The notes under the pieces are model-generated. The model did no database searches. It worked only from the letters and a program-made list of their open reading frames with translations, and was not told where the DNA came from. A DNA stretch of 64,000 nt from an uncultured Prevotellaceae bacterium (GTDB lineage: Bacteria; Bacteroidota; Bacteroidia; Bacteroidales; Bacteroidaceae): contig ONNV01000008.1 in assembly GCA_900319225.1 (NCBI GenBank), positions 1 to 64,000 of the forward strand. The letters run 5' to 3'. Made by a program: the position numbers and the translations under genes. Positions 1 to 64,000 of this stretch are shown piece after piece. Positions within the stretch are counted from its first letter, which is position 1; every line of letters starts with the position of its first letter.

Positions 1-94
<94 letters not shown>

Positions 95-101
95 GTTTTC
101 C

Positions 102-143
102 GGAGTGCTTCAGATTCTGTAATCTGAGGCATTCCTTTTTTTT
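102..143 (+). terminator. Intrinsic terminator of the rRNA operon
   Basis: The arms 102-116 and 121-135 form a 15-bp stem with a few G-U pairs and a CTGT loop, followed by a run of eight T. Its position directly after 5S fits termination of the rRNA operon. Confidence 0.85.
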
Positions 144-173
144 GTATAGTTTCTGTTGTCATTTCCGTTCCTT

Positions 174-217
174 TCCGGAAAACGGCAGCGACCTACTCGC
201 CCGCTTAAAGCAGTACC
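174..217 (-). repeat. Inverted fragment of the 5S 3' end
   Basis: Bases 174-197 are the perfect 24-base reverse complement of 81-104, the 5S 3' end plus its first flanking bases. Weaker similarity to 5S continues to about 217, with several substitutions and an extra base. A third 11-base piece of the same sequence lies at 266-276 in forward orientation. No complete second 5S gene is present, so this looks like a rearrangement scar or a recruited 3'-end fragment rather than a functional RNA. Confidence 0.75.
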
Positions 218-360
218 AAGATATTCCTTTCTTATCATCCGCGCTAATATTCTGCGTTTTGAGACAGTAGGTCGCTTATTTTAGTTTACTCCGTAAACGC
301 GCTCCATTCCATTCCGCTTGGCGGCCCTCCGGGTCCGCGTTCTCGCTCCAGGCATTCGCT

Positions 361-384
361 CGCCCCAATACGTTTGTACCTGCG
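361..384 (-). repeat. Left arm of a 24-bp inverted repeat around the 545-3764 gene pair
   Basis: The 24 bases at 361-384 are the exact reverse complement of 3765-3788. Looser similarity continues outward: a G/C-rich GGCC-containing stretch, then a short hairpin (GTTTAC/GTAAAC near 283-297 here, GTTCGC/GCGAAC at 3828-3843 on the right), then an A/T tract. The two arms therefore look like copies of one ~100-bp dispersed element in opposite orientation. Confidence 0.75.
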
Positions 385-389
385 TGAAT

Positions 390-492
390 TACCCAGCCAT
401 TGAAATGGCTGGCTACCCATATTATGTGCCTAACGGCACAGGGTAATGCCGTAGGCATTGGATTGGGGTAGCCAGCAGTTTCAACTGCTGGA
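390..492. repeat. REP/BIME-like cluster of palindromes
   Basis: Three short palindromes lie side by side: CCAGCCATT/AATGGCTGG (393-412), CCTAACGGCA/TGCCGTAGG (429-455) and CCAGCAGTT/AACTGCTGG (472-491). The pair GGCTACCC (411-418) and GGGTAGCC (466-473) encloses the middle one. This resembles the REP-type intergenic repeats mobilised by TnpA-REP transposases. No such transposase gene is in the window. The rest of 217-545 holds no supported gene. Confidence 0.6.
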
Positions 493-544
493 TCTTTCCA
501 AATATAAATACGTTTCCAGCTAGCGACTAGCACCTGCGATAATA

Positions 545-1450
545 TCAAAACCTATTATAGGTAATCCACCGGTAAAAAGATTCCCGCCAGGTGCCGCTGG
601 TGTTGCCGGGATCGTCGGGACCGAAGGGGCCGGTACCGTCGTCGTAGAGGTGCATCTCGGCGTTGGCTCCGGCACGTTTCCAGTCAAGGTAGAGGGAGAC
701 CAGACCGGCTGCTACGTTGTGGTGGTCACCTCGGGTGGCGATGAAGAGTTTGGGGGCGTTCTCGGGTACCTCTACGTCAATCAATGATGGGCCGTAGATG
801 GTTGCTATGAAGGCGGGACGGTGCTGGGCATCGGCACGGACGGTTGCTCCTATTCCAACTCCGCCGCCTGCTGAGAAGCCCAGATAGCCTATCTTGTCGG
901 GGTTGATATGCCACTCGGCGGCATGCTCGCGTACTATCTCCATGGCGCGGAGGGCGTCATTGATAGCGTTGTCTATGTTCTTGATGCCGCTCTCGGATGT
1001 ATCGGGGTTGGCATTGGACTTGGTTATCTTGCTGAACTCGGTGACCGATGCGCTGAGCGCCTGTCCGCCGCCACCCATTCGCGGTCCGCCTGGACCTCCG
1101 CCCATTACGCGGGTACGGTATTTGAGGCCGATAGCTGCGATACCGCGCTCGTTGAGCCATCGGGCCATATTGATGACATCAGAACCCCAGGAGTGTGACA
1201 TCAGGCCTCCTCCGCTGCAGAGTATGACTGCGGTGCCTGTGGCTTTATCGGCACTGGGCAGATAGACGGTTATGGAGGGTGTCACTACGCCGGATATGGT
1301 CTGGATGGTGCCGTCAGGGGCACGGTTTATACGCTCGTTGTCCTGGACTCCCTCGCTGCCGGGGGCTACACCGTCATACAGGCGGATCTCCTGCTGTGCA
1401 AATGCGCTGACTGTAAACGCAAGTGCCAGAATGGTAATGGCTTTTTTCAT
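545..1450 (-). CDS. Exported alpha/beta-hydrolase (esterase-like), catalytic His not evident
   Basis: A 301-residue protein with a signal peptide (residues 1-19, ending SAFA-Q) and an alpha/beta-hydrolase fold of the acetyl-xylan-esterase/BD-FAE type. Visible are the oxyanion-region motif CSGGG (78-82), the nucleophile elbow GFSAG (Ser about 193) and a candidate acid Asp in TRGDHH (about 242). In relatives the catalytic His sits in a GGHGFG motif near the C terminus; here the matching stretch reads GTGPFG (about 272-277), so the His appears lost or moved. The start at 1450 was chosen because a -7 box (1472-1479) covers the longer version. It is divergent from the EF-hand membrane protein and probably acts in the periplasm on a carbohydrate ester, though activity is uncertain. 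Confidence 0.8.
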   Translation of the reverse strand: MKKAITILALAFTVSAFAQQEIRLYDGVAPGSEGVQDNERINRAPDGTIQTISGVVTPSITVYLPSADKATGTAVILCSGGGLMSHSWGSDVINMARWLNERGIAAIGLKYRTRVMGGGPGGPRMGGGGQALSASVTEFSKITKSNANPDTSESGIKNIDNAINDALRAMEIVREHAAEWHINPDKIGYLGFSAGGGVGIGATVRADAQHRPAFIATIYGPSLIDVEVPENAPKLFIATRGDHHNVAAGLVSLYLDWKRAGANAEMHLYDDGTGPFGPDDPGNTSGTWRESFYRWITYNRF

Positions 1451-1471
1451 TATTGACAAATTTTTATGATT

Positions 1472-1479
1472 CAAAGGTA
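1472..1479 (-). promoter_or_regulatory. -7 box for the esterase-like gene
   Basis: TACCTTTG on the minus strand matches the Bacteroidota TAnnTTTG box and lies 21 bases upstream of the chosen ATG (1450). Confidence 0.6.
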
Positions 1480-1492
1480 TAATCTTTTTGTT

Positions 1493-1500
1493 TATATTTG
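1493..1500 (+). promoter_or_regulatory. -7 box for the EF-hand membrane protein
   Basis: TATATTTG matches TAnnTTTG and lies 35 bases upstream of the ATG at 1536. Together with the box at 1472-1479 it makes a compact divergent promoter region. Confidence 0.6.
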
Positions 1501-1535
1501 AGCCACGATAATAGAATGGACTAAATATATTGCTT

Positions 1536-3764
1536 ATGGGTAATTATGATTGGAAGTTTTCCACGATAGGTGGAAAGAACCGGGTGAACATAAAGAGCGG
1601 TGAGGATATCCGTCATCTGGGCGAACTGGACCAGAAACTGTGGACTGTCCTGAGTTCTCCTGTGGTAGGTCTGGAGTTTGATGCCAAGACCCTTAAGATG
1701 CTTGACTATAACAATGACGGACGCATCCATGTGAATGAGGTTGTAAAGGCTGCGGAGTGGATCACTTCCATCATTAAGGATCCCGATATGCTGCTCAAGA
1801 AAGAGGATACGCTGCCCCTTTCAGCTTTCAATACCGATAATCCCGATGGCGCCAGACTGCTGGCATCGGCCAAGCATATACTCAAGAACCTGGGACTGAA
1901 CAAGGACAGCATCTCTGTTGCTGATGCAGATGACAGCGTAGCGATCTTTGCCAAGACAGCCCTGAACGGCGACGGTATCATAACCGAACAGTCAACCAAG
2001 GATGATGAACTTAAGAAAACCATCGCTGCGGCCATTGCGACCGTAGGCGGTAAGACTGACCGTTGCGGATTGCAGGGTGTTGACGCAGAGCTGTTGGAGC
2101 AGTTCTACGGTGCGCTTGCCGCATACTCGGCCTGGAAGAAGGCTGCTGTTGACAACAAGGATTCAATCATGCCGTTCGGTGATGATACTGCGGCTGTGTA
2201 TGACCTGGTTCAGAGCATCAAGGCTAAGGTGGCCGATTACTTTATGCGTTGCAAGCTGGCTACATTCCATGCCGGCAGCACCAATGCCCTGGATGTATCG
2301 GTGAGCCGTATCGAGACCATAAGCGACAAGGACCTCTCTGCATGTGCCGATGAGATATCAAGCTATCCGCTGGCTCGTGTATCGGACAGCAAGATGCTCC
2401 CGCTGGACGGCCGTATCAATCCGGTTTGGCAGGCTACATTCGATAAGCTTGTAAAGCTGGCGCTGGAGAAAGAGTTTGCCGGTGCGTCGGAGATATCGGA
2501 GGAGCAGTGGAATGCATTCATGGCAAAGCTGTCACCATATGAGGCATGGCTTGGACAGAAGGCCGGGGCCGAGGTGGAGAGCCTGGGCATTGACCAGGTG
2601 GATGCCATACTCAAGGCAGACCGTAAGGCTGACCTGCTTAAGATCATTGATGACGACAAGGCCTTGGAGTCAGAGTCACTCTCAATAGATGAGGTAAGCA
2701 AACTGCTGCACCTGTACCGCGACCTCTATACGTTTCTGTGCAATTTTGTCTCATTCCGTGACTTCTATGATCCGGCCGGCAAGGCTATATTCCAGGCCGG
2801 TCAGCTCTATATCGATGAGCGCTGTTGCGAGCTCTGTCTCAAGGTGCCCGATATGGGACCTCATGCCACTGCTACGTCTCTGAGCGGCATGTACATACTT
2901 TACTGCAACTGCGTGAACAAGATTAACGGTGACAAGATGATCATAGCAGCCGTGATGACCGATGGTGACGTATCAGACCTGCGTGAAGGCAAGAACGGCC
3001 TGTTCTATGACCGTGCAGGCGTGGAGTGGGATGCTACCGTATTCAAGATTGTAGAGAATCCTATAAGTATACGTCAGGCATTCTGGGCTCCTTACCGCAA
3101 GATAGGTCGATACATTGAGACTACCATAGAGAAGAAGGCTGCCGAGAAGGACAGCAAGGTAATGGCCGATATGACAGCAAAGGTTGACGGGGCGGCATCC
3201 GGTAATGCCGATGACAAGAAGAAACCGTTTGATATAGCTACCTTTGCCGGTATCTTTGCTGCGATTGGTCTGGCTCTGGGTACACTGCTTGACGCGCTGA
3301 CAAAGATGTCGGATTCGGCATCCCAGTGGAGTCTGTGGAAATGGATCCTGGTCATTGCCGCTATCATGGTTGTGATTTCCGGTCCGTCAATGCTTCTGGC
3401 TTGGCTCAAGATCCGCAAGCGTAACCTATCACCGCTGCTCAATGCCAACGGATGGGCGATCAACGCATCGGTCAAGGTGAATATCACGTTCGGCGCTACC
3501 CTTACTGAGGTTGGCCGCAGTCCGCTCAAGGCAGAGCCCGATCCGTTTGCCGACAAGACTCCGTGGTGGAAGAAACTCCTCTACTGGCTCATTGGCCTAG
3601 GCCTGGTATTCTGGATCTGCTACTCCAACAACTGGATCTACAGCTGGACCAACCAGAACCCCACCTGGCACTACGAAAAAGAAAAGAAACAAGCTCCCGC
3701 ACCCGCCCCCGCTGAGAACGCTCAGTCCATGCTAATCCTCACAAACGACTCCTTTACAGTCTAA
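1536..3764 (+). CDS. EF-hand-like protein with C-terminal membrane segments, function unknown
   Basis: A 742-residue protein. The longest frame begins with TTG at 1530; the ATG two codons later (1536) is preferred. Near the N terminus is a good EF-hand loop, DYNNDGRIHVNE (about residues 57-68); a second, weaker loop (NGDGIITE) occurs near residue 150. The large middle region is mostly helical and acidic and was not recognised. Three hydrophobic segments follow near residues 568-590, 610-635 and 690-710, so the bulk probably faces one side of the inner membrane. The C-terminal ~30 residues are rich in Pro, Ala, Lys and Glu. Calcium binding is inferred from the loop only. It is monocistronic, between the divergent esterase-like gene and a repeat. 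Confidence 0.75.
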   Translation: MGNYDWKFSTIGGKNRVNIKSGEDIRHLGELDQKLWTVLSSPVVGLEFDAKTLKMLDYNNDGRIHVNEVVKAAEWITSIIKDPDMLLKKEDTLPLSAFNTDNPDGARLLASAKHILKNLGLNKDSISVADADDSVAIFAKTALNGDGIITEQSTKDDELKKTIAAAIATVGGKTDRCGLQGVDAELLEQFYGALAAYSAWKKAAVDNKDSIMPFGDDTAAVYDLVQSIKAKVADYFMRCKLATFHAGSTNALDVSVSRIETISDKDLSACADEISSYPLARVSDSKMLPLDGRINPVWQATFDKLVKLALEKEFAGASEISEEQWNAFMAKLSPYEAWLGQKAGAEVESLGIDQVDAILKADRKADLLKIIDDDKALESESLSIDEVSKLLHLYRDLYTFLCNFVSFRDFYDPAGKAIFQAGQLYIDERCCELCLKVPDMGPHATATSLSGMYILYCNCVNKINGDKMIIAAVMTDGDVSDLREGKNGLFYDRAGVEWDATVFKIVENPISIRQAFWAPYRKIGRYIETTIEKKAAEKDSKVMADMTAKVDGAASGNADDKKKPFDIATFAGIFAAIGLALGTLLDALTKMSDSASQWSLWKWILVIAAIMVVISGPSMLLAWLKIRKRNLSPLLNANGWAINASVKVNITFGATLTEVGRSPLKAEPDPFADKTPWWKKLLYWLIGLGLVFWICYSNNWIYSWTNQNPTWHYEKEKKQAPAPAPAENAQSMLILTNDSFTV

Positions 3765-3843
3765 CGCAGGTACAAACGTATTGGGGCGAAGCGAGTATGC
3801 GAGCGAGAGCGGCCGGGTAGGCCGCCCGTTCGCGTTAGCGAAC
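3765..3843 (+). repeat. Right arm of the inverted dispersed element
   Basis: Bases 3765-3788 are the perfect partner of 361-384, starting two bases after the stop of the upstream gene. A G/C-rich stretch and a GTTCGC/GCGAAC hairpin (3828-3843) follow. A second hairpin (3857-3875, GGGGGAGC/GCTCCCCC) lies just beyond. The region 3765-3932 has no gene. Confidence 0.7.
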
Positions 3844-3875
3844 TAAAAAAAGGTAAGGGGGAGCTTTGCTCCCCC

Positions 3876-3952
3876 GTCCGAATCCTTCCTCCGAAACAAA
3901 AAAGAGGCCCCAAACGGGACCTCTTATTTTGTTGCGGAGGAAGGATTCGAAC
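3876..3952. repeat. Inverted copy of the tRNA 3' end facing the tRNA
   Basis: Bases 3876-3907 repeat, with a few mismatches, the last ~20 bases of the tRNA plus its trailer in opposite orientation to 3920-3952. The T-arm and acceptor 3' strand are included. The two arms of about 32 bases could form one long hairpin. The arrangement mirrors the inverted 5S tail at 174-217. Confidence 0.7.
3896..3925 (-). terminator. Intrinsic terminator of the initiator tRNA
   Basis: On the minus strand the tRNA is followed by AGAGGTCCC/GGGGCCTCT with a short GTTT loop and then six T. This is a standard intrinsic terminator immediately after the tRNA. Confidence 0.75.
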
Positions 3953-4003
3953 CCCCGACCTTTAGGTTATGAGCCTAACGAGCTACCTCTGCTCCACTCC
4001 GCG
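3933..4003 (-). tRNA. tRNA-fMet (CAT), initiator type
   Basis: A cloverleaf can be drawn: acceptor CGCGGAG/CTCCGCA, D-stem GAGC/GCTC, anticodon arm TTAGG-CTCATAA-CCTAA with anticodon CAT, T-arm with TTCGAAT. Bases 1 and 72 are C and A, the unpaired combination of bacterial initiators, and the D-stem has the initiator-type A11-U24 pair. Two unusual points: the D-loop is short (7 bases), and the anticodon stem has A29-U41 followed by two G-C pairs rather than the usual three. CCA is not encoded. A full promoter lies upstream. Confidence 0.9.
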
Positions 4004-4021
4004 ATTTCTGTTTTGCGAGTG

Positions 4022-4053
4022 CAAAGGTAGCTCTTTTGTGCAATATAGACAAA
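4022..4053 (-). promoter_or_regulatory. Promoter of the initiator tRNA
   Basis: On the minus strand TTTG (4050-4053) and TACCTTTG (4022-4029) are separated by 20 bases, matching the Bacteroidota -33/-7 promoter. The tRNA begins 18 bases downstream of the -7 box. Confidence 0.7.
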
Positions 4054-4091
4054 TCTTTTGCACTTATTCTTTTATACTTTCACAAATTTCG

Positions 4092-4099
4092 TACTTTTG
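4092..4099 (+). promoter_or_regulatory. -7 box of the tetR-fabG-rlu operon
   Basis: TACTTTTG lies 17 bases upstream of the TetR ATG at 4117. It decides the start, because the longer frame (from 4036) would begin upstream of the promoter. Confidence 0.65.
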
Positions 4100-4116
4100 T
4101 AACCCTAACAGATCTT

Positions 4117-4731
4117 ATGGAGAATCCAAAAACAAGAAACCAGTTTATAGAGGCCGCCAAGAACCTCTTTGTAAGGAAGGGTTATGACGAGACCACTATG
4201 ATAGATATAGCCGAGGAGGCTAAGTTGAGCCGCAGGACACTGTATGCCTATTTTGAAAGTAAGGTTGAGGTGTTCCAGGCTGTGATAAACAGTGAGGTTG
4301 AGAAGGTTCTTGCCCAGTTGAGTGAGATTGCCAATGATAACCTTCCTGCCCAACAGAAGATAGTGGAATTCATATTCGGCTATTTCCGTTTCATCAAGGA
4401 GATGGTAGACCGTAACGGTACGCTTAAATCGGGATTCTTCCGTAACAGCTGGGGCTTGGAGCATTTCCGTAAGGGATTTGACTTTAAGCAGAAACAGATG
4501 CTTCAGACCATCATCACTGAGGGCAAGACATCGGGAGCATTCAATGTGGTAAGCGTAAGACGTACCGCAGAGATCATGCACAACTGCATGCGCGGTTTTG
4601 AGGCTCCTTACATCAGGGGCAAGCTTTGGCAAGGAAATACCAGGGAGGAGATACGCTTTGAGGCACGCCGTCTCATTTACGGTGCCTTGGGCTATAATCC
4701 TGATTCTAATAACGTTAAACTTAACAATTAA
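4117..4731 (+). CDS. TetR/AcrR-family transcriptional regulator
   Basis: A 204-residue protein. The N terminus is a typical TetR DNA-binding domain: helix 1 (TRNQFIEAAKNLFVRKGY), then TTMIDIAEEAKLSRRTLYAYF as the helix-turn-helix (about 26-47). The rest is the helical ligand-binding domain, not assignable to a ligand. Its stop codon abuts the fabG ATG with no gap, so it is co-transcribed with fabG and the pseudouridine synthase and may regulate its own operon. A lipid-related ligand is an inference from the fabG neighbour only. Confidence 0.88.
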   Translation: MENPKTRNQFIEAAKNLFVRKGYDETTMIDIAEEAKLSRRTLYAYFESKVEVFQAVINSEVEKVLAQLSEIANDNLPAQQKIVEFIFGYFRFIKEMVDRNGTLKSGFFRNSWGLEHFRKGFDFKQKQMLQTIITEGKTSGAFNVVSVRRTAEIMHNCMRGFEAPYIRGKLWQGNTREEIRFEARRLIYGALGYNPDSNNVKLNN

Positions 4732-5481
4732 ATGGGAAAACTGACAGGAAAGACGGTGCTCATTACCGGAGCAACCCGTGGAATAGGTCTTGCTATGGCC
4801 CAGCTTTTTGCAGCTGAGGGTGCAGACCTGGCATTCGTTTATATCAACAGCGTAGAGAAGGCACAGGCTATGGAGAAAGAGCTGAGTGCCAACGGCATAA
4901 AGGCAAAAGGTTATCGTGTGGATGTAGCCAGCTATGAGGGTGCAGCACAGATGGTCGATGAGGTGGTAAAGGAGTTCGGTCACATTGATATCCTTGTTAA
5001 CAATGCCGGAATCACCCGTGACGGCCTGATGATGCGTATGAATGAGCAGCAGTGGGATGAGGTTATAGGTACCAACCTTAAATCGGCCTTCAACTTCATC
5101 AAGGCCTGCACCCCGCAGATGATGCGTCAGCGCAGCGGTAACATACTTTGCGTATCATCAGTGGTAGGTCTGCACGGAAATGCAGGCCAGACAAACTACT
5201 CGGCATCAAAGGCCGGTCTGATTGGACTTACCAAGTCTGTTGCCAAGGAGATGGCTTCACGCGGCATACGTGCCAATGTGATTGCCCCGGGCTTTGTGCT
5301 CACTGAGATGACCACCGGCAAAATTCCTGAGGAGAAACTGGCCGAATGGTGCAAATCAATTCCTCTGCAGCGTGGCGCTCAGCCCCAGGAGATTGCCAAG
5401 GCAGCCCTGTTCCTTGTGTCCGATGACAGCTCATACGTGACCGGTCAGGTTCTGCAGGTGGATGGCGGAATGAGTATGTGA
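4732..5481 (+). CDS. fabG: 3-oxoacyl-[acyl-carrier-protein] reductase (SDR family)
   Basis: A 249-residue short-chain dehydrogenase of standard FabG length. The NADP(H)-binding TGATRGIG motif is at 12-19, NNAG near 90, the catalytic Ser in SSVVG near 140, and YSASKAG with Tyr/Lys near 153/157. FabG reduces 3-oxoacyl-ACP to 3-hydroxyacyl-ACP in fatty-acid elongation. The C-terminal GGMSM ending is typical. It sits between a TetR regulator (0-bp gap) and a pseudouridine synthase (1-bp overlap). A non-essential SDR paralogue cannot be excluded, but the motif set is that of FabG. Confidence 0.93.
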   Translation: MGKLTGKTVLITGATRGIGLAMAQLFAAEGADLAFVYINSVEKAQAMEKELSANGIKAKGYRVDVASYEGAAQMVDEVVKEFGHIDILVNNAGITRDGLMMRMNEQQWDEVIGTNLKSAFNFIKACTPQMMRQRSGNILCVSSVVGLHGNAGQTNYSASKAGLIGLTKSVAKEMASRGIRANVIAPGFVLTEMTTGKIPEEKLAEWCKSIPLQRGAQPQEIAKAALFLVSDDSSYVTGQVLQVDGGMSM

Positions 5482-6164
5482 TGACACCGCTTTACGAGGA
5501 TAATCATATTATAATCGTCTCTAAACTATCGGGTGAGATAGTGCAGGGTGACAAGACCGGCGATGTTCCGTTGTCGGATACCGTTGCCCTGTATCTCAAG
5601 GAGAAGTATGCTAAACCCGGTAATGTGTTCGTTGGTGTGCCGCACCGCCTGGACCGTCCTGTGAGCGGAGTGGTGGTGCTGGCCAAGACGAGCAAGGCGC
5701 TGTCACGCCTTAATGAGATGTTCCGTACGGGAGGCGTTGACAAACGCTATCTGGCTATCGTGAAAAACCGTCCCAAGGAGCCGGAGGGTCAGCTTGTGAA
5801 CTGGCTTGTACGTAATGAGAAACAGAACCGTTCATTCGCTTATGACCATGAGGTTCCAAACAGCAAACAGGCTATACTGAACTATAAGCTGGTGGCAAGT
5901 TCCGTGAACTATCACCTTCTGGAGGTGGAGCTTATGACCGGACGTCACCATCAGATACGCTGCCAGCTGGCCAAGATGGGTTGTCCCATAAAGGGTGACC
6001 TCAAGTACGGGGCTGAGCGCTCCAATCCTGACGGCAGCATATCACTGCATGCATACCGCGTACAGTTTGAGCATCCGGTGTCACATCAGATGATAGATGT
6101 CAAGGCTCCTCTGCCCGATGATGCGCTGTGGCAGAGTTTCAGGAGTCAGGTAGATAATCTTTGA
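5481..6164 (+). CDS. RluA-family RNA pseudouridine synthase
   Basis: A 227-residue protein. The ATG at 5481 uses the last base of the fabG stop. The catalytic motif HRLDRPVSG (about 55-63, Asp58) and the later RHHQIRCQL motif identify the RluA family, which isomerises uridine to pseudouridine in rRNA or tRNA. It lacks an N-terminal S4 domain, so it is a short single-domain member like RluA/TruC. The exact target site cannot be read from sequence. It ends one base before the convergent PPIase gene. Confidence 0.9.
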   Translation: MTPLYEDNHIIIVSKLSGEIVQGDKTGDVPLSDTVALYLKEKYAKPGNVFVGVPHRLDRPVSGVVVLAKTSKALSRLNEMFRTGGVDKRYLAIVKNRPKEPEGQLVNWLVRNEKQNRSFAYDHEVPNSKQAILNYKLVASSVNYHLLEVELMTGRHHQIRCQLAKMGCPIKGDLKYGAERSNPDGSISLHAYRVQFEHPVSHQMIDVKAPLPDDALWQSFRSQVDNL

Positions 6165-6165
6165 T

Positions 6166-7044
6166 TTACTTTGCGGCAGGGGCCTCATCCTCCAGGACAT
6201 AGGCCCTGATAATCTTAACGTCAGGATCGGGACGACCGTTCTTGCGTATGGCGGGGAGCTGTGAGATGGCCTCAACTACATCCATACCTTCAATTACCTC
6301 ACCGAATACGGTATACATGCCGTCCAGGTTAGGTGCACCGCCTACCTCTCCATACTCCTTTATCTGCTGTTTTGAGTATGAGAATGTCCTGCGGGTCTTC
6401 ATTATACCGTCGGTCTGCTTGTTGAGCTGGTCATTCAGCTTGCTTATCTTCTTGTTCTCACCGTATTTTTTCCACTCACGCAGCTCCTTGGCGTGCAGCT
6501 GGGTGAGAGAATCCTTCACCACCTGACGGTAACGCTTGTTGATCTTGCTCTCCTGTGTAGGAAGGGTGTTGGTCTTGACCTTGCTGCCGGTGATTATGTA
6601 GAACTGCTGGCTGGTGGAGAACTTGAACTGGACGGTACTGGCCTGTCCTACCGCACCGCGTTTGTGGTAGAAACGCCAGGGGTCAACCTCAGATGCAATG
6701 GTATCGTCCTCAATGTCTATACCTATCTCCTTGTCGGGTTTGGCGTTCTTGGAGTTAATGTCACCGCACTGTATCTTGTATCCCTTCTTGATTCCGAAAA
6801 ACAGCTGGTTGTCATAGACACCCTTGCGGGCCAGACGTACCATGTTATGGCGGTGGAGCGGGGTCTCGCGGTAGAGCTTGATCGTAAAGTTTCCCTGGGT
6901 GGTCTCAAAACGTACGTACTGGTCGGCATCCAGGATAATGGTATCGGCATCAACCTCCTCAACTACGGCGGGCTGGCTGTTATTGCAGTTCGTGGCAAAA
7001 AGAAGCGCCAGAACCAGCGGAATTCCTATGATATACTTTTTCAT
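6166..7044 (-). CDS. Lipoprotein peptidyl-prolyl isomerase (cyclophilin type)
   Basis: A 292-residue protein with a lipobox ending at Cys20 (LLFATNC), so it is probably lipid-anchored and extracytoplasmic. The cyclophilin fold is split: FETTQGNFTIKLYRETPLHRHN opens the domain and GMYTVFGEVIEGMDVVEAI closes it. Between them is a ~60-residue Lys/Glu/Gln-rich insert (about 150-215), which is common in Bacteroidota exported PPIases. The likely role is folding of periplasmic or outer-membrane proteins. A near-consensus -7 box (TATATTCG, 7063-7070, minus strand) precedes it. It converges on the pseudouridine synthase with 1 bp between stops. Confidence 0.88.
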   Translation of the reverse strand: MKKYIIGIPLVLALLFATNCNNSQPAVVEEVDADTIILDADQYVRFETTQGNFTIKLYRETPLHRHNMVRLARKGVYDNQLFFGIKKGYKIQCGDINSKNAKPDKEIGIDIEDDTIASEVDPWRFYHKRGAVGQASTVQFKFSTSQQFYIITGSKVKTNTLPTQESKINKRYRQVVKDSLTQLHAKELREWKKYGENKKISKLNDQLNKQTDGIMKTRRTFSYSKQQIKEYGEVGGAPNLDGMYTVFGEVIEGMDVVEAISQLPAIRKNGRPDPDVKIIRAYVLEDEAPAAK

Positions 7045-7095
7045 AACCTTGTTATTTGAATGCGAATATAGACAATTTTCATGGGAAAAATAGTG

Positions 7096-7103
7096 TAACT
7101 TTG
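7096..7103 (+). promoter_or_regulatory. -7 box for the nucleotidyltransferase gene
   Basis: TAACTTTG matches TAnnTTTG and sits 36 bases before the ATG at 7140. It excludes the longer start at 7056. Confidence 0.6.
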
Positions 7104-7139
7104 CAGTCTATCGTAAGACAGTATTTAAATACAGAAAAT

Positions 7140-8045
7140 ATGAAACCAGCACTTGTTGTTCTGGCGGCCGGTATGGGCAGCCGTTACGGTGGACTCAAGC
7201 AGCTTGACGCGCTTGGCCCCAGTGGTGAGACAATCATGGATTACTCCGTATTTGACGCTATCCGCGCCGGATTCGGTAAGGTGGTATTTATTATCCGTAA
7301 GGACTTTGAGGATGATTTCCGCAAACTTGTACTCAAGAAATATGAGGGTCATGTAGAGACTCAGGTGGTATTCCAGAGCATCAATGACCTGCCCGAGGGT
7401 TTCAGCTGCCCGGAGGACCGTACCAAGCCTTGGGGTACCAACCATGCCGTACTCATGGCCAAGGATGTAATTAACGAGCCTTTCTGCGTAATCAATGCCG
7501 ATGACTTCTACGGCCGCGACTGCTTTGCAGTGATGGGCAAGTTCCTGAGCTCACTGCCCGCAGGTTCCAAGAACGTCTACTCAATGGTAGGATTCCGCGT
7601 AGCCAACACCCTGAGTGAGAACGGTAAGGTTTCACGCGGTGTATGCGAGGTTAACGCAAAGCGTCACCTGACTACTGTCGTAGAGCGCACGGAGATACTG
7701 CGCCGCGAGAACGGTGTATGCTACAAGGATGGTGATGACTGGGTCAAGATCGATGACAACACACCCGTATCAATGAACGTATGGGGATTCACCCCTGACT
7801 ATATGAAGTACTCCGAGGACTTCTTCAAGGGCTGGCTCAAGGCCAATATCAATGTTCCCAAGTCAGAGTACTTTATCCCCCTTATGGTCAATGAACTTAT
7901 AAACAACGGCACTGCTACAGTTGAGGTGCTTGACACAACATCCAAGTGGTTCGGCGTTACATATGCCGATGACCGTCAGGGCGTAGTTGACAAGATTGCA
8001 GAACTTGTAAAGGAGGGTGTTTATCCCGCCAAGCTTTTCGCATAA
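7140..8045 (+). CDS. Sugar-phosphate nucleotidyltransferase
   Basis: A 301-residue member of the NTP-transferase family. The N-terminal LAAGMGSRYGGLKQL holds the G-x-G-x-R...K nucleotide-binding signature, and INADDFYG near residue 120 carries the metal-binding Asp. The C-terminal region is shorter than in GlmU and lacks hexapeptide repeats. Such enzymes activate a sugar phosphate with an NTP; the sugar cannot be told from sequence. It lies 13 bp upstream of an ABC-F gene and may be co-transcribed with it. Confidence 0.85.
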   Translation: MKPALVVLAAGMGSRYGGLKQLDALGPSGETIMDYSVFDAIRAGFGKVVFIIRKDFEDDFRKLVLKKYEGHVETQVVFQSINDLPEGFSCPEDRTKPWGTNHAVLMAKDVINEPFCVINADDFYGRDCFAVMGKFLSSLPAGSKNVYSMVGFRVANTLSENGKVSRGVCEVNAKRHLTTVVERTEILRRENGVCYKDGDDWVKIDDNTPVSMNVWGFTPDYMKYSEDFFKGWLKANINVPKSEYFIPLMVNELINNGTATVEVLDTTSKWFGVTYADDRQGVVDKIAELVKEGVYPAKLFA

Positions 8046-8058
8046 GAAAGGATTCTAA

Positions 8059-9984
8059 GTGTTTTCGGTAGAGAATCTTAAGGTTGAGTTCGGGGCTCGG
8101 CCGCTGTTTCATGATGTCAGCTACGTGGTAGGTGACAAGGACCGTATTGCCCTGGTGGGCAAGAACGGTGCCGGCAAATCCACTATGCTCAAGATCATAG
8201 CCGGTTTGCAGCAACCTACATCGGGCACGGTATCCATACCTAAGGAGATGACCATCGGTTATCTGCCGCAGGTTATGAAACTGGCCGATACGCGCACCGT
8301 CAGGCAGGAGGCCGAGACGGCATTTGAGGATATCCACAGACTCAAGGCCGAGGTAGAGCGTCTGAACAACCAGCTGGTGGAGCGTACTGATTATGAGAGT
8401 GAGGATTACCATGCTCTCATAGACCGTTTTACCCGTGAGAGCGAGCGCTACCAGATGATGGGTGGCGGCAATTATCAGGCTGAACTGGAGCAGGCATTGA
8501 CCGGTCTGGGATTCCGCCGTGATGATTTTGACCGTCCCACAAGTGAGTTCAGCGGTGGTTGGCGTATGCGTATAGAGCTGGCCAAACTGCTGCTGCGTCA
8601 TCCGGATGTCCTGCTGCTGGACGAGCCTACCAACCATCTTGATATAGAGAGCATACAGTGGCTTGAGGAGTTCCTGGCCAAGCGTTGCAATGCCGTAATC
8701 CTGGTAAGTCATGACCGCGCATTCATAAACAACGTGACCAACCGCACCATTGAGATATCCTGCGGCGTCATTTATGACTACAAGGTCAAGTACAACGAGT
8801 TTGTGCAGTTACGCAAGGAACGCCGCGAGCAGCAACTCCGTGCCTATGAGAACCAGCAGAAGGAGATTGCCGATGCCAAGGATTTCATAGAGCGTTTCCG
8901 CTACAAACCCACCAAGGCCGTGCAGGTTCAGAGCCGCATCAAGGCACTTGAAAAGATAGTACCCATTGAGATTGATGAGGTGGACAACAAGACCATGCGT
9001 CTTAAGTTCCCGCCCGCCATACGCAGCGGCAACTACCCCGTGATTTGTGAGGGTGTGGCCAAGAGCTACGGCGACCATCAGGTATTCAGCGGCGTGGACC
9101 TTACAATCAAGCGCGGTGAGAAGGTGGCTTTCGTGGGCCGTAACGGTGAGGGTAAGTCTACGCTGGTAAAGTGCATAATGGGTGAGATTCCGTTTGACGG
9201 CAAACTCACCATAGGACATAATATCCAGATAGGTTACTACGCCCAGAACCAGGCACAGCTGCTGGATGATGAGGTGACTGTCCATGATACCATTGACAAT
9301 GTGGCTACCGGTCCTATCCGTACCCGTATCAATGATATACTGGGTGCCTTCATGTTCGGAGGTGAGGCCAGTCAGAAGAAGGTCAAGGTGCTGTCGGGAG
9401 GAGAACGCAGCCGTCTGGCTATGATCAGGCTCCTGCTTACACCTGTCAACCTGCTCATCCTGGATGAGCCTACCAACCATCTGGACATGGCGTCAAAGGA
9501 TGTGCTTAAGGAGGCTATACAGGCGTTTGACGGAACTGTAATCGTGGTAAGTCATGACCGTGAGTTCCTGGACGGACTGGTCAGCAAGGTTTATGAGTTC
9601 GCCGACGGAAAGGTCCGTGAGCATCTGGGTGGCATCTATGACTTCCTGCAGAGCCGTAACCTGGAGAGTATGGCCGATATAGGCCGTATGAAGGGTGCAC
9701 CGGTGCAGCAGTCCCAGGCCGATAAGGCATCGGCCGGAAAGGAGGATTATGAGGCCAAGAAGGAGCAGGAGCGCCGTAAGCGCAAGATTCAGAAGAAGAT
9801 TGAGGACTGCGAGAAGGAGGTGGAACGCATATCGAAAGAGATAAAGGATATTGAGGAGTGGCTGGCAACCCCGGGCGGAGCGCAGAACCCCGCCATGTTT
9901 GAGGCCTACGGCAAGCTAAAGAATGACCTTGCTGCCGCCGAGAGCCGTTGGGAGGAGGCCATGATGGAAGGAGAGAATATTTGA
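8059..9984 (+). CDS. ABC-F family ATPase
   Basis: A 641-residue soluble protein with two ATPase domains and no membrane segment. Walker A motifs are GKNGAGKST (34-42) and GRNGEGKST (about 370); signatures are SGGWRMR and SGGERSR; a charged ABC-F linker lies between the domains and a Lys/Glu-rich coiled-coil tail follows (about 555-640), as in Uup/YdiF-like members. ABC-F proteins act on ribosomes. The start is a GTG at 8059: an in-frame stop lies immediately upstream, the N terminus (FSVENLKVEFG) is the usual one, and AAAGGA is placed as a ribosome-binding site. An antibiotic-resistance role is not indicated by the sequence. Confidence 0.92.
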   Translation: MFSVENLKVEFGARPLFHDVSYVVGDKDRIALVGKNGAGKSTMLKIIAGLQQPTSGTVSIPKEMTIGYLPQVMKLADTRTVRQEAETAFEDIHRLKAEVERLNNQLVERTDYESEDYHALIDRFTRESERYQMMGGGNYQAELEQALTGLGFRRDDFDRPTSEFSGGWRMRIELAKLLLRHPDVLLLDEPTNHLDIESIQWLEEFLAKRCNAVILVSHDRAFINNVTNRTIEISCGVIYDYKVKYNEFVQLRKERREQQLRAYENQQKEIADAKDFIERFRYKPTKAVQVQSRIKALEKIVPIEIDEVDNKTMRLKFPPAIRSGNYPVICEGVAKSYGDHQVFSGVDLTIKRGEKVAFVGRNGEGKSTLVKCIMGEIPFDGKLTIGHNIQIGYYAQNQAQLLDDEVTVHDTIDNVATGPIRTRINDILGAFMFGGEASQKKVKVLSGGERSRLAMIRLLLTPVNLLILDEPTNHLDMASKDVLKEAIQAFDGTVIVVSHDREFLDGLVSKVYEFADGKVREHLGGIYDFLQSRNLESMADIGRMKGAPVQQSQADKASAGKEDYEAKKEQERRKRKIQKKIEDCEKEVERISKEIKDIEEWLATPGGAQNPAMFEAYGKLKNDLAAAESRWEEAMMEGENI

Positions 9985-10002
9985 GGATAAAAAAATGAGT
10001 TT

Positions 10003-12036
10003 ATGAAAAGACTGAGTTTATTTACAATTGCATTTGCAGCGGTAACTATGATATCATGTAATAATTCAAAGCAGGGTATGGGTATCAGACTTGAGAATCT
10101 TGATGCCAGCGTAAAGCCCGGAGATGATTTTTTCCAGTTTGCTGACGGTGGCTGGAATGCCGCCCATCCGCTTACTGACGAGTACGCCCGATTCGGCAGT
10201 TTTGAGCAGCTGGCCGAGGATAACCGCAAGCAGTTGAAGAGCCTTATCGATGAGATTGTGGCTGCCGACAACGAGCCCGGTTCAAACGCCCAGAAGATAG
10301 CCGACCTCTATAAGATGGTGCTTGACACCGCCCGCAGGGACAGAGAGGGCCTGAGCCCCATTAAGTCCTGGATAGAGAAGGTTGAGGCTGTAAAAGAGCG
10401 CAAGGAGATATTCCCGCTTATGGTTGAGATGGACCTGAACGGTCTGGTAGGCAACTATTTCGGAGTAGGAATCGGCGCCGATATGATGGACAGCAAGAAC
10501 AACCTGGTAAGCATCGGTCAGGGCGGTCTGTCACTTGGCGAGAAGGAGTATTACCTGGATACCGATGATGCCACTACCGCAATCCGTGAGGCATTCAAGA
10601 AGCATATAGTACGCATGTTCAGCCTGTGCGGATTTGATGAGAAAACGGCACAGAAGAAGATGGAGGATGTGATGCTCATTGAGACACGTATCGCACAGAA
10701 ATCATACAGCGCAGTAGAGCAGCGTGATCCTGCCGCCAACTATCACAAGATGTCATTTGACCAGCTCAAGAAGGATTACAAGGGCATTGACTGGCAGCTT
10801 CTGTTTGACAGCATGGGTATAGGTGACTGCGACTTTGTAGATGTAGGCCAGCCTGAGCCTATCCATGAGGTTGAGGCGATACTGGCTCAGGTACCTGTAG
10901 ATGCACATAAGTCATACATAGAGTGGCAGCTTATTGACCATGCCGCATCCAGACTTACCACAGAGCTGGACAAGGCCAATTTTGATTTCTACGGCAAGGT
11001 CATGAGCGGACGTCAGGAGCAGCAGCCCTGGTGGAAACGTGCCACATCGACCGTAAGCAGCGTGCTGGGTGAGGCTATCGGACAGCTTTATGTCGAGAAG
11101 TATTTCCCCGCATCATCCAAGGAGCGCATGATTACGCTTGTTAGGAACCTGCAGATTGCGCTGGGTGAGCGTATCGATGCACAGGACTGGATGAGTGACA
11201 GCACAAAGGCTGTGGCTCATGAGAAACTGGATGCCTTTTACGTAAAGATAGGTTACCCCGACAAATGGAGAGACTACTCAAAACTTGTAATTGACCCCTC
11301 CAAGAGCCTCTTTGAGAACAATATGGCCATCAGCCGTTTCTTCCTGGAGGATATGATAGAGCGCAAGTACAAGAAACCGGTTGACAATACCGAGTGGTTC
11401 ATGACCCCGCAGACCGTGAACGCATATTACAATCCCACGACCAATGAGATATGCTTCCCGGCCGGAATCCTGCAGTACCCGTTCTTTGACATGAGTGCCG
11501 ATGACGCATTCAACTACGGTGCCATTGGTGTGGTTATCGGCCATGAGATGACTCACGGATTTGATGACCAGGGCCGTCAGTTTGACAAGGACGGTAATTT
11601 TACCGACTGGTGGGCTGAGGGTGATGCCGACAAGTTCAAGGCTCACGTTCAGGTTATATCGGACTTCTTTGACAGCATCAAGGTGCTGCCTGACCTGAAC
11701 GCAAACGGTGCGCTTACACTGGGTGAGAACATTGCTGACCACGGCGGTTTGATGGTGGCTTATCAGGCATTCAAGAACGCAACCAAGGATGCCCCGCTTG
11801 AGACTGTGAACGGTTACACCCCGGATCAGCGCTTCTTTATGGCCTATGCCGGTGTGTGGGCAGGTAATATCCGTGACGAGGAGATCCGCAACCGCACCAA
11901 GAGTGACTCCCATGCACTGAGCCGCTGGCGTGTGAACGGAACGCTGCCACACATTGATGCATGGTATGATGCATTCGGTATCACAGAAGGGGATGCTCTC
12001 TACCTGCCTAAGGAGAAGAGAGCCAGCATCTGGTAA
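10003..12036 (+). CDS. M13-family zinc metallopeptidase, lipoprotein
   Basis: A 677-residue neprilysin/PepO-type endopeptidase. The signal peptide ends in a lipobox with Cys19 (VTMISC). The zinc motif HEMTH (about 513-517) in GHEMTHGFDDQGRQFDKDGN and the downstream ENIADHGG (third ligand Glu) are intact, as is the substrate-binding NAYYNPTTNEICFPAGILQ stretch. These enzymes cut oligopeptides outside the cytoplasm. A second M13 gene follows with a 1-bp overlap and clear sequence similarity, so the pair is a tandem duplication. Confidence 0.93.
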   Translation: MKRLSLFTIAFAAVTMISCNNSKQGMGIRLENLDASVKPGDDFFQFADGGWNAAHPLTDEYARFGSFEQLAEDNRKQLKSLIDEIVAADNEPGSNAQKIADLYKMVLDTARRDREGLSPIKSWIEKVEAVKERKEIFPLMVEMDLNGLVGNYFGVGIGADMMDSKNNLVSIGQGGLSLGEKEYYLDTDDATTAIREAFKKHIVRMFSLCGFDEKTAQKKMEDVMLIETRIAQKSYSAVEQRDPAANYHKMSFDQLKKDYKGIDWQLLFDSMGIGDCDFVDVGQPEPIHEVEAILAQVPVDAHKSYIEWQLIDHAASRLTTELDKANFDFYGKVMSGRQEQQPWWKRATSTVSSVLGEAIGQLYVEKYFPASSKERMITLVRNLQIALGERIDAQDWMSDSTKAVAHEKLDAFYVKIGYPDKWRDYSKLVIDPSKSLFENNMAISRFFLEDMIERKYKKPVDNTEWFMTPQTVNAYYNPTTNEICFPAGILQYPFFDMSADDAFNYGAIGVVIGHEMTHGFDDQGRQFDKDGNFTDWWAEGDADKFKAHVQVISDFFDSIKVLPDLNANGALTLGENIADHGGLMVAYQAFKNATKDAPLETVNGYTPDQRFFMAYAGVWAGNIRDEEIRNRTKSDSHALSRWRVNGTLPHIDAWYDAFGITEGDALYLPKEKRASIW

Positions 12037-14000
12037 TGAATAGGGCTGGAATCAAAGAGCAGAATCTGGACCGGACCGTATGGCCCGGCCAGGATTTCTA
12101 CCGGTTCAGTTGCGGAGGATGGCTTGATGCCAATCCGCTTCCCGATGATTATTCCAGTTACGGAACATATGATGAACTGGCCGAGCTTAACCGCCGCCAG
12201 CTCAAGGACCTTATAGACGGCATCACTGCACAGGATAATGCACCGGGCAGTGATGCCGCCCGTATTGCAGACCTGTATGGTCTGGTCATGGATACGGAGC
12301 GTAGGGACAGGGACCAGTTCGGTCCGCTTAAACCCTACAGGGAGCGGATCCGGGCTATAAAAAGCCGTGAGGAGCTGCTGGATATGATGATTGAGCTTGA
12401 CGCTTACGGCGTTACCGGCTATTTTGACGTGGGCATCGGTCCGGACCTTAAGGACAGCCGTTCAAACATAGTGGGTATGAGCCAGGGCGGTCTGACCCTT
12501 GGTGACAAGGAGTATTACACGGATCGTGATATGCAGACCCGCAACATACGTAAGGCATTCAAGAAACATGTGGTACGTATGCTCATGCTGGCCGGTTATG
12601 ACCGTGCGGAGGCAAGTTCCCGAATGAATGTTATCTGGCGTATTGAGATGCGTCTTGCCAAGGCGTCACGAAACAACGTACAGCTGCGGGATCCTGCAGC
12701 CAATTACCACAAGATGTCACTAGAGGAGCTCTACGCGCAACTGCCGGGACTGGATTGGAACCTGTTCTTTGAGCGTCTGGGCATGAAAGGCGTGGAGTGG
12801 GTTGACGTAGGCCAGCCCGAGGCCATCAGAGAGGCTATCCGTGTGCTTGATGAGGAGCCGCTCGAGGACCAGAAGATACTCATGGAGTGGCAGCTTATAG
12901 ACTCCAACGGAACACGTCTGGGGCAGAAGGCCGATGACGCCGACTTTGATTTCTACGGCCGCACGCTGAGCGGACAGAAAGAGCCCAAACCCATGTGGAA
13001 ACGTGCTACATCGGTGGTGAGCGGAACGTTGGGTGACGCTATTGGACGTCTCTATGTGGAGCGTTATTTCCCTGCCGGAGCCAAGGAGCGCATGATTGCC
13101 ATGTTCCGTAACCTGAAAGCCGCGCTGGGCCGCCGCATAGACGCGCAGGAGTGGCTGAGCAGTGAGAGCAAGGCTCTGGCCCATGAAAAGCTGGACGCAT
13201 TCAGTTTCAAGATAGGTTACCCTGACAAGTGGAGGGACTACTCCCGTATGGTGATTGATCCCTCCAAGTCACTGGTTGAGAATGCCGCCTCTATAAGCCG
13301 TTTCTTCTGGAACGATATGGTGGAGCGCAAGTTCAAGAAACCGGTTGACCGCAGCGAGTGGTACATGAATCCGCAGGAGATCAACGCCTATTATGACATA
13401 TCGGTCAATGAGATATGCTTCCCGGCCGGAATCCTGCAGTACCCCTTCTTTGACATGGAGGCCGATGACGCTTTCAATTACGGTGCCATCGGTACCATCA
13501 TGGGGCATGAGATGACTCACGGATTTGATGATGAGGGGCGTCAGTTTGATAAGGACGGCAATATGTGCAACTGGTGGAAAGCCGCCGATACACGCCGTTT
13601 CAACAGCCGTGTAAAGGTGCTGACAGACTGGTTCAGCGCCATAGAGGTGTTGCCCGGCATAAAGGCCAACGGCAAGCTTACACTAGGCGAGAATATTGCG
13701 GACCATGGCGGTCTTACGGTTGCACTTGAGGCGTTCCGTGAGGTGTGCCGTGACAATCCGGGCGAGATAAAGTTGGGATTCACCCCGTTGCAGCGGTTCT
13801 TTATAGCATATGCCTGTACGTGGGCCGAGAACTGCCGTGACGAGCTGGTGTTGCAGATGACCAAGAGTGACGAGCACTCATTGGCACGTCTGCGCGTGAA
13901 CGGAACGCTGCCCCATATTGACGAATGGTATGAGGCGTTCGGTATAACGGAACAGGATTCTATGTATATTGCACCCGATAACAGGGTACGTATCTGGTAA
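12036..14000 (+). CDS. M13-family zinc metallopeptidase, second copy without signal peptide
   Basis: A 654-residue paralogue of the preceding gene, whose stop codon it overlaps by one base (TAATG). HEMTH (about 490-494), ENIADHGG and the NAYY...NEICFPAGILQ region are intact, so it should be active. Unlike its neighbour it starts MNRAGIKEQNLDRTVWPGQDFY with no signal peptide or lipobox, placing it in the cytoplasm unless exported another way. Similarity runs along the whole length, including the shared C-terminal LRVNGTLPHIDEWYEAFGIT block. Confidence 0.92.
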   Translation: MNRAGIKEQNLDRTVWPGQDFYRFSCGGWLDANPLPDDYSSYGTYDELAELNRRQLKDLIDGITAQDNAPGSDAARIADLYGLVMDTERRDRDQFGPLKPYRERIRAIKSREELLDMMIELDAYGVTGYFDVGIGPDLKDSRSNIVGMSQGGLTLGDKEYYTDRDMQTRNIRKAFKKHVVRMLMLAGYDRAEASSRMNVIWRIEMRLAKASRNNVQLRDPAANYHKMSLEELYAQLPGLDWNLFFERLGMKGVEWVDVGQPEAIREAIRVLDEEPLEDQKILMEWQLIDSNGTRLGQKADDADFDFYGRTLSGQKEPKPMWKRATSVVSGTLGDAIGRLYVERYFPAGAKERMIAMFRNLKAALGRRIDAQEWLSSESKALAHEKLDAFSFKIGYPDKWRDYSRMVIDPSKSLVENAASISRFFWNDMVERKFKKPVDRSEWYMNPQEINAYYDISVNEICFPAGILQYPFFDMEADDAFNYGAIGTIMGHEMTHGFDDEGRQFDKDGNMCNWWKAADTRRFNSRVKVLTDWFSAIEVLPGIKANGKLTLGENIADHGGLTVALEAFREVCRDNPGEIKLGFTPLQRFFIAYACTWAENCRDELVLQMTKSDEHSLARLRVNGTLPHIDEWYEAFGITEQDSMYIAPDNRVRIW

Positions 14001-14002
14001 TT

Positions 14003-15841
14003 ATGAAAGAGAGTAGAGCCATAGAGCTGTTGTCACCCGCCAGGAACCTGGAATGCGGAATTGAGGCCATAAAGCATGGTGCCGATGCCGTATACATAGG
14101 TGCCGGCCGGTTCGGTGCACGCCAGGCTGCAGGTAACAGTGTGGATGATATCGCTCAGCTTGCGCGGCTTGCCCATTTTTACGGTGCCAAGGTATATGTT
14201 ACCGTAAATACCATACTGAAAGATTCTGAACTGGCCGATGCGGAGAAACTGATATGGCAGCTTTATGAGGCCGGTGCCGATGCGCTGCTCATTCAGGATA
14301 TGGCTGTCTTGCGCATGAAACTTCCACCCATAGCCCTGCATGCAAGCACCCAATGTGATGTGCGCAGCGTGGATAAGGTGCGTTTCCTGGCCGGATGCGG
14401 TTTTACCCGTGTGGTGCTGGCCCGTGAACTGTCTCTTGATGAGATCCGTGCCATACATGAGGCCTGCCCGGATGTGGAGCTTGAGTGTTTTGTACACGGT
14501 GCCCTGTGCGTGAGTTACAGCGGTCAGTGCTATGCGTCACAGTACTGCTTTGGTCGCAGCGCCAACCGTGGAGAGTGCGCCCAGTTCTGCAGGTTGAAAT
14601 TCGATCTGGTTGATTCTGACGGTAACGTCATTGTAAAGGGCAAGCACCTGCTCTCACTGCGTGACATGAACCGCATGGAGAGTCTTGAGCAGCTTATGGA
14701 TGCCGGTGTCTGCTCATTCAAGATAGAGGGACGTCTTAAAGAGACATCATACGTAAAGAATGTGACCGCCGCATACAGTGATGCCATTGGTAAGATACTG
14801 GAACGCCGCAATGATTATTACAGAGCCTCATCGGGCCATAGTGAATATATGTTCACCCCTGATGTGAACAAGAGTTTCAACCGCGGGTTCACTGACTATT
14901 TCCTGCATGGCCGCCGTCCTGATATATGGTCACCCAACACACCCAAATCCAAGGGTGAGCTGATGGGGCAGGTGCGTATCGCGGGCCGCGGATTCATTAC
15001 CGTTACTGGTAACAAACCGTTCCATAACGGCGACGGCCTGTGTTATATAGGGCAGGACGGCGAACTGAAAGGGTATCGTGTGAACCGCGTGGAGAACGGG
15101 CGCATATTCCTCTATCTGGAGAGCGGCGAGATGCCTACTGTTGCAGCCGGCACTGATGTCTACCGCAACTTTGACCAGGAGTTTGAGAAGACGCTTGCCA
15201 AGGAGAGCGCCGTAAGGAGAATCAGCACGGATATCCTGTTTGAGGAGACTGCCGCCGGCTACCGTGTGAGCATGACCGATGAGGACGGGAACACGGCATC
15301 GGCGTCACAGGAGTGGAAGAAAGAGGATGCCCGTACACCACAAGAGAACAATATCCGTACGCAGCTGACCAAACTGGGAGGTACCCGTTTTGAGGCCAAG
15401 ACGGTTGATATAAAGCTTGACGGTGACAGGTTCATCCCGTCATCACTGCTCTCTGACATGCGCCGTCAGGTGACTGAGCAGCTGGAGACTGTCCGCATGG
15501 ATTCATACGTGCGTCCGGCTGAGGGTGTGGCATCGGACGTAAAGGTGGAGTATCCTGTCCGTGAACTTACCTATCTGGGTAATGTGATGAACGCCCAGGC
15601 CCGCACTTTCTATACCGACCATGGCGTGCAGCGTGTTGATGACGCTTTTGAGAAAACTGCTCCTGAAAGTGCCACAGTCATGTTCTGCCGCCACTGCATA
15701 AAGAACTCCATGGGTCTCTGCACAAAGAACCGCATGGTGGACAAACAGCTGCGTGAACCGCTGTTCCTGGTCTCTCAGGACGGCCGCCGTTTCCGCCTGC
15801 GTTTTGACTGCGCTCACTGTCAGATGGAAATATTATACTAA
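14003..15841 (+). CDS. U32-family protein (RNA hydroxylation type, RlhA/TrhP-like)
   Basis: A 612-residue protein. The N-terminal U32 domain begins ELLSPARNLECGIEAIKHGADAVYIG and contains the Cys-rich SGQCYASQYCFGRSANRGECAQFCR stretch (about 173-197) that typifies the family. The C-terminal part carries CRHCIKNSMGLC and CAHC, additional Cys pairs. Family members RlhA and TrhP hydroxylate rRNA or tRNA, with the cysteines likely for an Fe-S centre; the length and extended C terminus are closer to RlhA. The peptidase name is historical. It follows the M13 pair by 2 bp. Confidence 0.82.
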   Translation: MKESRAIELLSPARNLECGIEAIKHGADAVYIGAGRFGARQAAGNSVDDIAQLARLAHFYGAKVYVTVNTILKDSELADAEKLIWQLYEAGADALLIQDMAVLRMKLPPIALHASTQCDVRSVDKVRFLAGCGFTRVVLARELSLDEIRAIHEACPDVELECFVHGALCVSYSGQCYASQYCFGRSANRGECAQFCRLKFDLVDSDGNVIVKGKHLLSLRDMNRMESLEQLMDAGVCSFKIEGRLKETSYVKNVTAAYSDAIGKILERRNDYYRASSGHSEYMFTPDVNKSFNRGFTDYFLHGRRPDIWSPNTPKSKGELMGQVRIAGRGFITVTGNKPFHNGDGLCYIGQDGELKGYRVNRVENGRIFLYLESGEMPTVAAGTDVYRNFDQEFEKTLAKESAVRRISTDILFEETAAGYRVSMTDEDGNTASASQEWKKEDARTPQENNIRTQLTKLGGTRFEAKTVDIKLDGDRFIPSSLLSDMRRQVTEQLETVRMDSYVRPAEGVASDVKVEYPVRELTYLGNVMNAQARTFYTDHGVQRVDDAFEKTAPESATVMFCRHCIKNSMGLCTKNRMVDKQLREPLFLVSQDGRRFRLRFDCAHCQMEILY

Positions 15842-15854
15842 CCAACATATTTAT

Positions 15855-17354
15855 ATGAGAAAAATTCTATCTGTTTTGCTGGTCCTGGTATGCATGACGG
15901 GCCATGCTGAGAGTATCAAGGTTGCGGTATCAATGGACAACGCCATCCAAACCAACGGGGGCCGATGGGAAGGATGGGGCACCAGCCTTTGCTGGTGGGC
16001 CAACCGCATCGGGTATAACGAAACTCTTACCGCCAAGAGCGCAGACCTGTTCTTTGACGCTCAGAAAGGCCTGGGCCTGAACATTATGCGCTACAACGTG
16101 GGCGGAGGCGATGACCCCACACACCATCACATAACACGCACCGACAGCGATGTGCCCGGCTGGATGTATATAGATGCGGACGGCCAGCGCCAGTATGACT
16201 ATACGGCCGATGCCCGCCAGCTCAATGTGGTGAAAGCCGCAATGAAAGCCGCAGGTCAGGACGCCTATCTGGAGATATTCAGCAACTCGCCCCCATACTT
16301 TATGACCAACAGTGGCTGTTCAACCGGTAATTTCAAGGCCGAGGAGAACAACATAAAGGACGATGAGTACGATGACTTTGCCGAGTATATGGCTCACGTA
16401 GCCAACTATATGACACGTGAAATGAAGCTCAAAGTAAAGAGCGTATCGCCCATGAACGAGCCCAACACCAACTACTGGCCCGCCATGAACTACAAGCAGG
16501 AGGGCTGTCACATTGATGCCGGTGAGTCCCAGTCCAAGCTGCTGGTGCTCACAAAGGAGGCCCTGAACCGTTACGGCCTTAAAGACATCATTCTCACCAC
16601 CAGTGATGAGACCAACCCCGGCAAGCAGATTGAGGAGATCCGTACCCTTACCCCTGATGCCCGTGCCGCCATAGACCGCATCAGCGTGCACACCTACGGC
16701 ACCAACAGCATCCGTGAGATGGGTCAGCTTGCCAAAGACGAGAAGATAAACCTCTGGATGAGTGAGGTGGACGGCAACGGAACCGCCGGTCAGAACGCCG
16801 GTGAGATGGCTGCCGGACTGTGGCTTGCTGAAAAGATAATAACTGATATCCAGGCCCTTGAGCCATCGGCCTGGGTACTCTGGCAGGTGATAGACACCCA
16901 CATCAGCAAGGACGGCTACATGGGCCGTCGTGACGGAGGTCCCCTGCGCACCCAGGGAGGCTATTGGGGTACCGCCTGTGCCAACCACGACACTGGTGAG
17001 ATCCTGCTCACTCAGAAGTACTACGCATTCGGCCAGTTCAGCCGCTACATCCGTCCCGGCGCCCAACTGATACTATGCCCCACCGAACGCCGCTCCGGCG
17101 TCAAAGCCCTGGCTGCAAAAGACAAAAAGACTCTGACGCTGGTATGCACAAATACTACATCAGAGCCAAAAGAAGTGGAATTCAATACAGAAGGTCTCAA
17201 ACTGAAAGGTCAGGTCCGTCAAATCCGAACCAGCGGCCAATTTTCCGATGGAGAGCATTGGGCCGAAACTACACTCCCTAAAGTGAACGGCTCAACTCTA
17301 GACGTAACCTTAGCTCCAAATTCTGTAACAACCTTTATTGTGTCCTGCAAGTAA
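15855..17354 (+). CDS. Exported GH30-family glycoside hydrolase
   Basis: A 499-residue protein. The ATG at 15855 gives a clean signal peptide (MRKILSVLLVLVCMTGHA). A TIM-barrel retaining hydrolase of the GH30 type is indicated by MNEPNTNYWP (acid/base Glu about 201) and WMSEVDGNGT (nucleophile Glu about 303). A small beta-sandwich C-terminal domain ends VTTFIVSCK. The N-terminal EGWGTSLCWWANRIG and MRYNVGGGDDP stretches resemble endo-beta-1,6-galactanase-like members, but the substrate is only a guess. No SusC/SusD genes are nearby, so it is not in a typical polysaccharide locus. Confidence 0.8.
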   Translation: MRKILSVLLVLVCMTGHAESIKVAVSMDNAIQTNGGRWEGWGTSLCWWANRIGYNETLTAKSADLFFDAQKGLGLNIMRYNVGGGDDPTHHHITRTDSDVPGWMYIDADGQRQYDYTADARQLNVVKAAMKAAGQDAYLEIFSNSPPYFMTNSGCSTGNFKAEENNIKDDEYDDFAEYMAHVANYMTREMKLKVKSVSPMNEPNTNYWPAMNYKQEGCHIDAGESQSKLLVLTKEALNRYGLKDIILTTSDETNPGKQIEEIRTLTPDARAAIDRISVHTYGTNSIREMGQLAKDEKINLWMSEVDGNGTAGQNAGEMAAGLWLAEKIITDIQALEPSAWVLWQVIDTHISKDGYMGRRDGGPLRTQGGYWGTACANHDTGEILLTQKYYAFGQFSRYIRPGAQLILCPTERRSGVKALAAKDKKTLTLVCTNTTSEPKEVEFNTEGLKLKGQVRQIRTSGQFSDGEHWAETTLPKVNGSTLDVTLAPNSVTTFIVSCK

Positions 17355-17379
17355 AGGCTTATATAATTTGCACTTAGTA

Positions 17380-17570
17380 GCAGGACTGACAGTTCTGGGA
17401 GCATAAGCGGCCGGCGTTAAGCGGAGAGCCCTGGAGGATCCCGTTAAGAACGGGGTTTGTTCGAGGAACGTTAGACCCCGAAGGGGCTATAAGGACGAGT
17501 TCGCCGTTTAGGGTCCGTAGGGGCTCGGAGTAGCCAGGACGGTGTTGTCTCCCGGAACTGTTAGTCCTGC
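17380..17570. ncRNA. Candidate structured RNA element, copy 1
   Basis: A 191-bp element closed by 22-base inverted ends (17380-17401 and 17549-17570) with two mismatched positions that remain G-U pairs. Inside lie a CCCGUU-AAG-AACGGG hairpin (17449-17463), a CCCC-GAA-GGGG hairpin (17476-17486), a GAAC/GUUC pairing around it, and a GGCU/AGCC stem near the 3' end. A second copy at 47209-47400 has diverged while keeping the same pairings. The plus-strand reading is preferred because a promoter-like TAATTTG ends 9 bases upstream, but strand is unproven. No open frame is conserved between the copies. It fills the GH30-mazG gap. The RNA class was not recognised. Confidence 0.65.
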
Positions 17571-17579
17571 GGCCCCCAA

Positions 17580-18365
17580 TTATAAACCTTTACTTTTGGC
17601 TTCGTTCCAGAGGGCGTCCATCTCATCCAGGGTCATGTCTTTGAGTTGACGGTTGTTGGATAGAGCGGCCTCCTCAACATAGTTGAAGCGGCGTATGAAC
17701 TTCTTGTTGGTGCGCTCCAGTGCGTCATCGGGATGGATCTTGTAGAGACGTGCCACGTTGATGATTGAGAACAGCAGGTCACCCAGCTCCTGCTCTGCTT
17801 TCTCCTTGTCATTGGCCGATATCTCCGCACTGAGTTCAGCATACTCCTCACGGACCTTATTCAATGCCCCCTGCGGAGTATCCCAGTCAAAACCCACATG
17901 AGCAGCCTTCTCCTGAATGCGGAAAGCCTTGATGATTGAGGGTAGGGCATCGGGCACACCGGCCAGCACACGCTTGTTGCCACCCTTCTCCTTGAGCTTG
18001 AGCTGCTCCCAGTTCTGGAGCACCTGCTCGGCGCCATCTACATTGGTGGTGCCGTATATGTGCGGGTGGCGGTATATTAGTTTGTCGCAGAGTTTGTCAC
18101 AAACGTCCTTGATATCGTAATCGCCGGTCTCGCTGCCAATCTTTGCGTAAAAGACTATGTGCAGCAGGACATCGCCCAACTCCTTTACGATATCGGGCTT
18201 GCTGTCTTTCATTATGGCATCACAGAGCTCAAAGACCTCCTCGATAGTATTCTGACGCAGTGAATCATTGGTCTGGACACTGTCCCAAGGGCACTTCTCC
18301 CTGAGCTCATCCATTATGTCAAGCAGGCGGCCGAACGCCTGCATCTTCTCTTCGCGTGTATGCAT
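17580..18365 (-). CDS. mazG: Nucleoside triphosphate pyrophosphohydrolase MazG
   Basis: A 261-residue protein with two MazG domains: EEVFELCDAI...KELGDVLLHIVFYAKIG (about 37-78) and EEYAELSAEI...EQELGDLLFSIINVARLY (about 170-205), holding the EExxE and ExxD metal-binding motifs. MazG hydrolyses NTPs to NMP and pyrophosphate and limits mutagenic or stress nucleotides. The start at 18365 (MHTREEKM) was chosen because a -7 box (18383-18390) lies within the longer frame. Divergent from valS. Confidence 0.92.
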   Translation of the reverse strand: MHTREEKMQAFGRLLDIMDELREKCPWDSVQTNDSLRQNTIEEVFELCDAIMKDSKPDIVKELGDVLLHIVFYAKIGSETGDYDIKDVCDKLCDKLIYRHPHIYGTTNVDGAEQVLQNWEQLKLKEKGGNKRVLAGVPDALPSIIKAFRIQEKAAHVGFDWDTPQGALNKVREEYAELSAEISANDKEKAEQELGDLLFSIINVARLYKIHPDDALERTNKKFIRRFNYVEEAALSNNRQLKDMTLDEMDALWNEAKSKGL

Positions 18366-18382
18366 ATTATTATATTTTAGCG

Positions 18383-18390
18383 CAAAATTA
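18383..18390 (-). promoter_or_regulatory. -7 box of mazG
   Basis: TAATTTTG on the minus strand, 17 bases upstream of the mazG ATG. Confidence 0.6.
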
Positions 18391-18403
18391 CACATTAAAT
18401 CAG

Positions 18404-18411
18404 TACCTTTG
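18404..18411 (+). promoter_or_regulatory. -7 box of valS
   Basis: TACCTTTG, 32 bases upstream of the valS ATG at 18444; the two divergent boxes are 13 bases apart. Confidence 0.6.
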
Positions 18412-18443
18412 CAGTCAATTTTAGACACAGGTAATATTTCTTT

Positions 18444-21134
18444 ATGGAATTAGCAAGCAAATACAACCCTGCCGATGTGGAGGGAAAGTGGTACAAGTAT
18501 TGGGAGGATGGCAAGTTTTTTCACTCAGAGCCCGATGGCCGTGAGGCTTACACGATAGTCATTCCGCCACCAAACGTGACCGGTGTTCTGCACATGGGTC
18601 ATATGCTTAACAACACTATCCAGGATATCCTGGTGCGTCGTGCCCGCATGATGGGCAAGAACGCTCTGTGGGTGCCCGGAACAGACCATGCATCAATAGC
18701 TACTGAGGCAAAGGTCGTGGCCAAGCTTGCCGCACAGGGAATCAAGAAGACAGACCTGACCCGTGAGGAGTTCCTTAAGCACGCATGGGAGTGGAAAGAG
18801 GAGCACGGAGGCATAATCCTCAAGCAACTCCGCCGTCTGGGTTGCAGCTGTGACTGGGACCGCACCGCATTCACCATGGATGACCTGCGCTCAGAGAGCG
18901 TTATCAAGGTGTTCGTTGACCTTTACAACAAGGGCCTTATCTATCGCGGCGTACGTATGGTAAACTGGGATCCCAAGGCTCAGACCGCTCTGAGTGATGA
19001 GGAGGTAGTTTACAAGGAGGAGCACAGCAAGCTGTACTATCTCAAGTACTATGTGGCCGATGCTGCTGAGAATCCCGTAAAGACCACCGGTGCAGAGGGC
19101 GAGATTGTGCACAAGGATGCCAAGGGCTACTATGCAGTGGTTGCCACCACACGTCCCGAGACCATCATGGGTGATACCGCCATGTGCATCAACCCGGCCG
19201 ATCCCAAGAACGGCTGGTTGAAGGGCCACAAGGTTATCGTTCCTCTGGTTAACCGCGTAATACCTGTAATTGAGGATGATTATGTAGACATTGAGTTTGG
19301 TACCGGTTGCCTTAAGGTAACTCCTGCCCATGATGTCAATGACTATATGCTGGGTGAGAAATACAACCTTGAGATCATAGATATATTCAACGACAACGGT
19401 ACCCTGAGTGAGAAGGCCGGCCTCTACGTAGGTATGGACCGCTTTGCAGTCAAGAAGCAGATTGCCGTTGACCTGGAGGGCGCAGGCCTGCTGGAGAAGA
19501 TGGAGGACTACACCAATAAGGTTGGTTACAGCGAGCGTAACCCGGATACCGTAATTGAGCCCAAGCTCTCAATGCAGTGGTTCCTCAAGATGCAGCATTT
19601 TGCCGATATGGCTCTGCCGCCCGTAATGAATGATGAGCTCAAGTTCTATCCGCCCAAGTACAAGAACACCTACCGCAACTGGCTGGAGAACATCAAGGAC
19701 TGGTGCATTAGCCGTCAGCTCTGGTGGGGACATAGAATCCCTGCTTACTTCATGCCCAAGGGCGGATTCGTAGTAGCCGAGACAATTGATAAGGCAGTTG
19801 AGCTGGCCCGCGCCAAGAGCGGTGACAACAGCCTGACAGCTGCTGACCTGCGTCAGGATGAGGATGTGCTGGATACATGGTTCAGCTCATGGCTCTGGCC
19901 TATCAGCCTCTTTGACGGCATCAACAACCCCGATAACGAGGAGATCAAGTACTACTATCCCACAAATGACCTGGTAACCGGCCCGGATATCATATTCTTC
20001 TGGGTGGCCCGTATGATCATGTCGGGTTACGAGTACCGCCACGATATGCCTTTCCGTAACGTATACTTTACCGGTATCGTTCGTGACAAGCTGGGCCGTA
20101 AGATGAGTAAGTCACTGGGTAACTCACCTGATCCCATAGGCCTGATTGAGCAGTACGGAGCCGATGGCGTACGTATGGGTCTTATGCTCTCTGCTCCTGC
20201 AGGTAACGATATCCCGTTTGATGAGGCTATCTGCGAGCAGGGCCGTAACTTCAACAACAAGATTTGGAACGCGTTCCGTCTTACACAGACCTGGACCGTT
20301 GCCGATATAGAGCAGCCCGAGAGCGCAAAGGTTGCAGTGGAGTGGTTCCGCAGCAAGCTTAACAGCACAGCGGCTGAGATGGATGACCTGATGTCAAAGT
20401 ACCGTATCAGCGAGGCTCTGATGGCAGTTTACAAGCTGTTCTGGGATGAGTTCGCAAGCTGGTACCTGGAGATCATCAAGCCTGTTTACGGACAGCCCAT
20501 CGACTCCAAGACATACGCTGCCACACTGGATATGTTTGAGCAGCTGCTCATGCTGCTGCATCCGTTCATGCCGTTCATCACCGAGGAGCTTTGGCACGCA
20601 GTACGCGAGCGCAAGGACGGTGAGAGCATCATGAACCAGACTATCGTGGATCTTGTAAAGGGTAAGGCCGATGCAGCTCTGCTTGATCAGTTTGAGCAGG
20701 CCAAGCAGGTCGTAACAGAGATCCGTTCAGTACGCAAGGCCAAGAACATCGGCCCGCGTGAGCCGCTTACCGTTGAGGCTGTGGGCGCCAACCCGCTGGC
20801 ATCACTCAGCAGCATGATACTCAAGATGGCCGGACTGGATGAGATTGTTGTAGTGGACGCCAAGAGCGAGGGTACTGCTGCGTTCATGGTAGGAACCCAG
20901 GAGTATGCTGTACGTCTGGGCGGACTCATAGACGTTGAGGCTGAGCTCAAGAAGATGCAGGCTGAGCTGGAGCACCTGGAGGGATTCCTCAAGGGTGTGA
21001 ACGCCAAGCTTTCAAATGAGAACTTTGTGGCACATGCACCTGCCGCCGTTGTTGAGAACGAGCGCAAGAAACAGGCCGATGCCACTCAGAAAATTGCAAC
21101 CATAAAGGAGAGCATGGCCGCTCTCAAGAAATAA
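18444..21134 (+). CDS. valS: Valyl-tRNA synthetase
   Basis: An 896-residue class I synthetase. [17 protein letters not shown] (about 42-57) is the HIGH region of Val[16 protein letters not shown] (about 551-564) the KMSKS loop, and the CP1 editing domain lies between with [13 protein letters not shown]. The anticodon-binding domain and the C-terminal coiled coil typical of ValRS (about 830-895) are present, so the protein is complete. It charges tRNA-Val and edits misactivated Thr. The next gene starts at the base after the stop. Confidence 0.97.
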
Positions 21135-22028
21135 ATGGAAGAGAACAAATCAGGAAAGACCGGTCTGGTCATAGCCATCATAGCTATTGCTCTGCTGGCT
21201 GCAACTGTAGTTTATCTGTTCCTGTCCGTAAGGGACAAGGGTCGTGAGATTGAGGAGATGTCCCAGCTCTTTGAGATAGAGAAGGAGGAGATGGAGAATG
21301 AGTACTCCGGTTTTGCCGTGCAGTATGACGAGATGAAGATGCATATCTCAAATGACTCCCTGATACGTCAGCTGGATAAGGAGAAGCAGCGTACCCAGCA
21401 ACTTCTGGAGGAGTTGCGTCAGACCAAGGCTACCAATGCCGCCGAGATAAAGCGACTCAAGAAAGAGCTGGCGACCGTACGTGAGGTTATGCGTACATAT
21501 GTAGTTCAGATAGACTCTCTGGACCGCATCAACAAGCAGCTGGCCAAGGAGAATACCCGCGTACGCCAGCAGTATCAGGCGCAGACCAAGGTAGTTGAGC
21601 AGCTTACCGTCGATAAGCAGAAAGCTGAGGAGAAGGTGGCTCTTGCATCACAGCTGGATGCCGCTGCCATTACCATCACTCCGCGTAACAAACGCGGCAA
21701 GGAGGAGAAGAAGGTCAAGAACGTGACACAGTTCATGGTGAACTTTACCATTGTCAAGAACATAACTGTTCAGACAGGTGAGAAGACAGTCTATCTGCGT
21801 ATCACCAAACCGGACGGCGAGGTGCTGGTAAAGGATGCAGCCAATACGTTCCGTTATGAGAACGTTTCACTTGAGTACTCAGCCAAGAAGTATATCGAGT
21901 ATACCGGCGAGCAGCAGGAGGTAACCATGTACTGGGATGTTGAGGAGTATCTCAGCGCCGGTACATACACCGCTTACCTGTTTGTTGACGGTGTCATGAT
22001 CGGCGAGCAGAGCGTTACACTAAACTGA
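21135..22028 (+). CDS. Membrane-anchored coiled-coil protein, unknown function
   Basis: A 297-residue protein. An N-terminal transmembrane segment (about 10-30, LVIAIIAIALLAATVVYLFL) is followed by a long Glu/Lys/Gln-rich coiled coil (about 35-170) and a C-terminal domain (about 185-297) that looks all-beta and ends FVDGVMIGEQSVTLN. The layout suggests an inner-membrane anchor with the coiled coil and beta domain outside. It abuts valS with no gap and is 9 bp upstream of the helicase gene, so all three may share a transcript. No known family was recognised. Confidence 0.75.
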   Translation: MEENKSGKTGLVIAIIAIALLAATVVYLFLSVRDKGREIEEMSQLFEIEKEEMENEYSGFAVQYDEMKMHISNDSLIRQLDKEKQRTQQLLEELRQTKATNAAEIKRLKKELATVREVMRTYVVQIDSLDRINKQLAKENTRVRQQYQAQTKVVEQLTVDKQKAEEKVALASQLDAAAITITPRNKRGKEEKKVKNVTQFMVNFTIVKNITVQTGEKTVYLRITKPDGEVLVKDAANTFRYENVSLEYSAKKYIEYTGEQQEVTMYWDVEEYLSAGTYTAYLFVDGVMIGEQSVTLN

Positions 22029-22037
22029 TTTCCATAG

Positions 22038-24125
22038 ATGAGTTCATTTAAGGAACTTGGAGTATCGGCCCCGATACTCAAGGCAATAGAAGAGCTTGGA
22101 TTTGAGCATCCCATGCCGGTCCAGGAGGCAGTGATCCCTTACCTTCTGGAGGAGGGTAGCGGTGATGTCGTGGCTCTGGCACAGACCGGAACCGGTAAGA
22201 CTGCGGCATATGGCATACCGGCCATACAGAAGACAGATGTTGAGAGCTCCGATGCACAGTTCCTTATACTGAGCCCTACACGTGAGCTTTGCGTGCAGAT
22301 AGCCAGTGACCTGGCCGATTTCTCACATTACATAGAGGGCCTGCACGTGATACCTATGTACGGCGGCTCATCAATCGAGAACCAGATTCGCAACTTTAAG
22401 CGTGGCGCACATATCATCGTGGCCACTCCGGGTCGTCTGATTGACCTCATGGAGCGTGGTGTGGTAAGTCTTGACACCATCCGCACAGTCATCCTTGATG
22501 AGGCCGATGAGATGCTCAACATGGGATTCAGTGAGGACCTGGAGAAGATCCTCTCATCGGTCCCCGTAGAGCGTAAGATGCTCATGTTCTCGGCCACCAT
22601 GAGCAAGGAGATACAGGCTATATCCAAGAAGTACCTGCAGGATGCACGTGAGATAGTGGTCGGTACCCGTAATGAGGGCGCCGAGAACGTGAACCACGTC
22701 TACTACATGGTACATGCCAAGGACAAATACCTGGCTCTGAAACGTATTGTCGACTACTATCCTTCAATATACGCAATCATATTCTGCCGTACCCGTATGG
22801 AGACGCAGGAGATTGCCGACAAGCTGATGCAGGACGGCTATAATGCCGATTCACTGCACGGAGACCTGTCACAGGCGCAGCGTGACCTTACCATGAACAA
22901 GTTCCGCAAGCATCAGCTGCAGCTGCTGGTGGCTACCGATGTGGCAGCACGCGGTCTTGACGTGGACAACCTCACGCACGTAATAAACTTCGGTCTGCCC
23001 GATGACATCGAGAACTACACCCACCGCAGCGGCCGTACCGGTCGTGCCGGCAAGACGGGAACGTCAATATCGATAGTAAACCTCAGGGAGAAGGGTAAGA
23101 TCCGTTTCATAGAGAAAGCCATAGGCAAGCAGTTCGTACAGGGACAGATGCCTACCGGAACCCAGATCTGTGAGAAACAGCTCTACAAGGTGATTGATGA
23201 CCTGGAGCGCATTCAGGTTGATGAGGAGCAGATAGAGAAGTTCCTGCCCGATATATTCCGCCGTTTGGACTGGATGGACAAGAACGATATCATAAAGCGT
23301 ATCGTGACCCGTGAGTTCGGCAGGTTTGTGCGCTACTACAAGGATGCACCGGAACTTGAGGAGGTAACCCATAAGGAGGCCGATGAGGAGAAACGCAAGA
23401 AGAAGGACCGTCACCGTGCACAGAAGGGCTACACCCGTTTCTTTATCAACATAGGTAAGAAGGATCACGTGCAGCCTGTCCATATCATTGAGATGCTCAA
23501 CCGCAATGTGGCAGGACGTGTGGATGTGGGCCGAATAGACCTGATGCAGAACTTCTCATTCTTTGAGTGCCCCCAGGAGTATACTGAGGAGATACTCACA
23601 GGCATGGAGGGAGTTAACTACAAGAGCCGTCAGGTTCATGTTGAGGTGGCCGAGACCCGTTCTGAGGATGGACAGCAGACAGAGGACAGACCCGCTAAGG
23701 AGCGTAAGCCCCGTAGGGAAGACAAACCCCGCCGTGAGGATAAACCCGTAAGGGAGAAGAAATCCAATCGTGAGGAGAAACCCCGCAGAGAGAGTAAACC
23801 CACCCGTGAGGAGAGAGCCTACCGCGAGGAAAAGACCTCCCGCGCTCCCAAGCGTGCTCCCAAGGTTCAGGTAGCTCAGGATGATGAGTTCTGGCGCGAT
23901 TTTGAGAACGTTTTCGATAAGCCAAATGACCAAAGGGAGTTTACTCACTTTGGCATGGCGAGAAAAGGTGGGATGAAATCCAACGGAGACTGGCGTCAGT
24001 TCTTCCGCTCCGATAACGGCAAACCCCGCCGCGGTGCCGGCCGTAATGACTCCAAACCCTCCAAGCACAAGGACAAGAAATCAACCCGCAAGGAAAAGGT
24101 CAATGGCCGCAAATCCCGCCGGTAA
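22038..24125 (+). CDS. deaD: DEAD-box RNA helicase with DbpA-type RNA-binding domain
   Basis: A 695-residue protein. Helicase motifs in order: AQTGTGKT (motif I), PTRELCVQ (Ia), DEADEML (II), SATMS (III), the ARGLDVDNLTHVIN region (V) and HRSGRTGRAG (VI). After about residue 475 comes a DbpA/CsdA-type RNA-recognition fold (RFFINIGKKDHVQPVHIIEML...). The last ~160 residues are a highly basic, disordered tail with repeats of the type RREDKPRRE. Expected role: rRNA maturation, ribosome assembly or cold-shock mRNA unwinding. The symbol is given for the family; CsdA/DbpA cannot be separated by eye. Confidence 0.92.
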   Translation: MSSFKELGVSAPILKAIEELGFEHPMPVQEAVIPYLLEEGSGDVVALAQTGTGKTAAYGIPAIQKTDVESSDAQFLILSPTRELCVQIASDLADFSHYIEGLHVIPMYGGSSIENQIRNFKRGAHIIVATPGRLIDLMERGVVSLDTIRTVILDEADEMLNMGFSEDLEKILSSVPVERKMLMFSATMSKEIQAISKKYLQDAREIVVGTRNEGAENVNHVYYMVHAKDKYLALKRIVDYYPSIYAIIFCRTRMETQEIADKLMQDGYNADSLHGDLSQAQRDLTMNKFRKHQLQLLVATDVAARGLDVDNLTHVINFGLPDDIENYTHRSGRTGRAGKTGTSISIVNLREKGKIRFIEKAIGKQFVQGQMPTGTQICEKQLYKVIDDLERIQVDEEQIEKFLPDIFRRLDWMDKNDIIKRIVTREFGRFVRYYKDAPELEEVTHKEADEEKRKKKDRHRAQKGYTRFFINIGKKDHVQPVHIIEMLNRNVAGRVDVGRIDLMQNFSFFECPQEYTEEILTGMEGVNYKSRQVHVEVAETRSEDGQQTEDRPAKERKPRREDKPRREDKPVREKKSNREEKPRRESKPTREERAYREEKTSRAPKRAPKVQVAQDDEFWRDFENVFDKPNDQREFTHFGMARKGGMKSNGDWRQFFRSDNGKPRRGAGRNDSKPSKHKDKKSTRKEKVNGRKSRR

Positions 24126-24132
24126 AACGCAA

Positions 24133-24190
24133 AGGGGACGGTTCTGTTCGCGAACAGAACCGTCCCCTACGCGAACAGAACCGTCCCCTA
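24133..24190. repeat. 36-bp perfect palindrome with one arm duplicated
   Basis: Bases 24133-24168 read the same on both strands (AGGGGACGGTTCTGTTCG and its complement). The right half is then repeated in direct orientation: 24150-24169 equals 24171-24190. It starts 7 bp after the helicase stop. The AAAGGGGAC core recurs in the palindrome at 32804-32840, which suggests a dispersed REP-like family. Confidence 0.7.
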
Positions 24191-24203
24191 TGCGGAGGGA
24201 AGT

Positions 24204-24287
24204 GTAAAAAAATTAGACGATTTAAGGGCAAGACTTTGGTTTTTGCCCTTTTTGTTTGTTTATTGGTGTGGGGATAGGATAATTTTG
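24204..24287 (+). promoter_or_regulatory. Export-regulon promoter A: operator, insulating terminator, -33/-7
   Basis: The 15-bp operator (24204-24218, GTAAAAAAATTAGAC) has its ATTAGAC half starting at 24212, exactly 68 bp before the -7 box TAATTTTG (24280-24287). Between them is an intrinsic terminator (AGGGCAA/TTGCCCT plus T run, 24223-24253) that would stop read-through from the helicase gene. Units B, C and D have the same operator at the same distance. An activator binding here would lie about 75 bp upstream of the transcript start. Confidence 0.75.
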
Positions 24288-24313
24288 GGATTGAAATTGA
24301 GTTAGTCCTAAGT

Positions 24314-26731
24314 ATGTTATTTCATTATCTCAAAATGGCATTCCGTAGTCTGGGCAAGTACCGGATGCAGAATATCATATCAATTGTTTGCCTCTCTGTA
24401 GCATTGTTCTGTTTCAGCATCAATCTCTATTTCTCACGTTCATTGATTGAGGTGGATGACTGGCTGGATGATGACAGGATTGTTTGCCTTAGAAACGAAC
24501 TCATTCCTAGTGTGAATCCTGGATTGGCAATGGAGATTGTCAGGCAGAAACCTGAAGTGGAGTGCATGTTCCGCTATGAGTCACGAATATGTGGATGGCA
24601 TGAGACCGACAGGTTGGGAGAGAGTGAGAATACGGATAATTTCATATTTGCAGACGCCACTCTCAAGGATGTGCTGGGGCTTAAACTGTTGGCCGGAAAC
24701 TGGGAGTCTGTCATTAATAATAACTCAATGTATACATTGGTATTGACAGAGTCTTTTGCCAAACAGCATTACGGAACTATAGACAGTCTGATAAGGCATC
24801 AGCTGTTCATGTCTGAGGCTAGGGGAGTGGTAAACGTGATGGGTGTAATTGAGGACCTTCCATACGCCAATTCAATATCGGGATACAAGCCGGTTGCAGG
24901 CTGGATTTTCACGAATGAAGGTTTTTCCGCTTTTTATGGCACCAATGTCCTTCTTAAACTGAAAGAGGGGGTAGACGCTGATGCGTTTATCAGGAGCTTC
25001 TATGAAGAACAGACCGACGCGGATAACACAAAGGTAAGGAAATACAGATTCCGTGATGAGAGAGGTGGTGTGTATCCCGTCAGAATTAATCAGAAAAATA
25101 CAGATAATTCTACCCGTCTGCTGATTCTGCTTTTGATTACGATGCCGGGTACACTGATACTTATTGTGGCGTTGTTCAACTATTTCCATCTGCTGGCCAA
25201 CAGCATACTGTCAAACAGACGTGAATATGCCCTAAGACGTATAAACGGAGCACGTACGGTAGATATGTGGCTGATGGTAAGCATACAGATCATTATCACC
25301 ACCTTACTGACGGGTGCATTAAGCCTGATAATTGCATGTTATGTAACTCCGTTGATCAGTATAAGCCAGTCAACGGGTTCGGGCTCTAAAGTGACCTCAC
25401 TCGTAATTGATACAGATGTAGTTCTTAAGCATACAATGCAGTATATCCTGATGCTGATAGCCGTAGGGCTGGTTCTGGCCTGGATTGCCGTAATGCGCCT
25501 TAGAAGTGCCGATATGGGTAATATGATCAAGCGTCATTACGGTGGCCGAAATGTAATGATCGGTATTCAGCTTACCGTGGCGCAACTGGCCATTACTGTC
25601 CTGGTGGCTCTGTCACTTAAGGTAAGAGCCAACCTGAATGAACCCTATTCATGGCTCAGCAAGGAGGATAAGACATGCATCATAACAGACAGACAATACT
25701 ACACCAGACGCCATTTCAGCGAGATAATTGAGAGGGAGACTTCAAGCCTTAAGTCCCTTCCGTATATCACCAACGTATCCTTTGTCCCCGATGAGTATCT
25801 GCGTGGAAACAACTCCCTGACCACTGAGTATTCAAAAGGAAACAGCCTGGACGATGAAATGAACTGTACCAGGGTAGTCCTCAACTCTGAGATGATGGAT
25901 ATTCTGCAGATACCCATAAGGGAGGGACGCATGCCTGTAAAGAAAAATGAGATACTGGTGGATGACTATTTCATTGACGTGTTCAGATTAGGTATAGGCG
26001 ATACAATCCGGGTGCGTGACCTGACCGACAACTATGCAGGTGACGCGGCTGATTATGATATGGCAGGCGGGTGGATTCCGCTGGTAATTACCGGCCGTAT
26101 AGATAATGTGCGTGAAATGGCGGAATTCTTCCGTGTCTTGAAAAAGCCTACCGTCTATTTTAACTGGGAGGTCAATGAAGGCCATATTGTAACCAGGTGC
26201 CTGCCCGGTTACCAGAAAGAGACAAAAGAGGCTATCGTAAAGGCTCATTATCCCTATGCAAAGGAGGATGCCAATCTGAGTCTGGATGAGGCGTGGTCTT
26301 TATATGATTATCTTGACGACAACAACAATACCTGGAACAATATCGGTTTCATGGCATGGATAGTGGCTATCATAACTCTCATAATCACTCTGCTGGGCGT
26401 CTACTCGGCCATATCGATCGATACTACCCGCCGCCGCAAGGAGATGGCACTGCGCAAGATAAACGGCGCCGTAACCGCACAGATAGCATTGCTGTTTGCC
26501 CGGTTGTATATGAAACTGTTCGCTATATCATCGGTAGTATCTATACCGCTAAGTGCATTCATCATAAAAGGGATGATCCTTAACGGCCGATATGACAAGG
26601 GTGCCGTATACGCGATAATCTTCTATCTCTTTGTACTTGCGATAATGGTAGCGTTCGTAGCCCTGACCATAGGATTCAAGATACGCCGCATAGCCCGCGA
26701 GAATCCGGCCGATGTGATCAAGAGCGAATGA
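24314..26731 (+). CDS. FtsX/MacB-type ABC transporter permease (type I), solitary
   Basis: An 805-residue permease with two FtsX halves. Membrane segments lie near residues 20-40, 262-287, 312-340, 375-395, 415-435, 678-703, 735-757 and 768-790, with two large periplasmic domains (about 45-260 and 440-675). Coupling-helix motifs ALRRINGAR and ALRKINGAV are present in both halves, and the C terminus NPADVIKSE is shared with other permeases of the island. No ATPase is adjacent; the only one is at 39329. It belongs to the type I group with the permeases at 36985 and 40122. Such permeases use ATP binding to drive efflux or lipoprotein transport across the envelope. Confidence 0.88.
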   Translation: MLFHYLKMAFRSLGKYRMQNIISIVCLSVALFCFSINLYFSRSLIEVDDWLDDDRIVCLRNELIPSVNPGLAMEIVRQKPEVECMFRYESRICGWHETDRLGESENTDNFIFADATLKDVLGLKLLAGNWESVINNNSMYTLVLTESFAKQHYGTIDSLIRHQLFMSEARGVVNVMGVIEDLPYANSISGYKPVAGWIFTNEGFSAFYGTNVLLKLKEGVDADAFIRSFYEEQTDADNTKVRKYRFRDERGGVYPVRINQKNTDNSTRLLILLLITMPGTLILIVALFNYFHLLANSILSNRREYALRRINGARTVDMWLMVSIQIIITTLLTGALSLIIACYVTPLISISQSTGSGSKVTSLVIDTDVVLKHTMQYILMLIAVGLVLAWIAVMRLRSADMGNMIKRHYGGRNVMIGIQLTVAQLAITVLVALSLKVRANLNEPYSWLSKEDKTCIITDRQYYTRRHFSEIIERETSSLKSLPYITNVSFVPDEYLRGNNSLTTEYSKGNSLDDEMNCTRVVLNSEMMDILQIPIREGRMPVKKNEILVDDYFIDVFRLGIGDTIRVRDLTDNYAGDAADYDMAGGWIPLVITGRIDNVREMAEFFRVLKKPTVYFNWEVNEGHIVTRCLPGYQKETKEAIVKAHYPYAKEDANLSLDEAWSLYDYLDDNNNTWNNIGFMAWIVAIITLIITLLGVYSAISIDTTRRRKEMALRKINGAVTAQIALLFARLYMKLFAISSVVSIPLSAFIIKGMILNGRYDKGAVYAIIFYLFVLAIMVAFVALTIGFKIRRIARENPADVIKSE

Positions 26732-26739
26732 CCTTAACC

Positions 26740-27144
26740 TTATACCAGGTTTAGTTCAGAAATCTCAGAAGCAAAGGCTTTCATAGTTTTTTCTATTCTG
26801 GAGGCAGTGCGCTTAGATGGATGCCTTACGCCAGTGACATAATGACTTAATTGGCGTTGGTTGATACCGGTTATTCGTTCCAACCCAGCAAGTGAAAATG
26901 CGTATGAGTAGTAATTAAGAAATGAAGCTACATCATACTGGAAAACAAACTTGATATCGGGAAATGTCTTGCCTTCTGATGCATAGACGCGCTTCATATC
27001 CTCTACTCCGGCCATGAAATCCTCCTCGGTTTCACGTGCAGTCTTACCTTCACCTATGCAACCGAACTCACAATTGTTACTGGAGATATAAGCTGAATAA
27101 TCGCCTTTAATTCCCCTTTCTATTGTTACTCTTACTGTTTTCAT
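26740..27144 (-). CDS. hicB: HicB-family antitoxin with HTH domain
   Basis: A 134-residue protein. The N-terminal half (about 1-60; VTIERGIKGDYSAYI, GEGKTARETEEDFMAGVEDM) is a HicB partial-RNase-H-like fold that covers the toxin. The C-terminal half (about 75-130) holds a Cro-like helix-turn-helix (LERITGINQRQLSHYVTG). HicB neutralises HicA and usually represses the operon through this domain. It overlaps hicA by 4 bp and its stop is 8 bp from that of the convergent permease. The module is inserted between two units of the export island. Confidence 0.88.
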   Translation of the reverse strand: MKTVRVTIERGIKGDYSAYISSNNCEFGCIGEGKTARETEEDFMAGVEDMKRVYASEGKTFPDIKFVFQYDVASFLNYYSYAFSLAGLERITGINQRQLSHYVTGVRHPSKRTASRIEKTMKAFASEISELNLV

Positions 27145-27326
27145 TTTAGTCCTGCATCTTTAAGTATACTCTTCAAAGTTCCGGGTTTGACTTCTTCTGA
27201 TTTGTGATGACTTGTCTGGAAGTACTTTCCTGTTTTGGGACTATACCATGTGGGATGTCTCCCATTCTCATCACACAGTCTGCACCCAGCTTTCTTCAAT
27301 AAGCGCTCAAGTTCATTGTATTTCAT
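27141..27326 (-). CDS. hicA: HicA-family mRNA interferase toxin
   Basis: A 61-residue protein with the small dsRBD-like HicA fold: KYNELERLLKKAGCRL, then NGRHPTWYSPKTGKYFQTSHH, then VKPGTLKSILKDAGL. The conserved His (GRHPTW, about 24) is the expected catalytic residue. HicA cleaves mRNA when free of HicB. The -7 box lies just 2 bases upstream of the ATG, so the message is probably leaderless. Toxin precedes antitoxin, as usual for hicAB. Confidence 0.88.
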   Translation of the reverse strand: MKYNELERLLKKAGCRLCDENGRHPTWYSPKTGKYFQTSHHKSEEVKPGTLKSILKDAGLK

Positions 27327-27328
27327 CG

Positions 27329-27336
27329 CAAAGATA
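27329..27336 (-). promoter_or_regulatory. -7 box of hicAB (leaderless arrangement)
   Basis: TATCTTTG on the minus strand ends 2 bases upstream of the hicA ATG. With the usual 4-7 base distance to the start point, transcription would begin at or inside the first codons. Confidence 0.55.
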
Positions 27337-27473
27337 GTAAAATTAATATCAAATTAATGCATTCTTCAAGAAAAGTGTTTTCCGGCTTGTCGCAAACAAG
27401 ATCGTCAAACAAGGTTTTCAATGTGCTAATTTAATGATTGTTTATTTTCTGGCGACATCCTTTGAGATGAAGT

Positions 27474-27557
27474 GTCAAATAATTAGACGATTTTGGGCCT
27501 AAAAAGACGATTCGGGAAATAATAGTTGGAGTAAGCACGGTAAGGGCGGTACTTTTG
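27474..27557 (+). promoter_or_regulatory. Export-regulon promoter B: operator and -33/-7
   Basis: Operator GTCAAATAATTAGAC (27474-27488); ATTAGAC starts at 27482, 68 bp upstream of the -7 box TACTTTTG (27550-27557). TTGGAGTAAG begins 44 bp after the start of ATTAGAC and includes the -33 TTG; units C and D have near-identical bases at that position. A second AGACGAT lies 20 bp downstream of the first. No terminator is present, fitting the absence of an upstream plus-strand gene. The gap 27327-27582 holds nothing else that is supported. Confidence 0.75.
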
Positions 27558-27581
27558 AACTGTCAATTAAAACATAGAAAT

Positions 27582-29060
27582 ATGAGACAGCTAATCAAAA
27601 TATCGCTCTTCCTTGTTTTGCTGAACGTATCAGCCGCCGGCTATGCCGGTGGCGATACAGTTCGTCTTACGATGAGTGACGTAATCCGAATGGCACAGGA
27701 GTCATCACCCCTGGCGGTGCAGGCACGTAACACGTTTGAGTCAGCCTGGCTCAGCTACCGCAGTTACAAGGCCGAGATGCTTCCCACGCTCTCCCTTTCA
27801 TCATCTCCGTCACTCAATCACAGTACCAATTATGTTACGCTTCCTGATGGATCCGAACATTATGCGCAGAGCAACAGCATGCGCAACAATCTGTCACTTG
27901 ACCTGACGCAGAACGTATGGCTTACAGGAGGTACTATATCGCTGTCAGCCGGTCTGAGCCGTCTGGACCAACTGGGTGAAAACCACACCCATAGTTACTA
28001 TTCCCAGCCTTTGCAGTTAAGTTTCTCGCAAAGCCTTAACGGCTACAACTCTTTCAAGTGGAGCCGCAAGACGGAGCCCATTGAGTACCGTATGGCGCGT
28101 AAGCAGTATGCTGAGACAATGGAGCTGGTGGCATCACAGGCATCAATGGTGTTTTTCAGTCTGGTATCGGCACAGACAGATTTGGAGATTGCCCGACTCA
28201 ACTATGCCGCTACCGATACCCTGTACACTTACGGACTGGGACGTTATAACATCGGTACCATTACTGAGAATGAACTGCTCCAGCTGGAACTGAACAAGCT
28301 GAACCAGGAGACCAGCATCATATCGTCACAGATGTCATTTGATGATGCTGTTGACCAGTTGCGCAATTTCCTGAACCTGACATCGGACACACAGATTGAG
28401 GTAATTCCAACTGACAGCATACCTCATTTCAGCGTACCGTTGCAGAAGGCTATGGAACTGGCCCGTCAGAACAGCCCAGACATAGAGAGCATGGAGCTAA
28501 ACCGTCTTAACAGCGAGAGCAATCTGGCTTATTACAAGTCACAGGCCGGTTTCAAGGCATCAATCTATCTGAGTCTGGGATTGGCACAGACTGCCGATGA
28601 TCTGCCCGAGAGTTTCCGCAACCTTAATGATGAGCAGTCTGTCAGGGTGTCAATAAGCATACCCATACTGGATTGGGGACGTGCACGCGGACGTGTCAAG
28701 ATTGCCCAGAACAATCTGGAACTGACAAAAATGCGCATAGAGCAGAATGAGGTGAATTTTGAGAAGACCGTGACCAGGACCGTGAACCAGTTCAACCTGC
28801 AGGAACGCCAGGTGGAGATTGCCCAACGTACCATGCAGACTGCACAGCATCGTTATGAGGTGGCACGTCACCTCTATGTGAGCGGGAACTCTACAATTCT
28901 GGATCTCAACACCGCAATCACATCAAAGGATTCAGCTTACAGAGGTTACGTATCAGCCCTGAGCCGTTACTGGCAGCTCTACTATACCATACGTAGCCTT
29001 ACTGCATATGATTTTATGAATAATGAACATATAGAACAACAGATTGAATATGGATATTAA
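27582..29060 (+). CDS. TolC-family outer-membrane efflux protein
   Basis: A 492-residue protein with a signal peptide (MRQLIKISLFLVLLNVSAAGYA). Two repeats of long helices and beta segments are typical of TolC-type channels, e.g. LTMSDVIRMAQESSPLAVQARN near the mature N terminus and QKAMELARQNSPDIESMELN halfway. The start at ATG 27582 is set by the -7 box ending at 27557. The adaptor gene overlaps its end by 11 bp and an FtsX permease follows, giving outer-membrane channel, adaptor and permease in one operon under operator B. Confidence 0.88.
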   Translation: MRQLIKISLFLVLLNVSAAGYAGGDTVRLTMSDVIRMAQESSPLAVQARNTFESAWLSYRSYKAEMLPTLSLSSSPSLNHSTNYVTLPDGSEHYAQSNSMRNNLSLDLTQNVWLTGGTISLSAGLSRLDQLGENHTHSYYSQPLQLSFSQSLNGYNSFKWSRKTEPIEYRMARKQYAETMELVASQASMVFFSLVSAQTDLEIARLNYAATDTLYTYGLGRYNIGTITENELLQLELNKLNQETSIISSQMSFDDAVDQLRNFLNLTSDTQIEVIPTDSIPHFSVPLQKAMELARQNSPDIESMELNRLNSESNLAYYKSQAGFKASIYLSLGLAQTADDLPESFRNLNDEQSVRVSISIPILDWGRARGRVKIAQNNLELTKMRIEQNEVNFEKTVTRTVNQFNLQERQVEIAQRTMQTAQHRYEVARHLYVSGNSTILDLNTAITSKDSAYRGYVSALSRYWQLYYTIRSLTAYDFMNNEHIEQQIEYGY

Positions 29061-30300
29061 ACTGCCCCCCAAGAAATGGTATGTAAAATACCGCATACAT
29101 ATAGTAGCCGGAATGCTTGGTATAGCCCTCTTAGTAATGCTTATCAGGGTATCCACCGGTCCCAGAGTAATGAGGATAAACTCTGACAGCGTACAGACTG
29201 CAACCGTTACAAGCGGTGAGTTCTCAGAGTATGTGAATGCCGATGGCACGTTGCAACCCATCCAGACCATTAAGGTCTACACCCGTGAAGGCGGATACGT
29301 AGAGAAGGTCCTGGTACAGGACGGTGCCGTGGTGCACAAAGGTGACACCCTTATGATACTGAGTGACCCGGAACTGATGCGCACCATAGAGGCTGAGCGT
29401 GAGAAATGGCGCAAGCAGAACCGCACCTACCGCACCAGCATGATCGAGATGGACCAGCGCCGCCTGTCACTGGCACAGAATATACTGCAGACAAAATATG
29501 AACTCAAAAGGCTTGAAAAAGAGCATAACCTTGTAATTGAGGAGTTCAAGATGGGAATTAAAAGCAAGGCCCAGCTTGATGTGGCCGATGAGGAGTACAA
29601 CTACAAGATGGAGACCGTACGCCTGCAGCTGGAGAGCCGCCGTCAGGACTCAGTGCTCAACGCAATACGCCAGGAGGCACTGCAGGATGAGCTTGAAGAG
29701 GGACGCCGCCAGCTCCTCAATACAGAGGCACGCCTGAATGACCTTGTGGTTACTGCACCCGCCGACGGCCAGCTGAGCGGACTGTCACTTGAGCCCAGCC
29801 AGCGCATCAGCTCAGGTACCTCAATAGCTGATATTAAGCGAATGGATCAGTTCCGTATGCACCTGAGCATAAATGAGTTCTATATTGACAAGATAGCTGT
29901 GGGCCAGCCCGCTACCATCACTTATGAGAAAAAGAGTTATCCGATGGTCATCAGCAATACGGTTCCTGAAATCAAGGGTGGATCATTTGATGTCTATCTG
30001 GTATTTACGGATTCCATGCCCGATAACGCCCGTATAGGTAAGACCTATCAGGCCCGCATTGAGATGGGTGGCCAGGTGCAGTCTGTCATTGTACCCAAGG
30101 GTAACTTCTATAACTTTACCCATGGAGCCTGGGTATTCCGTCTGAATGAGTCACATACACATGCAGTACGTGTACCGGTAAGCATAGGCCGTCAGAACCC
30201 GCGTCACTTTGAGATACTTGAAGGCCTCAATCCTGGCGATGAGATCATAATTACCGGCTACGACCGCATAGCCGATGCCGATGAAGTTGTGCTTAACTGA
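29050..30300 (+). CDS. Periplasmic adaptor (membrane fusion) subunit, HlyD/MacA type
   Basis: A 416-residue protein. One N-terminal transmembrane segment (about 18-38), then a lipoyl half (GGYVEKVLVQDGAVVHKGDTLMIL), a coiled-coil hairpin (about 110-220), the second lipoyl half (VVTAPADGQLSGLSLEPSQRISSG) and a beta-barrel region. It should link the inner-membrane permease to the outer-membrane protein encoded just upstream. The ATG at 29050 is preferred over the TTG at 29044. Confidence 0.88.
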   Translation: MDIKLPPKKWYVKYRIHIVAGMLGIALLVMLIRVSTGPRVMRINSDSVQTATVTSGEFSEYVNADGTLQPIQTIKVYTREGGYVEKVLVQDGAVVHKGDTLMILSDPELMRTIEAEREKWRKQNRTYRTSMIEMDQRRLSLAQNILQTKYELKRLEKEHNLVIEEFKMGIKSKAQLDVADEEYNYKMETVRLQLESRRQDSVLNAIRQEALQDELEEGRRQLLNTEARLNDLVVTAPADGQLSGLSLEPSQRISSGTSIADIKRMDQFRMHLSINEFYIDKIAVGQPATITYEKKSYPMVISNTVPEIKGGSFDVYLVFTDSMPDNARIGKTYQARIEMGGQVQSVIVPKGNFYNFTHGAWVFRLNESHTHAVRVPVSIGRQNPRHFEILEGLNPGDEIIITGYDRIADADEVVLN

Positions 30301-30319
30301 AATAATAGTATTTTTGAAT

Positions 30320-32800
30320 ATGTTTTTACACTATCTCAAGTCCTCTTTCCGATATATGCGCAGGTTTGCGCTGCAGAACATCATCAGTATGGCGGGCCTT
30401 GCCGCCGGTTTCATGGTGTATGCGTTTTCATCTCTCTGGACAGGTTATGCCAACTCATATGACAGCTACCACAAGGATGCGGACCGCATTTACACCTTTG
30501 CATATAATGAAGATGGCCGTAGTGTTATAGGCAATGAGCGGACCCGCCGCAACGGAGATATTTTCTATCATCTGTTCCTTGAGTACAGACAGAGAAACAT
30601 GCTTGACTCACTTGGTATAGAATCTTTCATATACTATGATGTTGAGGGTGGTGGTGATATTTATAATGATGGCCCGACATGCTTGTGTATTGACTCTTCT
30701 TTCATAGAGTATTTCAATCCCATCCTTCTGGAAGGTGACTGGTCTTTCATGGATGACATGAGTAAAGTGGCTGTTTCAAGATCATACGCCGCGAAAGAGT
30801 ATGGAGATGAATCACCCATAGGTAAGACTCTTACAGTAAAGCGTTCCCCGTATGCAAGAGAACGGCAATACACAATCGGAGCCGTCATGGATGATTATGA
30901 GCATTCCTATATTAAGTTTGACATGCTCAGGAGATTGGACAGCAGTTCTCTTTACTCTTACAAATGGCTGATATTCAAACTTAAGGAAGGAGTAACGCCT
31001 AAGGATATGCTGGCCCGTTGTGAGAATCCCATCCAGGTTATGTTCAGCAATACTCTTGAGAACGCCATGGCAGGTAAAAAGATCATACCTCTTAAGGAGT
31101 TCTACAAGAACATTGTCGATGCCCGTGAGAGTTCATTCATAAAACTGGACGATCTGGGCATGCTGACAAAAGCAAGTCTGCTGATACTCATATGTGCCAT
31201 CGTAAACCATTTCACTTTCTTCCTGAACTATCTGCGTGGCCGCAGACGTGAGATGTCCCTGCGTAAAGTGTATGGCGCATCCAACGGCAATATCGCTGTA
31301 CAGCTGCTGTTTGAAAGCAGCATCCCGGTACTGATATCTCTTATTGTCAGTCTGATTCTTACAGTTACACTTAAAAAACCGTATATGCGGCTTGCCGATA
31401 TAGATATGACTGACTCGTTCTATCTAAAGGGTAGCATAGGCATAATGCTGGCGGTTCTTGTCGTCTCTGTGCTACTTAGTCTGGTTGAAATACTGGCAAT
31501 AAACAGCAGGACCATCCAGTCAAATATTCGTCATACCGATGACAGGGCTTTCCGTAGGATAAGCCTTGGCGTTCAGATTGCATCGGGAGTGGTTCTTATG
31601 TTTGCTCTGGCTGTCATGTATCATCAGTTCAGTTTCATGAGAAACAACGATTGGGGAACCAAGAGAAAGAATACTGCAATTGTTGTGTTCCCTCAGGATG
31701 ACAGATATACTGAAAATGGAAATCTCTTTTGGGGAGATCTCTATCTGGATGAACTGGAAAGTAAATACGGACTCAAGGATAGGATTTCGGCACTGCCCTT
31801 TATTGAAGGTGTCTATATGAATTTTGCAGACATGTCAATACGTCATTTTGGAGAATCAGCATTAGTTTCGGCTAATATGAATCTTGACGACATTCTCTTT
31901 CCGGATGTATATGGTTATATCTATCCCGAGCTTATTGACCGTCTCGGATTGACAGTCCTTGAAGGTGCCATCCCCATAGATGGAATCAGGGATGATGAGA
32001 TAGTCATTACTGAGAACCTCTTGAAGGCTCTGGGAGGAAACAGTCTGGAAGATATGCATGTACTGTACATATTACTGGATTATGACCCGGAAACAGGAGA
32101 AAGGACGAATGAGAGCATAATAATACCCTTCAATATCGTAGCGGTCATAAAGGACATCCATGTAGTCAACTATGATGATCTACCCACCCAGATCATACTG
32201 TGTAGCTATCGTAACAAATATCTTATTGATAAACACAGTTACGGTCCTGACCGCTCAGGCGGCTCTGTTTATGGAGAACTGTCTGTAATGTATAAGCCAG
32301 GTTCAAAAAAACAGTTTGAATCTGCAATCAAGGACATGATGGGCAGCCTGGGTATTGAATACAAGATCCAATATCCTAACGATGATTTCTTTAATCATCT
32401 GTCAAAGGACAGAAATCTCACCAGGATGCTTCTGATACTATGTCTGATCAGTATATTCATTGCATTGTTCGGAGTGTTCTCACAGATATCACTCTCATGT
32501 ATGGAGCGCAGGCGTGAGATTGCCATCCGCAAGACCCATGGTGCCAAGATTCGTGAGATAATATCCATATTTGCACACGAGTATGGTATCATATTCCTGA
32601 TTTCATCAAGTTTAGCCTTTATACTGGGATATATCGTAATTCACCGCTGGATCCAACAGTTCTATTATCAGGCCGGTATAAGCTGGTGGATATATCTGTC
32701 TGTATTCCTGTTTACAGCTCTGGTGATTGTGGGAACAGTTCTCAACCGTGTACTCAAGACCGCCCGTGAGAATCCGGCCGATGTAATCAAGAGTGAGTGA
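30320..32800 (+). CDS. FtsX/MacB-type ABC permease (type II)
   Basis: An 826-residue permease; the start at 30320 (MFLHYLKSSFRYMRR) matches the N termini of its relatives. It has a MacB periplasmic core opening with YDSYHKDADRIYTF and coupling-helix motifs SLRKVYGAS and AIRKTHGAK. Hydrophobic segments fall near residues 20-40, 287-310, 335-360, 375-400, 425-445, 700-720, 745-765 and 785-810. The C terminus is NPADVIKSE. It pairs by sequence with the permease at 34449 (shared HKDADRIYT, SCxExxREIAxRKxHGA and a similar last membrane region). It is third in the outer-membrane channel-adaptor-permease operon, and no ATPase gene is included. Confidence 0.88.
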   Translation: MFLHYLKSSFRYMRRFALQNIISMAGLAAGFMVYAFSSLWTGYANSYDSYHKDADRIYTFAYNEDGRSVIGNERTRRNGDIFYHLFLEYRQRNMLDSLGIESFIYYDVEGGGDIYNDGPTCLCIDSSFIEYFNPILLEGDWSFMDDMSKVAVSRSYAAKEYGDESPIGKTLTVKRSPYARERQYTIGAVMDDYEHSYIKFDMLRRLDSSSLYSYKWLIFKLKEGVTPKDMLARCENPIQVMFSNTLENAMAGKKIIPLKEFYKNIVDARESSFIKLDDLGMLTKASLLILICAIVNHFTFFLNYLRGRRREMSLRKVYGASNGNIAVQLLFESSIPVLISLIVSLILTVTLKKPYMRLADIDMTDSFYLKGSIGIMLAVLVVSVLLSLVEILAINSRTIQSNIRHTDDRAFRRISLGVQIASGVVLMFALAVMYHQFSFMRNNDWGTKRKNTAIVVFPQDDRYTENGNLFWGDLYLDELESKYGLKDRISALPFIEGVYMNFADMSIRHFGESALVSANMNLDDILFPDVYGYIYPELIDRLGLTVLEGAIPIDGIRDDEIVITENLLKALGGNSLEDMHVLYILLDYDPETGERTNESIIIPFNIVAVIKDIHVVNYDDLPTQIILCSYRNKYLIDKHSYGPDRSGGSVYGELSVMYKPGSKKQFESAIKDMMGSLGIEYKIQYPNDDFFNHLSKDRNLTRMLLILCLISIFIALFGVFSQISLSCMERRREIAIRKTHGAKIREIISIFAHEYGIIFLISSSLAFILGYIVIHRWIQQFYYQAGISWWIYLSVFLFTALVIVGTVLNRVLKTARENPADVIKSE

Positions 32801-32803
32801 CAC

Positions 32804-32840
32804 AAATGTCCCAAAGGGGACAGTCCCCTTTGGGACATTT
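32804..32840. repeat. 37-bp near-perfect inverted repeat (possible terminator)
   Basis: Bases 32804-32821 and 32823-32840 are perfect 18-bp complements with one base between. The core AAAGGGGAC is shared with the palindrome at 24133. It lies 3 bp after the permease stop and is followed by TTTTGA, so it could also terminate operon B, although the T run is short. Confidence 0.65.
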
Positions 32841-32867
32841 TGAAAAAAGAGCTAAATTCGCAGTATT

Positions 32868-33467
32868 ATGACGGATGCTAAGATTCTTGTGATTGATGAT
32901 AACACGGCTGTGTTGAGTACTCTCAAGATAGTCCTTAAGTGCGTGTTCAAGACTGTTGTGGCAGTGAGTGACCCTCAACTTATCCCGGCTCTGATAAGTG
33001 CGGGCGATGTAGATGCGGTGCTGCTGGATATGAACTTCGGGTCCGATAAGCTGGACGGACAGGATGGCCTGTTCTGGCTGGACCGTATAATGAACCGCAG
33101 CAAGCTTGATAACCCGCCTGCAGTTGTCATGATCACGGCATTCGGTGATGTAGGTCTGGCCGTTACGTCCCTTAAGAAAGGTGCGCTTGATTTCATTCAG
33201 AAGCCCTGGGACAACAATGACCTGATACGCAAACTGCAGGAGGCCATAGCCAAACGTGATGCACTCTATGCTGAGAAGCAGCGCAATCCTGCACCGCAAG
33301 AGGAATCCAAGGAGCAGGAGGCTCCCAGCTCACTTGATGAGATGGAGAAACTGACCATCCAACGGGTACTGGAGTCCAGCGGACGTAATCTCACCACAGC
33401 TGCCGAGAAACTTGGTATAACACGTCAGACATTGTATAACAAGATGAAACATCATGGCATCGTATAG
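32868..33467 (+). CDS. Response regulator: REC plus Fis-type HTH, no AAA+ domain
   Basis: A 199-residue protein. The receiver domain has acidic residues DD (10-11), phospho-acceptor Asp54 (VLLDMNFGS), a Thr in MITAFG and a Lys in QKPWD. After a Pro/Glu-rich linker (about 140-155) the C terminus is a Fis/NtrC-type helix-turn-helix (TIQRVLESSGRNLTTAAEKLGITRQTLYNKMK). The sigma-54-contacting AAA+ domain of NtrC proteins is absent, so it resembles RegA/ActR/PrrA regulators that act at ordinary promoters. Its gene overlaps the kinase gene. It is the best candidate to bind the four operators of the island. A weak -7 box (TAAATTCG) precedes it. Confidence 0.9.
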   Translation: MTDAKILVIDDNTAVLSTLKIVLKCVFKTVVAVSDPQLIPALISAGDVDAVLLDMNFGSDKLDGQDGLFWLDRIMNRSKLDNPPAVVMITAFGDVGLAVTSLKKGALDFIQKPWDNNDLIRKLQEAIAKRDALYAEKQRNPAPQEESKEQEAPSSLDEMEKLTIQRVLESSGRNLTTAAEKLGITRQTLYNKMKHHGIV

Positions 33468-34437
33468 CCGTCATTACACTCTGCATGTGACGGCATCAGT
33501 TGTCCTGACTATGGCTCTGCCGGCCATGGCTGTGTGGCTCGTTACAGCGGGCCATATTCCTTTTGCGGTACTGGCATCAATACTCGCGGTCATGGTCGTT
33601 GTACGGCTCATCAGACTGGTACGCTATCCCATATCGCAGACTGAGATGATGGCACGGGCCATAAAGAACAATGACCTGATGCTGCATATCCCTGAGACTG
33701 ATGACGTGCTTCTGCATCAGGCATCGGCCGATATGAACCGCATTCTGCTCTCTTACCGCCGCGACCAGAATGAGCTTGAGACCCGCAAGAACTACTACGA
33801 CCGCATACTGCGTGTTATGACCCATGAGTTGCGCAATACGGTCACTCCCATAGTATCGCTGACTGATTTCATGATTGAGAATCCCGATGCCCAGACAGAG
33901 GAGGACCGCAGGGAGGCCATTGGCATTATCAACAGCCAGGCACATAACGTGTGCAGTTTCCTGGAGTCATACCGTCAGCTCACCGTGCTGGCACAGCCAT
34001 CCATGACCGACATCCCGGTATCCCGCATATTCAGTAACCTGCAGACTCTGCTCAAGGCTGAGCCAGGAGCTGACCGCGTGCGTTTTGAGACCGCCGGTGA
34101 TGTCGTTATCCATGCTGACTCCAGTCTTATCCCTCTGGCTCTCATAAACATCATTCGTAACGCCATACAGGCGACTGATGAGGTTGAGGACGGTCAGATA
34201 ACCGTATTGGCATCGGCCCCCGGCGGCAAGCCCTGCATAACTGTCACCAATAACGGACCTGAAATCCCGGAGAGCCAGATAGAGCAGATATTCATGCCGT
34301 TCTATTCTACTAAGAAGAGGGGTAGCGGCAGCGGTATAGGACTAGCCCTTTCACGTCAGATAATGCAGCTTCACGAGGGTACTCTTTCCTGCTCGTCACA
34401 CTATCCCTTTACCACTTTCACTTTCCAGTTCAGTTAA
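33454..34437 (+). CDS. Sensor histidine kinase
   Basis: A 327-residue membrane kinase. Two hydrophobic segments (about 10-50) form a short membrane anchor with almost no periplasmic loop, so the signal may be sensed in the membrane or cytoplasm. The H-box is RVMTHELRNTVTPI (His about 124), the N-box IIRNAIQATDEV and the G-box GSGSGIGLALSRQIM. It overlaps the regulator gene by 14 bp and is certainly its partner. The stop lies 11 bp from that of the convergent permease. Confidence 0.92.
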   Translation: MASYSRHYTLHVTASVVLTMALPAMAVWLVTAGHIPFAVLASILAVMVVVRLIRLVRYPISQTEMMARAIKNNDLMLHIPETDDVLLHQASADMNRILLSYRRDQNELETRKNYYDRILRVMTHELRNTVTPIVSLTDFMIENPDAQTEEDRREAIGIINSQAHNVCSFLESYRQLTVLAQPSMTDIPVSRIFSNLQTLLKAEPGADRVRFETAGDVVIHADSSLIPLALINIIRNAIQATDEVEDGQITVLASAPGGKPCITVTNNGPEIPESQIEQIFMPFYSTKKRGSGSGIGLALSRQIMQLHEGTLSCSSHYPFTTFTFQFS

Positions 34438-34448
34438 AGGGACAACTA

Positions 34449-36962
34449 CTATTCGCTCTTGATCACATCGGCCGGATTCTCGCGGGCGGTGCTGAGTACG
34501 CGGTGGCCTACGGTCAGGCAGATTACTAGTGCCATGACCGCAAAGATTGAGGCAAAAATCCACCAGCTGACGGTGGCCTGCAGCCGGAACTGTTTCATCC
34601 ACTCCCTGACTACGGGATAACCTACCATAAAGCCAAATGCCGATGATACGATGAACAGGATGCCGTAGTCACGTGCAAATATGGAGAGTATGTCACTGAC
34701 CCTTGCGCCGTGTACCTTGCGTACGGCAATCTCGCGTTTTTTCTCCTGGCATGAGAGTGCCACTATGGAGTAGATTCCGGCAAGCGATATGATAAGGCAG
34801 ATTAAGCCCAGGGCCTCAATCAATGAGGTGAGGTGACGGTCGTTTTTGAGTGTCTCATAGAAACTGTCCTCAGTAAACTTGAGTTCATATTCCAATCCCG
34901 TCCCGTTCATTATTTCAGTAACCCTTCCGGCCAACTCTTTCCTTGAGCCGGGTTTATATGTAAGAGTAACCAGGGCATCGGCCCATCCTAATGAGTGTCC
35001 TATGATTTTGGTGTTTCCGGGTGCACAAAGTATATAGCTTTCAGGATCCATATTGAACTCTACCAGGTACAGATCACTAATCACAGCTATTACCTGATAA
35101 GTGTATGACACATCCATTTCTTCTCCTCCCAATAGCTTTGCCTGACCATCAACCCAAACCCAATTGTATGGCTTACGATAATGTCTTCGGATGGTTATCA
35201 CTGGTTCATCGGCTATATCTCCGAGCCCTAGTTCACGCTGCAGATTCCTGGTGATTACAATTTCATCATCCCTGAGAGGCCTGTTGGGGATTGCTCCGTC
35301 CAGGACATTCAGAGACAGATATTTCATCAAGGTGGTATCTATGATATCCAGATAATTTGTCCTGATATTATCATTACCGTTTATCCATATTCCATCTTGC
35401 TTGAATACTTCATGGACAGTTCTGTATATGTTATCTATATCACCTATACCAGTGTAAACGTCATTTACGCACGGAATACCCTTTAGCTTTGATGTCAGGC
35501 CATTTAACCCGTCAATCCGGTCCATATATTCAGTACCACTCTCTCCTCTCGGCGGCATAAAATCCTCATCATCCATATAAGAGTAACCGCCAAAACCCGA
35601 AAAGAAATCATGATCCGGATTGAATATAGTCAGCGCAGCCGTATCATTCACCCTTATTCCCCAATTGTTGTTCCTTAGAAAACGGAACTGATGCAGAAAT
35701 GAGAAAACCACAAATGCAAACAGCACGCTTACGAATATCTGGATACCTATGCTTATGTTGCGGAATGTCTTGCCGGTCTTTCTTACCAGCGTGCTCTGCA
35801 TTGTGCGGCGTCTAACCATACCCACCGATATGATGCAGACCACCATGGATACAGCAAAGGCAAGTGCTATCACAGCCAAGCTTCCCCACATAACATATCC
35901 GCCGGTCATTCCTATATCCGCCATCCGTCTGAAGGGTTCCTTAAGGAACAGGACCATTATGAATCCAAGAATTGAGGCCATACCCAGTATGATGCCGGAC
36001 TCGACAGTCATCATACCCAAGACCGACCTTGTGGTAGCTCCGTGAACAATCCTGAGAACCATCTCATGCTCCCTGTTCCTTACCCTGTTCAGGTTAAAGA
36101 GCAGGAAATTCACCAATGCGCACAGCGTGAGCAGAAGGCTGGCCCATGCAAACAATCCGGCATGCTCATATCCAATGTACATGACAACTGAAAAATCATG
36201 TTTATGCACATCACTGATAGGTAGCAATTCAAATATTATATCATCAACCCATCTGTTTTTCCTGTTCAGGACATTGGAAATCGAATCAGAGAGCATATCC
36301 GTATCCATTCCGCCATGTATCTTAAAGAATACGTTAGGACATCTTTCCAGCTCATCATAAATAATAGGCAAACCATTCATCTCACCACCTATGACTCCTG
36401 ATGAGATCATAGGAAAGAGATGCATGGTCAGTATGTCAAAACTAAGATGTGATGGTCCACGGAAAGGAGATATGACGGCACAAACGGTCTTCCCGAACAG
36501 CTCTTGTCCTATAGGGTCCATGCCGGGGAACCTCTTTTGGGCATATGATTGTGATATGGCCACATAATTGGTGTCACGCATAAAGCTCCGGTTGCCGCTG
36601 GCCAGACTGAATTCAAAGTATTCAAAGAAAGTGCTGTCTGCTATCAGTTCCGTCACCTTGCCATGATGGCGGTAGTTCCATTTGGTATATGACTCCACCT
36701 CATTGAATTCAAGCAACGGGTTCAACATCTCGGGCGTGAACTGAGGAATATAAGGTACAGGACTATAGGGAGACTCCTCCAGTAACGTATAAATCCGGTC
36801 AGCATCCTTATGGAACGTGTCAAAGGACTCCTCAAAATGGATCCAAAGTGCAGAGAAACTGAGGCAGACAAGGCCCGCGGCAAGCCCCAATACGCTGACC
36901 GTATTCTGGAGGGCATATTTGCGTATATTGCGCAGCGCGACGGTTATATAATGGCGGAACAT
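34449..36962 (-). CDS. FtsX/MacB-type ABC permease (type II)
   Basis: An 837-residue permease, last gene of the minus-strand operon ATPase-permease-permease. The MacB core begins ESFDTFHKDADRIYTL; coupling motifs are VLRIVHGAT and AVRKVHGAR; eight hydrophobic segments are laid out as in the permease at 30320, and the C terminus is NPADVIKSE. It is close to the 30320 protein along its length (same RxFRxISxGxQI region before the second half). It may form a heterodimer with the type I permease encoded just upstream. Confidence 0.88.
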   Translation of the reverse strand: MFRHYITVALRNIRKYALQNTVSVLGLAAGLVCLSFSALWIHFEESFDTFHKDADRIYTLLEESPYSPVPYIPQFTPEMLNPLLEFNEVESYTKWNYRHHGKVTELIADSTFFEYFEFSLASGNRSFMRDTNYVAISQSYAQKRFPGMDPIGQELFGKTVCAVISPFRGPSHLSFDILTMHLFPMISSGVIGGEMNGLPIIYDELERCPNVFFKIHGGMDTDMLSDSISNVLNRKNRWVDDIIFELLPISDVHKHDFSVVMYIGYEHAGLFAWASLLLTLCALVNFLLFNLNRVRNREHEMVLRIVHGATTRSVLGMMTVESGIILGMASILGFIMVLFLKEPFRRMADIGMTGGYVMWGSLAVIALAFAVSMVVCIISVGMVRRRTMQSTLVRKTGKTFRNISIGIQIFVSVLFAFVVFSFLHQFRFLRNNNWGIRVNDTAALTIFNPDHDFFSGFGGYSYMDDEDFMPPRGESGTEYMDRIDGLNGLTSKLKGIPCVNDVYTGIGDIDNIYRTVHEVFKQDGIWINGNDNIRTNYLDIIDTTLMKYLSLNVLDGAIPNRPLRDDEIVITRNLQRELGLGDIADEPVITIRRHYRKPYNWVWVDGQAKLLGGEEMDVSYTYQVIAVISDLYLVEFNMDPESYILCAPGNTKIIGHSLGWADALVTLTYKPGSRKELAGRVTEIMNGTGLEYELKFTEDSFYETLKNDRHLTSLIEALGLICLIISLAGIYSIVALSCQEKKREIAVRKVHGARVSDILSIFARDYGILFIVSSAFGFMVGYPVVREWMKQFRLQATVSWWIFASIFAVMALVICLTVGHRVLSTARENPADVIKSE

Positions 36963-36984
36963 TACAAGGACTATTGATTTATGT

Positions 36985-39276
36985 TTATTCCCGTTTTATT
37001 ACGATAGCAGGATTGGTGCGCATTATGGCGCGGATCTTACTGAATACGGAGAGTACCACAACCACTGCTATTACAACCAGCGTTACCGGTGCAATCCAGA
37101 CTAATGATTTTGAATACCCCTCAATAGCTATTGTTGCAAGGATTCCTATGGGGAATGCCACAGCCAGGATTATGCAGTAGGGCTTGATGAACAGAGCCAT
37201 AATATTCCGGGCCTTTGCGCCGTTGATCTTGCGCAGTGCCACCTCCTTGCGGCGAATATTAGTTTCGGCCGATATGGACGATGTCACGCTCAGTATCACC
37301 AACAGTATGCAGACTATTCCGCCAATCTGGAAACCCAATGCCCCGAACCTGAATTCATCATCGCTATATTTGGGTATGGATTCTATCCTGATATCCTCCA
37401 TGGATGTAGGATTGGCCTCATCCCAGGCATTGCGCAAAAGAGCCTCTGCTTCTGACTTTGAGACACCCTCACGGAACCTTATAAAGAAGTTTGTATAATA
37501 GTCCGATACGGGATTATACTGGAACAGACCGCCAATATCTCCACCTATCACATAAGGATCACCCAACATATAGTGTTCATACACTCCGGTTATGTTAATA
37601 GAGGTAACCCCGTTGTAGCCTGATACGGTTATGTTGCTCAAATCCACACCTTCTCTAAGATATCTCTCATACGTGCGCCTGTCTATCAGGTAACCGCTTG
37701 ACGGATGGGCAGGATCAAGCCATTCAATGGGGATGTTGAAGATGTCAAAATATCGGATATCAGGTCCTTTCACGAACAGCCACTCCATTTTGCCCTGGAC
37801 ATTGAACTGATCGGCCCTTGAACCATTCCAGTCGCTCTCAGAGGATACCATCTTTTCAACCTGCGGCATCCTGCTTACCATATTGCAGAATACGTGCTGA
37901 TTGTCTGTATATGAATCACCTTCCTCTGTCCGGACATAGAAAGTCCTGCTGCTTTCTGACTTGGAGAGTGGGTTGTATGGTCTTGGCGCGGTAATTTCTA
38001 TTGTAATTACCGATGCCAGAGCAAGAACGGCAACCGTGATCTCAAGGCCTATCATTATGTATTTGATGACCTTTTTTTCACTCTGGTAGACAAAGATCCT
38101 GTTCTTGAGGATGCGTTTCTGTCCGTATACAGCCAAACGGCATACTGCAACGCTTACGACTAAGACACATGCAATTGCCAATGTGTTGAGCCACGAGAGG
38201 TCTGCAAGATGGAAATAGCGGTCTCCCATATAGACGGTCTGGTTGATCCATGTGCAGACAAGGAGAGAAAGATATTGTGCAATTGCATAGGATATGGCCA
38301 GTATCACAATGACCTCGGCCATCATCATAAACGTGAGGCTTGCCGGTTTGGCTCCCAGACTGTATCGGATAATATTGCCGCGGTTACGCTGCTTGAGCAA
38401 CAATACCATATGCTTAAGGTAGTTGGTGACAGCTACCAGCAGCACAATTATGCTCAAAATGCTCAGTAACACTCTCCCCATCCTGTCATTGGGAGCTTCA
38501 TAGAAACGTGTCAGCTGGAGTATCTTGTTCCTGCCATTATAGTCAGTTGTGATAGTGTTGCTCAGCTTTGTATTGACCTCATCCAGTGTGGCTCCCTTTG
38601 CCAGGGTAACATCGATATCGTAGAACGGCATGTTTGCGACCTTCCAGTCATCGGTACAGAAAAAGGCATCAATACCAAGGCTGCGGCTCCATTTGTCATC
38701 ACGTACCACATTGACTATCTGATACTCCTGGCCTTCCCTGAATGTCTCAGTACGTACAAGACACTGACTTATATCCTTGTCATATCCTATACGTTTAAGC
38801 AGTGATTCAGTTACCACGATTTCATTCGTGTTCATGGGTACTCTGTCTCCATAGAGAAGACTGAGATTCCAGTAACTGAAAAAATCACCCTCTATATATG
38901 TTCCTTCAACCGGACCTTTTCCATATACCTTGTAGGCATCCTCAAAGGAGAGATGGGCGTTCATATCTCCATGAACCGATACGGACTCTATCTGGGGTAT
39001 ATCCAGAAGGGCCAGGTAATTGCGGTATGGCAACTGGCTGCGGTATACCTTCTCATTACGGTCTCCATGATTGATGTTGCCCGGCTCCTCCATGTAAACG
39101 AAATAGTTCCGTTCCTGGCCGGGAAGTCTGTTTCTAAAGAAATTGTCATAGTTGATGCCGTAATACAACACAGAGAACATGGTTATACCTATGGCAAGGC
39201 AACATATACTGAGAAGGCTGTATACCCAGTTAGTGCGGATATTCCGCAAGGTAGTCTTAAGGTAATGGATGAACAT
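36985..39276 (-). CDS. FtsX/MacB-type ABC permease (type I)
   Basis: A 763-residue permease. The ATG at 39276 (MFIHYLKTTLRNIRTNW) is chosen over a TTG four codons upstream. Membrane segments fall near 20-40, 260-285, 310-335, 360-380, 400-425, 640-660, 690-715 and 725-750. The second coupling motif is ALRKINGAK; the first is divergent (IIRYSLGAK). The C terminus is NPAIVIKRE, a variant of the shared tail. It is 52 bp downstream of the ATPase gene, so ATPase and both permeases are probably one operon under operator C. Confidence 0.88.
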   Translation of the reverse strand: MFIHYLKTTLRNIRTNWVYSLLSICCLAIGITMFSVLYYGINYDNFFRNRLPGQERNYFVYMEEPGNINHGDRNEKVYRSQLPYRNYLALLDIPQIESVSVHGDMNAHLSFEDAYKVYGKGPVEGTYIEGDFFSYWNLSLLYGDRVPMNTNEIVVTESLLKRIGYDKDISQCLVRTETFREGQEYQIVNVVRDDKWSRSLGIDAFFCTDDWKVANMPFYDIDVTLAKGATLDEVNTKLSNTITTDYNGRNKILQLTRFYEAPNDRMGRVLLSILSIIVLLVAVTNYLKHMVLLLKQRNRGNIIRYSLGAKPASLTFMMMAEVIVILAISYAIAQYLSLLVCTWINQTVYMGDRYFHLADLSWLNTLAIACVLVVSVAVCRLAVYGQKRILKNRIFVYQSEKKVIKYIMIGLEITVAVLALASVITIEITAPRPYNPLSKSESSRTFYVRTEEGDSYTDNQHVFCNMVSRMPQVEKMVSSESDWNGSRADQFNVQGKMEWLFVKGPDIRYFDIFNIPIEWLDPAHPSSGYLIDRRTYERYLREGVDLSNITVSGYNGVTSINITGVYEHYMLGDPYVIGGDIGGLFQYNPVSDYYTNFFIRFREGVSKSEAEALLRNAWDEANPTSMEDIRIESIPKYSDDEFRFGALGFQIGGIVCILLVILSVTSSISAETNIRRKEVALRKINGAKARNIMALFIKPYCIILAVAFPIGILATIAIEGYSKSLVWIAPVTLVVIAVVVVLSVFSKIRAIMRTNPAIVIKRE

Positions 39277-39328
39277 ATTGAGATTCAAAGAGTGTTCACA
39301 AGGGGAGAGTTCCGGTCAGTCGTTCTTT

Positions 39329-40003
39329 TTACAGTGGCAGTTCCTTTACGATGCTTCCGTCAAACAGGTTGATTATACGGTTAGCGTATGATGCATCGTG
39401 ACGGCTGTGTGTTACCATTACGATGGTTGTGCCCTGCTGGTTGAGTTCCTTAAGCAGGTTCATTACCTCCTGACCGTTTACTGAATCCAGGTTACCGGTG
39501 GGCTCATCGGCCAGTATCAGCTTGGGGCCTGCAATCACGGCACGGGCAATTGCCACACGCTGTTGCTGACCACCGCTCAGCTGGTTGGGGAAATGCTTCT
39601 CGCGGTGTGATATGTTCATGCGCTCCATAACCTCCTCGGCACGGCGGCGACGCTCCTTGGCGGGTACGCCCATGTAGAGTAGGGGCAGCTCTATGTTCTC
39701 ACGTACGTTAAGCTCATCAATAAGGTTAAAGCTCTGGAATACAAAACCTATCACGCCCTTACGGAGGTCTGTGCGATGGTTCTCATCAAGTGTAGCTACC
39801 TCAACACCCTGCAGCTTGTAACTGCCTTTTGTGGGGTTGTCCAGCAAACCAAGGATATTCAGCAAGGTTGACTTACCGCAACCTGAAGGGCCCATGATGG
39901 CCACAAACTCACCGTCGGCAACATTGAACGATACGTCATTCAGAGCCCAGGTCTCAACTTCCTCTGTACGGAAGATCTTCTGCAAATTGTTAACTTCAAT
40001 CAT
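39329..40003 (-). CDS. ABC transporter ATPase, MacB/LolD type
   Basis: A 224-residue ATPase of standard length. Walker A GPSGCGKST (about 39-47), Q-loop FVFQSFNL, signature LSGGQQQRVAIARA, Walker B LILADEPTGNLD and the switch His in VMVTHSRHDA are all intact. The LDEPTGNLD-type sequence is typical of ATPases that serve FtsX/MacB/LolCE permeases. It is the only ATPase for the five permeases of the island and is first in its operon, which supports its being shared. Confidence 0.93.
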   Translation of the reverse strand: MIEVNNLQKIFRTEEVETWALNDVSFNVADGEFVAIMGPSGCGKSTLLNILGLLDNPTKGSYKLQGVEVATLDENHRTDLRKGVIGFVFQSFNLIDELNVRENIELPLLYMGVPAKERRRRAEEVMERMNISHREKHFPNQLSGGQQQRVAIARAVIAGPKLILADEPTGNLDSVNGQEVMNLLKELNQQGTTIVMVTHSRHDASYANRIINLFDGSIVKELPL

Positions 40004-40036
40004 GACTATATAAGAGTTTAATTGTTATTTCTGATT

Positions 40037-40120
40037 CAAATTTATTCTCTATAAACTTCTTGTTCCAATAAAAAGATACCAAATCTGATATTGAGTCCCA
40101 AAATCGTCTAATTTTTTGAC
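40037..40120 (-). promoter_or_regulatory. Export-regulon promoter C: operator and -33/-7
   Basis: On the minus strand the operator GTCAAAAAATTAGAC (40120 to 40106) has ATTAGAC starting at 40112, 68 bp upstream of the -7 box TAAATTTG (40044 to 40037). TTGGAACAAG occupies the -33 position. The box lies 33 bp before the ATPase start. The operator begins 2 bp after the stop of the upstream permease gene, so it fills the whole 118-bp gap with the promoter. Confidence 0.75.
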
Positions 40121-40121
40121 A

Positions 40122-42545
40122 CTACTCACTCTTTATCACATCGGCGGGGTTGGTGCGCATTATTGAGCGTACCCTGCGCAGCAGTGTCAACGCCACTACC
40201 GCAACTATTATGGCAAGCGTAACGGGCAGGATCCAGCTTACATAACTGTCCAACGTCAGGTATGTCATTACTTCACCGCGTACCGCCTTGACCGTCCTTA
40301 CCACGCTTAACAGATAGCCTGCTGTAAACGCTACGAGTACAATCACGCCGTAAGGTCTTACGAACAATGCCGCTATGTCACGTGCCTTGGCGCCGTTTAT
40401 CTTGCGCAGAGCCACCTCCTTGCGGCGACGGTTTGCATCGGCCGATACCGATGTCTGTACGCTCAGTATGGCCAGCAGCAGGCAGATAATGGCAATTGTT
40501 GAGAATATGGATGATGAAGTCTTGACATTATCTTCATAGTAATATGTATCCAACTTCTTTAGTTGCAGTTTTATTGTCTCCGGCAGATGTCTGGAGACGA
40601 CATCATCAACAAGCTGTTGAGCCTGTTCCATGGTTACGCCGCGAGAGAATCTTAAATATGGAATGCTGAAATTGTTGTTGTCAACTGTTACGGCGCAGCC
40701 TTTGGCATCCATTTGTTCCTCTCCTTCATTATATGCGTGATAGTTCCTTTCATATATTCCGGCTACGATAACTCTACGGTTTGTACCGGGAATACGGTTA
40801 CCGTTCGTGTCATAAATGGCTATATTGAAGTTGTTTATATCCAACTGTCCGGTAACATCTACGCCGGCTGCTACAAGATTATCCCACAATTTACGGCTCA
40901 GATATATTTCATCGCCTGTCTCCGGCACTCCAAATCTCTGACATGGAATACAGAAGAACCTGAAATAGCTGCTGTCAACCTGTGAAAGCCAGAAATTTGT
41001 ACCGTTTATTGACATGAAACTGCTTATCCATGACTGTGCGCAGCAGATCTCCTCAACCTGAGGTATGGAACGCAGTTCATTTACCAGTTGTGTAATAGGT
41101 ACGTATTTCTCAATTATTGACCTCTGAGACTGAATGGACAGACTGAATGTTCTCTTCTTAACATCTCTGGGCAGCGGGTTGTATATTTGCTCCGAAAAGC
41201 CCAGTTGTGTCAATGATTCAGTCATTCCGTAAACGGCCACTGCAAGCTCAATGCATATGATTATGTTGGTCACCAGATGACGCTCCTTATGTGTAATGAT
41301 GCTGCCTGAGTAGGCATTCTTTATAAAGAAGTAAGTTGCTATAAGAACCACAACTGTACTTACGGTCAGGATTATGGCCGATGCCAAAAGCTCAAATTTT
41401 ACTACATCACCAAGTGTCAGATAGTGCTCAAAACTGAAATTGTCCAGGTTGCCGTTCAGGAATTCTGACAGTAACGATGATATATATGCAGACAAAAGGA
41501 AGGCTGCTATCAATGTAATCAGGACTTCTAACATCTGCAGTATCAGGATATGCCATACCCCGGCACCCAGGCAGATGTGAATCTGCTTGGCTCTCTTGCT
41601 CTGATTCATTGACTGTACCAGTCTTTTCAGGAAACTGACAACCGCTATGATCAGCGCCAGAGAATACAGCAGGGACCTTTTCACCCCTCCGTGGTGATAA
41701 TATAACTCACTTGACAATTGAGGAATCTTAATATCACCGCGCGTATTGGTGAACTGTCTGGCTTTAAGTCTTTCATTGACGGCCTCTTTATCGGCACCCG
41801 GAGCCAGGATGACCTGGGGAAAGAAACTGTCTTCATTCAGCCTTGATATGGATATCCAATGGAAACAGACATATTCATCCTCTTTACTCCATTTGTCATC
41901 CTTTATCACATTGACTATATGATACTCAAGGTCTGAGATTTCATTGTCGGACAATATAGGCTTGACAGAACATGATTCTATATCATCTACACTAAGGCCG
42001 ATTCTTTTAAGCAGTGATTCCTTTACCACGATCTCATACTCGTTTGCAGGTGTACGGTCACCCATCAGAAGAGTAAGGTTTTTATACTTGTAATAGGACT
42101 GGGATACACTCATCTGTTCCAATTCGGGACCTCCATAATAGTACGGGATATCCTTTCCTGCAGAATGGAACATCAGACCCTTCTGGTTTCTCAGTTCATC
42201 TGAGGCTTGCTTAAGGACAATATCCTCAACCCCCTCAACATAGAAGCAACCGGCATCATAGACCTTCTCTCCATACAACTCCATCTCTTTCTGATAATTC
42301 TGGATAAAGGAGCCATAATCCCAAACGGCAGCTCTCTTTTTCTCCTTGATAGAATCCGGTTCGGAGAGTTCTGCATAAAAGGTCCTTTTATGGCCGGGAT
42401 AGCCGCTCTCAAAATAGCAATCATTTTCTACAGTCAGTATGGCAAACAAGGTAAGACCGGCTGCAAGGCAAACAGTAATAATCAGGAAATAGCTCCAGTC
42501 ACGCCTGATATTACGCATTACGATTTTCAAATATTGGAGTATCAT
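40122..42545 (-). CDS. FtsX/MacB-type ABC permease (type I), own promoter
   Basis: An 807-residue permease with two FtsX halves. Hydrophobic segments lie near 18-38, 288-308, 325-350, 375-400, 420-440, 685-705, 735-755 and 775-795. The second coupling motif is ALRKINGAK and the C terminus NPADVIKSE. The first-half motif is degenerate (IHICLGAG), so contact with the ATPase on that side may be weak. It is transcribed from its own operator/promoter (unit D), separately from the ATPase operon that follows on the same strand. Confidence 0.87.
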   Translation of the reverse strand: MILQYLKIVMRNIRRDWSYFLIITVCLAAGLTLFAILTVENDCYFESGYPGHKRTFYAELSEPDSIKEKKRAAVWDYGSFIQNYQKEMELYGEKVYDAGCFYVEGVEDIVLKQASDELRNQKGLMFHSAGKDIPYYYGGPELEQMSVSQSYYKYKNLTLLMGDRTPANEYEIVVKESLLKRIGLSVDDIESCSVKPILSDNEISDLEYHIVNVIKDDKWSKEDEYVCFHWISISRLNEDSFFPQVILAPGADKEAVNERLKARQFTNTRGDIKIPQLSSELYYHHGGVKRSLLYSLALIIAVVSFLKRLVQSMNQSKRAKQIHICLGAGVWHILILQMLEVLITLIAAFLLSAYISSLLSEFLNGNLDNFSFEHYLTLGDVVKFELLASAIILTVSTVVVLIATYFFIKNAYSGSIITHKERHLVTNIIICIELAVAVYGMTESLTQLGFSEQIYNPLPRDVKKRTFSLSIQSQRSIIEKYVPITQLVNELRSIPQVEEICCAQSWISSFMSINGTNFWLSQVDSSYFRFFCIPCQRFGVPETGDEIYLSRKLWDNLVAAGVDVTGQLDINNFNIAIYDTNGNRIPGTNRRVIVAGIYERNYHAYNEGEEQMDAKGCAVTVDNNNFSIPYLRFSRGVTMEQAQQLVDDVVSRHLPETIKLQLKKLDTYYYEDNVKTSSSIFSTIAIICLLLAILSVQTSVSADANRRRKEVALRKINGAKARDIAALFVRPYGVIVLVAFTAGYLLSVVRTVKAVRGEVMTYLTLDSYVSWILPVTLAIIVAVVALTLLRRVRSIMRTNPADVIKSE

Positions 42546-42568
42546 ACTATTAATTGTTTTGTTTGCCC

Positions 42569-42652
42569 CAAAATTATCTCCTTGTGTAATCTTATTCCAA
42601 ACAAAAAGGGCAAAATCCGCGATTTTGCCCCTAAAGTGTCTAATTATTAGAC
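42569..42652 (-). promoter_or_regulatory. Export-regulon promoter D: palindromic operator, insulating terminator, -33/-7
   Basis: The operator GTCTAATAATTAGAC (42652 to 42638) is a perfect palindrome around one central base, the clearest of the four. ATTAGAC starts at 42644, 68 bp upstream of the -7 box TAATTTTG (42576 to 42569). A terminator hairpin (GGGCAAAATC/GATTTTGCCC plus T run, about 42603-42631) lies between and would end the TonB receptor transcript. TTGGAATAAG covers the -33 position. Confidence 0.78.
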
Positions 42653-42672
42653 AGACACAAGTCCTTCTTATC

Positions 42673-44571
42673 TCAGAGGGTTACGTTGAATCCGGCCATG
42701 AAGGCAATACCCGGCATGGGGTATCCGGCATTTATCTGATACTTGGTGTTAAGCAGGTTGTCTCCGTTCACCCAGAGCTGAACCATATCGGTAAGCTGAT
42801 ATGATACGCGTGCATTCCAGAGCAGGAAGTCCTCCTTCTTGTCAGGACCGACAGCCGAGTAGAGGCTGTTTATGTACTGCAAACCGGTGCTGGCATGCCA
42901 TCTGTCCTTGTTGAATGAACCTCCCAGATAGACTTTATGCTCAGGTGCTCCTACAACAGGAGTATCCATCTTTAGATAACTGTAGTTGCCGTTTACTGCA
43001 AAAGCCTTTGAGATAAGGTATGATGCCTCAATCTCCACACCGGTGTTCTTTATCTTTCCGCTGTTCTGGTTGAGCTTAGGACCGTTGGGCATAGCCGGGT
43101 TTTTGGGCTGTGTCAGTATGATATTCTCTGCATCTATGTGGAACAGGTTGATGCCATAGTTGAGACGGCCCTGGAAGAGACTCTGTGAGAATGCAAGTTC
43201 ATAGTTCCAGAGTAATTCAGGTTTCAGGTCCGGGTTCTGCGGAGGATACATATACATCTCTCTTAAGAACGGATAACGGAAACCCTTGCTTGCTGACAGC
43301 TTGACCTCGGCATTTGCAGGCAGATGGAATGCGGCTCCCACCTGGGGAACTATCTCAGTGCCAACATTGAAATTGTGGTCAGCGCGAACGCCGGCATTCA
43401 GGGTAAGCCATGAACCAATCATCTGACGCATCTCAATGTAACCGGCCAGTTCATCCTCACGTTTGTCAACCTGCAGAACTCTGGGACGTCCTTTTGTGGA
43501 GTCGTTGTAAGCGGTACCTCCGTAATGGTAGTAGTCAACTCCCAGTGTCAGACGGTTGCCATCAAAGAGATTGACGCTCTGCCATGCTGAAACACCCATC
43601 ATCTCATCATATGATGTGAAACGGAATTCCTTGGGCAATGTGTCACTCTTGTTTTTATATTGTTTGGTGGGATCCGGTGTTTGGTATCCGTCATTGATCC
43701 AGTGGTCACCCCAACTGTAGAACAGACTTACGGCACCTGATGTCTTGGTATAGTTGTTCTCAATGAACAGAGCGGTTGTACCGCGAGTGATATCCTGGTC
43801 TGCATCAGTAAGGGGAGCGGTCTCGGGGCCCGGATAAGAGGCCTTGAAACGTGTCACGTCTACGTTGGCTGATGCGTTCCAACTCCTGGATATTTCATAT
43901 CCCAGCTTTGCGTAACCGCCAAACTGCTCAAAATTAAGGTTGTCACTATGGCCGTCGGTACGGTTGTATGAACCTGAAGCTACGGCGCTGAGCTTGCCCT
44001 GCTGTGTGTTGACTGAGAACTCGGTCTCGGCTGTATTGAATGATCCGTAACCGGCATGAATGTTTGCGGTTGTTCCGTCCTTTGGCTTCTTTGTAACGAT
44101 GTTGATTACGCCACCCATGGCTTTTGAACCATACAGAAGCGATGCTGGTCCACGCAACACCTCAACTCTCTCTGTCATAAGTGACTGATAAGAATCAGCA
44201 ATGGGGTGTCCGTAAATACCTGCATAGTTGGGATGACCGTCTATGAGGACCAGAACCTGTGATGAACCGCCGGTGAGACCACGCATGGAGATTGCTCCGG
44301 CAGCTCCGTTTGATACTCCGTATCCGGCATAGCCGCGCTGGGTGATGAAGAGTCCGGGGACCTGCTCTGTAAGCAGGGGCAGGAGAGATGTTCGGTTGGT
44401 CTCCTCTATGGCGGCACGGTCTATCACGTTCACGGTCTGTGACAGATGGCGGACATCGGTTGCAGCACGTGTTCCTGTTATTACTACCTCCTGTATGGAG
44501 TCTGATGGTTCATTGGCGAATGCGGTACCTATTGATAAGGTCGCAGCGAGAATAATAGCAATGCGTTTCAT
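42673..44571 (-). CDS. TonB-dependent outer-membrane receptor (BtuB/CirA-like)
   Basis: A 632-residue receptor. Signal peptide MKRIAIILAATLSIGTAFA; TonB-box region SIQEVVITGT; plug domain (about 35-150) with RGLTGGSSQVLVLIDGHP and VEVLRGPASLLYGSKAMGGVINIVTKKP; then the beta-barrel ending in IAFMAGFNVTL with a terminal aromatic/hydrophobic pattern. Length and absence of an N-terminal carboxypeptidase-like domain separate it from SusC proteins and fit uptake of a metal chelate, heme or cobalamin. The substrate is not readable. The start at 44571 follows a -7 box at 44593-44600. Confidence 0.9.
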   Translation of the reverse strand: MKRIAIILAATLSIGTAFANEPSDSIQEVVITGTRAATDVRHLSQTVNVIDRAAIEETNRTSLLPLLTEQVPGLFITQRGYAGYGVSNGAAGAISMRGLTGGSSQVLVLIDGHPNYAGIYGHPIADSYQSLMTERVEVLRGPASLLYGSKAMGGVINIVTKKPKDGTTANIHAGYGSFNTAETEFSVNTQQGKLSAVASGSYNRTDGHSDNLNFEQFGGYAKLGYEISRSWNASANVDVTRFKASYPGPETAPLTDADQDITRGTTALFIENNYTKTSGAVSLFYSWGDHWINDGYQTPDPTKQYKNKSDTLPKEFRFTSYDEMMGVSAWQSVNLFDGNRLTLGVDYYHYGGTAYNDSTKGRPRVLQVDKREDELAGYIEMRQMIGSWLTLNAGVRADHNFNVGTEIVPQVGAAFHLPANAEVKLSASKGFRYPFLREMYMYPPQNPDLKPELLWNYELAFSQSLFQGRLNYGINLFHIDAENIILTQPKNPAMPNGPKLNQNSGKIKNTGVEIEASYLISKAFAVNGNYSYLKMDTPVVGAPEHKVYLGGSFNKDRWHASTGLQYINSLYSAVGPDKKEDFLLWNARVSYQLTDMVQLWVNGDNLLNTKYQINAGYPMPGIAFMAGFNVTL

Positions 44572-44592
44572 ATTCCGGGTTAGTTTGCCCGG

Positions 44593-44600
44593 CAAATATA
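44593..44600 (-). promoter_or_regulatory. -7 box of the TonB receptor gene
   Basis: TATATTTG on the minus strand, 21 bases upstream of the ATG at 44571. It lies inside the longer frame and so decides the start. Confidence 0.6.
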
Positions 44601-44676
44601 ATGAAGTGACACGAATAACTGAAATCGTAACACGCCTTTTTATTAAATATTATCCGGGTTGTGGGCTAAAAAGAGC

Positions 44677-44684
44677 TATTTTTG
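44677..44684 (+). promoter_or_regulatory. -7 box of the ECF sigma operon
   Basis: TATTTTTG matches TAnnTTTG, 34 bases upstream of the ATG at 44719. Confidence 0.5.
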
Positions 44685-44718
44685 ACTTTTGAACTCCGGG
44701 TTCGTATAATTAAGTGAG

Positions 44719-45276
44719 ATGCAACAGACAGACATTGAACTCATAAACAGATGCAAGGCGGGCGATAAGACCGCATTCCGCATTGTGGTGCAGAATTGCC
44801 AGGGTATGGTATATTCGCTCTCACTTAAGATGCTTGCCGATGTTGAGGAGGCCAAGGATGTGGTGCAGGATACATTTATTAAGGTGTGGCAGAACCTGGA
44901 CAGTTATGATGAACATTACGCTTTCAACACCTGGGTTTACACGATAGCATCGCGTCTCTGTCTGGACCGTCTGCGCAGGGTAAGACCCATAGGCCCTGTG
45001 GATGCCGATGAACGTGTGTTTGAGACTGTGGCCGATGATACGGATCCTGAGCGGCAGCTTGAAAGCAGCGAGTGGGTATCGGTCATAAAGGTTTTGGCCG
45101 ATGAGTTGAGCGGAAAGCAAAGACTGGTATTTACGCTGAGCCAGATGGAGGGGCTTGAGACAGCCCGGATAATTGAGATTACAGGTCTGGATGCAGATCA
45201 GATAAAGAGCAATCTGTATGCGGCCAAGAAGAATATTCGTGAACGTTTGATTAAGATGGGATATGGAAAGGATTGA
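44719..45276 (+). CDS. ECF-family RNA polymerase sigma factor
   Basis: A 185-residue sigma factor with region 2 (AFRIVVQNCQGMVYSLSLKML, DVVQDTFIKVWQNLDSYDE) and region 4 (LSGKQRLVFTLSQMEGLETARIIEITGLDADQIKSNLYAAKKNIRE). It overlaps the next gene, a small single-pass membrane protein, by 14 bp; a lipoprotein gene follows. This order is that of a sigma factor, its anti-sigma-like partner and a target or sensor. Confidence 0.92.
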   Translation: MQQTDIELINRCKAGDKTAFRIVVQNCQGMVYSLSLKMLADVEEAKDVVQDTFIKVWQNLDSYDEHYAFNTWVYTIASRLCLDRLRRVRPIGPVDADERVFETVADDTDPERQLESSEWVSVIKVLADELSGKQRLVFTLSQMEGLETARIIEITGLDADQIKSNLYAAKKNIRERLIKMGYGKD

Positions 45277-45661
45277 TGATTTGATGGAACGCCTTAAGGG
45301 ACAGATGCCACAGGTTCCCGGTGCCGATGACCTTACCGACAGCATCATGGCTGCCATAGAGGGACTGGACAGCGGATCTAAGCATGAGGAATCAAGGCAT
45401 GTACCTATGTGGATTACAATGCTGCGAACGGTTTCAAGTGTTGCTGCAGTGATTCTGGTGGCGTTGTTCATTCATGTTGATGGTGTGGAAGAGGACCTCA
45501 TATCCCGTGAACCTGTAAATGCGTCTGCCAAGGTGATTATGCCTGATGTCTGCGAGGAGTGCACACCCGCCGATATCTTCAACATAAAGAAAGAACGTAT
45601 ACAAAAGAGAAAAGAACGTGAAATCTTAAAGAACAAGTTATATGCGAGTTACAAGTTTTAA
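45263..45661 (+). CDS. Single-pass membrane protein, putative anti-sigma factor
   Basis: A 132-residue protein: an acidic N-terminal cytoplasmic part (1-~48), one membrane segment (about 50-70, ITMLRTVSSVAAVILVALFIHV) and a C-terminal part with a CEEC motif and a Lys/Arg-rich end. No zinc-binding HxxxCxxC anti-sigma domain is visible. The anti-sigma role is inferred from its overlap with the sigma gene and its topology, which match many Bacteroidota sigma/anti-sigma pairs. It overlaps the next gene by 20 bp. Confidence 0.7.
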   Translation: MERIDDLMERLKGQMPQVPGADDLTDSIMAAIEGLDSGSKHEESRHVPMWITMLRTVSSVAAVILVALFIHVDGVEEDLISREPVNASAKVIMPDVCEECTPADIFNIKKERIQKRKEREILKNKLYASYKF

Positions 45662-46733
45662 GATTATGACTTTGCTGGCCATGATGCTGGCAGTGGTCTC
45701 ATGCGAGAACTGGAAGGTTCAGATAGATACTCAGGTCCGTCGAGACGGATCCTGCATAAGGACGGTTACAGCAAACAAAGGATTCTGCCTGACTGAAGAT
45801 GAGGGCTGGGATCACACGGAGACAGTCACTCCGAAAGACTCTGCCAATGAGGACAATTATGTTGTCGTGGGATTTGACGAGAACAAGGAACCCATATTTG
45901 GACTGGACTCTACAAGGAAATATATAATAACGAGAGAGTTTGACCGTGTGGAGGATATGGGCTCATACCCGGCATTGAGGGCAAATGAGCAACCCGTCAC
46001 ATCGGCGGCATCACTGACCAAGAAGTTCAAGTGGTTCTATACGGACTATACCTTTACCGAGACGTTCAACGGTTGGGACAGCACCTTCAACATTCCCATT
46101 ACGGATTATATGAGCCGTGAGGAGGCCTCTTTCATGTGGTCCGGCTATCCTAATCTGATGGAAGGAATGACCGGTAATGAGATTGCCGAGGCCATTGACT
46201 CATATGAGGAGAAGGTTGAGATGTGGGAGTACGCCCTTGTCTGGGACATATGGTTCCAGTCCCTGGCAGAGTATTATGACTACATCAAGAATCCGCCCGT
46301 AGACCGTGAGACATTCCTCGCCATGCGTGACTCAATGGCCAGATATGCCTGGGATAAGGATGTTGAGCTGTTCCATGGACAGGAGAGGGGTGCATTCCGC
46401 GATTTCTTCAATACCGACACATATTTCAGTTCATTTGAAGGAAATGATGAACTGAATGAGGAACTTGATGCCCGTCAGGAGTATCTGATGAACCGTCTGG
46501 GTGCAGTGAGGTATCTGAAAGGTTCTTACACGCTCGGAATGCCCGGTAGTATCATCGATCCCGGACGCGGAGCGGTTGAGAATGGAGCGGTAGTCTACAA
46601 GTTTGACGGAGCGTGCCTTATCACGGGCGATTATGCCTTTACGGCAACATCCAGGGCTGCGAACGTGTGGGCGTTCCTGCTCTCGGGTTTAATACTGGTT
46701 GTGGCTGTAGGTAGCTTCTTTATAAAGCGCTAA
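45642..46733 (+). CDS. Lipoprotein with C-terminal membrane segment, unknown function
   Basis: A 363-residue protein. The signal peptide ends in a lipobox (LAVVSC, Cys about 21). The middle is rich in Glu, Trp and aromatic residues with no recognised domain. A hydrophobic segment near residues 340-360 (VWAFLLSGLILVVAVGSFFI) precedes a short KR end, so it would be held at both ends. It is the third gene of the ECF sigma operon and overlaps the anti-sigma-like gene. A sensor for or target of the sigma factor is an inference. Confidence 0.75.
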   Translation: MRVTSFKIMTLLAMMLAVVSCENWKVQIDTQVRRDGSCIRTVTANKGFCLTEDEGWDHTETVTPKDSANEDNYVVVGFDENKEPIFGLDSTRKYIITREFDRVEDMGSYPALRANEQPVTSAASLTKKFKWFYTDYTFTETFNGWDSTFNIPITDYMSREEASFMWSGYPNLMEGMTGNEIAEAIDSYEEKVEMWEYALVWDIWFQSLAEYYDYIKNPPVDRETFLAMRDSMARYAWDKDVELFHGQERGAFRDFFNTDTYFSSFEGNDELNEELDARQEYLMNRLGAVRYLKGSYTLGMPGSIIDPGRGAVENGAVVYKFDGACLITGDYAFTATSRAANVWAFLLSGLILVVAVGSFFIKR

Positions 46734-47131
46734 TCAGCGCGGCTCATAAGCAGCTTGCCGTGGCGGATGCCCTTGATTGATGTCATCTCATCGGCCAGTG
46801 CGGTAAGCAGACGGGCCTCACCCATGACGGTGCATACGTGCAGGCAGGTGCCCTCATTGATGTAGTGCTGCTGTGATGAAAGCACAAGATTCTGGTGGCG
46901 GATCTGTATATCCGATATGCGAGCGGATATATCGGTCCGCTGCTGGTCATATATGATGAATATGGTGCCGGCCACGATGTGGTTGCACTGCCACTTCTTC
47001 TCGGCCACGTTCTTCTCAACCAGAAACCGTATGGCCTGCGAACGGTTAGCGAAACCATCCTCCTTAACAAGTGAATCCAGCTGCTCCAGCAGCTCATCCT
47101 CAAGCGAAACTCCGAATCTCTTCAATGCCAT
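46730..47131 (-). CDS. NikR-like ribbon-helix-helix regulator with altered metal site
   Basis: A 133-residue protein. Residues 1-45 form a ribbon-helix-helix DNA-binding domain (KRFGVSLEDELLEQLDSLVKEDGFANRSQAIRFLV). The rest has the ACT-like fold of NikR (VAGTIFIIYDQQ, GEARLLTALADEMTSIKGIRHGKL). In NikR three His and one Cys bind nickel. By eye the His positions here are Ile, Gln and Tyr (DIQIRHQN, SSQQHYINEGTC), with only the Cys kept, so nickel sensing is doubtful. A -7 box (TAGATTTG, 47140-47147) ends 8 bases before the ATG. It converges on the lipoprotein gene with a 4-bp overlap. Confidence 0.85.
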   Translation of the reverse strand: MALKRFGVSLEDELLEQLDSLVKEDGFANRSQAIRFLVEKNVAEKKWQCNHIVAGTIFIIYDQQRTDISARISDIQIRHQNLVLSSQQHYINEGTCLHVCTVMGEARLLTALADEMTSIKGIRHGKLLMSRAD

Positions 47132-47139
47132 AGCACCTG

Positions 47140-47147
47140 CAAATCTA
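47140..47147 (-). promoter_or_regulatory. -7 box of the NikR-like gene
   Basis: TAGATTTG on the minus strand ends 8 bases before the ATG, leaving a leader of only a few bases. Confidence 0.5.
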
Positions 47148-47208
47148 ATAAAAATCCAATTTGCACAGTACTTTTAGGGGGGTATCTGTATCTTTTCCCT
47201 TTGCAGTA

Positions 47209-47400
47209 GCAGGACTATCAGTTTGGGGAGCGTCAGTGCAGTGGCGTTAAGCGCAGGGCCTTGGAGGATCCCGTTAAGAACGGCGCATGTTTGACGAACG
47301 TTGCACACCGTAGGTGGGCAAAAGGAGGAGTTCGACGTTTAGGGTCCGGAAAGGTCCGGAGTAGCCACGGAACGTCGTCTCTCCAAACTGATAGTCCTGC
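47209..47400. ncRNA. Candidate structured RNA element, copy 2
   Basis: A 192-bp homologue of 17380-17570. Fully or nearly identical blocks: GGCGTTAAGCG, GGAGGATCCCGTTAAGAACG, GTTTAGGGTCCG and GGAGTAGCCA. The closing 22-base ends (47209-47230 and 47379-47400) differ from copy 1 at several places, but mostly as pairs (for example AUCAGUUUG with CAAACUGAU). The inner hairpin is CACC-GUA-GGUG where copy 1 has CCCC-GAA-GGGG. A TATCTTTT box at 47190-47197 could start transcription at about the first base. The element sits between the NikR-like gene and the cobalamin riboswitch. Confidence 0.65.
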
Positions 47401-47535
47401 GTTGTTTCCGATACAGATACCCCCTGAAAGTACTCCAAAAACGCCTGTTGAAAACTTCTCTTTTAGAAGGCGCCGGAAGTTATTAACAACCCGTATCAAC
47501 TTATCTTTTTTATAATATCTTTGCTCACGTCATTG

Positions 47536-47701
47536 GTTTCCATAGGGGTGGCACCCTGACTGGGATAATTTGGAATCCGGTGTAAGTCCGGGACAGTACC
47601 TGCTGCTGTAAATCCCTAATTATAAGTCCGATGCACTCTCTGCCACTGGCCTGACAGGCTGGGAAGGCGTACCGGACGGGATGAGTCAGAAGACCTGCCA
47701 A
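47536..47701 (+). promoter_or_regulatory. Cobalamin (B12) riboswitch of nrdDG
   Basis: Hallmarks of the B12 riboswitch are present in order: GAATCCGGTGTAAGTCCGGGAC with CAGTACCTGC (47573-47604), the B12 box GCCACTGG (47642-47649), CTGGGAAGGCG and the closing GATGAGTCAGAAGACCTGCC. It ends ~60 bases before the nrdD ATG; the stretch between (for example 47716-47741) can pair and could provide translational or transcriptional control. Binding of cobalamin is expected to switch off this B12-independent reductase, implying a B12-dependent class II enzyme elsewhere in the genome. Confidence 0.93.
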
Positions 47702-47759
47702 TGATGATGGATTACTGCACCTTGCAGGAGTACGAGGACGGGATAACATTTATTCTTTT

Positions 47760-49841
47760 ATGGAGACATATATAGTTAAACGTGATGGTAAACACGAGGT
47801 GTTTGCCATAGACAAGATTAAGGCTGCTATTGCCAAATCATTCCTTGCATCGGGAGCGTTTGCAACCGAGGAGGTTATGACCGGTATCCTGAGCCATCTG
47901 AACATTCAGAGCGGCATCAGCGTGGAGGAGATCCAGAACCAGGTCGAGGTGGCACTTATGGCCGAGGGCTATTATCAGGTTGCCAAGACGTACATGCTGT
48001 ACCGCAACCGTCACGCTGAGGACCGTGAGACTAAATCCAAGCTGGAATTCCTCATGGGCTATTGTCAGGCTGCCAATGCCGCCGAGGGCAGTAAGTTTGA
48101 CGCAAACGCCAATGTGGAGAACAAGAACATCGCAACTCTGATAGGTGAGTTGCCTAAGAAGGGCTTTATCCGTCTGAACCGTCGTCTGCTTTGCGACCGC
48201 ATCCGCCAGATGTTCGGTAAGGAGGTCGCAGACAAGTACATCAGCCTGCTGCATCAGCATTTCATCTACAAGAATGATGAGACCAACCTGGCTAACTACT
48301 GCGCCAGCATAACCATGTATCCGTGGCTGCTGGGTGGTACCAAGTCAATAGGCGGTAACGCTACACAGCCTACCAACCTCAAGTCATTCTGCGGTGGTTT
48401 CATCAACATGGTGTTTATGGTATCATCCATGCTGTCAGGTGCATGCGCTACACCTGAGTTCCTCATGTACATGAACTACTTCATTGAGAAGGAGTACGGT
48501 GAGGACTACTACAAGCGTGCCGATGAGGTTGTAGACCTGAGCCTTAAGAAACGTACCATTGACAAGATAATTACAGACTGCTTCCAGCAGGTGGTTTACT
48601 CCATCAACCAGCCTACCGGTGCACGTAACTTCCAGTCAGTATTCTGGAATATCAGCTACTATGACCGTTTCTACTTTGAGTCACTGTTCGGTGAGTTCCG
48701 TTTCCCCGACGGCGAGAAGCCTCATTGGGATTCTCTCTCATGGCTGCAGAAGCGTTTCATGAAGTGGTTCAACCAGGAGCGTCTGCGCTGCGTGCTCACA
48801 TTCCCGGTAGAGACCATGGCTCTGCTTACCGAGAACGGAGACGTTAAGGATAAGGAGTACGGAGACTTTACCGCAGAGATGTATGCCGAGGGTCACTCAT
48901 TCTTTACCTATGTAAGTGACAACGCTGACTCTCTGTCAAGCTGCTGCCGTCTCAGGAATGAGATTACCGATAACGGATTCTCATACACTCTGGGTGCAGG
49001 TGGCGTGAGCACCGGTTCCAAGAGCGTGCTTACCATCAACCTGAACCGCTGCGTACAGTACGCACAGCGTATGGGTATACCTTATCAGAATTATATTGAG
49101 GATGTAGTTGACCTTATGCATAAGGTACAGCTGGCATATAACGAGAACCTTAAGGAGCTCCAGAAGAAGGGCATGCTGCCTCTGTTTGATTCAGGCTACA
49201 TCAACATCGGCCGTCAGTATCTGACTATCGGTGTAAACGGTCTGGTTGAGAGCGCCGAGTTCCTGGGTATCGAGATCAGTGACAACCCGCGTTACACTGA
49301 GTATGTGCAGACCGTTCTGGGTATAGTTGAGAAACTGAACAAGAAGTACCGCTCCAAGGGCGTCATGTTCAACTGTGAGATGATTCCGGCCGAGAACGTT
49401 GGTGTCAAGAACGCCAAGTGGGATAAGGAGGACGGCTATGTTGTACCGCGTGACTGCTACAACAGCTACTTCTATAAGGTGGAGGATACCACACTGAACG
49501 TAATTGACCGTTTCCGTCTGCACGGTGTCAAGTACATTGAGCACCTGACCGGTGGATCTGCACTGCACTGCAATCTTGAGGAGCATCTGTCAAAGGCCCA
49601 GTACCGCCAGCTGCTCAAGGTGGCTGCACAGGAGGGTTGCAACTACTTTACGTTCAACATCCCCAACACCATCTGCAACGACTGCGGAACCATTGACAAG
49701 CGTTATCTTAAGGAGTGCCCGCACTGCCATTCAACCAACGTGGATTATCTGACACGTATCATCGGTTACATGAAGCGCGTGAGCAACTTCTCTGCCGCCC
49801 GTCAGGTTGAGGCATCAAAGCGTTATTACGCTACTCTGTAA
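47760..49841 (+). CDS. nrdD: Anaerobic (class III) ribonucleoside-triphosphate reductase
   Basis: A 693-residue glycyl-radical enzyme. The N-terminal ATP-cone region (VKRDGKHEVFAIDKIKAAIAKSF) binds the allosteric nucleotide. The C terminus has the zinc cysteines CNDC (about 641-644) and CPHC (about 655-658) followed by the glycyl-radical motif RIIGYM (Gly about 668). It makes dNTPs without oxygen, which fits a strict anaerobe. A cobalamin riboswitch precedes it and the activase gene follows with no gap. Confidence 0.96.
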   Translation: METYIVKRDGKHEVFAIDKIKAAIAKSFLASGAFATEEVMTGILSHLNIQSGISVEEIQNQVEVALMAEGYYQVAKTYMLYRNRHAEDRETKSKLEFLMGYCQAANAAEGSKFDANANVENKNIATLIGELPKKGFIRLNRRLLCDRIRQMFGKEVADKYISLLHQHFIYKNDETNLANYCASITMYPWLLGGTKSIGGNATQPTNLKSFCGGFINMVFMVSSMLSGACATPEFLMYMNYFIEKEYGEDYYKRADEVVDLSLKKRTIDKIITDCFQQVVYSINQPTGARNFQSVFWNISYYDRFYFESLFGEFRFPDGEKPHWDSLSWLQKRFMKWFNQERLRCVLTFPVETMALLTENGDVKDKEYGDFTAEMYAEGHSFFTYVSDNADSLSSCCRLRNEITDNGFSYTLGAGGVSTGSKSVLTINLNRCVQYAQRMGIPYQNYIEDVVDLMHKVQLAYNENLKELQKKGMLPLFDSGYINIGRQYLTIGVNGLVESAEFLGIEISDNPRYTEYVQTVLGIVEKLNKKYRSKGVMFNCEMIPAENVGVKNAKWDKEDGYVVPRDCYNSYFYKVEDTTLNVIDRFRLHGVKYIEHLTGGSALHCNLEEHLSKAQYRQLLKVAAQEGCNYFTFNIPNTICNDCGTIDKRYLKECPHCHSTNVDYLTRIIGYMKRVSNFSAARQVEASKRYYATL

Positions 49842-50306
49842 ATGAAGATTGCGTCATATGACATAGTTTTCCAGGATGTTCCGGGAGAGGTTACGCTATC
49901 GCTTAACCTCTCCCAATGTCCTAATTGCTGCAAGGGGTGCCACAGCCCCCAGTTGCAGGAGGATATAGGTTACCCTCTTGATGACAGCATGCTGGACGGA
50001 CTGCTGGAGCGCTATGGCCGTGATGTTACCTGTGTATGCTTTATGGGCGGTGACCGTGAACCGCAGGAGGTGATGCGTCTGGCTGATCGTGTCCATGCCG
50101 CAGGTCTTAAGACCGCCTGGTACTCAGGCAGGCAGGAGCTTCCTGACTGTTTCCGTAAGGAGTCACTTGATTATGTCAAGGTGGGCCCGTACATAGAGAG
50201 TAGGGGGCCGTTGCCCAATCCCGGTACAAACCAGCGGATGTACAGGATAGATAATGATGAGATGATTGATATCACGGCAAGTTTCAGAAAAAAAGGAGTA
50301 GGTTGA
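49842..50306 (+). CDS. nrdG: Anaerobic ribonucleotide reductase activating protein
   Basis: A 154-residue radical-SAM activase. SQCPNCCKGCHSP carries the CxxxCxxC iron-sulfur motif (Cys26, 30, 33). GGDREP is the SAM-binding GGE-like motif with Asp in place of Glu. It installs the glycyl radical in NrdD, encoded immediately upstream (ATG directly after the stop). The last five codons (KKGVG) lie inside the terminator hairpin shared with the convergent gene. Confidence 0.94.
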   Translation: MKIASYDIVFQDVPGEVTLSLNLSQCPNCCKGCHSPQLQEDIGYPLDDSMLDGLLERYGRDVTCVCFMGGDREPQEVMRLADRVHAAGLKTAWYSGRQELPDCFRKESLDYVKVGPYIESRGPLPNPGTNQRMYRIDNDEMIDITASFRKKGVG

Positions 50307-50321
50307 CCTACTCCTTTTTTT
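50289..50321. terminator. Bidirectional terminator embedded in two stop-codon regions
   Basis: GGAGTAGG/CCTACTCC (50295-50314) with a TTGA loop is flanked by A7-8 on the left and T7 on the right, so it terminates in both directions. The hairpin contains the final codons and stops of nrdG (ends 50306) and of the Spy-like gene (ends 50308). Confidence 0.85.
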
Positions 50322-51042
50322 GCTCGGGCCAGTTGAACTGCGGCTGCATGGGCCGTTGCCCTCCTTGTTGAAATTGCTGACCTTGTTGGAACTGGTGGCC
50401 GCGGGATTGTTGTATATCCTTCAGGATTTGGCTGTTGAACTGCTCCTCGGCATTCTGGACCTTAAGGATCTTGGATGCGGGGAGGATCTGCTTGAATTTT
50501 TGCAGATACTCTTTTTCAAGCTCTGCTATCTTGATATTGGTCTCGGCCATTGAGTCAATAGCCTTGAGACTCTGGTCCTCGGTAGCCTGAGCGCCTGCAG
50601 CCTCACGCATGATGCGGCGCATCTCACGGTTCAGCTCACGCTTTTTCTGCTGCAGCTCATTGTATACGGGGAAGAAAGCCTTTGCCTCATCCTCTGTAAG
50701 GCCTGCTTTCTCTGTAAAGAAGGCTTTCTGCTGGTTCCAGTACTCGGTGGGTGAGAACTGTGCTATGCGATTGGGCGCCTGCTGTTGCTGGGATTGCTGC
50801 ATGCGGTTCTGGCGTGGCCATACCTGTCTGGGCTGTTGCTGGTTGCCGAACTGCTGGTTACCGAACTGGTTGTTGCCCCATTGTCCGTTACCCCACTGTC
50901 CGTTACCCCACTGTCCGTTACCCCACTGCCCGATACGGGGCTGTCCGTTTCCGGGCTGCGAGTTTGCAGGCTGCTGATTCTGACCGGATACTGATACGAC
51001 GGCCAGCATACAGCATAAAAGCAGTATGAAGGTTTTTCTCAT
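50308..51042 (-). CDS. Spy/CpxP-like periplasmic protein with Gly-Asn-Gln repeats
   Basis: A 244-residue protein. Signal peptide MRKTFILLLCCMLAVVSVSG; then a low-complexity region (about 20-80) with repeats GNGQWGNGQWG and FGNQQ; then a helical domain (about 90-215, LTEDEAKAFFPVYNELQQKKRELNREMRRIM) reminiscent of Spy/CpxP-type proteins; then a Gln-rich tail. The repeats come from tandem 15-bp units at 50885-50929. The ATG at 51042 is used; the longer frame begins with TTG inside the previous gene's stop. It is last in the operon RNase Z-sigma-membrane protein-this gene, so it may be the stress target of the sigma factor. Confidence 0.78.
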   Translation of the reverse strand: MRKTFILLLCCMLAVVSVSGQNQQPANSQPGNGQPRIGQWGNGQWGNGQWGNGQWGNNQFGNQQFGNQQQPRQVWPRQNRMQQSQQQQAPNRIAQFSPTEYWNQQKAFFTEKAGLTEDEAKAFFPVYNELQQKKRELNREMRRIMREAAGAQATEDQSLKAIDSMAETNIKIAELEKEYLQKFKQILPASKILKVQNAEEQFNSQILKDIQQSRGHQFQQGQQFQQGGQRPMQPQFNWPEQKKE

Positions 51043-51047
51043 AACGG

Positions 51048-51419
51048 TCAATTTGATTCTACAAGTGTGTAATAGAGAGTGCAGTCATCAATCATGGCTG
51101 TCTCCAGGAATGAGTCAATGTACTCATCGGAGTAGATGGTGGTCTCCTGGGTCTGCGCCATGCCTGCCTGGTTGTTTGTTGAACTGATACCTACGGCAGC
51201 CTTGATGCAGAAGAATATGCCGGCAAATGCGGCGGCACTATAGAGATAGGGTCTGATACGCATCCACGGCGTAACCACTATACTTGTGGAGTATAGCGGC
51301 TCCTGCTCCGGGAGTGCAGCCATAATGTTCTGGGTAAGGTTCTCAAAGTAACCTTCCGGAACAGAGAATGGCCTGCGGGGCTCACGCTCGTCGATTTTGT
51401 ATTTAACTTCCTTGTTCAT
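51048..51419 (-). CDS. Single-pass membrane protein, putative anti-sigma factor
   Basis: A 123-residue protein. The N-terminal part (RRPFSVPEGYFENLTQNIMAALPE, about 15-38) is a pattern often seen in small Bacteroidota proteins encoded after ECF sigma genes. One membrane segment lies near 55-78 (PYLYSAAAFAGIFFCIKAAVGI), followed by an acidic outer part. Anti-sigma function is inferred from position (31 bp after the sigma gene) and topology; no zinc motif is visible. Confidence 0.72.
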   Translation of the reverse strand: MNKEVKYKIDEREPRRPFSVPEGYFENLTQNIMAALPEQEPLYSTSIVVTPWMRIRPYLYSAAAFAGIFFCIKAAVGISSTNNQAGMAQTQETTIYSDEYIDSFLETAMIDDCTLYYTLVESN

Positions 51420-51450
51420 CGTTGTTTGGACTGGTTTTCAGTTAAATGGT

Positions 51451-52014
51451 TTAATCTATATTGTTGAAATACTCTTCAATTTTCTTTACAGCTATATGAA
51501 ATGAGGCCTTGAGAGCTCCTACGCTGGTTCCCAGGAGTTCAGAAATTTCCTCATATTTCATCTCATTGAAATACTTCATGTTGAATACCATGCGCTGCTT
51601 TTCGGGCAGGGTGGCGATGGCTTCCTGCAGTTGGCGCTCGGTAAGGTCTCCGTCAAAATAGGGGTCGCTCTCCAGACGCTCGGCTATGCTCATCTCACCC
51701 TCCTCATCGGTCTCAATGGGGACGGTGTTCTTTTGCTTGTTGAGGAATGTCAACGTCTCATTTATGGCTATGCGGTAGAGCCATGTGGAGATTCTGGAGT
51801 ATCCCATGAACGAGTCCAGGTTTGTCCAGGCTTTTATGAATGTGTTCTGGAGAATGTCATTGGCGTCATCATGTGACAGCACCATATGACGTATCTGCCA
51901 GTACAGCTGCTCGCTGAAATTGCGTACTATTGACTCAAATGCACGACGGCGCGAGATGTCATCCTCATGGAGCATCTCCAGAATACGCTTCTCATCATAC
52001 GCCATCATCGCCAT
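51451..52014 (-). CDS. ECF-family RNA polymerase sigma factor
   Basis: A 187-residue sigma factor. Region 2 is AFESIVRNFSEQLYWQIRHMVLSHDDANDILQNTFIKAWTNLDSF; region 4 is LPEKQRMVFNMKYFNEMKYEEISELLGTSVGALKASFHIAVKKIEEYF. It starts 3 bp after the RNase Z stop and is followed by the anti-sigma-like and Spy-like genes. An envelope-stress circuit is a reasonable inference from that order. It is not closely similar to the sigma factor at 44719. Confidence 0.92.
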   Translation of the reverse strand: MAMMAYDEKRILEMLHEDDISRRRAFESIVRNFSEQLYWQIRHMVLSHDDANDILQNTFIKAWTNLDSFMGYSRISTWLYRIAINETLTFLNKQKNTVPIETDEEGEMSIAERLESDPYFDGDLTERQLQEAIATLPEKQRMVFNMKYFNEMKYEEISELLGTSVGALKASFHIAVKKIEEYFNNID

Positions 52015-52017
52015 AGG

Positions 52018-52932
52018 TCAGATAGATACGGTTAGGTTCTCCTTGGCCAGGAGAGTGTTGCTGAATATCTGGCAGGCCTCATCCAGAAGTATGGTCTCAT
52101 CCGGGTAACGGGCGGAGAAATGACCCAGCATGAGGCGGGCTGCTCCGGCATCGAGCGCGGTGCGGGCGGCGTCAGTTGCGGTGCTGTGGAAATGCTTCTT
52201 GGCGCGGTCGGCATCACAGGCTGCATAGGTGCAGTCATGATAGATCAGGTCGGCACCTTTTATAATAGGTACCATCTTGGGATTGTATGCGGTGTCGCAG
52301 CAGTATGCGTAGCTGCGTACCGGACCGGCCGGGGTGGTGAGGCGGTCATGAGGGATGACCTCTCCCTGTGCGGTGATGAAATCACCTCCCTCCTTGATAC
52401 GGGCGTAATCCCACTGGGGAACTCCGTAGAAATCAGCTGCGGCACGGTCCAGATGATCGGCCGTGGGATTCTCTCGGAACAGGAATCCGGCGCATGGCAC
52501 ACGGTGCTTGAGCGGGATGGTGGTAACAGTGAGTGAACGGTCCTGATAAATCTGGGCCGATAGGGCCGGATCAAACCCCTGGAACTCAACCTGGAACTCC
52601 AGGTCACGGCAGTAGAAATCCATCTCCTGCTGCAGCATCGGTTCCAGCTCCGCGGGCGCGTGTATATAAAGAGGTGCGGTACGGCCCAAGAGTCCGAATG
52701 ATGAGATCATGCCCAGCAGCCCGAAACAGTGGTCTCCGTGCAGGTGTGATATGAATATGTGGTTGATGCGTGCAAAAGCCACACGTGAGCGGCGCAGCTG
52801 AATCTGCGTGCCCTCGCCGCAGTCAACCATGAAGAGTTTTCCGCGTATGTCAACTACCTGCGAAGATGTGTAGTGCTTGGGGCTGGGGGTGGCGGAGCCA
52901 CATCCCAATATGGTGATCTCAAACTTTTCCAT
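52018..52932 (-). CDS. rnz: Ribonuclease Z (tRNA 3' endonuclease)
   Basis: A 304-residue metallo-beta-lactamase-fold RNase. FISHLHGDHCFGL holds the HxHxDH zinc motif; further ligands are the His in LKHRVPCAGF, Asp in YCCDTAYNP, and His in LMLGHFSARY. It trims tRNA 3' trailers, relevant here because the one tRNA in the window does not encode CCA. The start at 52932 (MEKFEITILGCGSATP) is the conserved N terminus; the longer frame overlaps the upstream terminator region. Confidence 0.95.
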   Translation of the reverse strand: MEKFEITILGCGSATPSPKHYTSSQVVDIRGKLFMVDCGEGTQIQLRRSRVAFARINHIFISHLHGDHCFGLLGMISSFGLLGRTAPLYIHAPAELEPMLQQEMDFYCRDLEFQVEFQGFDPALSAQIYQDRSLTVTTIPLKHRVPCAGFLFRENPTADHLDRAAADFYGVPQWDYARIKEGGDFITAQGEVIPHDRLTTPAGPVRSYAYCCDTAYNPKMVPIIKGADLIYHDCTYAACDADRAKKHFHSTATDAARTALDAGAARLMLGHFSARYPDETILLDEACQIFSNTLLAKENLTVSI

Positions 52933-52952
52933 ATCTGCGGGTGTAAAAGTAC

Positions 52953-52983
52953 AAAAAAAGGACCGCACACACGTGCGGTCCCT
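52953..52983 (-). terminator. Intrinsic terminator of rpsA
   Basis: On the minus strand GGGACCGCAC/GTGCGGTCC is followed by seven T. It lies between the rpsA stop and the rnz start. Confidence 0.85.
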
Positions 52984-53010
52984 TTATTAAATAATGTGAT
53001 AATCCGTAGA

Positions 53011-54804
53011 TTACTTACCTCCGTTCTCGAGCTGCTCCTTGAGTGCTGCAAGAGCGTCGATGTCACCAAGAGTGGTAGCGGCAGCCTGGTTCTGGATAAC
53101 GGGCTCCTCTTTCTCCTTCTTAGCGCTGGTCTTGCGTGCAGCCTTCTTCTCAGCCTTAGCCTCTGCCTTGGCGATATCCTCAAATATGCGGCTGTGTGAA
53201 AGGATGATTCTCTTTGAATCCTTGTTGAACTCGATAACCTTGAACTGGAGAGTCTCACCCTGCTGAGCCTGTGAGCCGTCCTCCTTAACAAGATGCTTAG
53301 GAGTAGCAAAGCCCTCAACGCCCTCGGCCAGAGAGATAACTGCGCCCTTGTCCATCATCTCGGTAATCTTACCCTCGTGGATAGAATCAACGGTGTAGAT
53401 TGACTCATAAGCGTCCCAAGGATTCTCCTCGAGCTGCTTGTGGCCAAGGCTGAGACGACGGTTGTCCTTATCTATCTCAAGAACTACAACATCGATAGGA
53501 GCACCGATGGTTGTGAACTCTGACGGATGCTTAACCTTCTTGGTCCAGCTCAGGTCGCTGATGTGGATCAGACCGTCAACACCCTCCTCAATCTCAACAA
53601 AGATACCGAAGTTGGTGAAGTTGCGTACGGTAGCGGTGTGCTTTGAACCAACGGGATACTTCTCCTCGATGTTCTCCCACGGATCCTGCTTGAGCTGCTT
53701 GATACCAAGAGACATCTTGCGCTCTGCACGGTCAAGTGTCAGGATAACTGCCTCAACCTCGTCACCAACCTTGATGAAGTCCTGAGCTGAACGCAGGTGC
53801 TGGCTCCATGACATCTCTGATACGTGGATCAGACCCTCTACGCCCGGAGCAATCTCGATGAATGCACCGTAATCGGCCATAACGACAACCTTGCCCTTGA
53901 CAACGTCGCCAACCTTGAGGTTGGGATCAAGTGAATCCCATGGATGGGGTGTGAGCTGCTTGAGACCAAGAGCTATGCGCTTCTTCTCATCGTCAAAGTC
54001 AAGAATAACGACGTTGATCTTCTGGTCAAGCTCAACGATCTCCTTAGGATCGCTTACGCGGCCCCAGCTGAGGTCTGTGATATGGATAAGACCGTCAACA
54101 CCGCCCAGGTCGATGAATACACCGTAAGAGGTGATGTTCTTAACGGTACCCTCAAGTACCTGACCCTTCTCAAGCTTGCTGATGATCTCCTTCTTCTGCT
54201 GCTCAAGCTCCTCTTCGATAAGAGCCTTGTGTGAAACAACTACGTTGCGGTATTCCTGGTTGATCTTGATAACCTTGAACTCCATGGTCTTGCCAACGAA
54301 TACATCGTAGTCGCGGATGGGCTTTACATCGATCTGTGAACCGGGCAGGAAGGCCTCGATGCCGAATACATCGACAATCATACCACCCTTTGTGCGGCAC
54401 TTGATGTAACCCTTTACAATCTCCTGTGACTCCAGAGCCTCGTTCACGCGATCCCATGAGCGTGACTCACGAGCCTTCTTATGTGAAAGAAGAAGCTGAC
54501 CCTTCTTGTCCTCTGTGTTCTCAATGAAAACCTCAACCTGGTCACCTACCTTGAGGTCGGGGTTGTAGCGGAATTCGCTGATGGGGATGATACCATCGGA
54601 CTTGTAACCGATGTTTACGATAACCTCGCGCTTGTTGATGGCTGTGACAGTACCGTTGACAACCTCGTTGTCGGCAACCTTGTTGAGGGTTGTGTCATAA
54701 GCCTGCTCGAGCTGCTCTTTTGACATGCCAGAATTGGCACTTCCGTTTTCAAAAGCATCCCAGTCAAATTCCTGAAGGGGAGCTACATTCTTAAAATCTT
54801 CCAT
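53011..54804 (-). CDS. rpsA: 30S ribosomal protein S1
   Basis: A 597-residue protein with six S1 domains in a row, recognisable by repeats of the type VxGxVxxIxxYGxFIDLGGVDGLIHITDLSW (starting near residues 50, 130, 215, 300, 385 and 475). The C-terminal ~40 residues are Lys/Glu/Ala-rich. S1 binds mRNA and helps the 30S subunit load it, of particular weight in Bacteroidota where most genes lack Shine-Dalgarno sites. Its leader is about 75 bases from a -7 box at 54885-54892. Confidence 0.97.
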   Translation of the reverse strand: MEDFKNVAPLQEFDWDAFENGSANSGMSKEQLEQAYDTTLNKVADNEVVNGTVTAINKREVIVNIGYKSDGIIPISEFRYNPDLKVGDQVEVFIENTEDKKGQLLLSHKKARESRSWDRVNEALESQEIVKGYIKCRTKGGMIVDVFGIEAFLPGSQIDVKPIRDYDVFVGKTMEFKVIKINQEYRNVVVSHKALIEEELEQQKKEIISKLEKGQVLEGTVKNITSYGVFIDLGGVDGLIHITDLSWGRVSDPKEIVELDQKINVVILDFDDEKKRIALGLKQLTPHPWDSLDPNLKVGDVVKGKVVVMADYGAFIEIAPGVEGLIHVSEMSWSQHLRSAQDFIKVGDEVEAVILTLDRAERKMSLGIKQLKQDPWENIEEKYPVGSKHTATVRNFTNFGIFVEIEEGVDGLIHISDLSWTKKVKHPSEFTTIGAPIDVVVLEIDKDNRRLSLGHKQLEENPWDAYESIYTVDSIHEGKITEMMDKGAVISLAEGVEGFATPKHLVKEDGSQAQQGETLQFKVIEFNKDSKRIILSHSRIFEDIAKAEAKAEKKAARKTSAKKEKEEPVIQNQAAATTLGDIDALAALKEQLENGGK

Positions 54805-54884
54805 TAGTTAAATTTTGAAACTAAGATAAAGTTAGACAATATGTTGTAAACACACGCCAAGGCCACTGCGGCACTTAGCGGGCG

Positions 54885-54892
54885 CAAAGATA
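54885..54892 (-). promoter_or_regulatory. -7 box of rpsA
   Basis: TATCTTTG on the minus strand, 80 bases upstream of the ATG. The resulting leader (54805-54878) is long for this window and contains short complementary segments; autogenous control by S1 is possible but not shown. Confidence 0.55.
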
Positions 54893-54957
54893 GCACTTTA
54901 TTATTTAAATAAAGAGAATTTGGGCTCAAAAAATGATTCCGGCTGCCAATATGCAGG

Positions 54958-57579
54958 TCAGAATCCGGTGTCGAGCGTGTAGGGGATACCCGATGGGGTC
55001 ATGCCGGCAGCCTCAACATTGAAGTGTCTGGTAATGGAGCTGTTATAGAACTCGACATCGGCCTGACCGATGCTGTCGGTTATCACGTTGGGGTTCCAGT
55101 AGAGGGTGCGGCGGTAGTCCACATCACCGAATACCGGACCGTCGGGATATTCCGGGGCATAGAACTCATAGGGGCGTGAATAGCCGTCAACGGTGGTTAC
55201 GCGCTTGTTGATCTTGTAGATGTCATCCCTGGTGCTCAGCTCGCGTCCCTCCTTAATCAGGATATCCACCAGGATACGACGCTCGTTGAGGACGGAGTCA
55301 ACGGACTTATCGGGATCAAACATCATATCCGTAAACTCCTTGTATTTGGGGCTTTCAAGATATAGCGGACACTGCTGCAGAATGTTTGCCATGTACATGG
55401 GGCGGTCAAACACGATAATGCTCTTTATGTCCTTGGCGTCTATCGATGCGGGATCGGCGAACATACCCTGGTACTGATATCGCTTGGTGTCATGGACGTA
55501 GAAGAAGGGCTGGAATCCGTTGATGGATCCTATGGCGTCACTGTCGCCCATCAGGAGTGAATAGCCCTTGTCAAGAAGATATCCCATAAGGTCAGTTGAG
55601 TAATCTCCCTTGTCCAGGTCAATCTCAACGTCCTTGACAACGTCATAAGACTTGAATGTGAAGTAGTCTATATACATGCGCTCCTCCTCAATGTCAACGT
55701 CAGGCAGCAGCAGTCCGGTGCTGGTGTTGATTACCGTGGGCAGGCCGTCGTCCTGAGTCTGGACATTCTTGTTGGGCTTTATGCTGCTCATACCGGTGAA
55801 TACAAGCTCCTGAGGCTGGTATGCGCGGATGGCGGGGGTGAGTGAGCGGTCCAGCTTGATGCGGGCGCTGGGGCCGATCATCTTTTTCTTGGTGGCGTGG
55901 GCATCAATCGTGAAACGTGCCTTGTCATAGAACTCTGCACCTATGTCAAAACCGAAATAGCCGTTTGAGTCTGTCTTGCAGTTGTAGGTCTCAGTGAGAC
56001 GTTTGTCGGTGGGCATCAGGGCTGCCAGCACCTCGATTCCCTCAACCGGCTTGTTGCCAGATGAGTTCATAACCCAGCCGTTTAGTGTGAGAGACTCCTC
56101 TACGCGGTGACGCTCACGGAACTCTTTCTGTCCGGTAATGGTCTGCCAGTCATAACGCTCCCAACCCTGAACCAGCATGAGCAGGTCAAGGGCCGTGTCA
56201 CGTTCAGGCGCATCGGTATCAAAATACCAGGATGGGTTCTCAATGAATCCTTTCAGGTCCGATGAGAGCAGCATTGATGTGCGCAGGTCATCGGCCAGGA
56301 TGTTGCCTTGTCCGCGGCTGTCACGTACGGAGAGGCAGAAACGGTCACGCAGCGGGTTGCCTTTGCCGTCCTTGAGCATGAACTTGAGGTTGACCTTCTC
56401 AAACGGTCCGTAACTGCTCTTGTCGGACTGGACCTCAAGCGCCGGAGTCTTTAAAGCCTGACTGCGATGATATAATGCGCGGCTGGCATACAGGGTGCCA
56501 TTTGTGTCAAAGAGGTTGATGCGGCATACGCCCTCGGGGATGCCTGTCATGGACCTTATGGCCTCTGTCTGGCCCTGACCGGTTTCAATGGTGCAGAAAT
56601 CAACTATCTCTCCGCGGCATGTCATAGCCATACCTAAGGTCTTTCCGGCAAAGTCGGCAGAGCACTCTATATGCAGTGAGATGCTGTCTGATCCGCAGGG
56701 AGAGACCTGGAGAGCTATTCCCGCCTGCTCGGTTTGAGGCAGGCTGAATGACCTTGACTTGCCGTCAACGGTTATGTCAACCGTATTGCGGCGGTCTGTG
56801 GGAGTGAATGTGAACCAGCCCATTCCGTCATGGACGGTGCTGAAACTGATATCGGTGTCGGCTAGTGTGCCCTGTGCGTCAACGCCCAGTCCGGTATCAT
56901 CGGTAACCTTGAAGGCTACGCGGTTGGGCTTGCCCATGATCAGATGTCCGCCCTCGGGGTAGAATGTGCAGTTTATCTTGCGCAGGTTCTCTGCTTTGGG
57001 GCGGAACTCTGCGGTCTCAACTTTCTCAAGAGTAATTGTGGGGTTCTCTCCGTAATAGTTACCCTCCTCCTTGGGCTGGTCATAAACGGCAAATACGCGA
57101 GAGAATATGGAATGTTCACTGAAATTGAGCATGTAGTTGGTGTAGGCGCGTACCTCGTAGAAACCGCTGGGATAACCTATGATGCCGCGTTTTTCACGGG
57201 CCTGGGCGGTGGCACCGTCAACCAGGGTGATGAGACCGTCGGCCTGACCGCCTATGATCTTGAGTTTCTGCTGCTTGAGAACTACGCCTGTAGGTGATAT
57301 GAGGTCTACATAAAGGACTTTACTCTGAGCCCTCTGCAGGGTGGTTGCGTTGACTACGAACGCTTTGAACCAGATGGTCTCGCCGCTGTAGTATGACGTG
57401 TTGTCAAACTGCAGGAATACCTTCTCCTGCGGGAATATGCTGTTGAACTGGTGTATGTTTCCGGCAAATTTCATCAGTGCATCGGCACTGCTCTGTGAAA
57501 GGCAAGGAGCTATGTTGAAAAGGATAACAGCTGTGGCAATCAATAAGCGGAAATGCTTGAATAAAGGTCTAGTAATCAT
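54958..57579 (-). CDS. Large exported MG2-domain protein, unknown function
   Basis: An 873-residue protein with a signal peptide (about 1-28, ending PCLSQ). The N-terminal region (EKVFLQFDNTSYYSGETIWFKAFVVNA, about 52-78) is a macroglobulin MG2-type beta domain, the first of several beta domains. A carboxypeptidase-regulatory-like segment (LTLNGWVMNSSGNKPVEGIEV) lies near 510. A region resembling the plug of TonB receptors (about 690-760) follows. Such proteins are widespread in Bacteroidota and sit at the envelope; the role is unknown. A -7 box (TATTTTTG, 57609-57616) is 29 bases upstream. Confidence 0.78.
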   Translation of the reverse strand: MITRPLFKHFRLLIATAVILFNIAPCLSQSSADALMKFAGNIHQFNSIFPQEKVFLQFDNTSYYSGETIWFKAFVVNATTLQRAQSKVLYVDLISPTGVVLKQQKLKIIGGQADGLITLVDGATAQAREKRGIIGYPSGFYEVRAYTNYMLNFSEHSIFSRVFAVYDQPKEEGNYYGENPTITLEKVETAEFRPKAENLRKINCTFYPEGGHLIMGKPNRVAFKVTDDTGLGVDAQGTLADTDISFSTVHDGMGWFTFTPTDRRNTVDITVDGKSRSFSLPQTEQAGIALQVSPCGSDSISLHIECSADFAGKTLGMAMTCRGEIVDFCTIETGQGQTEAIRSMTGIPEGVCRINLFDTNGTLYASRALYHRSQALKTPALEVQSDKSSYGPFEKVNLKFMLKDGKGNPLRDRFCLSVRDSRGQGNILADDLRTSMLLSSDLKGFIENPSWYFDTDAPERDTALDLLMLVQGWERYDWQTITGQKEFRERHRVEESLTLNGWVMNSSGNKPVEGIEVLAALMPTDKRLTETYNCKTDSNGYFGFDIGAEFYDKARFTIDAHATKKKMIGPSARIKLDRSLTPAIRAYQPQELVFTGMSSIKPNKNVQTQDDGLPTVINTSTGLLLPDVDIEEERMYIDYFTFKSYDVVKDVEIDLDKGDYSTDLMGYLLDKGYSLLMGDSDAIGSINGFQPFFYVHDTKRYQYQGMFADPASIDAKDIKSIIVFDRPMYMANILQQCPLYLESPKYKEFTDMMFDPDKSVDSVLNERRILVDILIKEGRELSTRDDIYKINKRVTTVDGYSRPYEFYAPEYPDGPVFGDVDYRRTLYWNPNVITDSIGQADVEFYNSSITRHFNVEAAGMTPSGIPYTLDTGF

Positions 57580-57608
57580 CTCGTATAGGTGTGATTTGCA
57601 AATTGAAG

Positions 57609-57616
57609 CAAAAATA
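57609..57616 (-). promoter_or_regulatory. -7 box of the MG2-domain gene
   Basis: TATTTTTG on the minus strand, 29 bases upstream of the ATG at 57579. Confidence 0.5.
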
Positions 57617-57671
57617 GTGAAAATGTGGAAAAGTGAAAAGGTTACGTTGCTATTATTAATCCAAGTTTAGC

Positions 57672-57679
57672 TATATTTG
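57672..57679 (+). promoter_or_regulatory. -7 box of the DUF1846 gene (near-leaderless)
   Basis: TATATTTG ends 9 bases before the ATG at 57689, so the transcript would start only a few bases before the start codon. Confidence 0.55.
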
Positions 57680-57688
57680 CAATCCGTT

Positions 57689-59170
57689 ATGATATACGGA
57701 TTTGACAACGACAAGTATCTTAGGATACAGTCCGAACACATCAAGGAGCGCATAGCTCAGTTCGGAGACAAGCTCTATCTTGAGTTCGGAGGCAAACTCT
57801 TCGACGACCATCACGCCAGCCGCGTGCTTCCCGGTTTCCAGCCAGACAGTAAGTTGCGTATGCTCAATCAGCTCAGTGAATATGCTGAGATTGTGATTGT
57901 GATCAGTGCTGTTGACATTGAGAAGAACAAGGTCCGCAGCGACCTGGGCATTACCTATGACATGGACGTGCTGCGCCTGCGCGAGGAGTTCCAGAGCCGT
58001 GGACTTCTGGTAGGTTCTGTAGTCATTACCCACTACAACGGTCAGGCCAGTGCCGATGCATTCCGTGAGCGTCTCAAGAGACTGGGTATCCAGACATATG
58101 TCCATTATATCATCGAGGGCTATCCCAATAATGTAGGTCTTATTGCATCCGATGAGGGATTCGGCCGTAATGATTATGTCAAGACCACCCGTCCGCTCGT
58201 TGTCGTAACAGCTCCCGGACCCGGTAGCGGCAAGATGGCTGTCTGCCTGAGTCAGCTCTATCAGGAGCAGAAGCACGGCGTAAAGGCCGGTTATGCCAAG
58301 TTTGAGACATTCCCCATCTGGAACCTGCCCCTGAACCATCCCGTAAACATAGCATATGAGGCTGCCACAGCCGATCTGGATGACGTGAACATGATTGACC
58401 CGTTCCATCTGGAGGCTTACGGCAAGACAACCGTGAACTATAATCGTGACATAGAGATATTCCCTGTGCTGGATGCCATATTCAAGGGAATCTATGGCTA
58501 CAATCCCTATAAGTCACCCACCGATATGGGCGTGAACATGGCCGGTTTCTGCATCAGTGATGATGAGGTCTGCTGCCGTGCCGCCAAGGATGAGGTGATA
58601 CGCCGCTACTACACCGCTCTGGGTGATATGGCCAGCGGCAAGACCAATGAGAATGAGGTCAACAAGATAGCCCTTCTCATGAGCAAGGCCGGCATCACGA
58701 CAGCAACCCGCCGTACCACCGTTGCCGCCAAGGAGCGTCAGGAGGAGACCGGTGTTCCGGCTGCTGCCATTGAGCTGTCGGACGGTACTATCATAACCTC
58801 CAAGACTACGGCTCTGCTGGGACCCAGTGCAGCATTGATACTTAATGCCACCAAGTATCTGGCGGGCATCGACCACAAAGTCAAGCTCATTGCCCAGAAC
58901 ATGATAGAGCCTATCCAGAAGACCAAGGTTAACTATCTGCACGGAAACAACCCGCGTCTGCACACTGATGAGGTGCTGGTTGCTCTCTCAATCCTTAGCC
59001 AGCAGGATGAGAACTGCCGTAAGGCTCTTGACATGCTGCCTGAGTTGAAAGGCTGTCAGGTACACTGCACTGTACTGCTCAGTGAGGTGGACCGTAAGAT
59101 CTTCCGTAAACTGGGTGTGGGCCTTACCTGTGATCCGGTAAAGAAGAAGTATTTCCCCAACGGCAAGTAG
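57689..59170 (+). CDS. DUF1846 (UPF0371) family protein
   Basis: A 493-residue cytoplasmic protein matching the DUF1846 family over its full length (IYGFDNDKYLRIQSEHIKERIAQF at the N terminus, TAPGPGSGKMAVCLSQLYQE near 170, NPRLHTDEVLVALSILSQQDENC near 425). The GPGSGK stretch resembles a nucleotide-binding loop. The biochemical function was not recognised. The ATG at 57689 is preferred to a TTG inside the -7 box. The next gene is 12 bp downstream. Confidence 0.9.
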   Translation: MIYGFDNDKYLRIQSEHIKERIAQFGDKLYLEFGGKLFDDHHASRVLPGFQPDSKLRMLNQLSEYAEIVIVISAVDIEKNKVRSDLGITYDMDVLRLREEFQSRGLLVGSVVITHYNGQASADAFRERLKRLGIQTYVHYIIEGYPNNVGLIASDEGFGRNDYVKTTRPLVVVTAPGPGSGKMAVCLSQLYQEQKHGVKAGYAKFETFPIWNLPLNHPVNIAYEAATADLDDVNMIDPFHLEAYGKTTVNYNRDIEIFPVLDAIFKGIYGYNPYKSPTDMGVNMAGFCISDDEVCCRAAKDEVIRRYYTALGDMASGKTNENEVNKIALLMSKAGITTATRRTTVAAKERQEETGVPAAAIELSDGTIITSKTTALLGPSAALILNATKYLAGIDHKVKLIAQNMIEPIQKTKVNYLHGNNPRLHTDEVLVALSILSQQDENCRKALDMLPELKGCQVHCTVLLSEVDRKIFRKLGVGLTCDPVKKKYFPNGK

Positions 59171-59182
59171 CCGTCATATGGC

Positions 59183-59788
59183 ATGATACGCCTCCGCCTG
59201 TTTGATGAGATGAGTCTCTGCACTGATGCGGAGGTGCAGCGCATGCTGCCCCTGGTGCCTGAATGGCGCAGGGAGCAGGCGCTTAGGTTCAAGCATACAT
59301 TCGGCCGTTTTGCATGTCTCAAGTCATATCTGATGCTGGCCGAACTGCTGCAGGGCGGGTTCGGAATCAGTGATTTCGGCGTGTCTGTATCGGACCACGG
59401 CAAACCGTATGTTACCGGCTGTCCCGGTATCCATTTCAATATAAGCCACTGCACAAAGGCTATCGCGGTGGCTGTAAGTGATTCCCCTGTAGGTATAGAT
59501 GTGGAGGCGTTCCGTAATTTCAGCGACGGTCTGCTGGACAAATCCATGAATGAGACCGAGCGGCAGCAGATTCAGGCATCGGACTCTCCGTTGGAGACAT
59601 TCGCCTCATTCTGGACCCGTAAGGAGGCCGTGTTCAAACTGCATGGCACCGGCATCACCGATGACCTTCACTGTATCCTTACAGAAAAAGAGACGACCGA
59701 TACCATGATTAACCGGGAGAAGGGTTATGCGGTATCGGTCGCTATGTACGCTCAGGACTGTAACGGTCAGCTGGCTGAGCTGTGGTAA
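59183..59788 (+). CDS. 4'-phosphopantetheinyl transferase (Sfp type)
   Basis: A 201-residue single-domain enzyme. VGIDVEAFR (Asp/Glu magnesium ligands, about 106-111) and FWTRKEAVFKLHG (about 148-160) are the two signature motifs; FNISHC lies just before. It moves the phosphopantetheine arm from CoA to carrier proteins. It is longer than AcpS (about 120 residues), so it belongs to the Sfp group. It overlaps the convergent kinase gene by 22 bp. Confidence 0.92.
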   Translation: MIRLRLFDEMSLCTDAEVQRMLPLVPEWRREQALRFKHTFGRFACLKSYLMLAELLQGGFGISDFGVSVSDHGKPYVTGCPGIHFNISHCTKAIAVAVSDSPVGIDVEAFRNFSDGLLDKSMNETERQQIQASDSPLETFASFWTRKEAVFKLHGTGITDDLHCILTEKETTDTMINREKGYAVSVAMYAQDCNGQLAELW

Positions 59789-60618
59789 TCAATCAGTCCC
59801 CGCATGGGGCTGGTCTCAATCTTTCCTATAGTCATACCCAGGGCCTCTGCGGTCTCCTTGAGCTCGTCGGCAAAGTTATCGGCCAGGGAGCCTACAAAAT
59901 GCACGGGCATCCAGGGCTTGTGGTAACTGATCACGTTGCGGGTAAAGAACTCTGAGAAACACTGGATTATCAGTTTGTGAACCTCGGGTACGGCACGCTT
60001 CTCATATACGAACGGAGCGAATCCGGCTATGTATCTGTTGGGGAGCGGCTGGCGGTACACGTTCTCAATGATAATCTCCTTGGTAAGCTGGTAGCGCTCC
60101 ATGAACTCATTGCAAACGGCCTCCGGCAGCTGGCGCTTGAGGCAGTCACCTATGAGACGGCGTCCGATAGCGGCGCTGCTGCCCTCATCGCCCAGGATAT
60201 AACCCAGAGAGGGTACCTGGTCAACAATCTCCTTGCCGTTATACATGCATGAGTTGGATCCGGTACCAAGCACGCAGGCAACGCCTTCAGAACGTCCGCA
60301 CAGGGCGCGGGCGGCTCCCAGCATATCGCTGTCAACTGCAATCACGGCATTGGGGAAGAACTCCTTGAGTATGCCGGCCATCTGTACGCAGATGGACTCG
60401 GTGGCACAGCCGGCACCATAATAATAGACCTCATTTACGGTGTTGAGATCAATGCCTGATGTGTTAGGCAACAGTTCACTTTTTATGATGGTGCTTATGG
60501 CCTCGACGCTCTGATGGCACGGGTTTATACCCTGTGTCTTGACACTTCTAAGGTCATATGCGGTGTTGAAAAATCCCCAGTCAGTCTTGGTTGATCCGCT
60601 GTCTACAACAAGTTTCAT
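59767..60618 (-). CDS. BadF/BadG-family ATPase, N-acetylglucosamine-kinase-like
   Basis: A 283-residue ASKHA-fold protein. Phosphate-1 loop VVDSGSTKTDWGFF (about 4-17) and phosphate-2/adenosine-region motif VLGTGSNSCMYNG (about 117-129) with GYILGDEGSSAAIGRR identify the N-acetylhexosamine-kinase-like branch. It overlaps the AmpG-like transporter gene by 4 bp (ATGA), so a role in phosphorylating imported cell-wall amino sugars is likely, but the sugar is not proven. Confidence 0.85.
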   Translation of the reverse strand: MKLVVDSGSTKTDWGFFNTAYDLRSVKTQGINPCHQSVEAISTIIKSELLPNTSGIDLNTVNEVYYYGAGCATESICVQMAGILKEFFPNAVIAVDSDMLGAARALCGRSEGVACVLGTGSNSCMYNGKEIVDQVPSLGYILGDEGSSAAIGRRLIGDCLKRQLPEAVCNEFMERYQLTKEIIIENVYRQPLPNRYIAGFAPFVYEKRAVPEVHKLIIQCFSEFFTRNVISYHKPWMPVHFVGSLADNFADELKETAEALGMTIGKIETSPMRGLIDYHSSAS

Positions 60619-61880
60619 TGCTTCTTTCCAAAATCAGGTTCATATTTGATAAAGGCCGTTACCAGGCATGTCACGATGCAGCAGGCAATTACCCATATAA
60701 AGAACATGCAATATCCCATACGCTCCTGGAGTATGCCCGATATCATTCCGGGCAGCATCATTCCGAGTGCCATTATTCCGGTACTGATAGCGTAGTGTGA
60801 AGTCTGATGCTCTCCACGTGCAAAATACATCAGGAACAGGGTATAAGCAGTAAATCCGAATCCGTATCCCATCTGCTCTATGAATATGCAGGTGCTTACC
60901 AGAGCCATGTGCTGTGTGGGGAACCAGCTCAGGTATACATATACCAGGTCAGGGACCGATATGGCGGCCACCATATACCAGATGCATTTCTTGAGTCCGA
61001 ACTTGGATAGCGTGATGCCGCCAATGATTCCTCCCAGCAGGAGTCCGATAACTCCCAGAGTGCCCTGCGCAAGACCTACCTGTGCGGTGGTCAGATACAG
61101 ACCGCCGGAAACTGCATCGTCAACCAGGAACAGCGGAGCTATCTTGACCAACTGTGCCTCCGGGAAACGGAACAGCAGGATGAACAGGAGTGCGGGAACG
61201 ATATGGGGCTTCTTGAAATAGCTTACGAATGTCATTCCGAACTCTCTGAGGATGTTCTTTCTTGATATGCCTGTGGTGCAGTCTGCAACGGGGTGGGGCA
61301 GGATGTATGAGTGGTAAAGCCACAACAGTATCATCAGGCCGCCGGCCACCAGGAATCCAAGGCTCCAGGCACGTACGGCCGATCCGAACTGTTTCTCAAA
61401 CAGTCCTACCAGGATGAGGAGTCCGCCCTGTCCGGCAATCATTGCAATACGGTAAGCCGTGTTGCGGATACCAACGAACAGTGACTGCTCACCCTCATCA
61501 AGGCCCAGCATGTAGAAACCGTCAATTGATATGTCATGTGTAGCTGAGCTGAATGCCAGCAGCCACATTATGGCAAGTGACCATCTGAAGAAATTGGTGG
61601 TGTTGACCGTAAGCGCTACACCTGCCAGTCCTGCTCCCAGGATAAGCTGAGTGAGCAGCAGCCACCAGCGCTTGGTCTTGATCAGGTCTACAAAGGGGCT
61701 CCAGAAGGGCTTGATGACCCATGGCAGGTAGAGCCAACTGGTGTACAGTGCAACATCGGCATTGCTTATGCCAAGCTGCTTGAACATGATGGCCGATACG
61801 GTAACCACAAGTACGTAGGGTAGTCCCTCGGCAAAATAGAGTGTGGGCACCCAGGCCCACGATGTCCTAGGTGATGCCAT
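60615..61880 (-). CDS. MFS transporter, AmpG (muropeptide permease)-like
   Basis: A 421-residue protein with about 12 membrane segments. The N terminus WVPTLYFAEGLPYVLVVTVSAIMFKQLGISNADVALYTSWLYLPWVIKPFWSPFVD and the early SSATHDISIDGFYM motif are those of AmpG-type permeases that import anhydromuropeptides. It lies between a lipoprotein flavodoxin (abutting) and an amino-sugar-kinase-like gene (4-bp overlap), suggesting peptidoglycan recycling. Confidence 0.86.
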   Translation of the reverse strand: MASPRTSWAWVPTLYFAEGLPYVLVVTVSAIMFKQLGISNADVALYTSWLYLPWVIKPFWSPFVDLIKTKRWWLLLTQLILGAGLAGVALTVNTTNFFRWSLAIMWLLAFSSATHDISIDGFYMLGLDEGEQSLFVGIRNTAYRIAMIAGQGGLLILVGLFEKQFGSAVRAWSLGFLVAGGLMILLWLYHSYILPHPVADCTTGISRKNILREFGMTFVSYFKKPHIVPALLFILLFRFPEAQLVKIAPLFLVDDAVSGGLYLTTAQVGLAQGTLGVIGLLLGGIIGGITLSKFGLKKCIWYMVAAISVPDLVYVYLSWFPTQHMALVSTCIFIEQMGYGFGFTAYTLFLMYFARGEHQTSHYAISTGIMALGMMLPGMISGILQERMGYCMFFIWVIACCIVTCLVTAFIKYEPDFGKKQ

Positions 61881-62435
61881 TTACTTGGCGGGTATTAATT
61901 CCTTGAGTGTCTTGATTACGTTATCGCGGATCTCCTGTGTAGGGTTGCGCTTGAGAGTAGTGCCTTCAACCAGGTTCAGGTCAGCATACTGCTGCTTGAG
62001 CTTGTTGTATGAGTTGGTCAGATTGCTGCTGCCCGATGTTGAGAAGATGATGACGGTCTTGCCCTTAAGGTCATTCTGCTCAATGAATGTGTTTATGATG
62101 TTGGGTGCAGCATCGCCCCAGATGGGGAATCCGATATATACTACGTCATACTCCTTCAGGTTATCGGGCTTGGCCTTGAGTTCCGGACGCATAGCCTTGT
62201 CGGCCATCTCCTTGAAGGCGCGTGCCTCACGGTTTCCCAGATTTACGTCATCGGCGGTATAGGGCTGTGCTCCCTCAATCTCAAAGAGGTCGGCGCCGGT
62301 AGCCTTGCTTAAATCCTGTGCCAGGGCCTTGGTGGTTCCTGTGGGTGAAAAGTAGGTTATCAGGACTTTTGAATCTTTTGCTGCGCATGCGGTTACCATC
62401 ATAACCAGAAGCGCCATAATCATACTTTTTCTCAT
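61881..62435 (-). CDS. Flavodoxin with lipoprotein signal
   Basis: A 184-residue protein. The N terminus MRKSMIMALLVMMVTAC ends in a lipobox (Cys17), so it is predicted to be lipid-anchored outside the cytoplasm. The FMN phosphate loop is YFSPTGTTKALA (about 29-40) and later loops are FPIWGDAAP and STSGSSNL. Flavodoxins are normally cytoplasmic electron carriers; an exported form may reduce envelope components. It is first in the flavodoxin-AmpG-like-kinase operon, with a weak -7 box (TATATTCG, 62474-62481). Confidence 0.87.
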   Translation of the reverse strand: MRKSMIMALLVMMVTACAAKDSKVLITYFSPTGTTKALAQDLSKATGADLFEIEGAQPYTADDVNLGNREARAFKEMADKAMRPELKAKPDNLKEYDVVYIGFPIWGDAAPNIINTFIEQNDLKGKTVIIFSTSGSSNLTNSYNKLKQQYADLNLVEGTTLKRNPTQEIRDNVIKTLKELIPAK

Positions 62436-62496
62436 AATTATTCAGGTTGTTTAATATGTTACAATCTAAGGTGCGAATATACAAAAGAATATTGAC

Positions 62497-62504
62497 TATC
62501 TTTG
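62497..62504 (+). promoter_or_regulatory. -7 box of the YbjQ-family gene
   Basis: TATCTTTG, 27 bases upstream of the ATG at 62532; divergent from the flavodoxin operon. Confidence 0.55.
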
Positions 62505-62531
62505 ATGTCGTAACAATAATTGAAAACAGAC

Positions 62532-62852
62532 ATGATACTATCCACTACTCCAACCATTGAGGGTCGCAACATTGCCGATTATCGCGGTGTTGTATTCGGT
62601 GAGGTGATCACCGGCGTGAATTTTATAAAGGACTTTGCAGCCAGTATAAGGGATTTCATAGGCGGTCGCAGCACCACATACGAGGATGAGCTTATACATG
62701 CACGTGACCAGGCCATGAGAGAGATGGAGGAGCGTGCCCGCAAGCTTGGTGCCGATGCCGTTGTGGGAATAGATATTGACTATGAGGTGCTGGGCCAGAA
62801 CGGCGGTATGCTTATGGTTACCGCTTCAGGAACTGCAGTCCGTTTAGGATAA
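62532..62852 (+). CDS. YbjQ-family (UPF0145) protein
   Basis: A 106-residue protein of the YbjQ/DUF74 family: [24 protein letters not shown] at the N terminus and [17 protein letters not shown] near the C terminus are conserved. Members form pentamers in crystal structures; the cellular role is unknown. The start at 62532 is preferred to the TTG at 62520 because family members begin at this point. Confidence 0.88.
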
Positions 62853-62868
62853 TACCTTTCAGTAAAGA

Positions 62869-62906
62869 AAATCACCCCGAAAGTCTGCCGGCTTTCGGGG
62901 TGATTT
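62869..62906. terminator. Bidirectional terminator between convergent genes
   Basis: A 14-bp stem (AATCACCCCGAAAG/CTTTCGGGGTGATT) with an 8-base loop. The minus strand has TTTTCTTT after it, so termination is stronger for the lipoprotein gene; the plus side has only a short T tract. Confidence 0.75.
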
Positions 62907-62920
62907 GCAGTTATATGGTT

Positions 62921-63424
62921 TTACTGCACTTGAATATGGCCTGCGAATGATGTCGGTGTCTGACCGAACTTAAGTGAGAATGAGATAGAGTCACCTGCAT
63001 AAGTTCCTGTAAAACCAGTCACTTTATAAGCGGGGAATTCACTGCCCATTGCCAGAGGTATGCTCTCTTCTGCTGTCATCTCCGTGATGCCATCCTTGTT
63101 ACTGATGCTTATTCCGGGAATGATGATATCCATGGTCGGCATGCGCTGAGCAAGTTTGGCCTTGAATATGGTTATTGATACGGAGTCAGCCTTATCGGTA
63201 TAGTTCACGCTGATCTTTGTGTCGGGAGTAACGCAGTCACCGCTGGATGCGTTTGCTGTAAGGATGCCGCTAAAGTAGAGAGTGTCAATCTTTTGAATAG
63301 AGTCATTCTGAATGGAATCATTCTGCTCTGTGGCATCTTTCTTGTTCTCATCATCTGTTTCAATCTTGTCGCAACTGATTACGGCTGCCATAAGGGCAAG
63401 CAAAAGGAAAATTGATTTCTTCAT
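62921..63424 (-). CDS. Calycin-like lipoprotein linked to a TonB receptor
   Basis: A 167-residue lipoprotein (lipobox AAVISC, Cys18). An Asp/Asn/Gln-rich linker follows (about 20-48, with a repeated NDSIQ unit), then an all-beta domain (about 50-167) of the kind described as calycin-like in Bacteroidales. It starts 4 bp after the stop of the TonB receptor gene, so the two are co-transcribed; the lipoprotein is probably a surface or periplasmic partner in uptake of the receptor's ligand. Confidence 0.8.
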   Translation of the reverse strand: MKKSIFLLLALMAAVISCDKIETDDENKKDATEQNDSIQNDSIQKIDTLYFSGILTANASSGDCVTPDTKISVNYTDKADSVSITIFKAKLAQRMPTMDIIIPGISISNKDGITEMTAEESIPLAMGSEFPAYKVTGFTGTYAGDSISFSLKFGQTPTSFAGHIQVQ

Positions 63425-63428
63425 TGTG

Positions 63429-64000
63429 TTATAGTTTTATAGTTATACCTGTCATTATTATCCGGGGCTTGATGGATGCAAAGAACTCGTTACCCACGGA
63501 CTTGAAATAGAAACTGCGGCCCTCCTCATCGGTCATGTTATAAGCCTGTACATAGAGTTCCCAACGGTCTGATACGAGAGCTATGCGGCTGTCGGCCCTG
63601 AGGCGTAAAGGCTCGGTCTGTGTGCCTGACTCATTCCAGTTGAAAGGACCTGTGCCGCTCAGTGTGGCGTCAATGTCCAGCATCCTGCCGCCTATGTTGA
63701 AACTGTATCCGGCCGATATGTTCAGGGTGTGCTCAGGAACGTACGGAATACGGTTGCCGGAGTAGTCATTGTTTCCGTCATTGAATTTGACAAACCGGGC
63801 GTCACACCATGCGTATGAGATGTGTGAGCGGAACTGTCCCGGATTCCATCCAAGTTCAGTCTCAATGCCTATGCTGCGGCTGCGTCCGGCATTTGTCATC
63901 ATTCGGCCGGTTGACTTGCCCGGAGGGAATACGGTGAGCTGCTGGTTCTCTACATCTATATGATATACTGCGGCCGATGCATGCAGGCTTCCTTTGTTAA
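63429..64000 (-). CDS. TonB-dependent receptor, C-terminal part (cut by window end)
   Basis: The reading frame is open from the stop at 63429 to the window edge, giving about 190 residues; the in-frame Met at 63902 is internal. GIETELGWNPGQFRSHISYAWCDARF, VPEHTLNISAGYSF and the terminal IIMTGITIKL are barrel strands of a TonB receptor. The plug domain and N terminus are outside. The partner lipoprotein gene follows at 62921. Confidence 0.9.
   Translation of the reverse strand, partial: NKGSLHASAAVYHIDVENQQLTVFPPGKSTGRMMTNAGRSRSIGIETELGWNPGQFRSHISYAWCDARFVKFNDGNNDYSGNRIPYVPEHTLNISAGYSFNIGGRMLDIDATLSGTGPFNWNESGTQTEPLRLRADSRIALVSDRWELYVQAYNMTDEEGRSFYFKSVGNEFFASIKPRIIMTGITIKL

Follow-up and report, generated by a model that had tools for sequence, protein, structure and literature searches.

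The window, by which we mean the whole stretch of 64,000 nucleotides analysed here, contains two copies of a structured element, one beside a GH30-like and a MazG ORF and the other beside a nikR-like and an NRDD-family reductase gene (Table 1). Direct reading of the + strand found both copies where an earlier note on this DNA had placed them, with the conserved blocks GGAGGATCCCGTTAAGAACG and GTTTAGGGTCCG in copy 1 and their counterparts in copy 2, and the inner hairpin was present as claimed, reading CCCC-GAA-GGGG in copy 1 and CACC-GTA-GGTG in copy 2. The stem that the note took to close the element (P1) was exactly 22 bp in both copies, but the symmetry runs on in both into a longer inverted repeat, and this outer-arm symmetry of the 80-base flanks was matched by 0 of 200 shuffles for copy 1 and copy 2 alike. 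A cobalamin riboswitch lies 3' of copy 2 (47517-47716), ahead of the ATP-cone/NRDD-family ribonucleotide reductase ORF.

Table 1 Coordinates of the element copies and their parts in the window, and of related features at other loci
Feature	Position	Strand	Remarks
Element copy 1	17378..17573	+	between 3' ends of convergent genes: GH30-like ORF (15753-17354 +) and MazG ORF (17580-18428 -)
Copy 1, outer inverted repeat (imperfect), left arm	17353..17370	.	boundaries by eye
Copy 1, closing stem P1, 5' arm, 22 bp	17380..17401	+	
Copy 1, conserved block GGAGGATCCCGTTAAGAACG	17433..17452	+	helix strand and internal-loop strand
Copy 1, central hairpin TTAGACCCC-GAA-GGGGCTA	17471..17489	+	
Copy 1, conserved block GTTTAGGGTCCG	17506..17517	+	opposite strand of the GGAGGATCCCGTTAAGAACG helix and loop
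Copy 1, closing stem P1, 3' arm	17549..17570	+	
Copy 1, outer inverted repeat (imperfect), right arm	17577..17591	.	boundaries by eye; overlaps stop codon of MazG ORF
Element copy 2	47207..47402	+	between divergent genes: nikR-like (46730-47131 -) and NRDD-family reductase (47760-49841 +)
Copy 2, outer inverted repeat, left arm (AGTACTTTTAGGGGGGTATCTGTATC)	47167..47192	.	
TTGCAG motif shortly 5' of copy 2 P1	47201..47206	+	copy 1 lacks the motif
Copy 2, closing stem P1, 5' arm, 22 bp	47209..47230	+	
Copy 2, central hairpin TTGCACACC-GTA-GGTGGGCAA	47301..47321	+	
Copy 2, closing stem P1, 3' arm	47379..47400	+	
Copy 2, outer inverted repeat, right arm (GATACAGATACCCCCTGAAAGTACT)	47410..47434	.	
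Split copies in the same genome	L044:1-180, L045:2540-2733, L046:2640-3029, L047:1-230		
Loci with second core between outer arms	L376, L378, L379, L381, L394, L396, L399		

Folded as single-stranded RNA, copy 1 and copy 2 had folding energies with z-scores of -6.96 and -7.23, respectively, each beyond all 200 dinucleotide shuffles. Over a 66-pair consensus, 44 pairs were identical between the copies, 7 were altered on one side yet paired, 3 were broken and 1 was skipped owing to gaps. The remaining 11 of the 65 comparable pairs were altered on both sides with pairing kept, which bears out the compensatory changes that the earlier note had described.

Copies in the genus follow a common plan of about 200 nt, in which a TTGCAG motif is followed by P1, a rod of short helices, the central hairpin and P1 again. 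The helices of the rod are separated by internal loops with the strands CGTTAAG and TTTAG, and the central hairpin is flanked by TGTTYGASG and GGASGAGTT (S = C or G). The TTGCAG motif stands 5' of P1 in 23/27 genus copies, and a further inverted repeat was detected in the 80-base flanks of 17/27, both window copies included (counted where at most 2 of 200 shuffles were as good); since the same flank shuffle test detected none in the other 10, the arms are not a constant part of the element. In other genera, as judged by eye, the rod plan is the same with helices of different sequence, and 3' of the rod there is often a separate hairpin rich in A and T. The 27-copy genus sets omit L003, L006, L012, L018, L019, L032, L033, L035 and L044-L048, which are partial, rearranged, duplicate or very diverged; L004 was also left out of the alignments and was used instead of L027 in the promoter and flank inverted-repeat tests. 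One copy in the window's own genome (L006:1453-1647) carries an additional short palindromic stretch in its 3' half. In two others (L044/L046 and L045/L047) an insert splits the copy close to the base of the central hairpin, and the contigs end inside it. An autonomous version of the element with a gene inside the central hairpin was considered and rejected, as the inserted ends of the split copies differ and by eye resemble IS insertions; the inserts are perhaps two different IS.

Within the inner core of the 27 genus copies, 21/42 pairs changed on both sides, compared to 9.3 (sd 1.7) in 500 shuffles, and 97.4% of cells pair, compared to 36-51% when the partners were slid by 1-3 columns; the inner-core measures lie above all 500 shuffles and every slid control. 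For a diverse set of 38 sequences, four of five measures exceeded all shuffles, and the number of further pair types was not exceptional (reached by 220/500 shuffles). At one central pair, 23 of these sequences have C-G and 15 have G-C, and the two sides match in 38/38; only this matching is informative, because the collection patterns for most of the diverse sequences allowed C or G alone. Within the genus the internal-loop letters do not vary; the central module has 18 columns that are the same in all 38 of the motif-collected diverse sequences.

The given strand is predicted to fold better than its complement in 26/27 copies, by a mean of 15 kcal/mol, and the alignment fold reached -136.5 on the given strand compared to -116.7 on the complement. 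G-U cells are in excess of A-C cells, with 125 compared to 8 across the inner core and 15 compared to 6 across P1; in the diverse set the two were equal (16 and 16) under the supplied structure and stood at 43 to 17 under a refitted structure. This excess is partly built in, because the folding program counts G-U as a pair. Together, the better predicted fold and the G-U excess suggest that one strand is the likelier folded form, whether as RNA or as single-stranded DNA.

The note had treated the element as present in two copies. Blastn with copy 1 matched 13 places in the window's own genome, and a covariance model built from the 27 genus copies (R1) also found 13 at E ≤ 0.1, 12 of them at E ≤ 0.001; the two lists overlap without being identical, and some places are fragments at contig ends. 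The element is thus a dispersed repeat. In a blastn survey of 61 genomes (the own genome and 60 relatives), 25 matched, all in one genus, which corresponds to 24 of the 36 other genomes of that genus and to 0 of 24 genomes from other genera. A covariance search of the kind proposed in the earlier note, run with R1, reached diverged relatives across the Bacteroidales (10/393 order genomes, in 10/207 genera). A second model of the central module (R2), built from the 38 diverse sequences, matched 24/295 order genomes and 18/395 phylum genomes; the relatives in the order were often multi-copy, and matches outside it were weaker. At least 10 R2 matches each were found in three order genomes (G201, G283 and G321), and G201 carries 13 elements. 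The E-values of the covariance models are rough, with stricter filters in searches of more than 40 genomes, and R2 and its statistics lean towards the fixed motif by which the diverse sequences were picked. A strict central-module pattern matched 89 stretches of a species collection; the 80 matches listed were all from Bacteroidota, among them Draconibacterium, Labilibaculum, Marinifilum, Ancylomarina, Carboxylicivirga and rumen genomes, the marine genera being counted among the Bacteroidales in the GTDB sense. Carriage as phage or plasmid cargo was rejected, as the strict pattern had 0 matches in viral contigs and blastn with copy 1 gave no match to plasmids and phages. Copies also occur in tandem runs, five of them 330-464 nt apart in G638 (L328:7109-8710) and three of them 328-340 nt apart in Marinifilum (L131:6335-7183).

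The comparison with Rfam suggested in the earlier note covered the 4227 families of Rfam 15. At gathering cut-offs, the whole window matched the cobalamin riboswitch, 5S and tRNA and nothing else, and a relaxed scan gave at best 14.9 bits for copy 1 (cut-off 37) and 10.9 bits for copy 2 (cut-off 60). With z-scores of -7.0 and -7.2 and no family at threshold, the description of a structured, non-protein element of no recognised class was upheld. The scan of 9 distant loci likewise gave no match at the element; in Labilibaculum (L125:1706-1740) a whalefall-1 RNA match below threshold (25.3 bits, cut-off 37) lies away from it. A group II intron was rejected, the best intron-model match of copy 1 being 8.7 bits (cut-off 49) and on the opposite strand. 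The motifs Bacteroidales-1, Bacteroides-1 and Flavo-1, listed with Rfam entries in the excerpted text of PMC2864571, are likewise structured RNA candidates from Bacteroidota; unlike these, the element gave no such match at gathering or relaxed thresholds. In the excerpted table of the same paper, Bacteroides-2 and GUCCY-hairpin carry no Rfam number. Palindromic Bacteroidetes candidates are reported in PMC8040213, and the element was not recognised in the literature searched; these candidates were compared from passages of the paper's text, and the element may be listed among them without a label.

We compared the sites of both window copies in 37 genus genomes, using a single flanking gene per site as anchor; the copy-1 gene was found in 36/37 and the copy-2 gene in 26/37. 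Blastn with 27 element copies found the element in the own genome alone, both among 30 loci anchored on the copy-1 gene and among 27 loci (26 genomes) anchored on the copy-2 gene. Each site was defined by one flanking gene, and the DNA compared extended at most about 1.5 kb past it; a copy could therefore be hidden by rearrangement or by the end of a contig, and very diverged copies could escape this blastn. The compared spacers were replaced, not simply interrupted: beside the copy-1 gene, one relative (L208) has a different core inside similar arms and another (L209) a REP-like palindrome only, and beside the copy-2 gene a relative (L239) has a spacer with a different core. None of the sites compared showed a cleanly bounded insertion or a target duplication, and the earlier statement that there is no target duplication or transposase holds in the sense that none was found, and in that sense alone.

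The outer-arm sequence was pattern-searched in 8 genus genomes, and 15 arm pairs were read. Spacers between like outer arms measured 9 (two, with the same flanks), 85, 128-142, 214 and 218-229 nt. Five arm pairs at 218-229 nt enclose the element, and the remaining pairs enclose a second core type or almost nothing. The 9-nt form retains GTAGTTTCA, which is also terminal in the other forms, and may therefore be a deletion product. It is suggested that the element inserts into existing palindromes. The second core (85-142 nt, of GGAAACC...GTAGTTTCA type, inside the same outer arms) is predicted to form several hairpins and had no Rfam match at E 0.5. Among 31 genus copies, 13 pairs have alignable flanks on both sides, which indicates that many copies are old. 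Within such shared-site pairs of copies, base pairs changed on both sides numbered 11 compared to 3.2 expected if changes were independent (L015/L020), 6 compared to 1.8 (L029/L034), 12 compared to 3.9 (L031/L036) and 2 compared to 0.1 (L013/L016).

Around 105 hits, with ORFs called mechanically, 102 were flanked by predicted ORFs on both sides; the copies are mostly intergenic, 7/105 overlapping a predicted ORF of at least 90 aa, and the central module lies at medians of 230 and 194 bp from the nearest predicted ORFs. The upstream ORF was on the same strand in 59 and on the opposite strand in 43 of the 102, and the downstream ORF in 58 and 44, respectively; these hits are not independent, because orthologous and same-contig copies are included. 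ORF clusters were built from 80 loci, and the 14 clusters listed contained no linked transposase and no recurring neighbour family. The largest of them consisted of reading frames over the element itself; one cluster (8 loci) was an ABC-type ATPase, and several more, in 4 loci, were orthologous neighbourhoods. A simple promoter consensus that includes a -7 part was sought upstream of 27 copies; the full consensus occurred in 0/27 regions (17/5000 random windows) and the -7 part in 1/27, which is background level (150/5000 random windows). In G201 (L325:5204-14454), six same-strand copies alternate with small gene modules, namely a DUF4143 ATPase, a HigB toxin with an HTH protein, a DUF234 ATPase, an HTH protein with a 119-aa partner, and Fic. 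The DUF234 module occurs twice, together with the element copies on either side of it, and the two versions are 95% identical.

Candidate mobilising enzymes were sought among Y1 transposases and reverse transcriptases. Y1 genes were found in 31/41 relatives. Among 24 carriers of the element from other genera, 17 have a Y1 match and 7 have none, including G201 with its 13 elements, although genome gaps limit what such absences mean; a genus genome listed as 97% complete with 14 element matches (G007) also has no Y1 transposase match. In 60 of the Y1 loci listed, with about 1.5 kb on each side, R2 found no confident element, giving two chance-level scores (E 1.4 and 4), and R1 found none at E 5 in 30 of those 60. 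The single Y1 gene of the own genome lies between two GGGGACGGTTC-type palindromes (L100:1030-1100 and 1950-2040); these belong to a separate REP-like family that also occurs in the copy-1 spacer of relatives. A reverse-transcriptase element was rejected, as RVT_1 was present in 5/16 carriers and had no match in 11/16, absences that are again limited by genome gaps; completeness is given as 99% for both G363 (one contig) and G201 (6 contigs).

We interpret the element as belonging to a Bacteroidales family of palindromic repeats that are dispersed and non-autonomous, similar in kind to REP, ERIC or MITE sequences; the family has an unusually elaborate conserved fold and would be spread in trans by an enzyme; we put the probability of this reading at roughly two in three. 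Not found at the corresponding sites of relatives, and showing no recurring neighbour among the 14 clusters listed, no clear orientation bias and no promoter enrichment, the element behaves like a small mobile element and not like a pair of non-coding RNA genes. In the mechanism that we envisage, a single strand in its folded state, be it DNA that is extruded or on the lagging strand or RNA from read-through transcription, would be recognised and copied to new places by a trans-acting enzyme, and recognition by this enzyme would preserve the internal loops and the pairing; template-switch repair would be a further cause of coordinated change in the long stem arms. The host may possibly benefit, for example in mRNA processing or nucleoid binding. 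A bolder reading, which we consider unlikely, is that of a new mobile class with an intricately folded transposition substrate, either RNA or one strand of DNA, shaped as a rod in which internal loops recur as protein sites; such an element would tend to lodge in the middle of existing palindromes, would depend on neither Y1 enzymes nor reverse transcriptases and, in some genomes, would flank toxin-antitoxin and Fic modules that could be exchanged as cassettes.

An alternative explanation, with a small but appreciable chance of being right, is that the fold is under little selection and that the paired changes arise mainly from template-switch repair of quasi-palindromes and from gene conversion among the copies. 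P1 varies widely among copies and stays nearly perfect; L029 and L030 have nearly the same core with different P1 arms, 8/64 pairs being changed on both sides compared to 3/64 unpaired positions, and L013 and L016, which share one site, differ chiefly in a block of the central module. Such repair does not readily account for the internal-loop letters that are constant in the genus, for the 18 constant columns of the central module in the diverse, motif-collected set, or for the central pair whose sides agree throughout that set. The earlier note had attributed the paired changes to selection on structure; the changes are real, but part of the covariation in the stem may come from template-switch repair of quasi-palindromes and not from RNA selection. 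That so intricate a fold is conserved across the order would likewise be in keeping with an RNA whose function is under selection. If the copies were trans-acting small RNA genes that multiplied by duplication and were retained for regulation, this would explain the conserved fold, the 13 own-genome matches and the better folding of one strand, and such a multicopy family has a precedent in the 14-copy FopS of Bacteroides thetaiotaomicron (PMC11697453, excerpt). We hold this explanation to be rather improbable, given that the promoter consensus was at background level (0/27) and that the element was not found at corresponding sites of relatives, and given that FopS RNAs are about 65-70 nt long with canonical promoters in the excerpted text of the same paper.

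That the element acts in cis on mRNA, as a stabiliser, processing site or attenuator selected locus by locus, is improbable as well: it folds strongly and lies close to genes, but its orientation preference is not clear (n=102 non-independent hits), no neighbour recurs among the 14 ORF clusters listed, and the genes on either side are convergent at copy 1 and divergent at copy 2. It is very unlikely that the element corresponds to the 'atypical secondary structure' cognate to TnpA-REP of Bacteroidetes (subclass 2.6), with this Y1 enzyme as its mobiliser. Y1 genes are common (31/41 genomes), but the 60 Y1 loci yielded nothing beyond the two chance-level scores, 7/24 carriers including G201 have no Y1 match, and the Y1 gene of the own genome is flanked by a different palindrome. 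The alternation of six copies with toxin-antitoxin, Fic and ATPase genes in G201, with one module duplicated at 95%, recalls integron-like recombination sites that shuffle gene cassettes; this seems highly improbable, since most other mapped stretches have single copies or copies among ordinary genes and no integron box layout was recognised in a comparison with attC by eye.

ERIC is an imperfect palindromic repeat of enterobacteria that is scattered between genes. An RU-1 type enterobacterial repeat measures 127 bp (PMC2759123, excerpt). The element shares with ERIC and RU-1 an imperfectly palindromic form, a length of 100-200 nt, a scattered position between genes and the lack of a gene of its own; these repeats belong to another clade and have another sequence, whereas the element occurs in many genera and its internal loops do not vary. 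Of the published descriptions that we found, the closest is that of PMC6006769, compared by description and not letter by letter, in whose excerpted text Bacteroidetes TnpA-REP genes of subclass 2.6 are flanked by atypical structures with further copies elsewhere. With REP/TnpA-REP (RAYT) systems the element shares multi-copy intergenic palindromes, a strand-specific hairpin and occurrence in Bacteroidetes. REPs are 20-40 nt long according to excerpts of PMC3733652, compared to about 200 nt with repeated internal loops here, and, unlike REP/RAYT, the element was not found beside a Y1 gene in 60 loci and several carriers have no Y1 match. A Porphyromonas MITE with a minisatellite (PMC4596501, excerpt) is likewise a small non-autonomous element of a Bacteroidales species; in contrast to it, the element was not found to have a terminal repeat of a known IS or a target duplication, and its outer arms vary or are missing. 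Held against what defines a MITE, the element has an outer inverted repeat in 17/27 copies with arms that vary, and no autonomous partner or target duplication was found. FopS of Bacteroides resembles the element in having about 14 copies in one genome, that of a bacterium from a related family, and differs in being about 65-70 nt long, promoter-driven and transcribed (PMC11697453, excerpt). In our judgement, the element represents a new palindromic-repeat family that is unusual for its conserved internal architecture.

An order-wide repeat under strong structural constraint that has no match in Rfam 15 or in the literature searched implies a recognition protein or a mobilising enzyme, which would occur in common gut and marine bacteria. 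The element offers a defined substrate for finding the recognition protein and a natural test of how much of the stem covariation comes from template switching and not from selection. It may also explain some assembly breaks, several copies in the own genome lying at contig ends.
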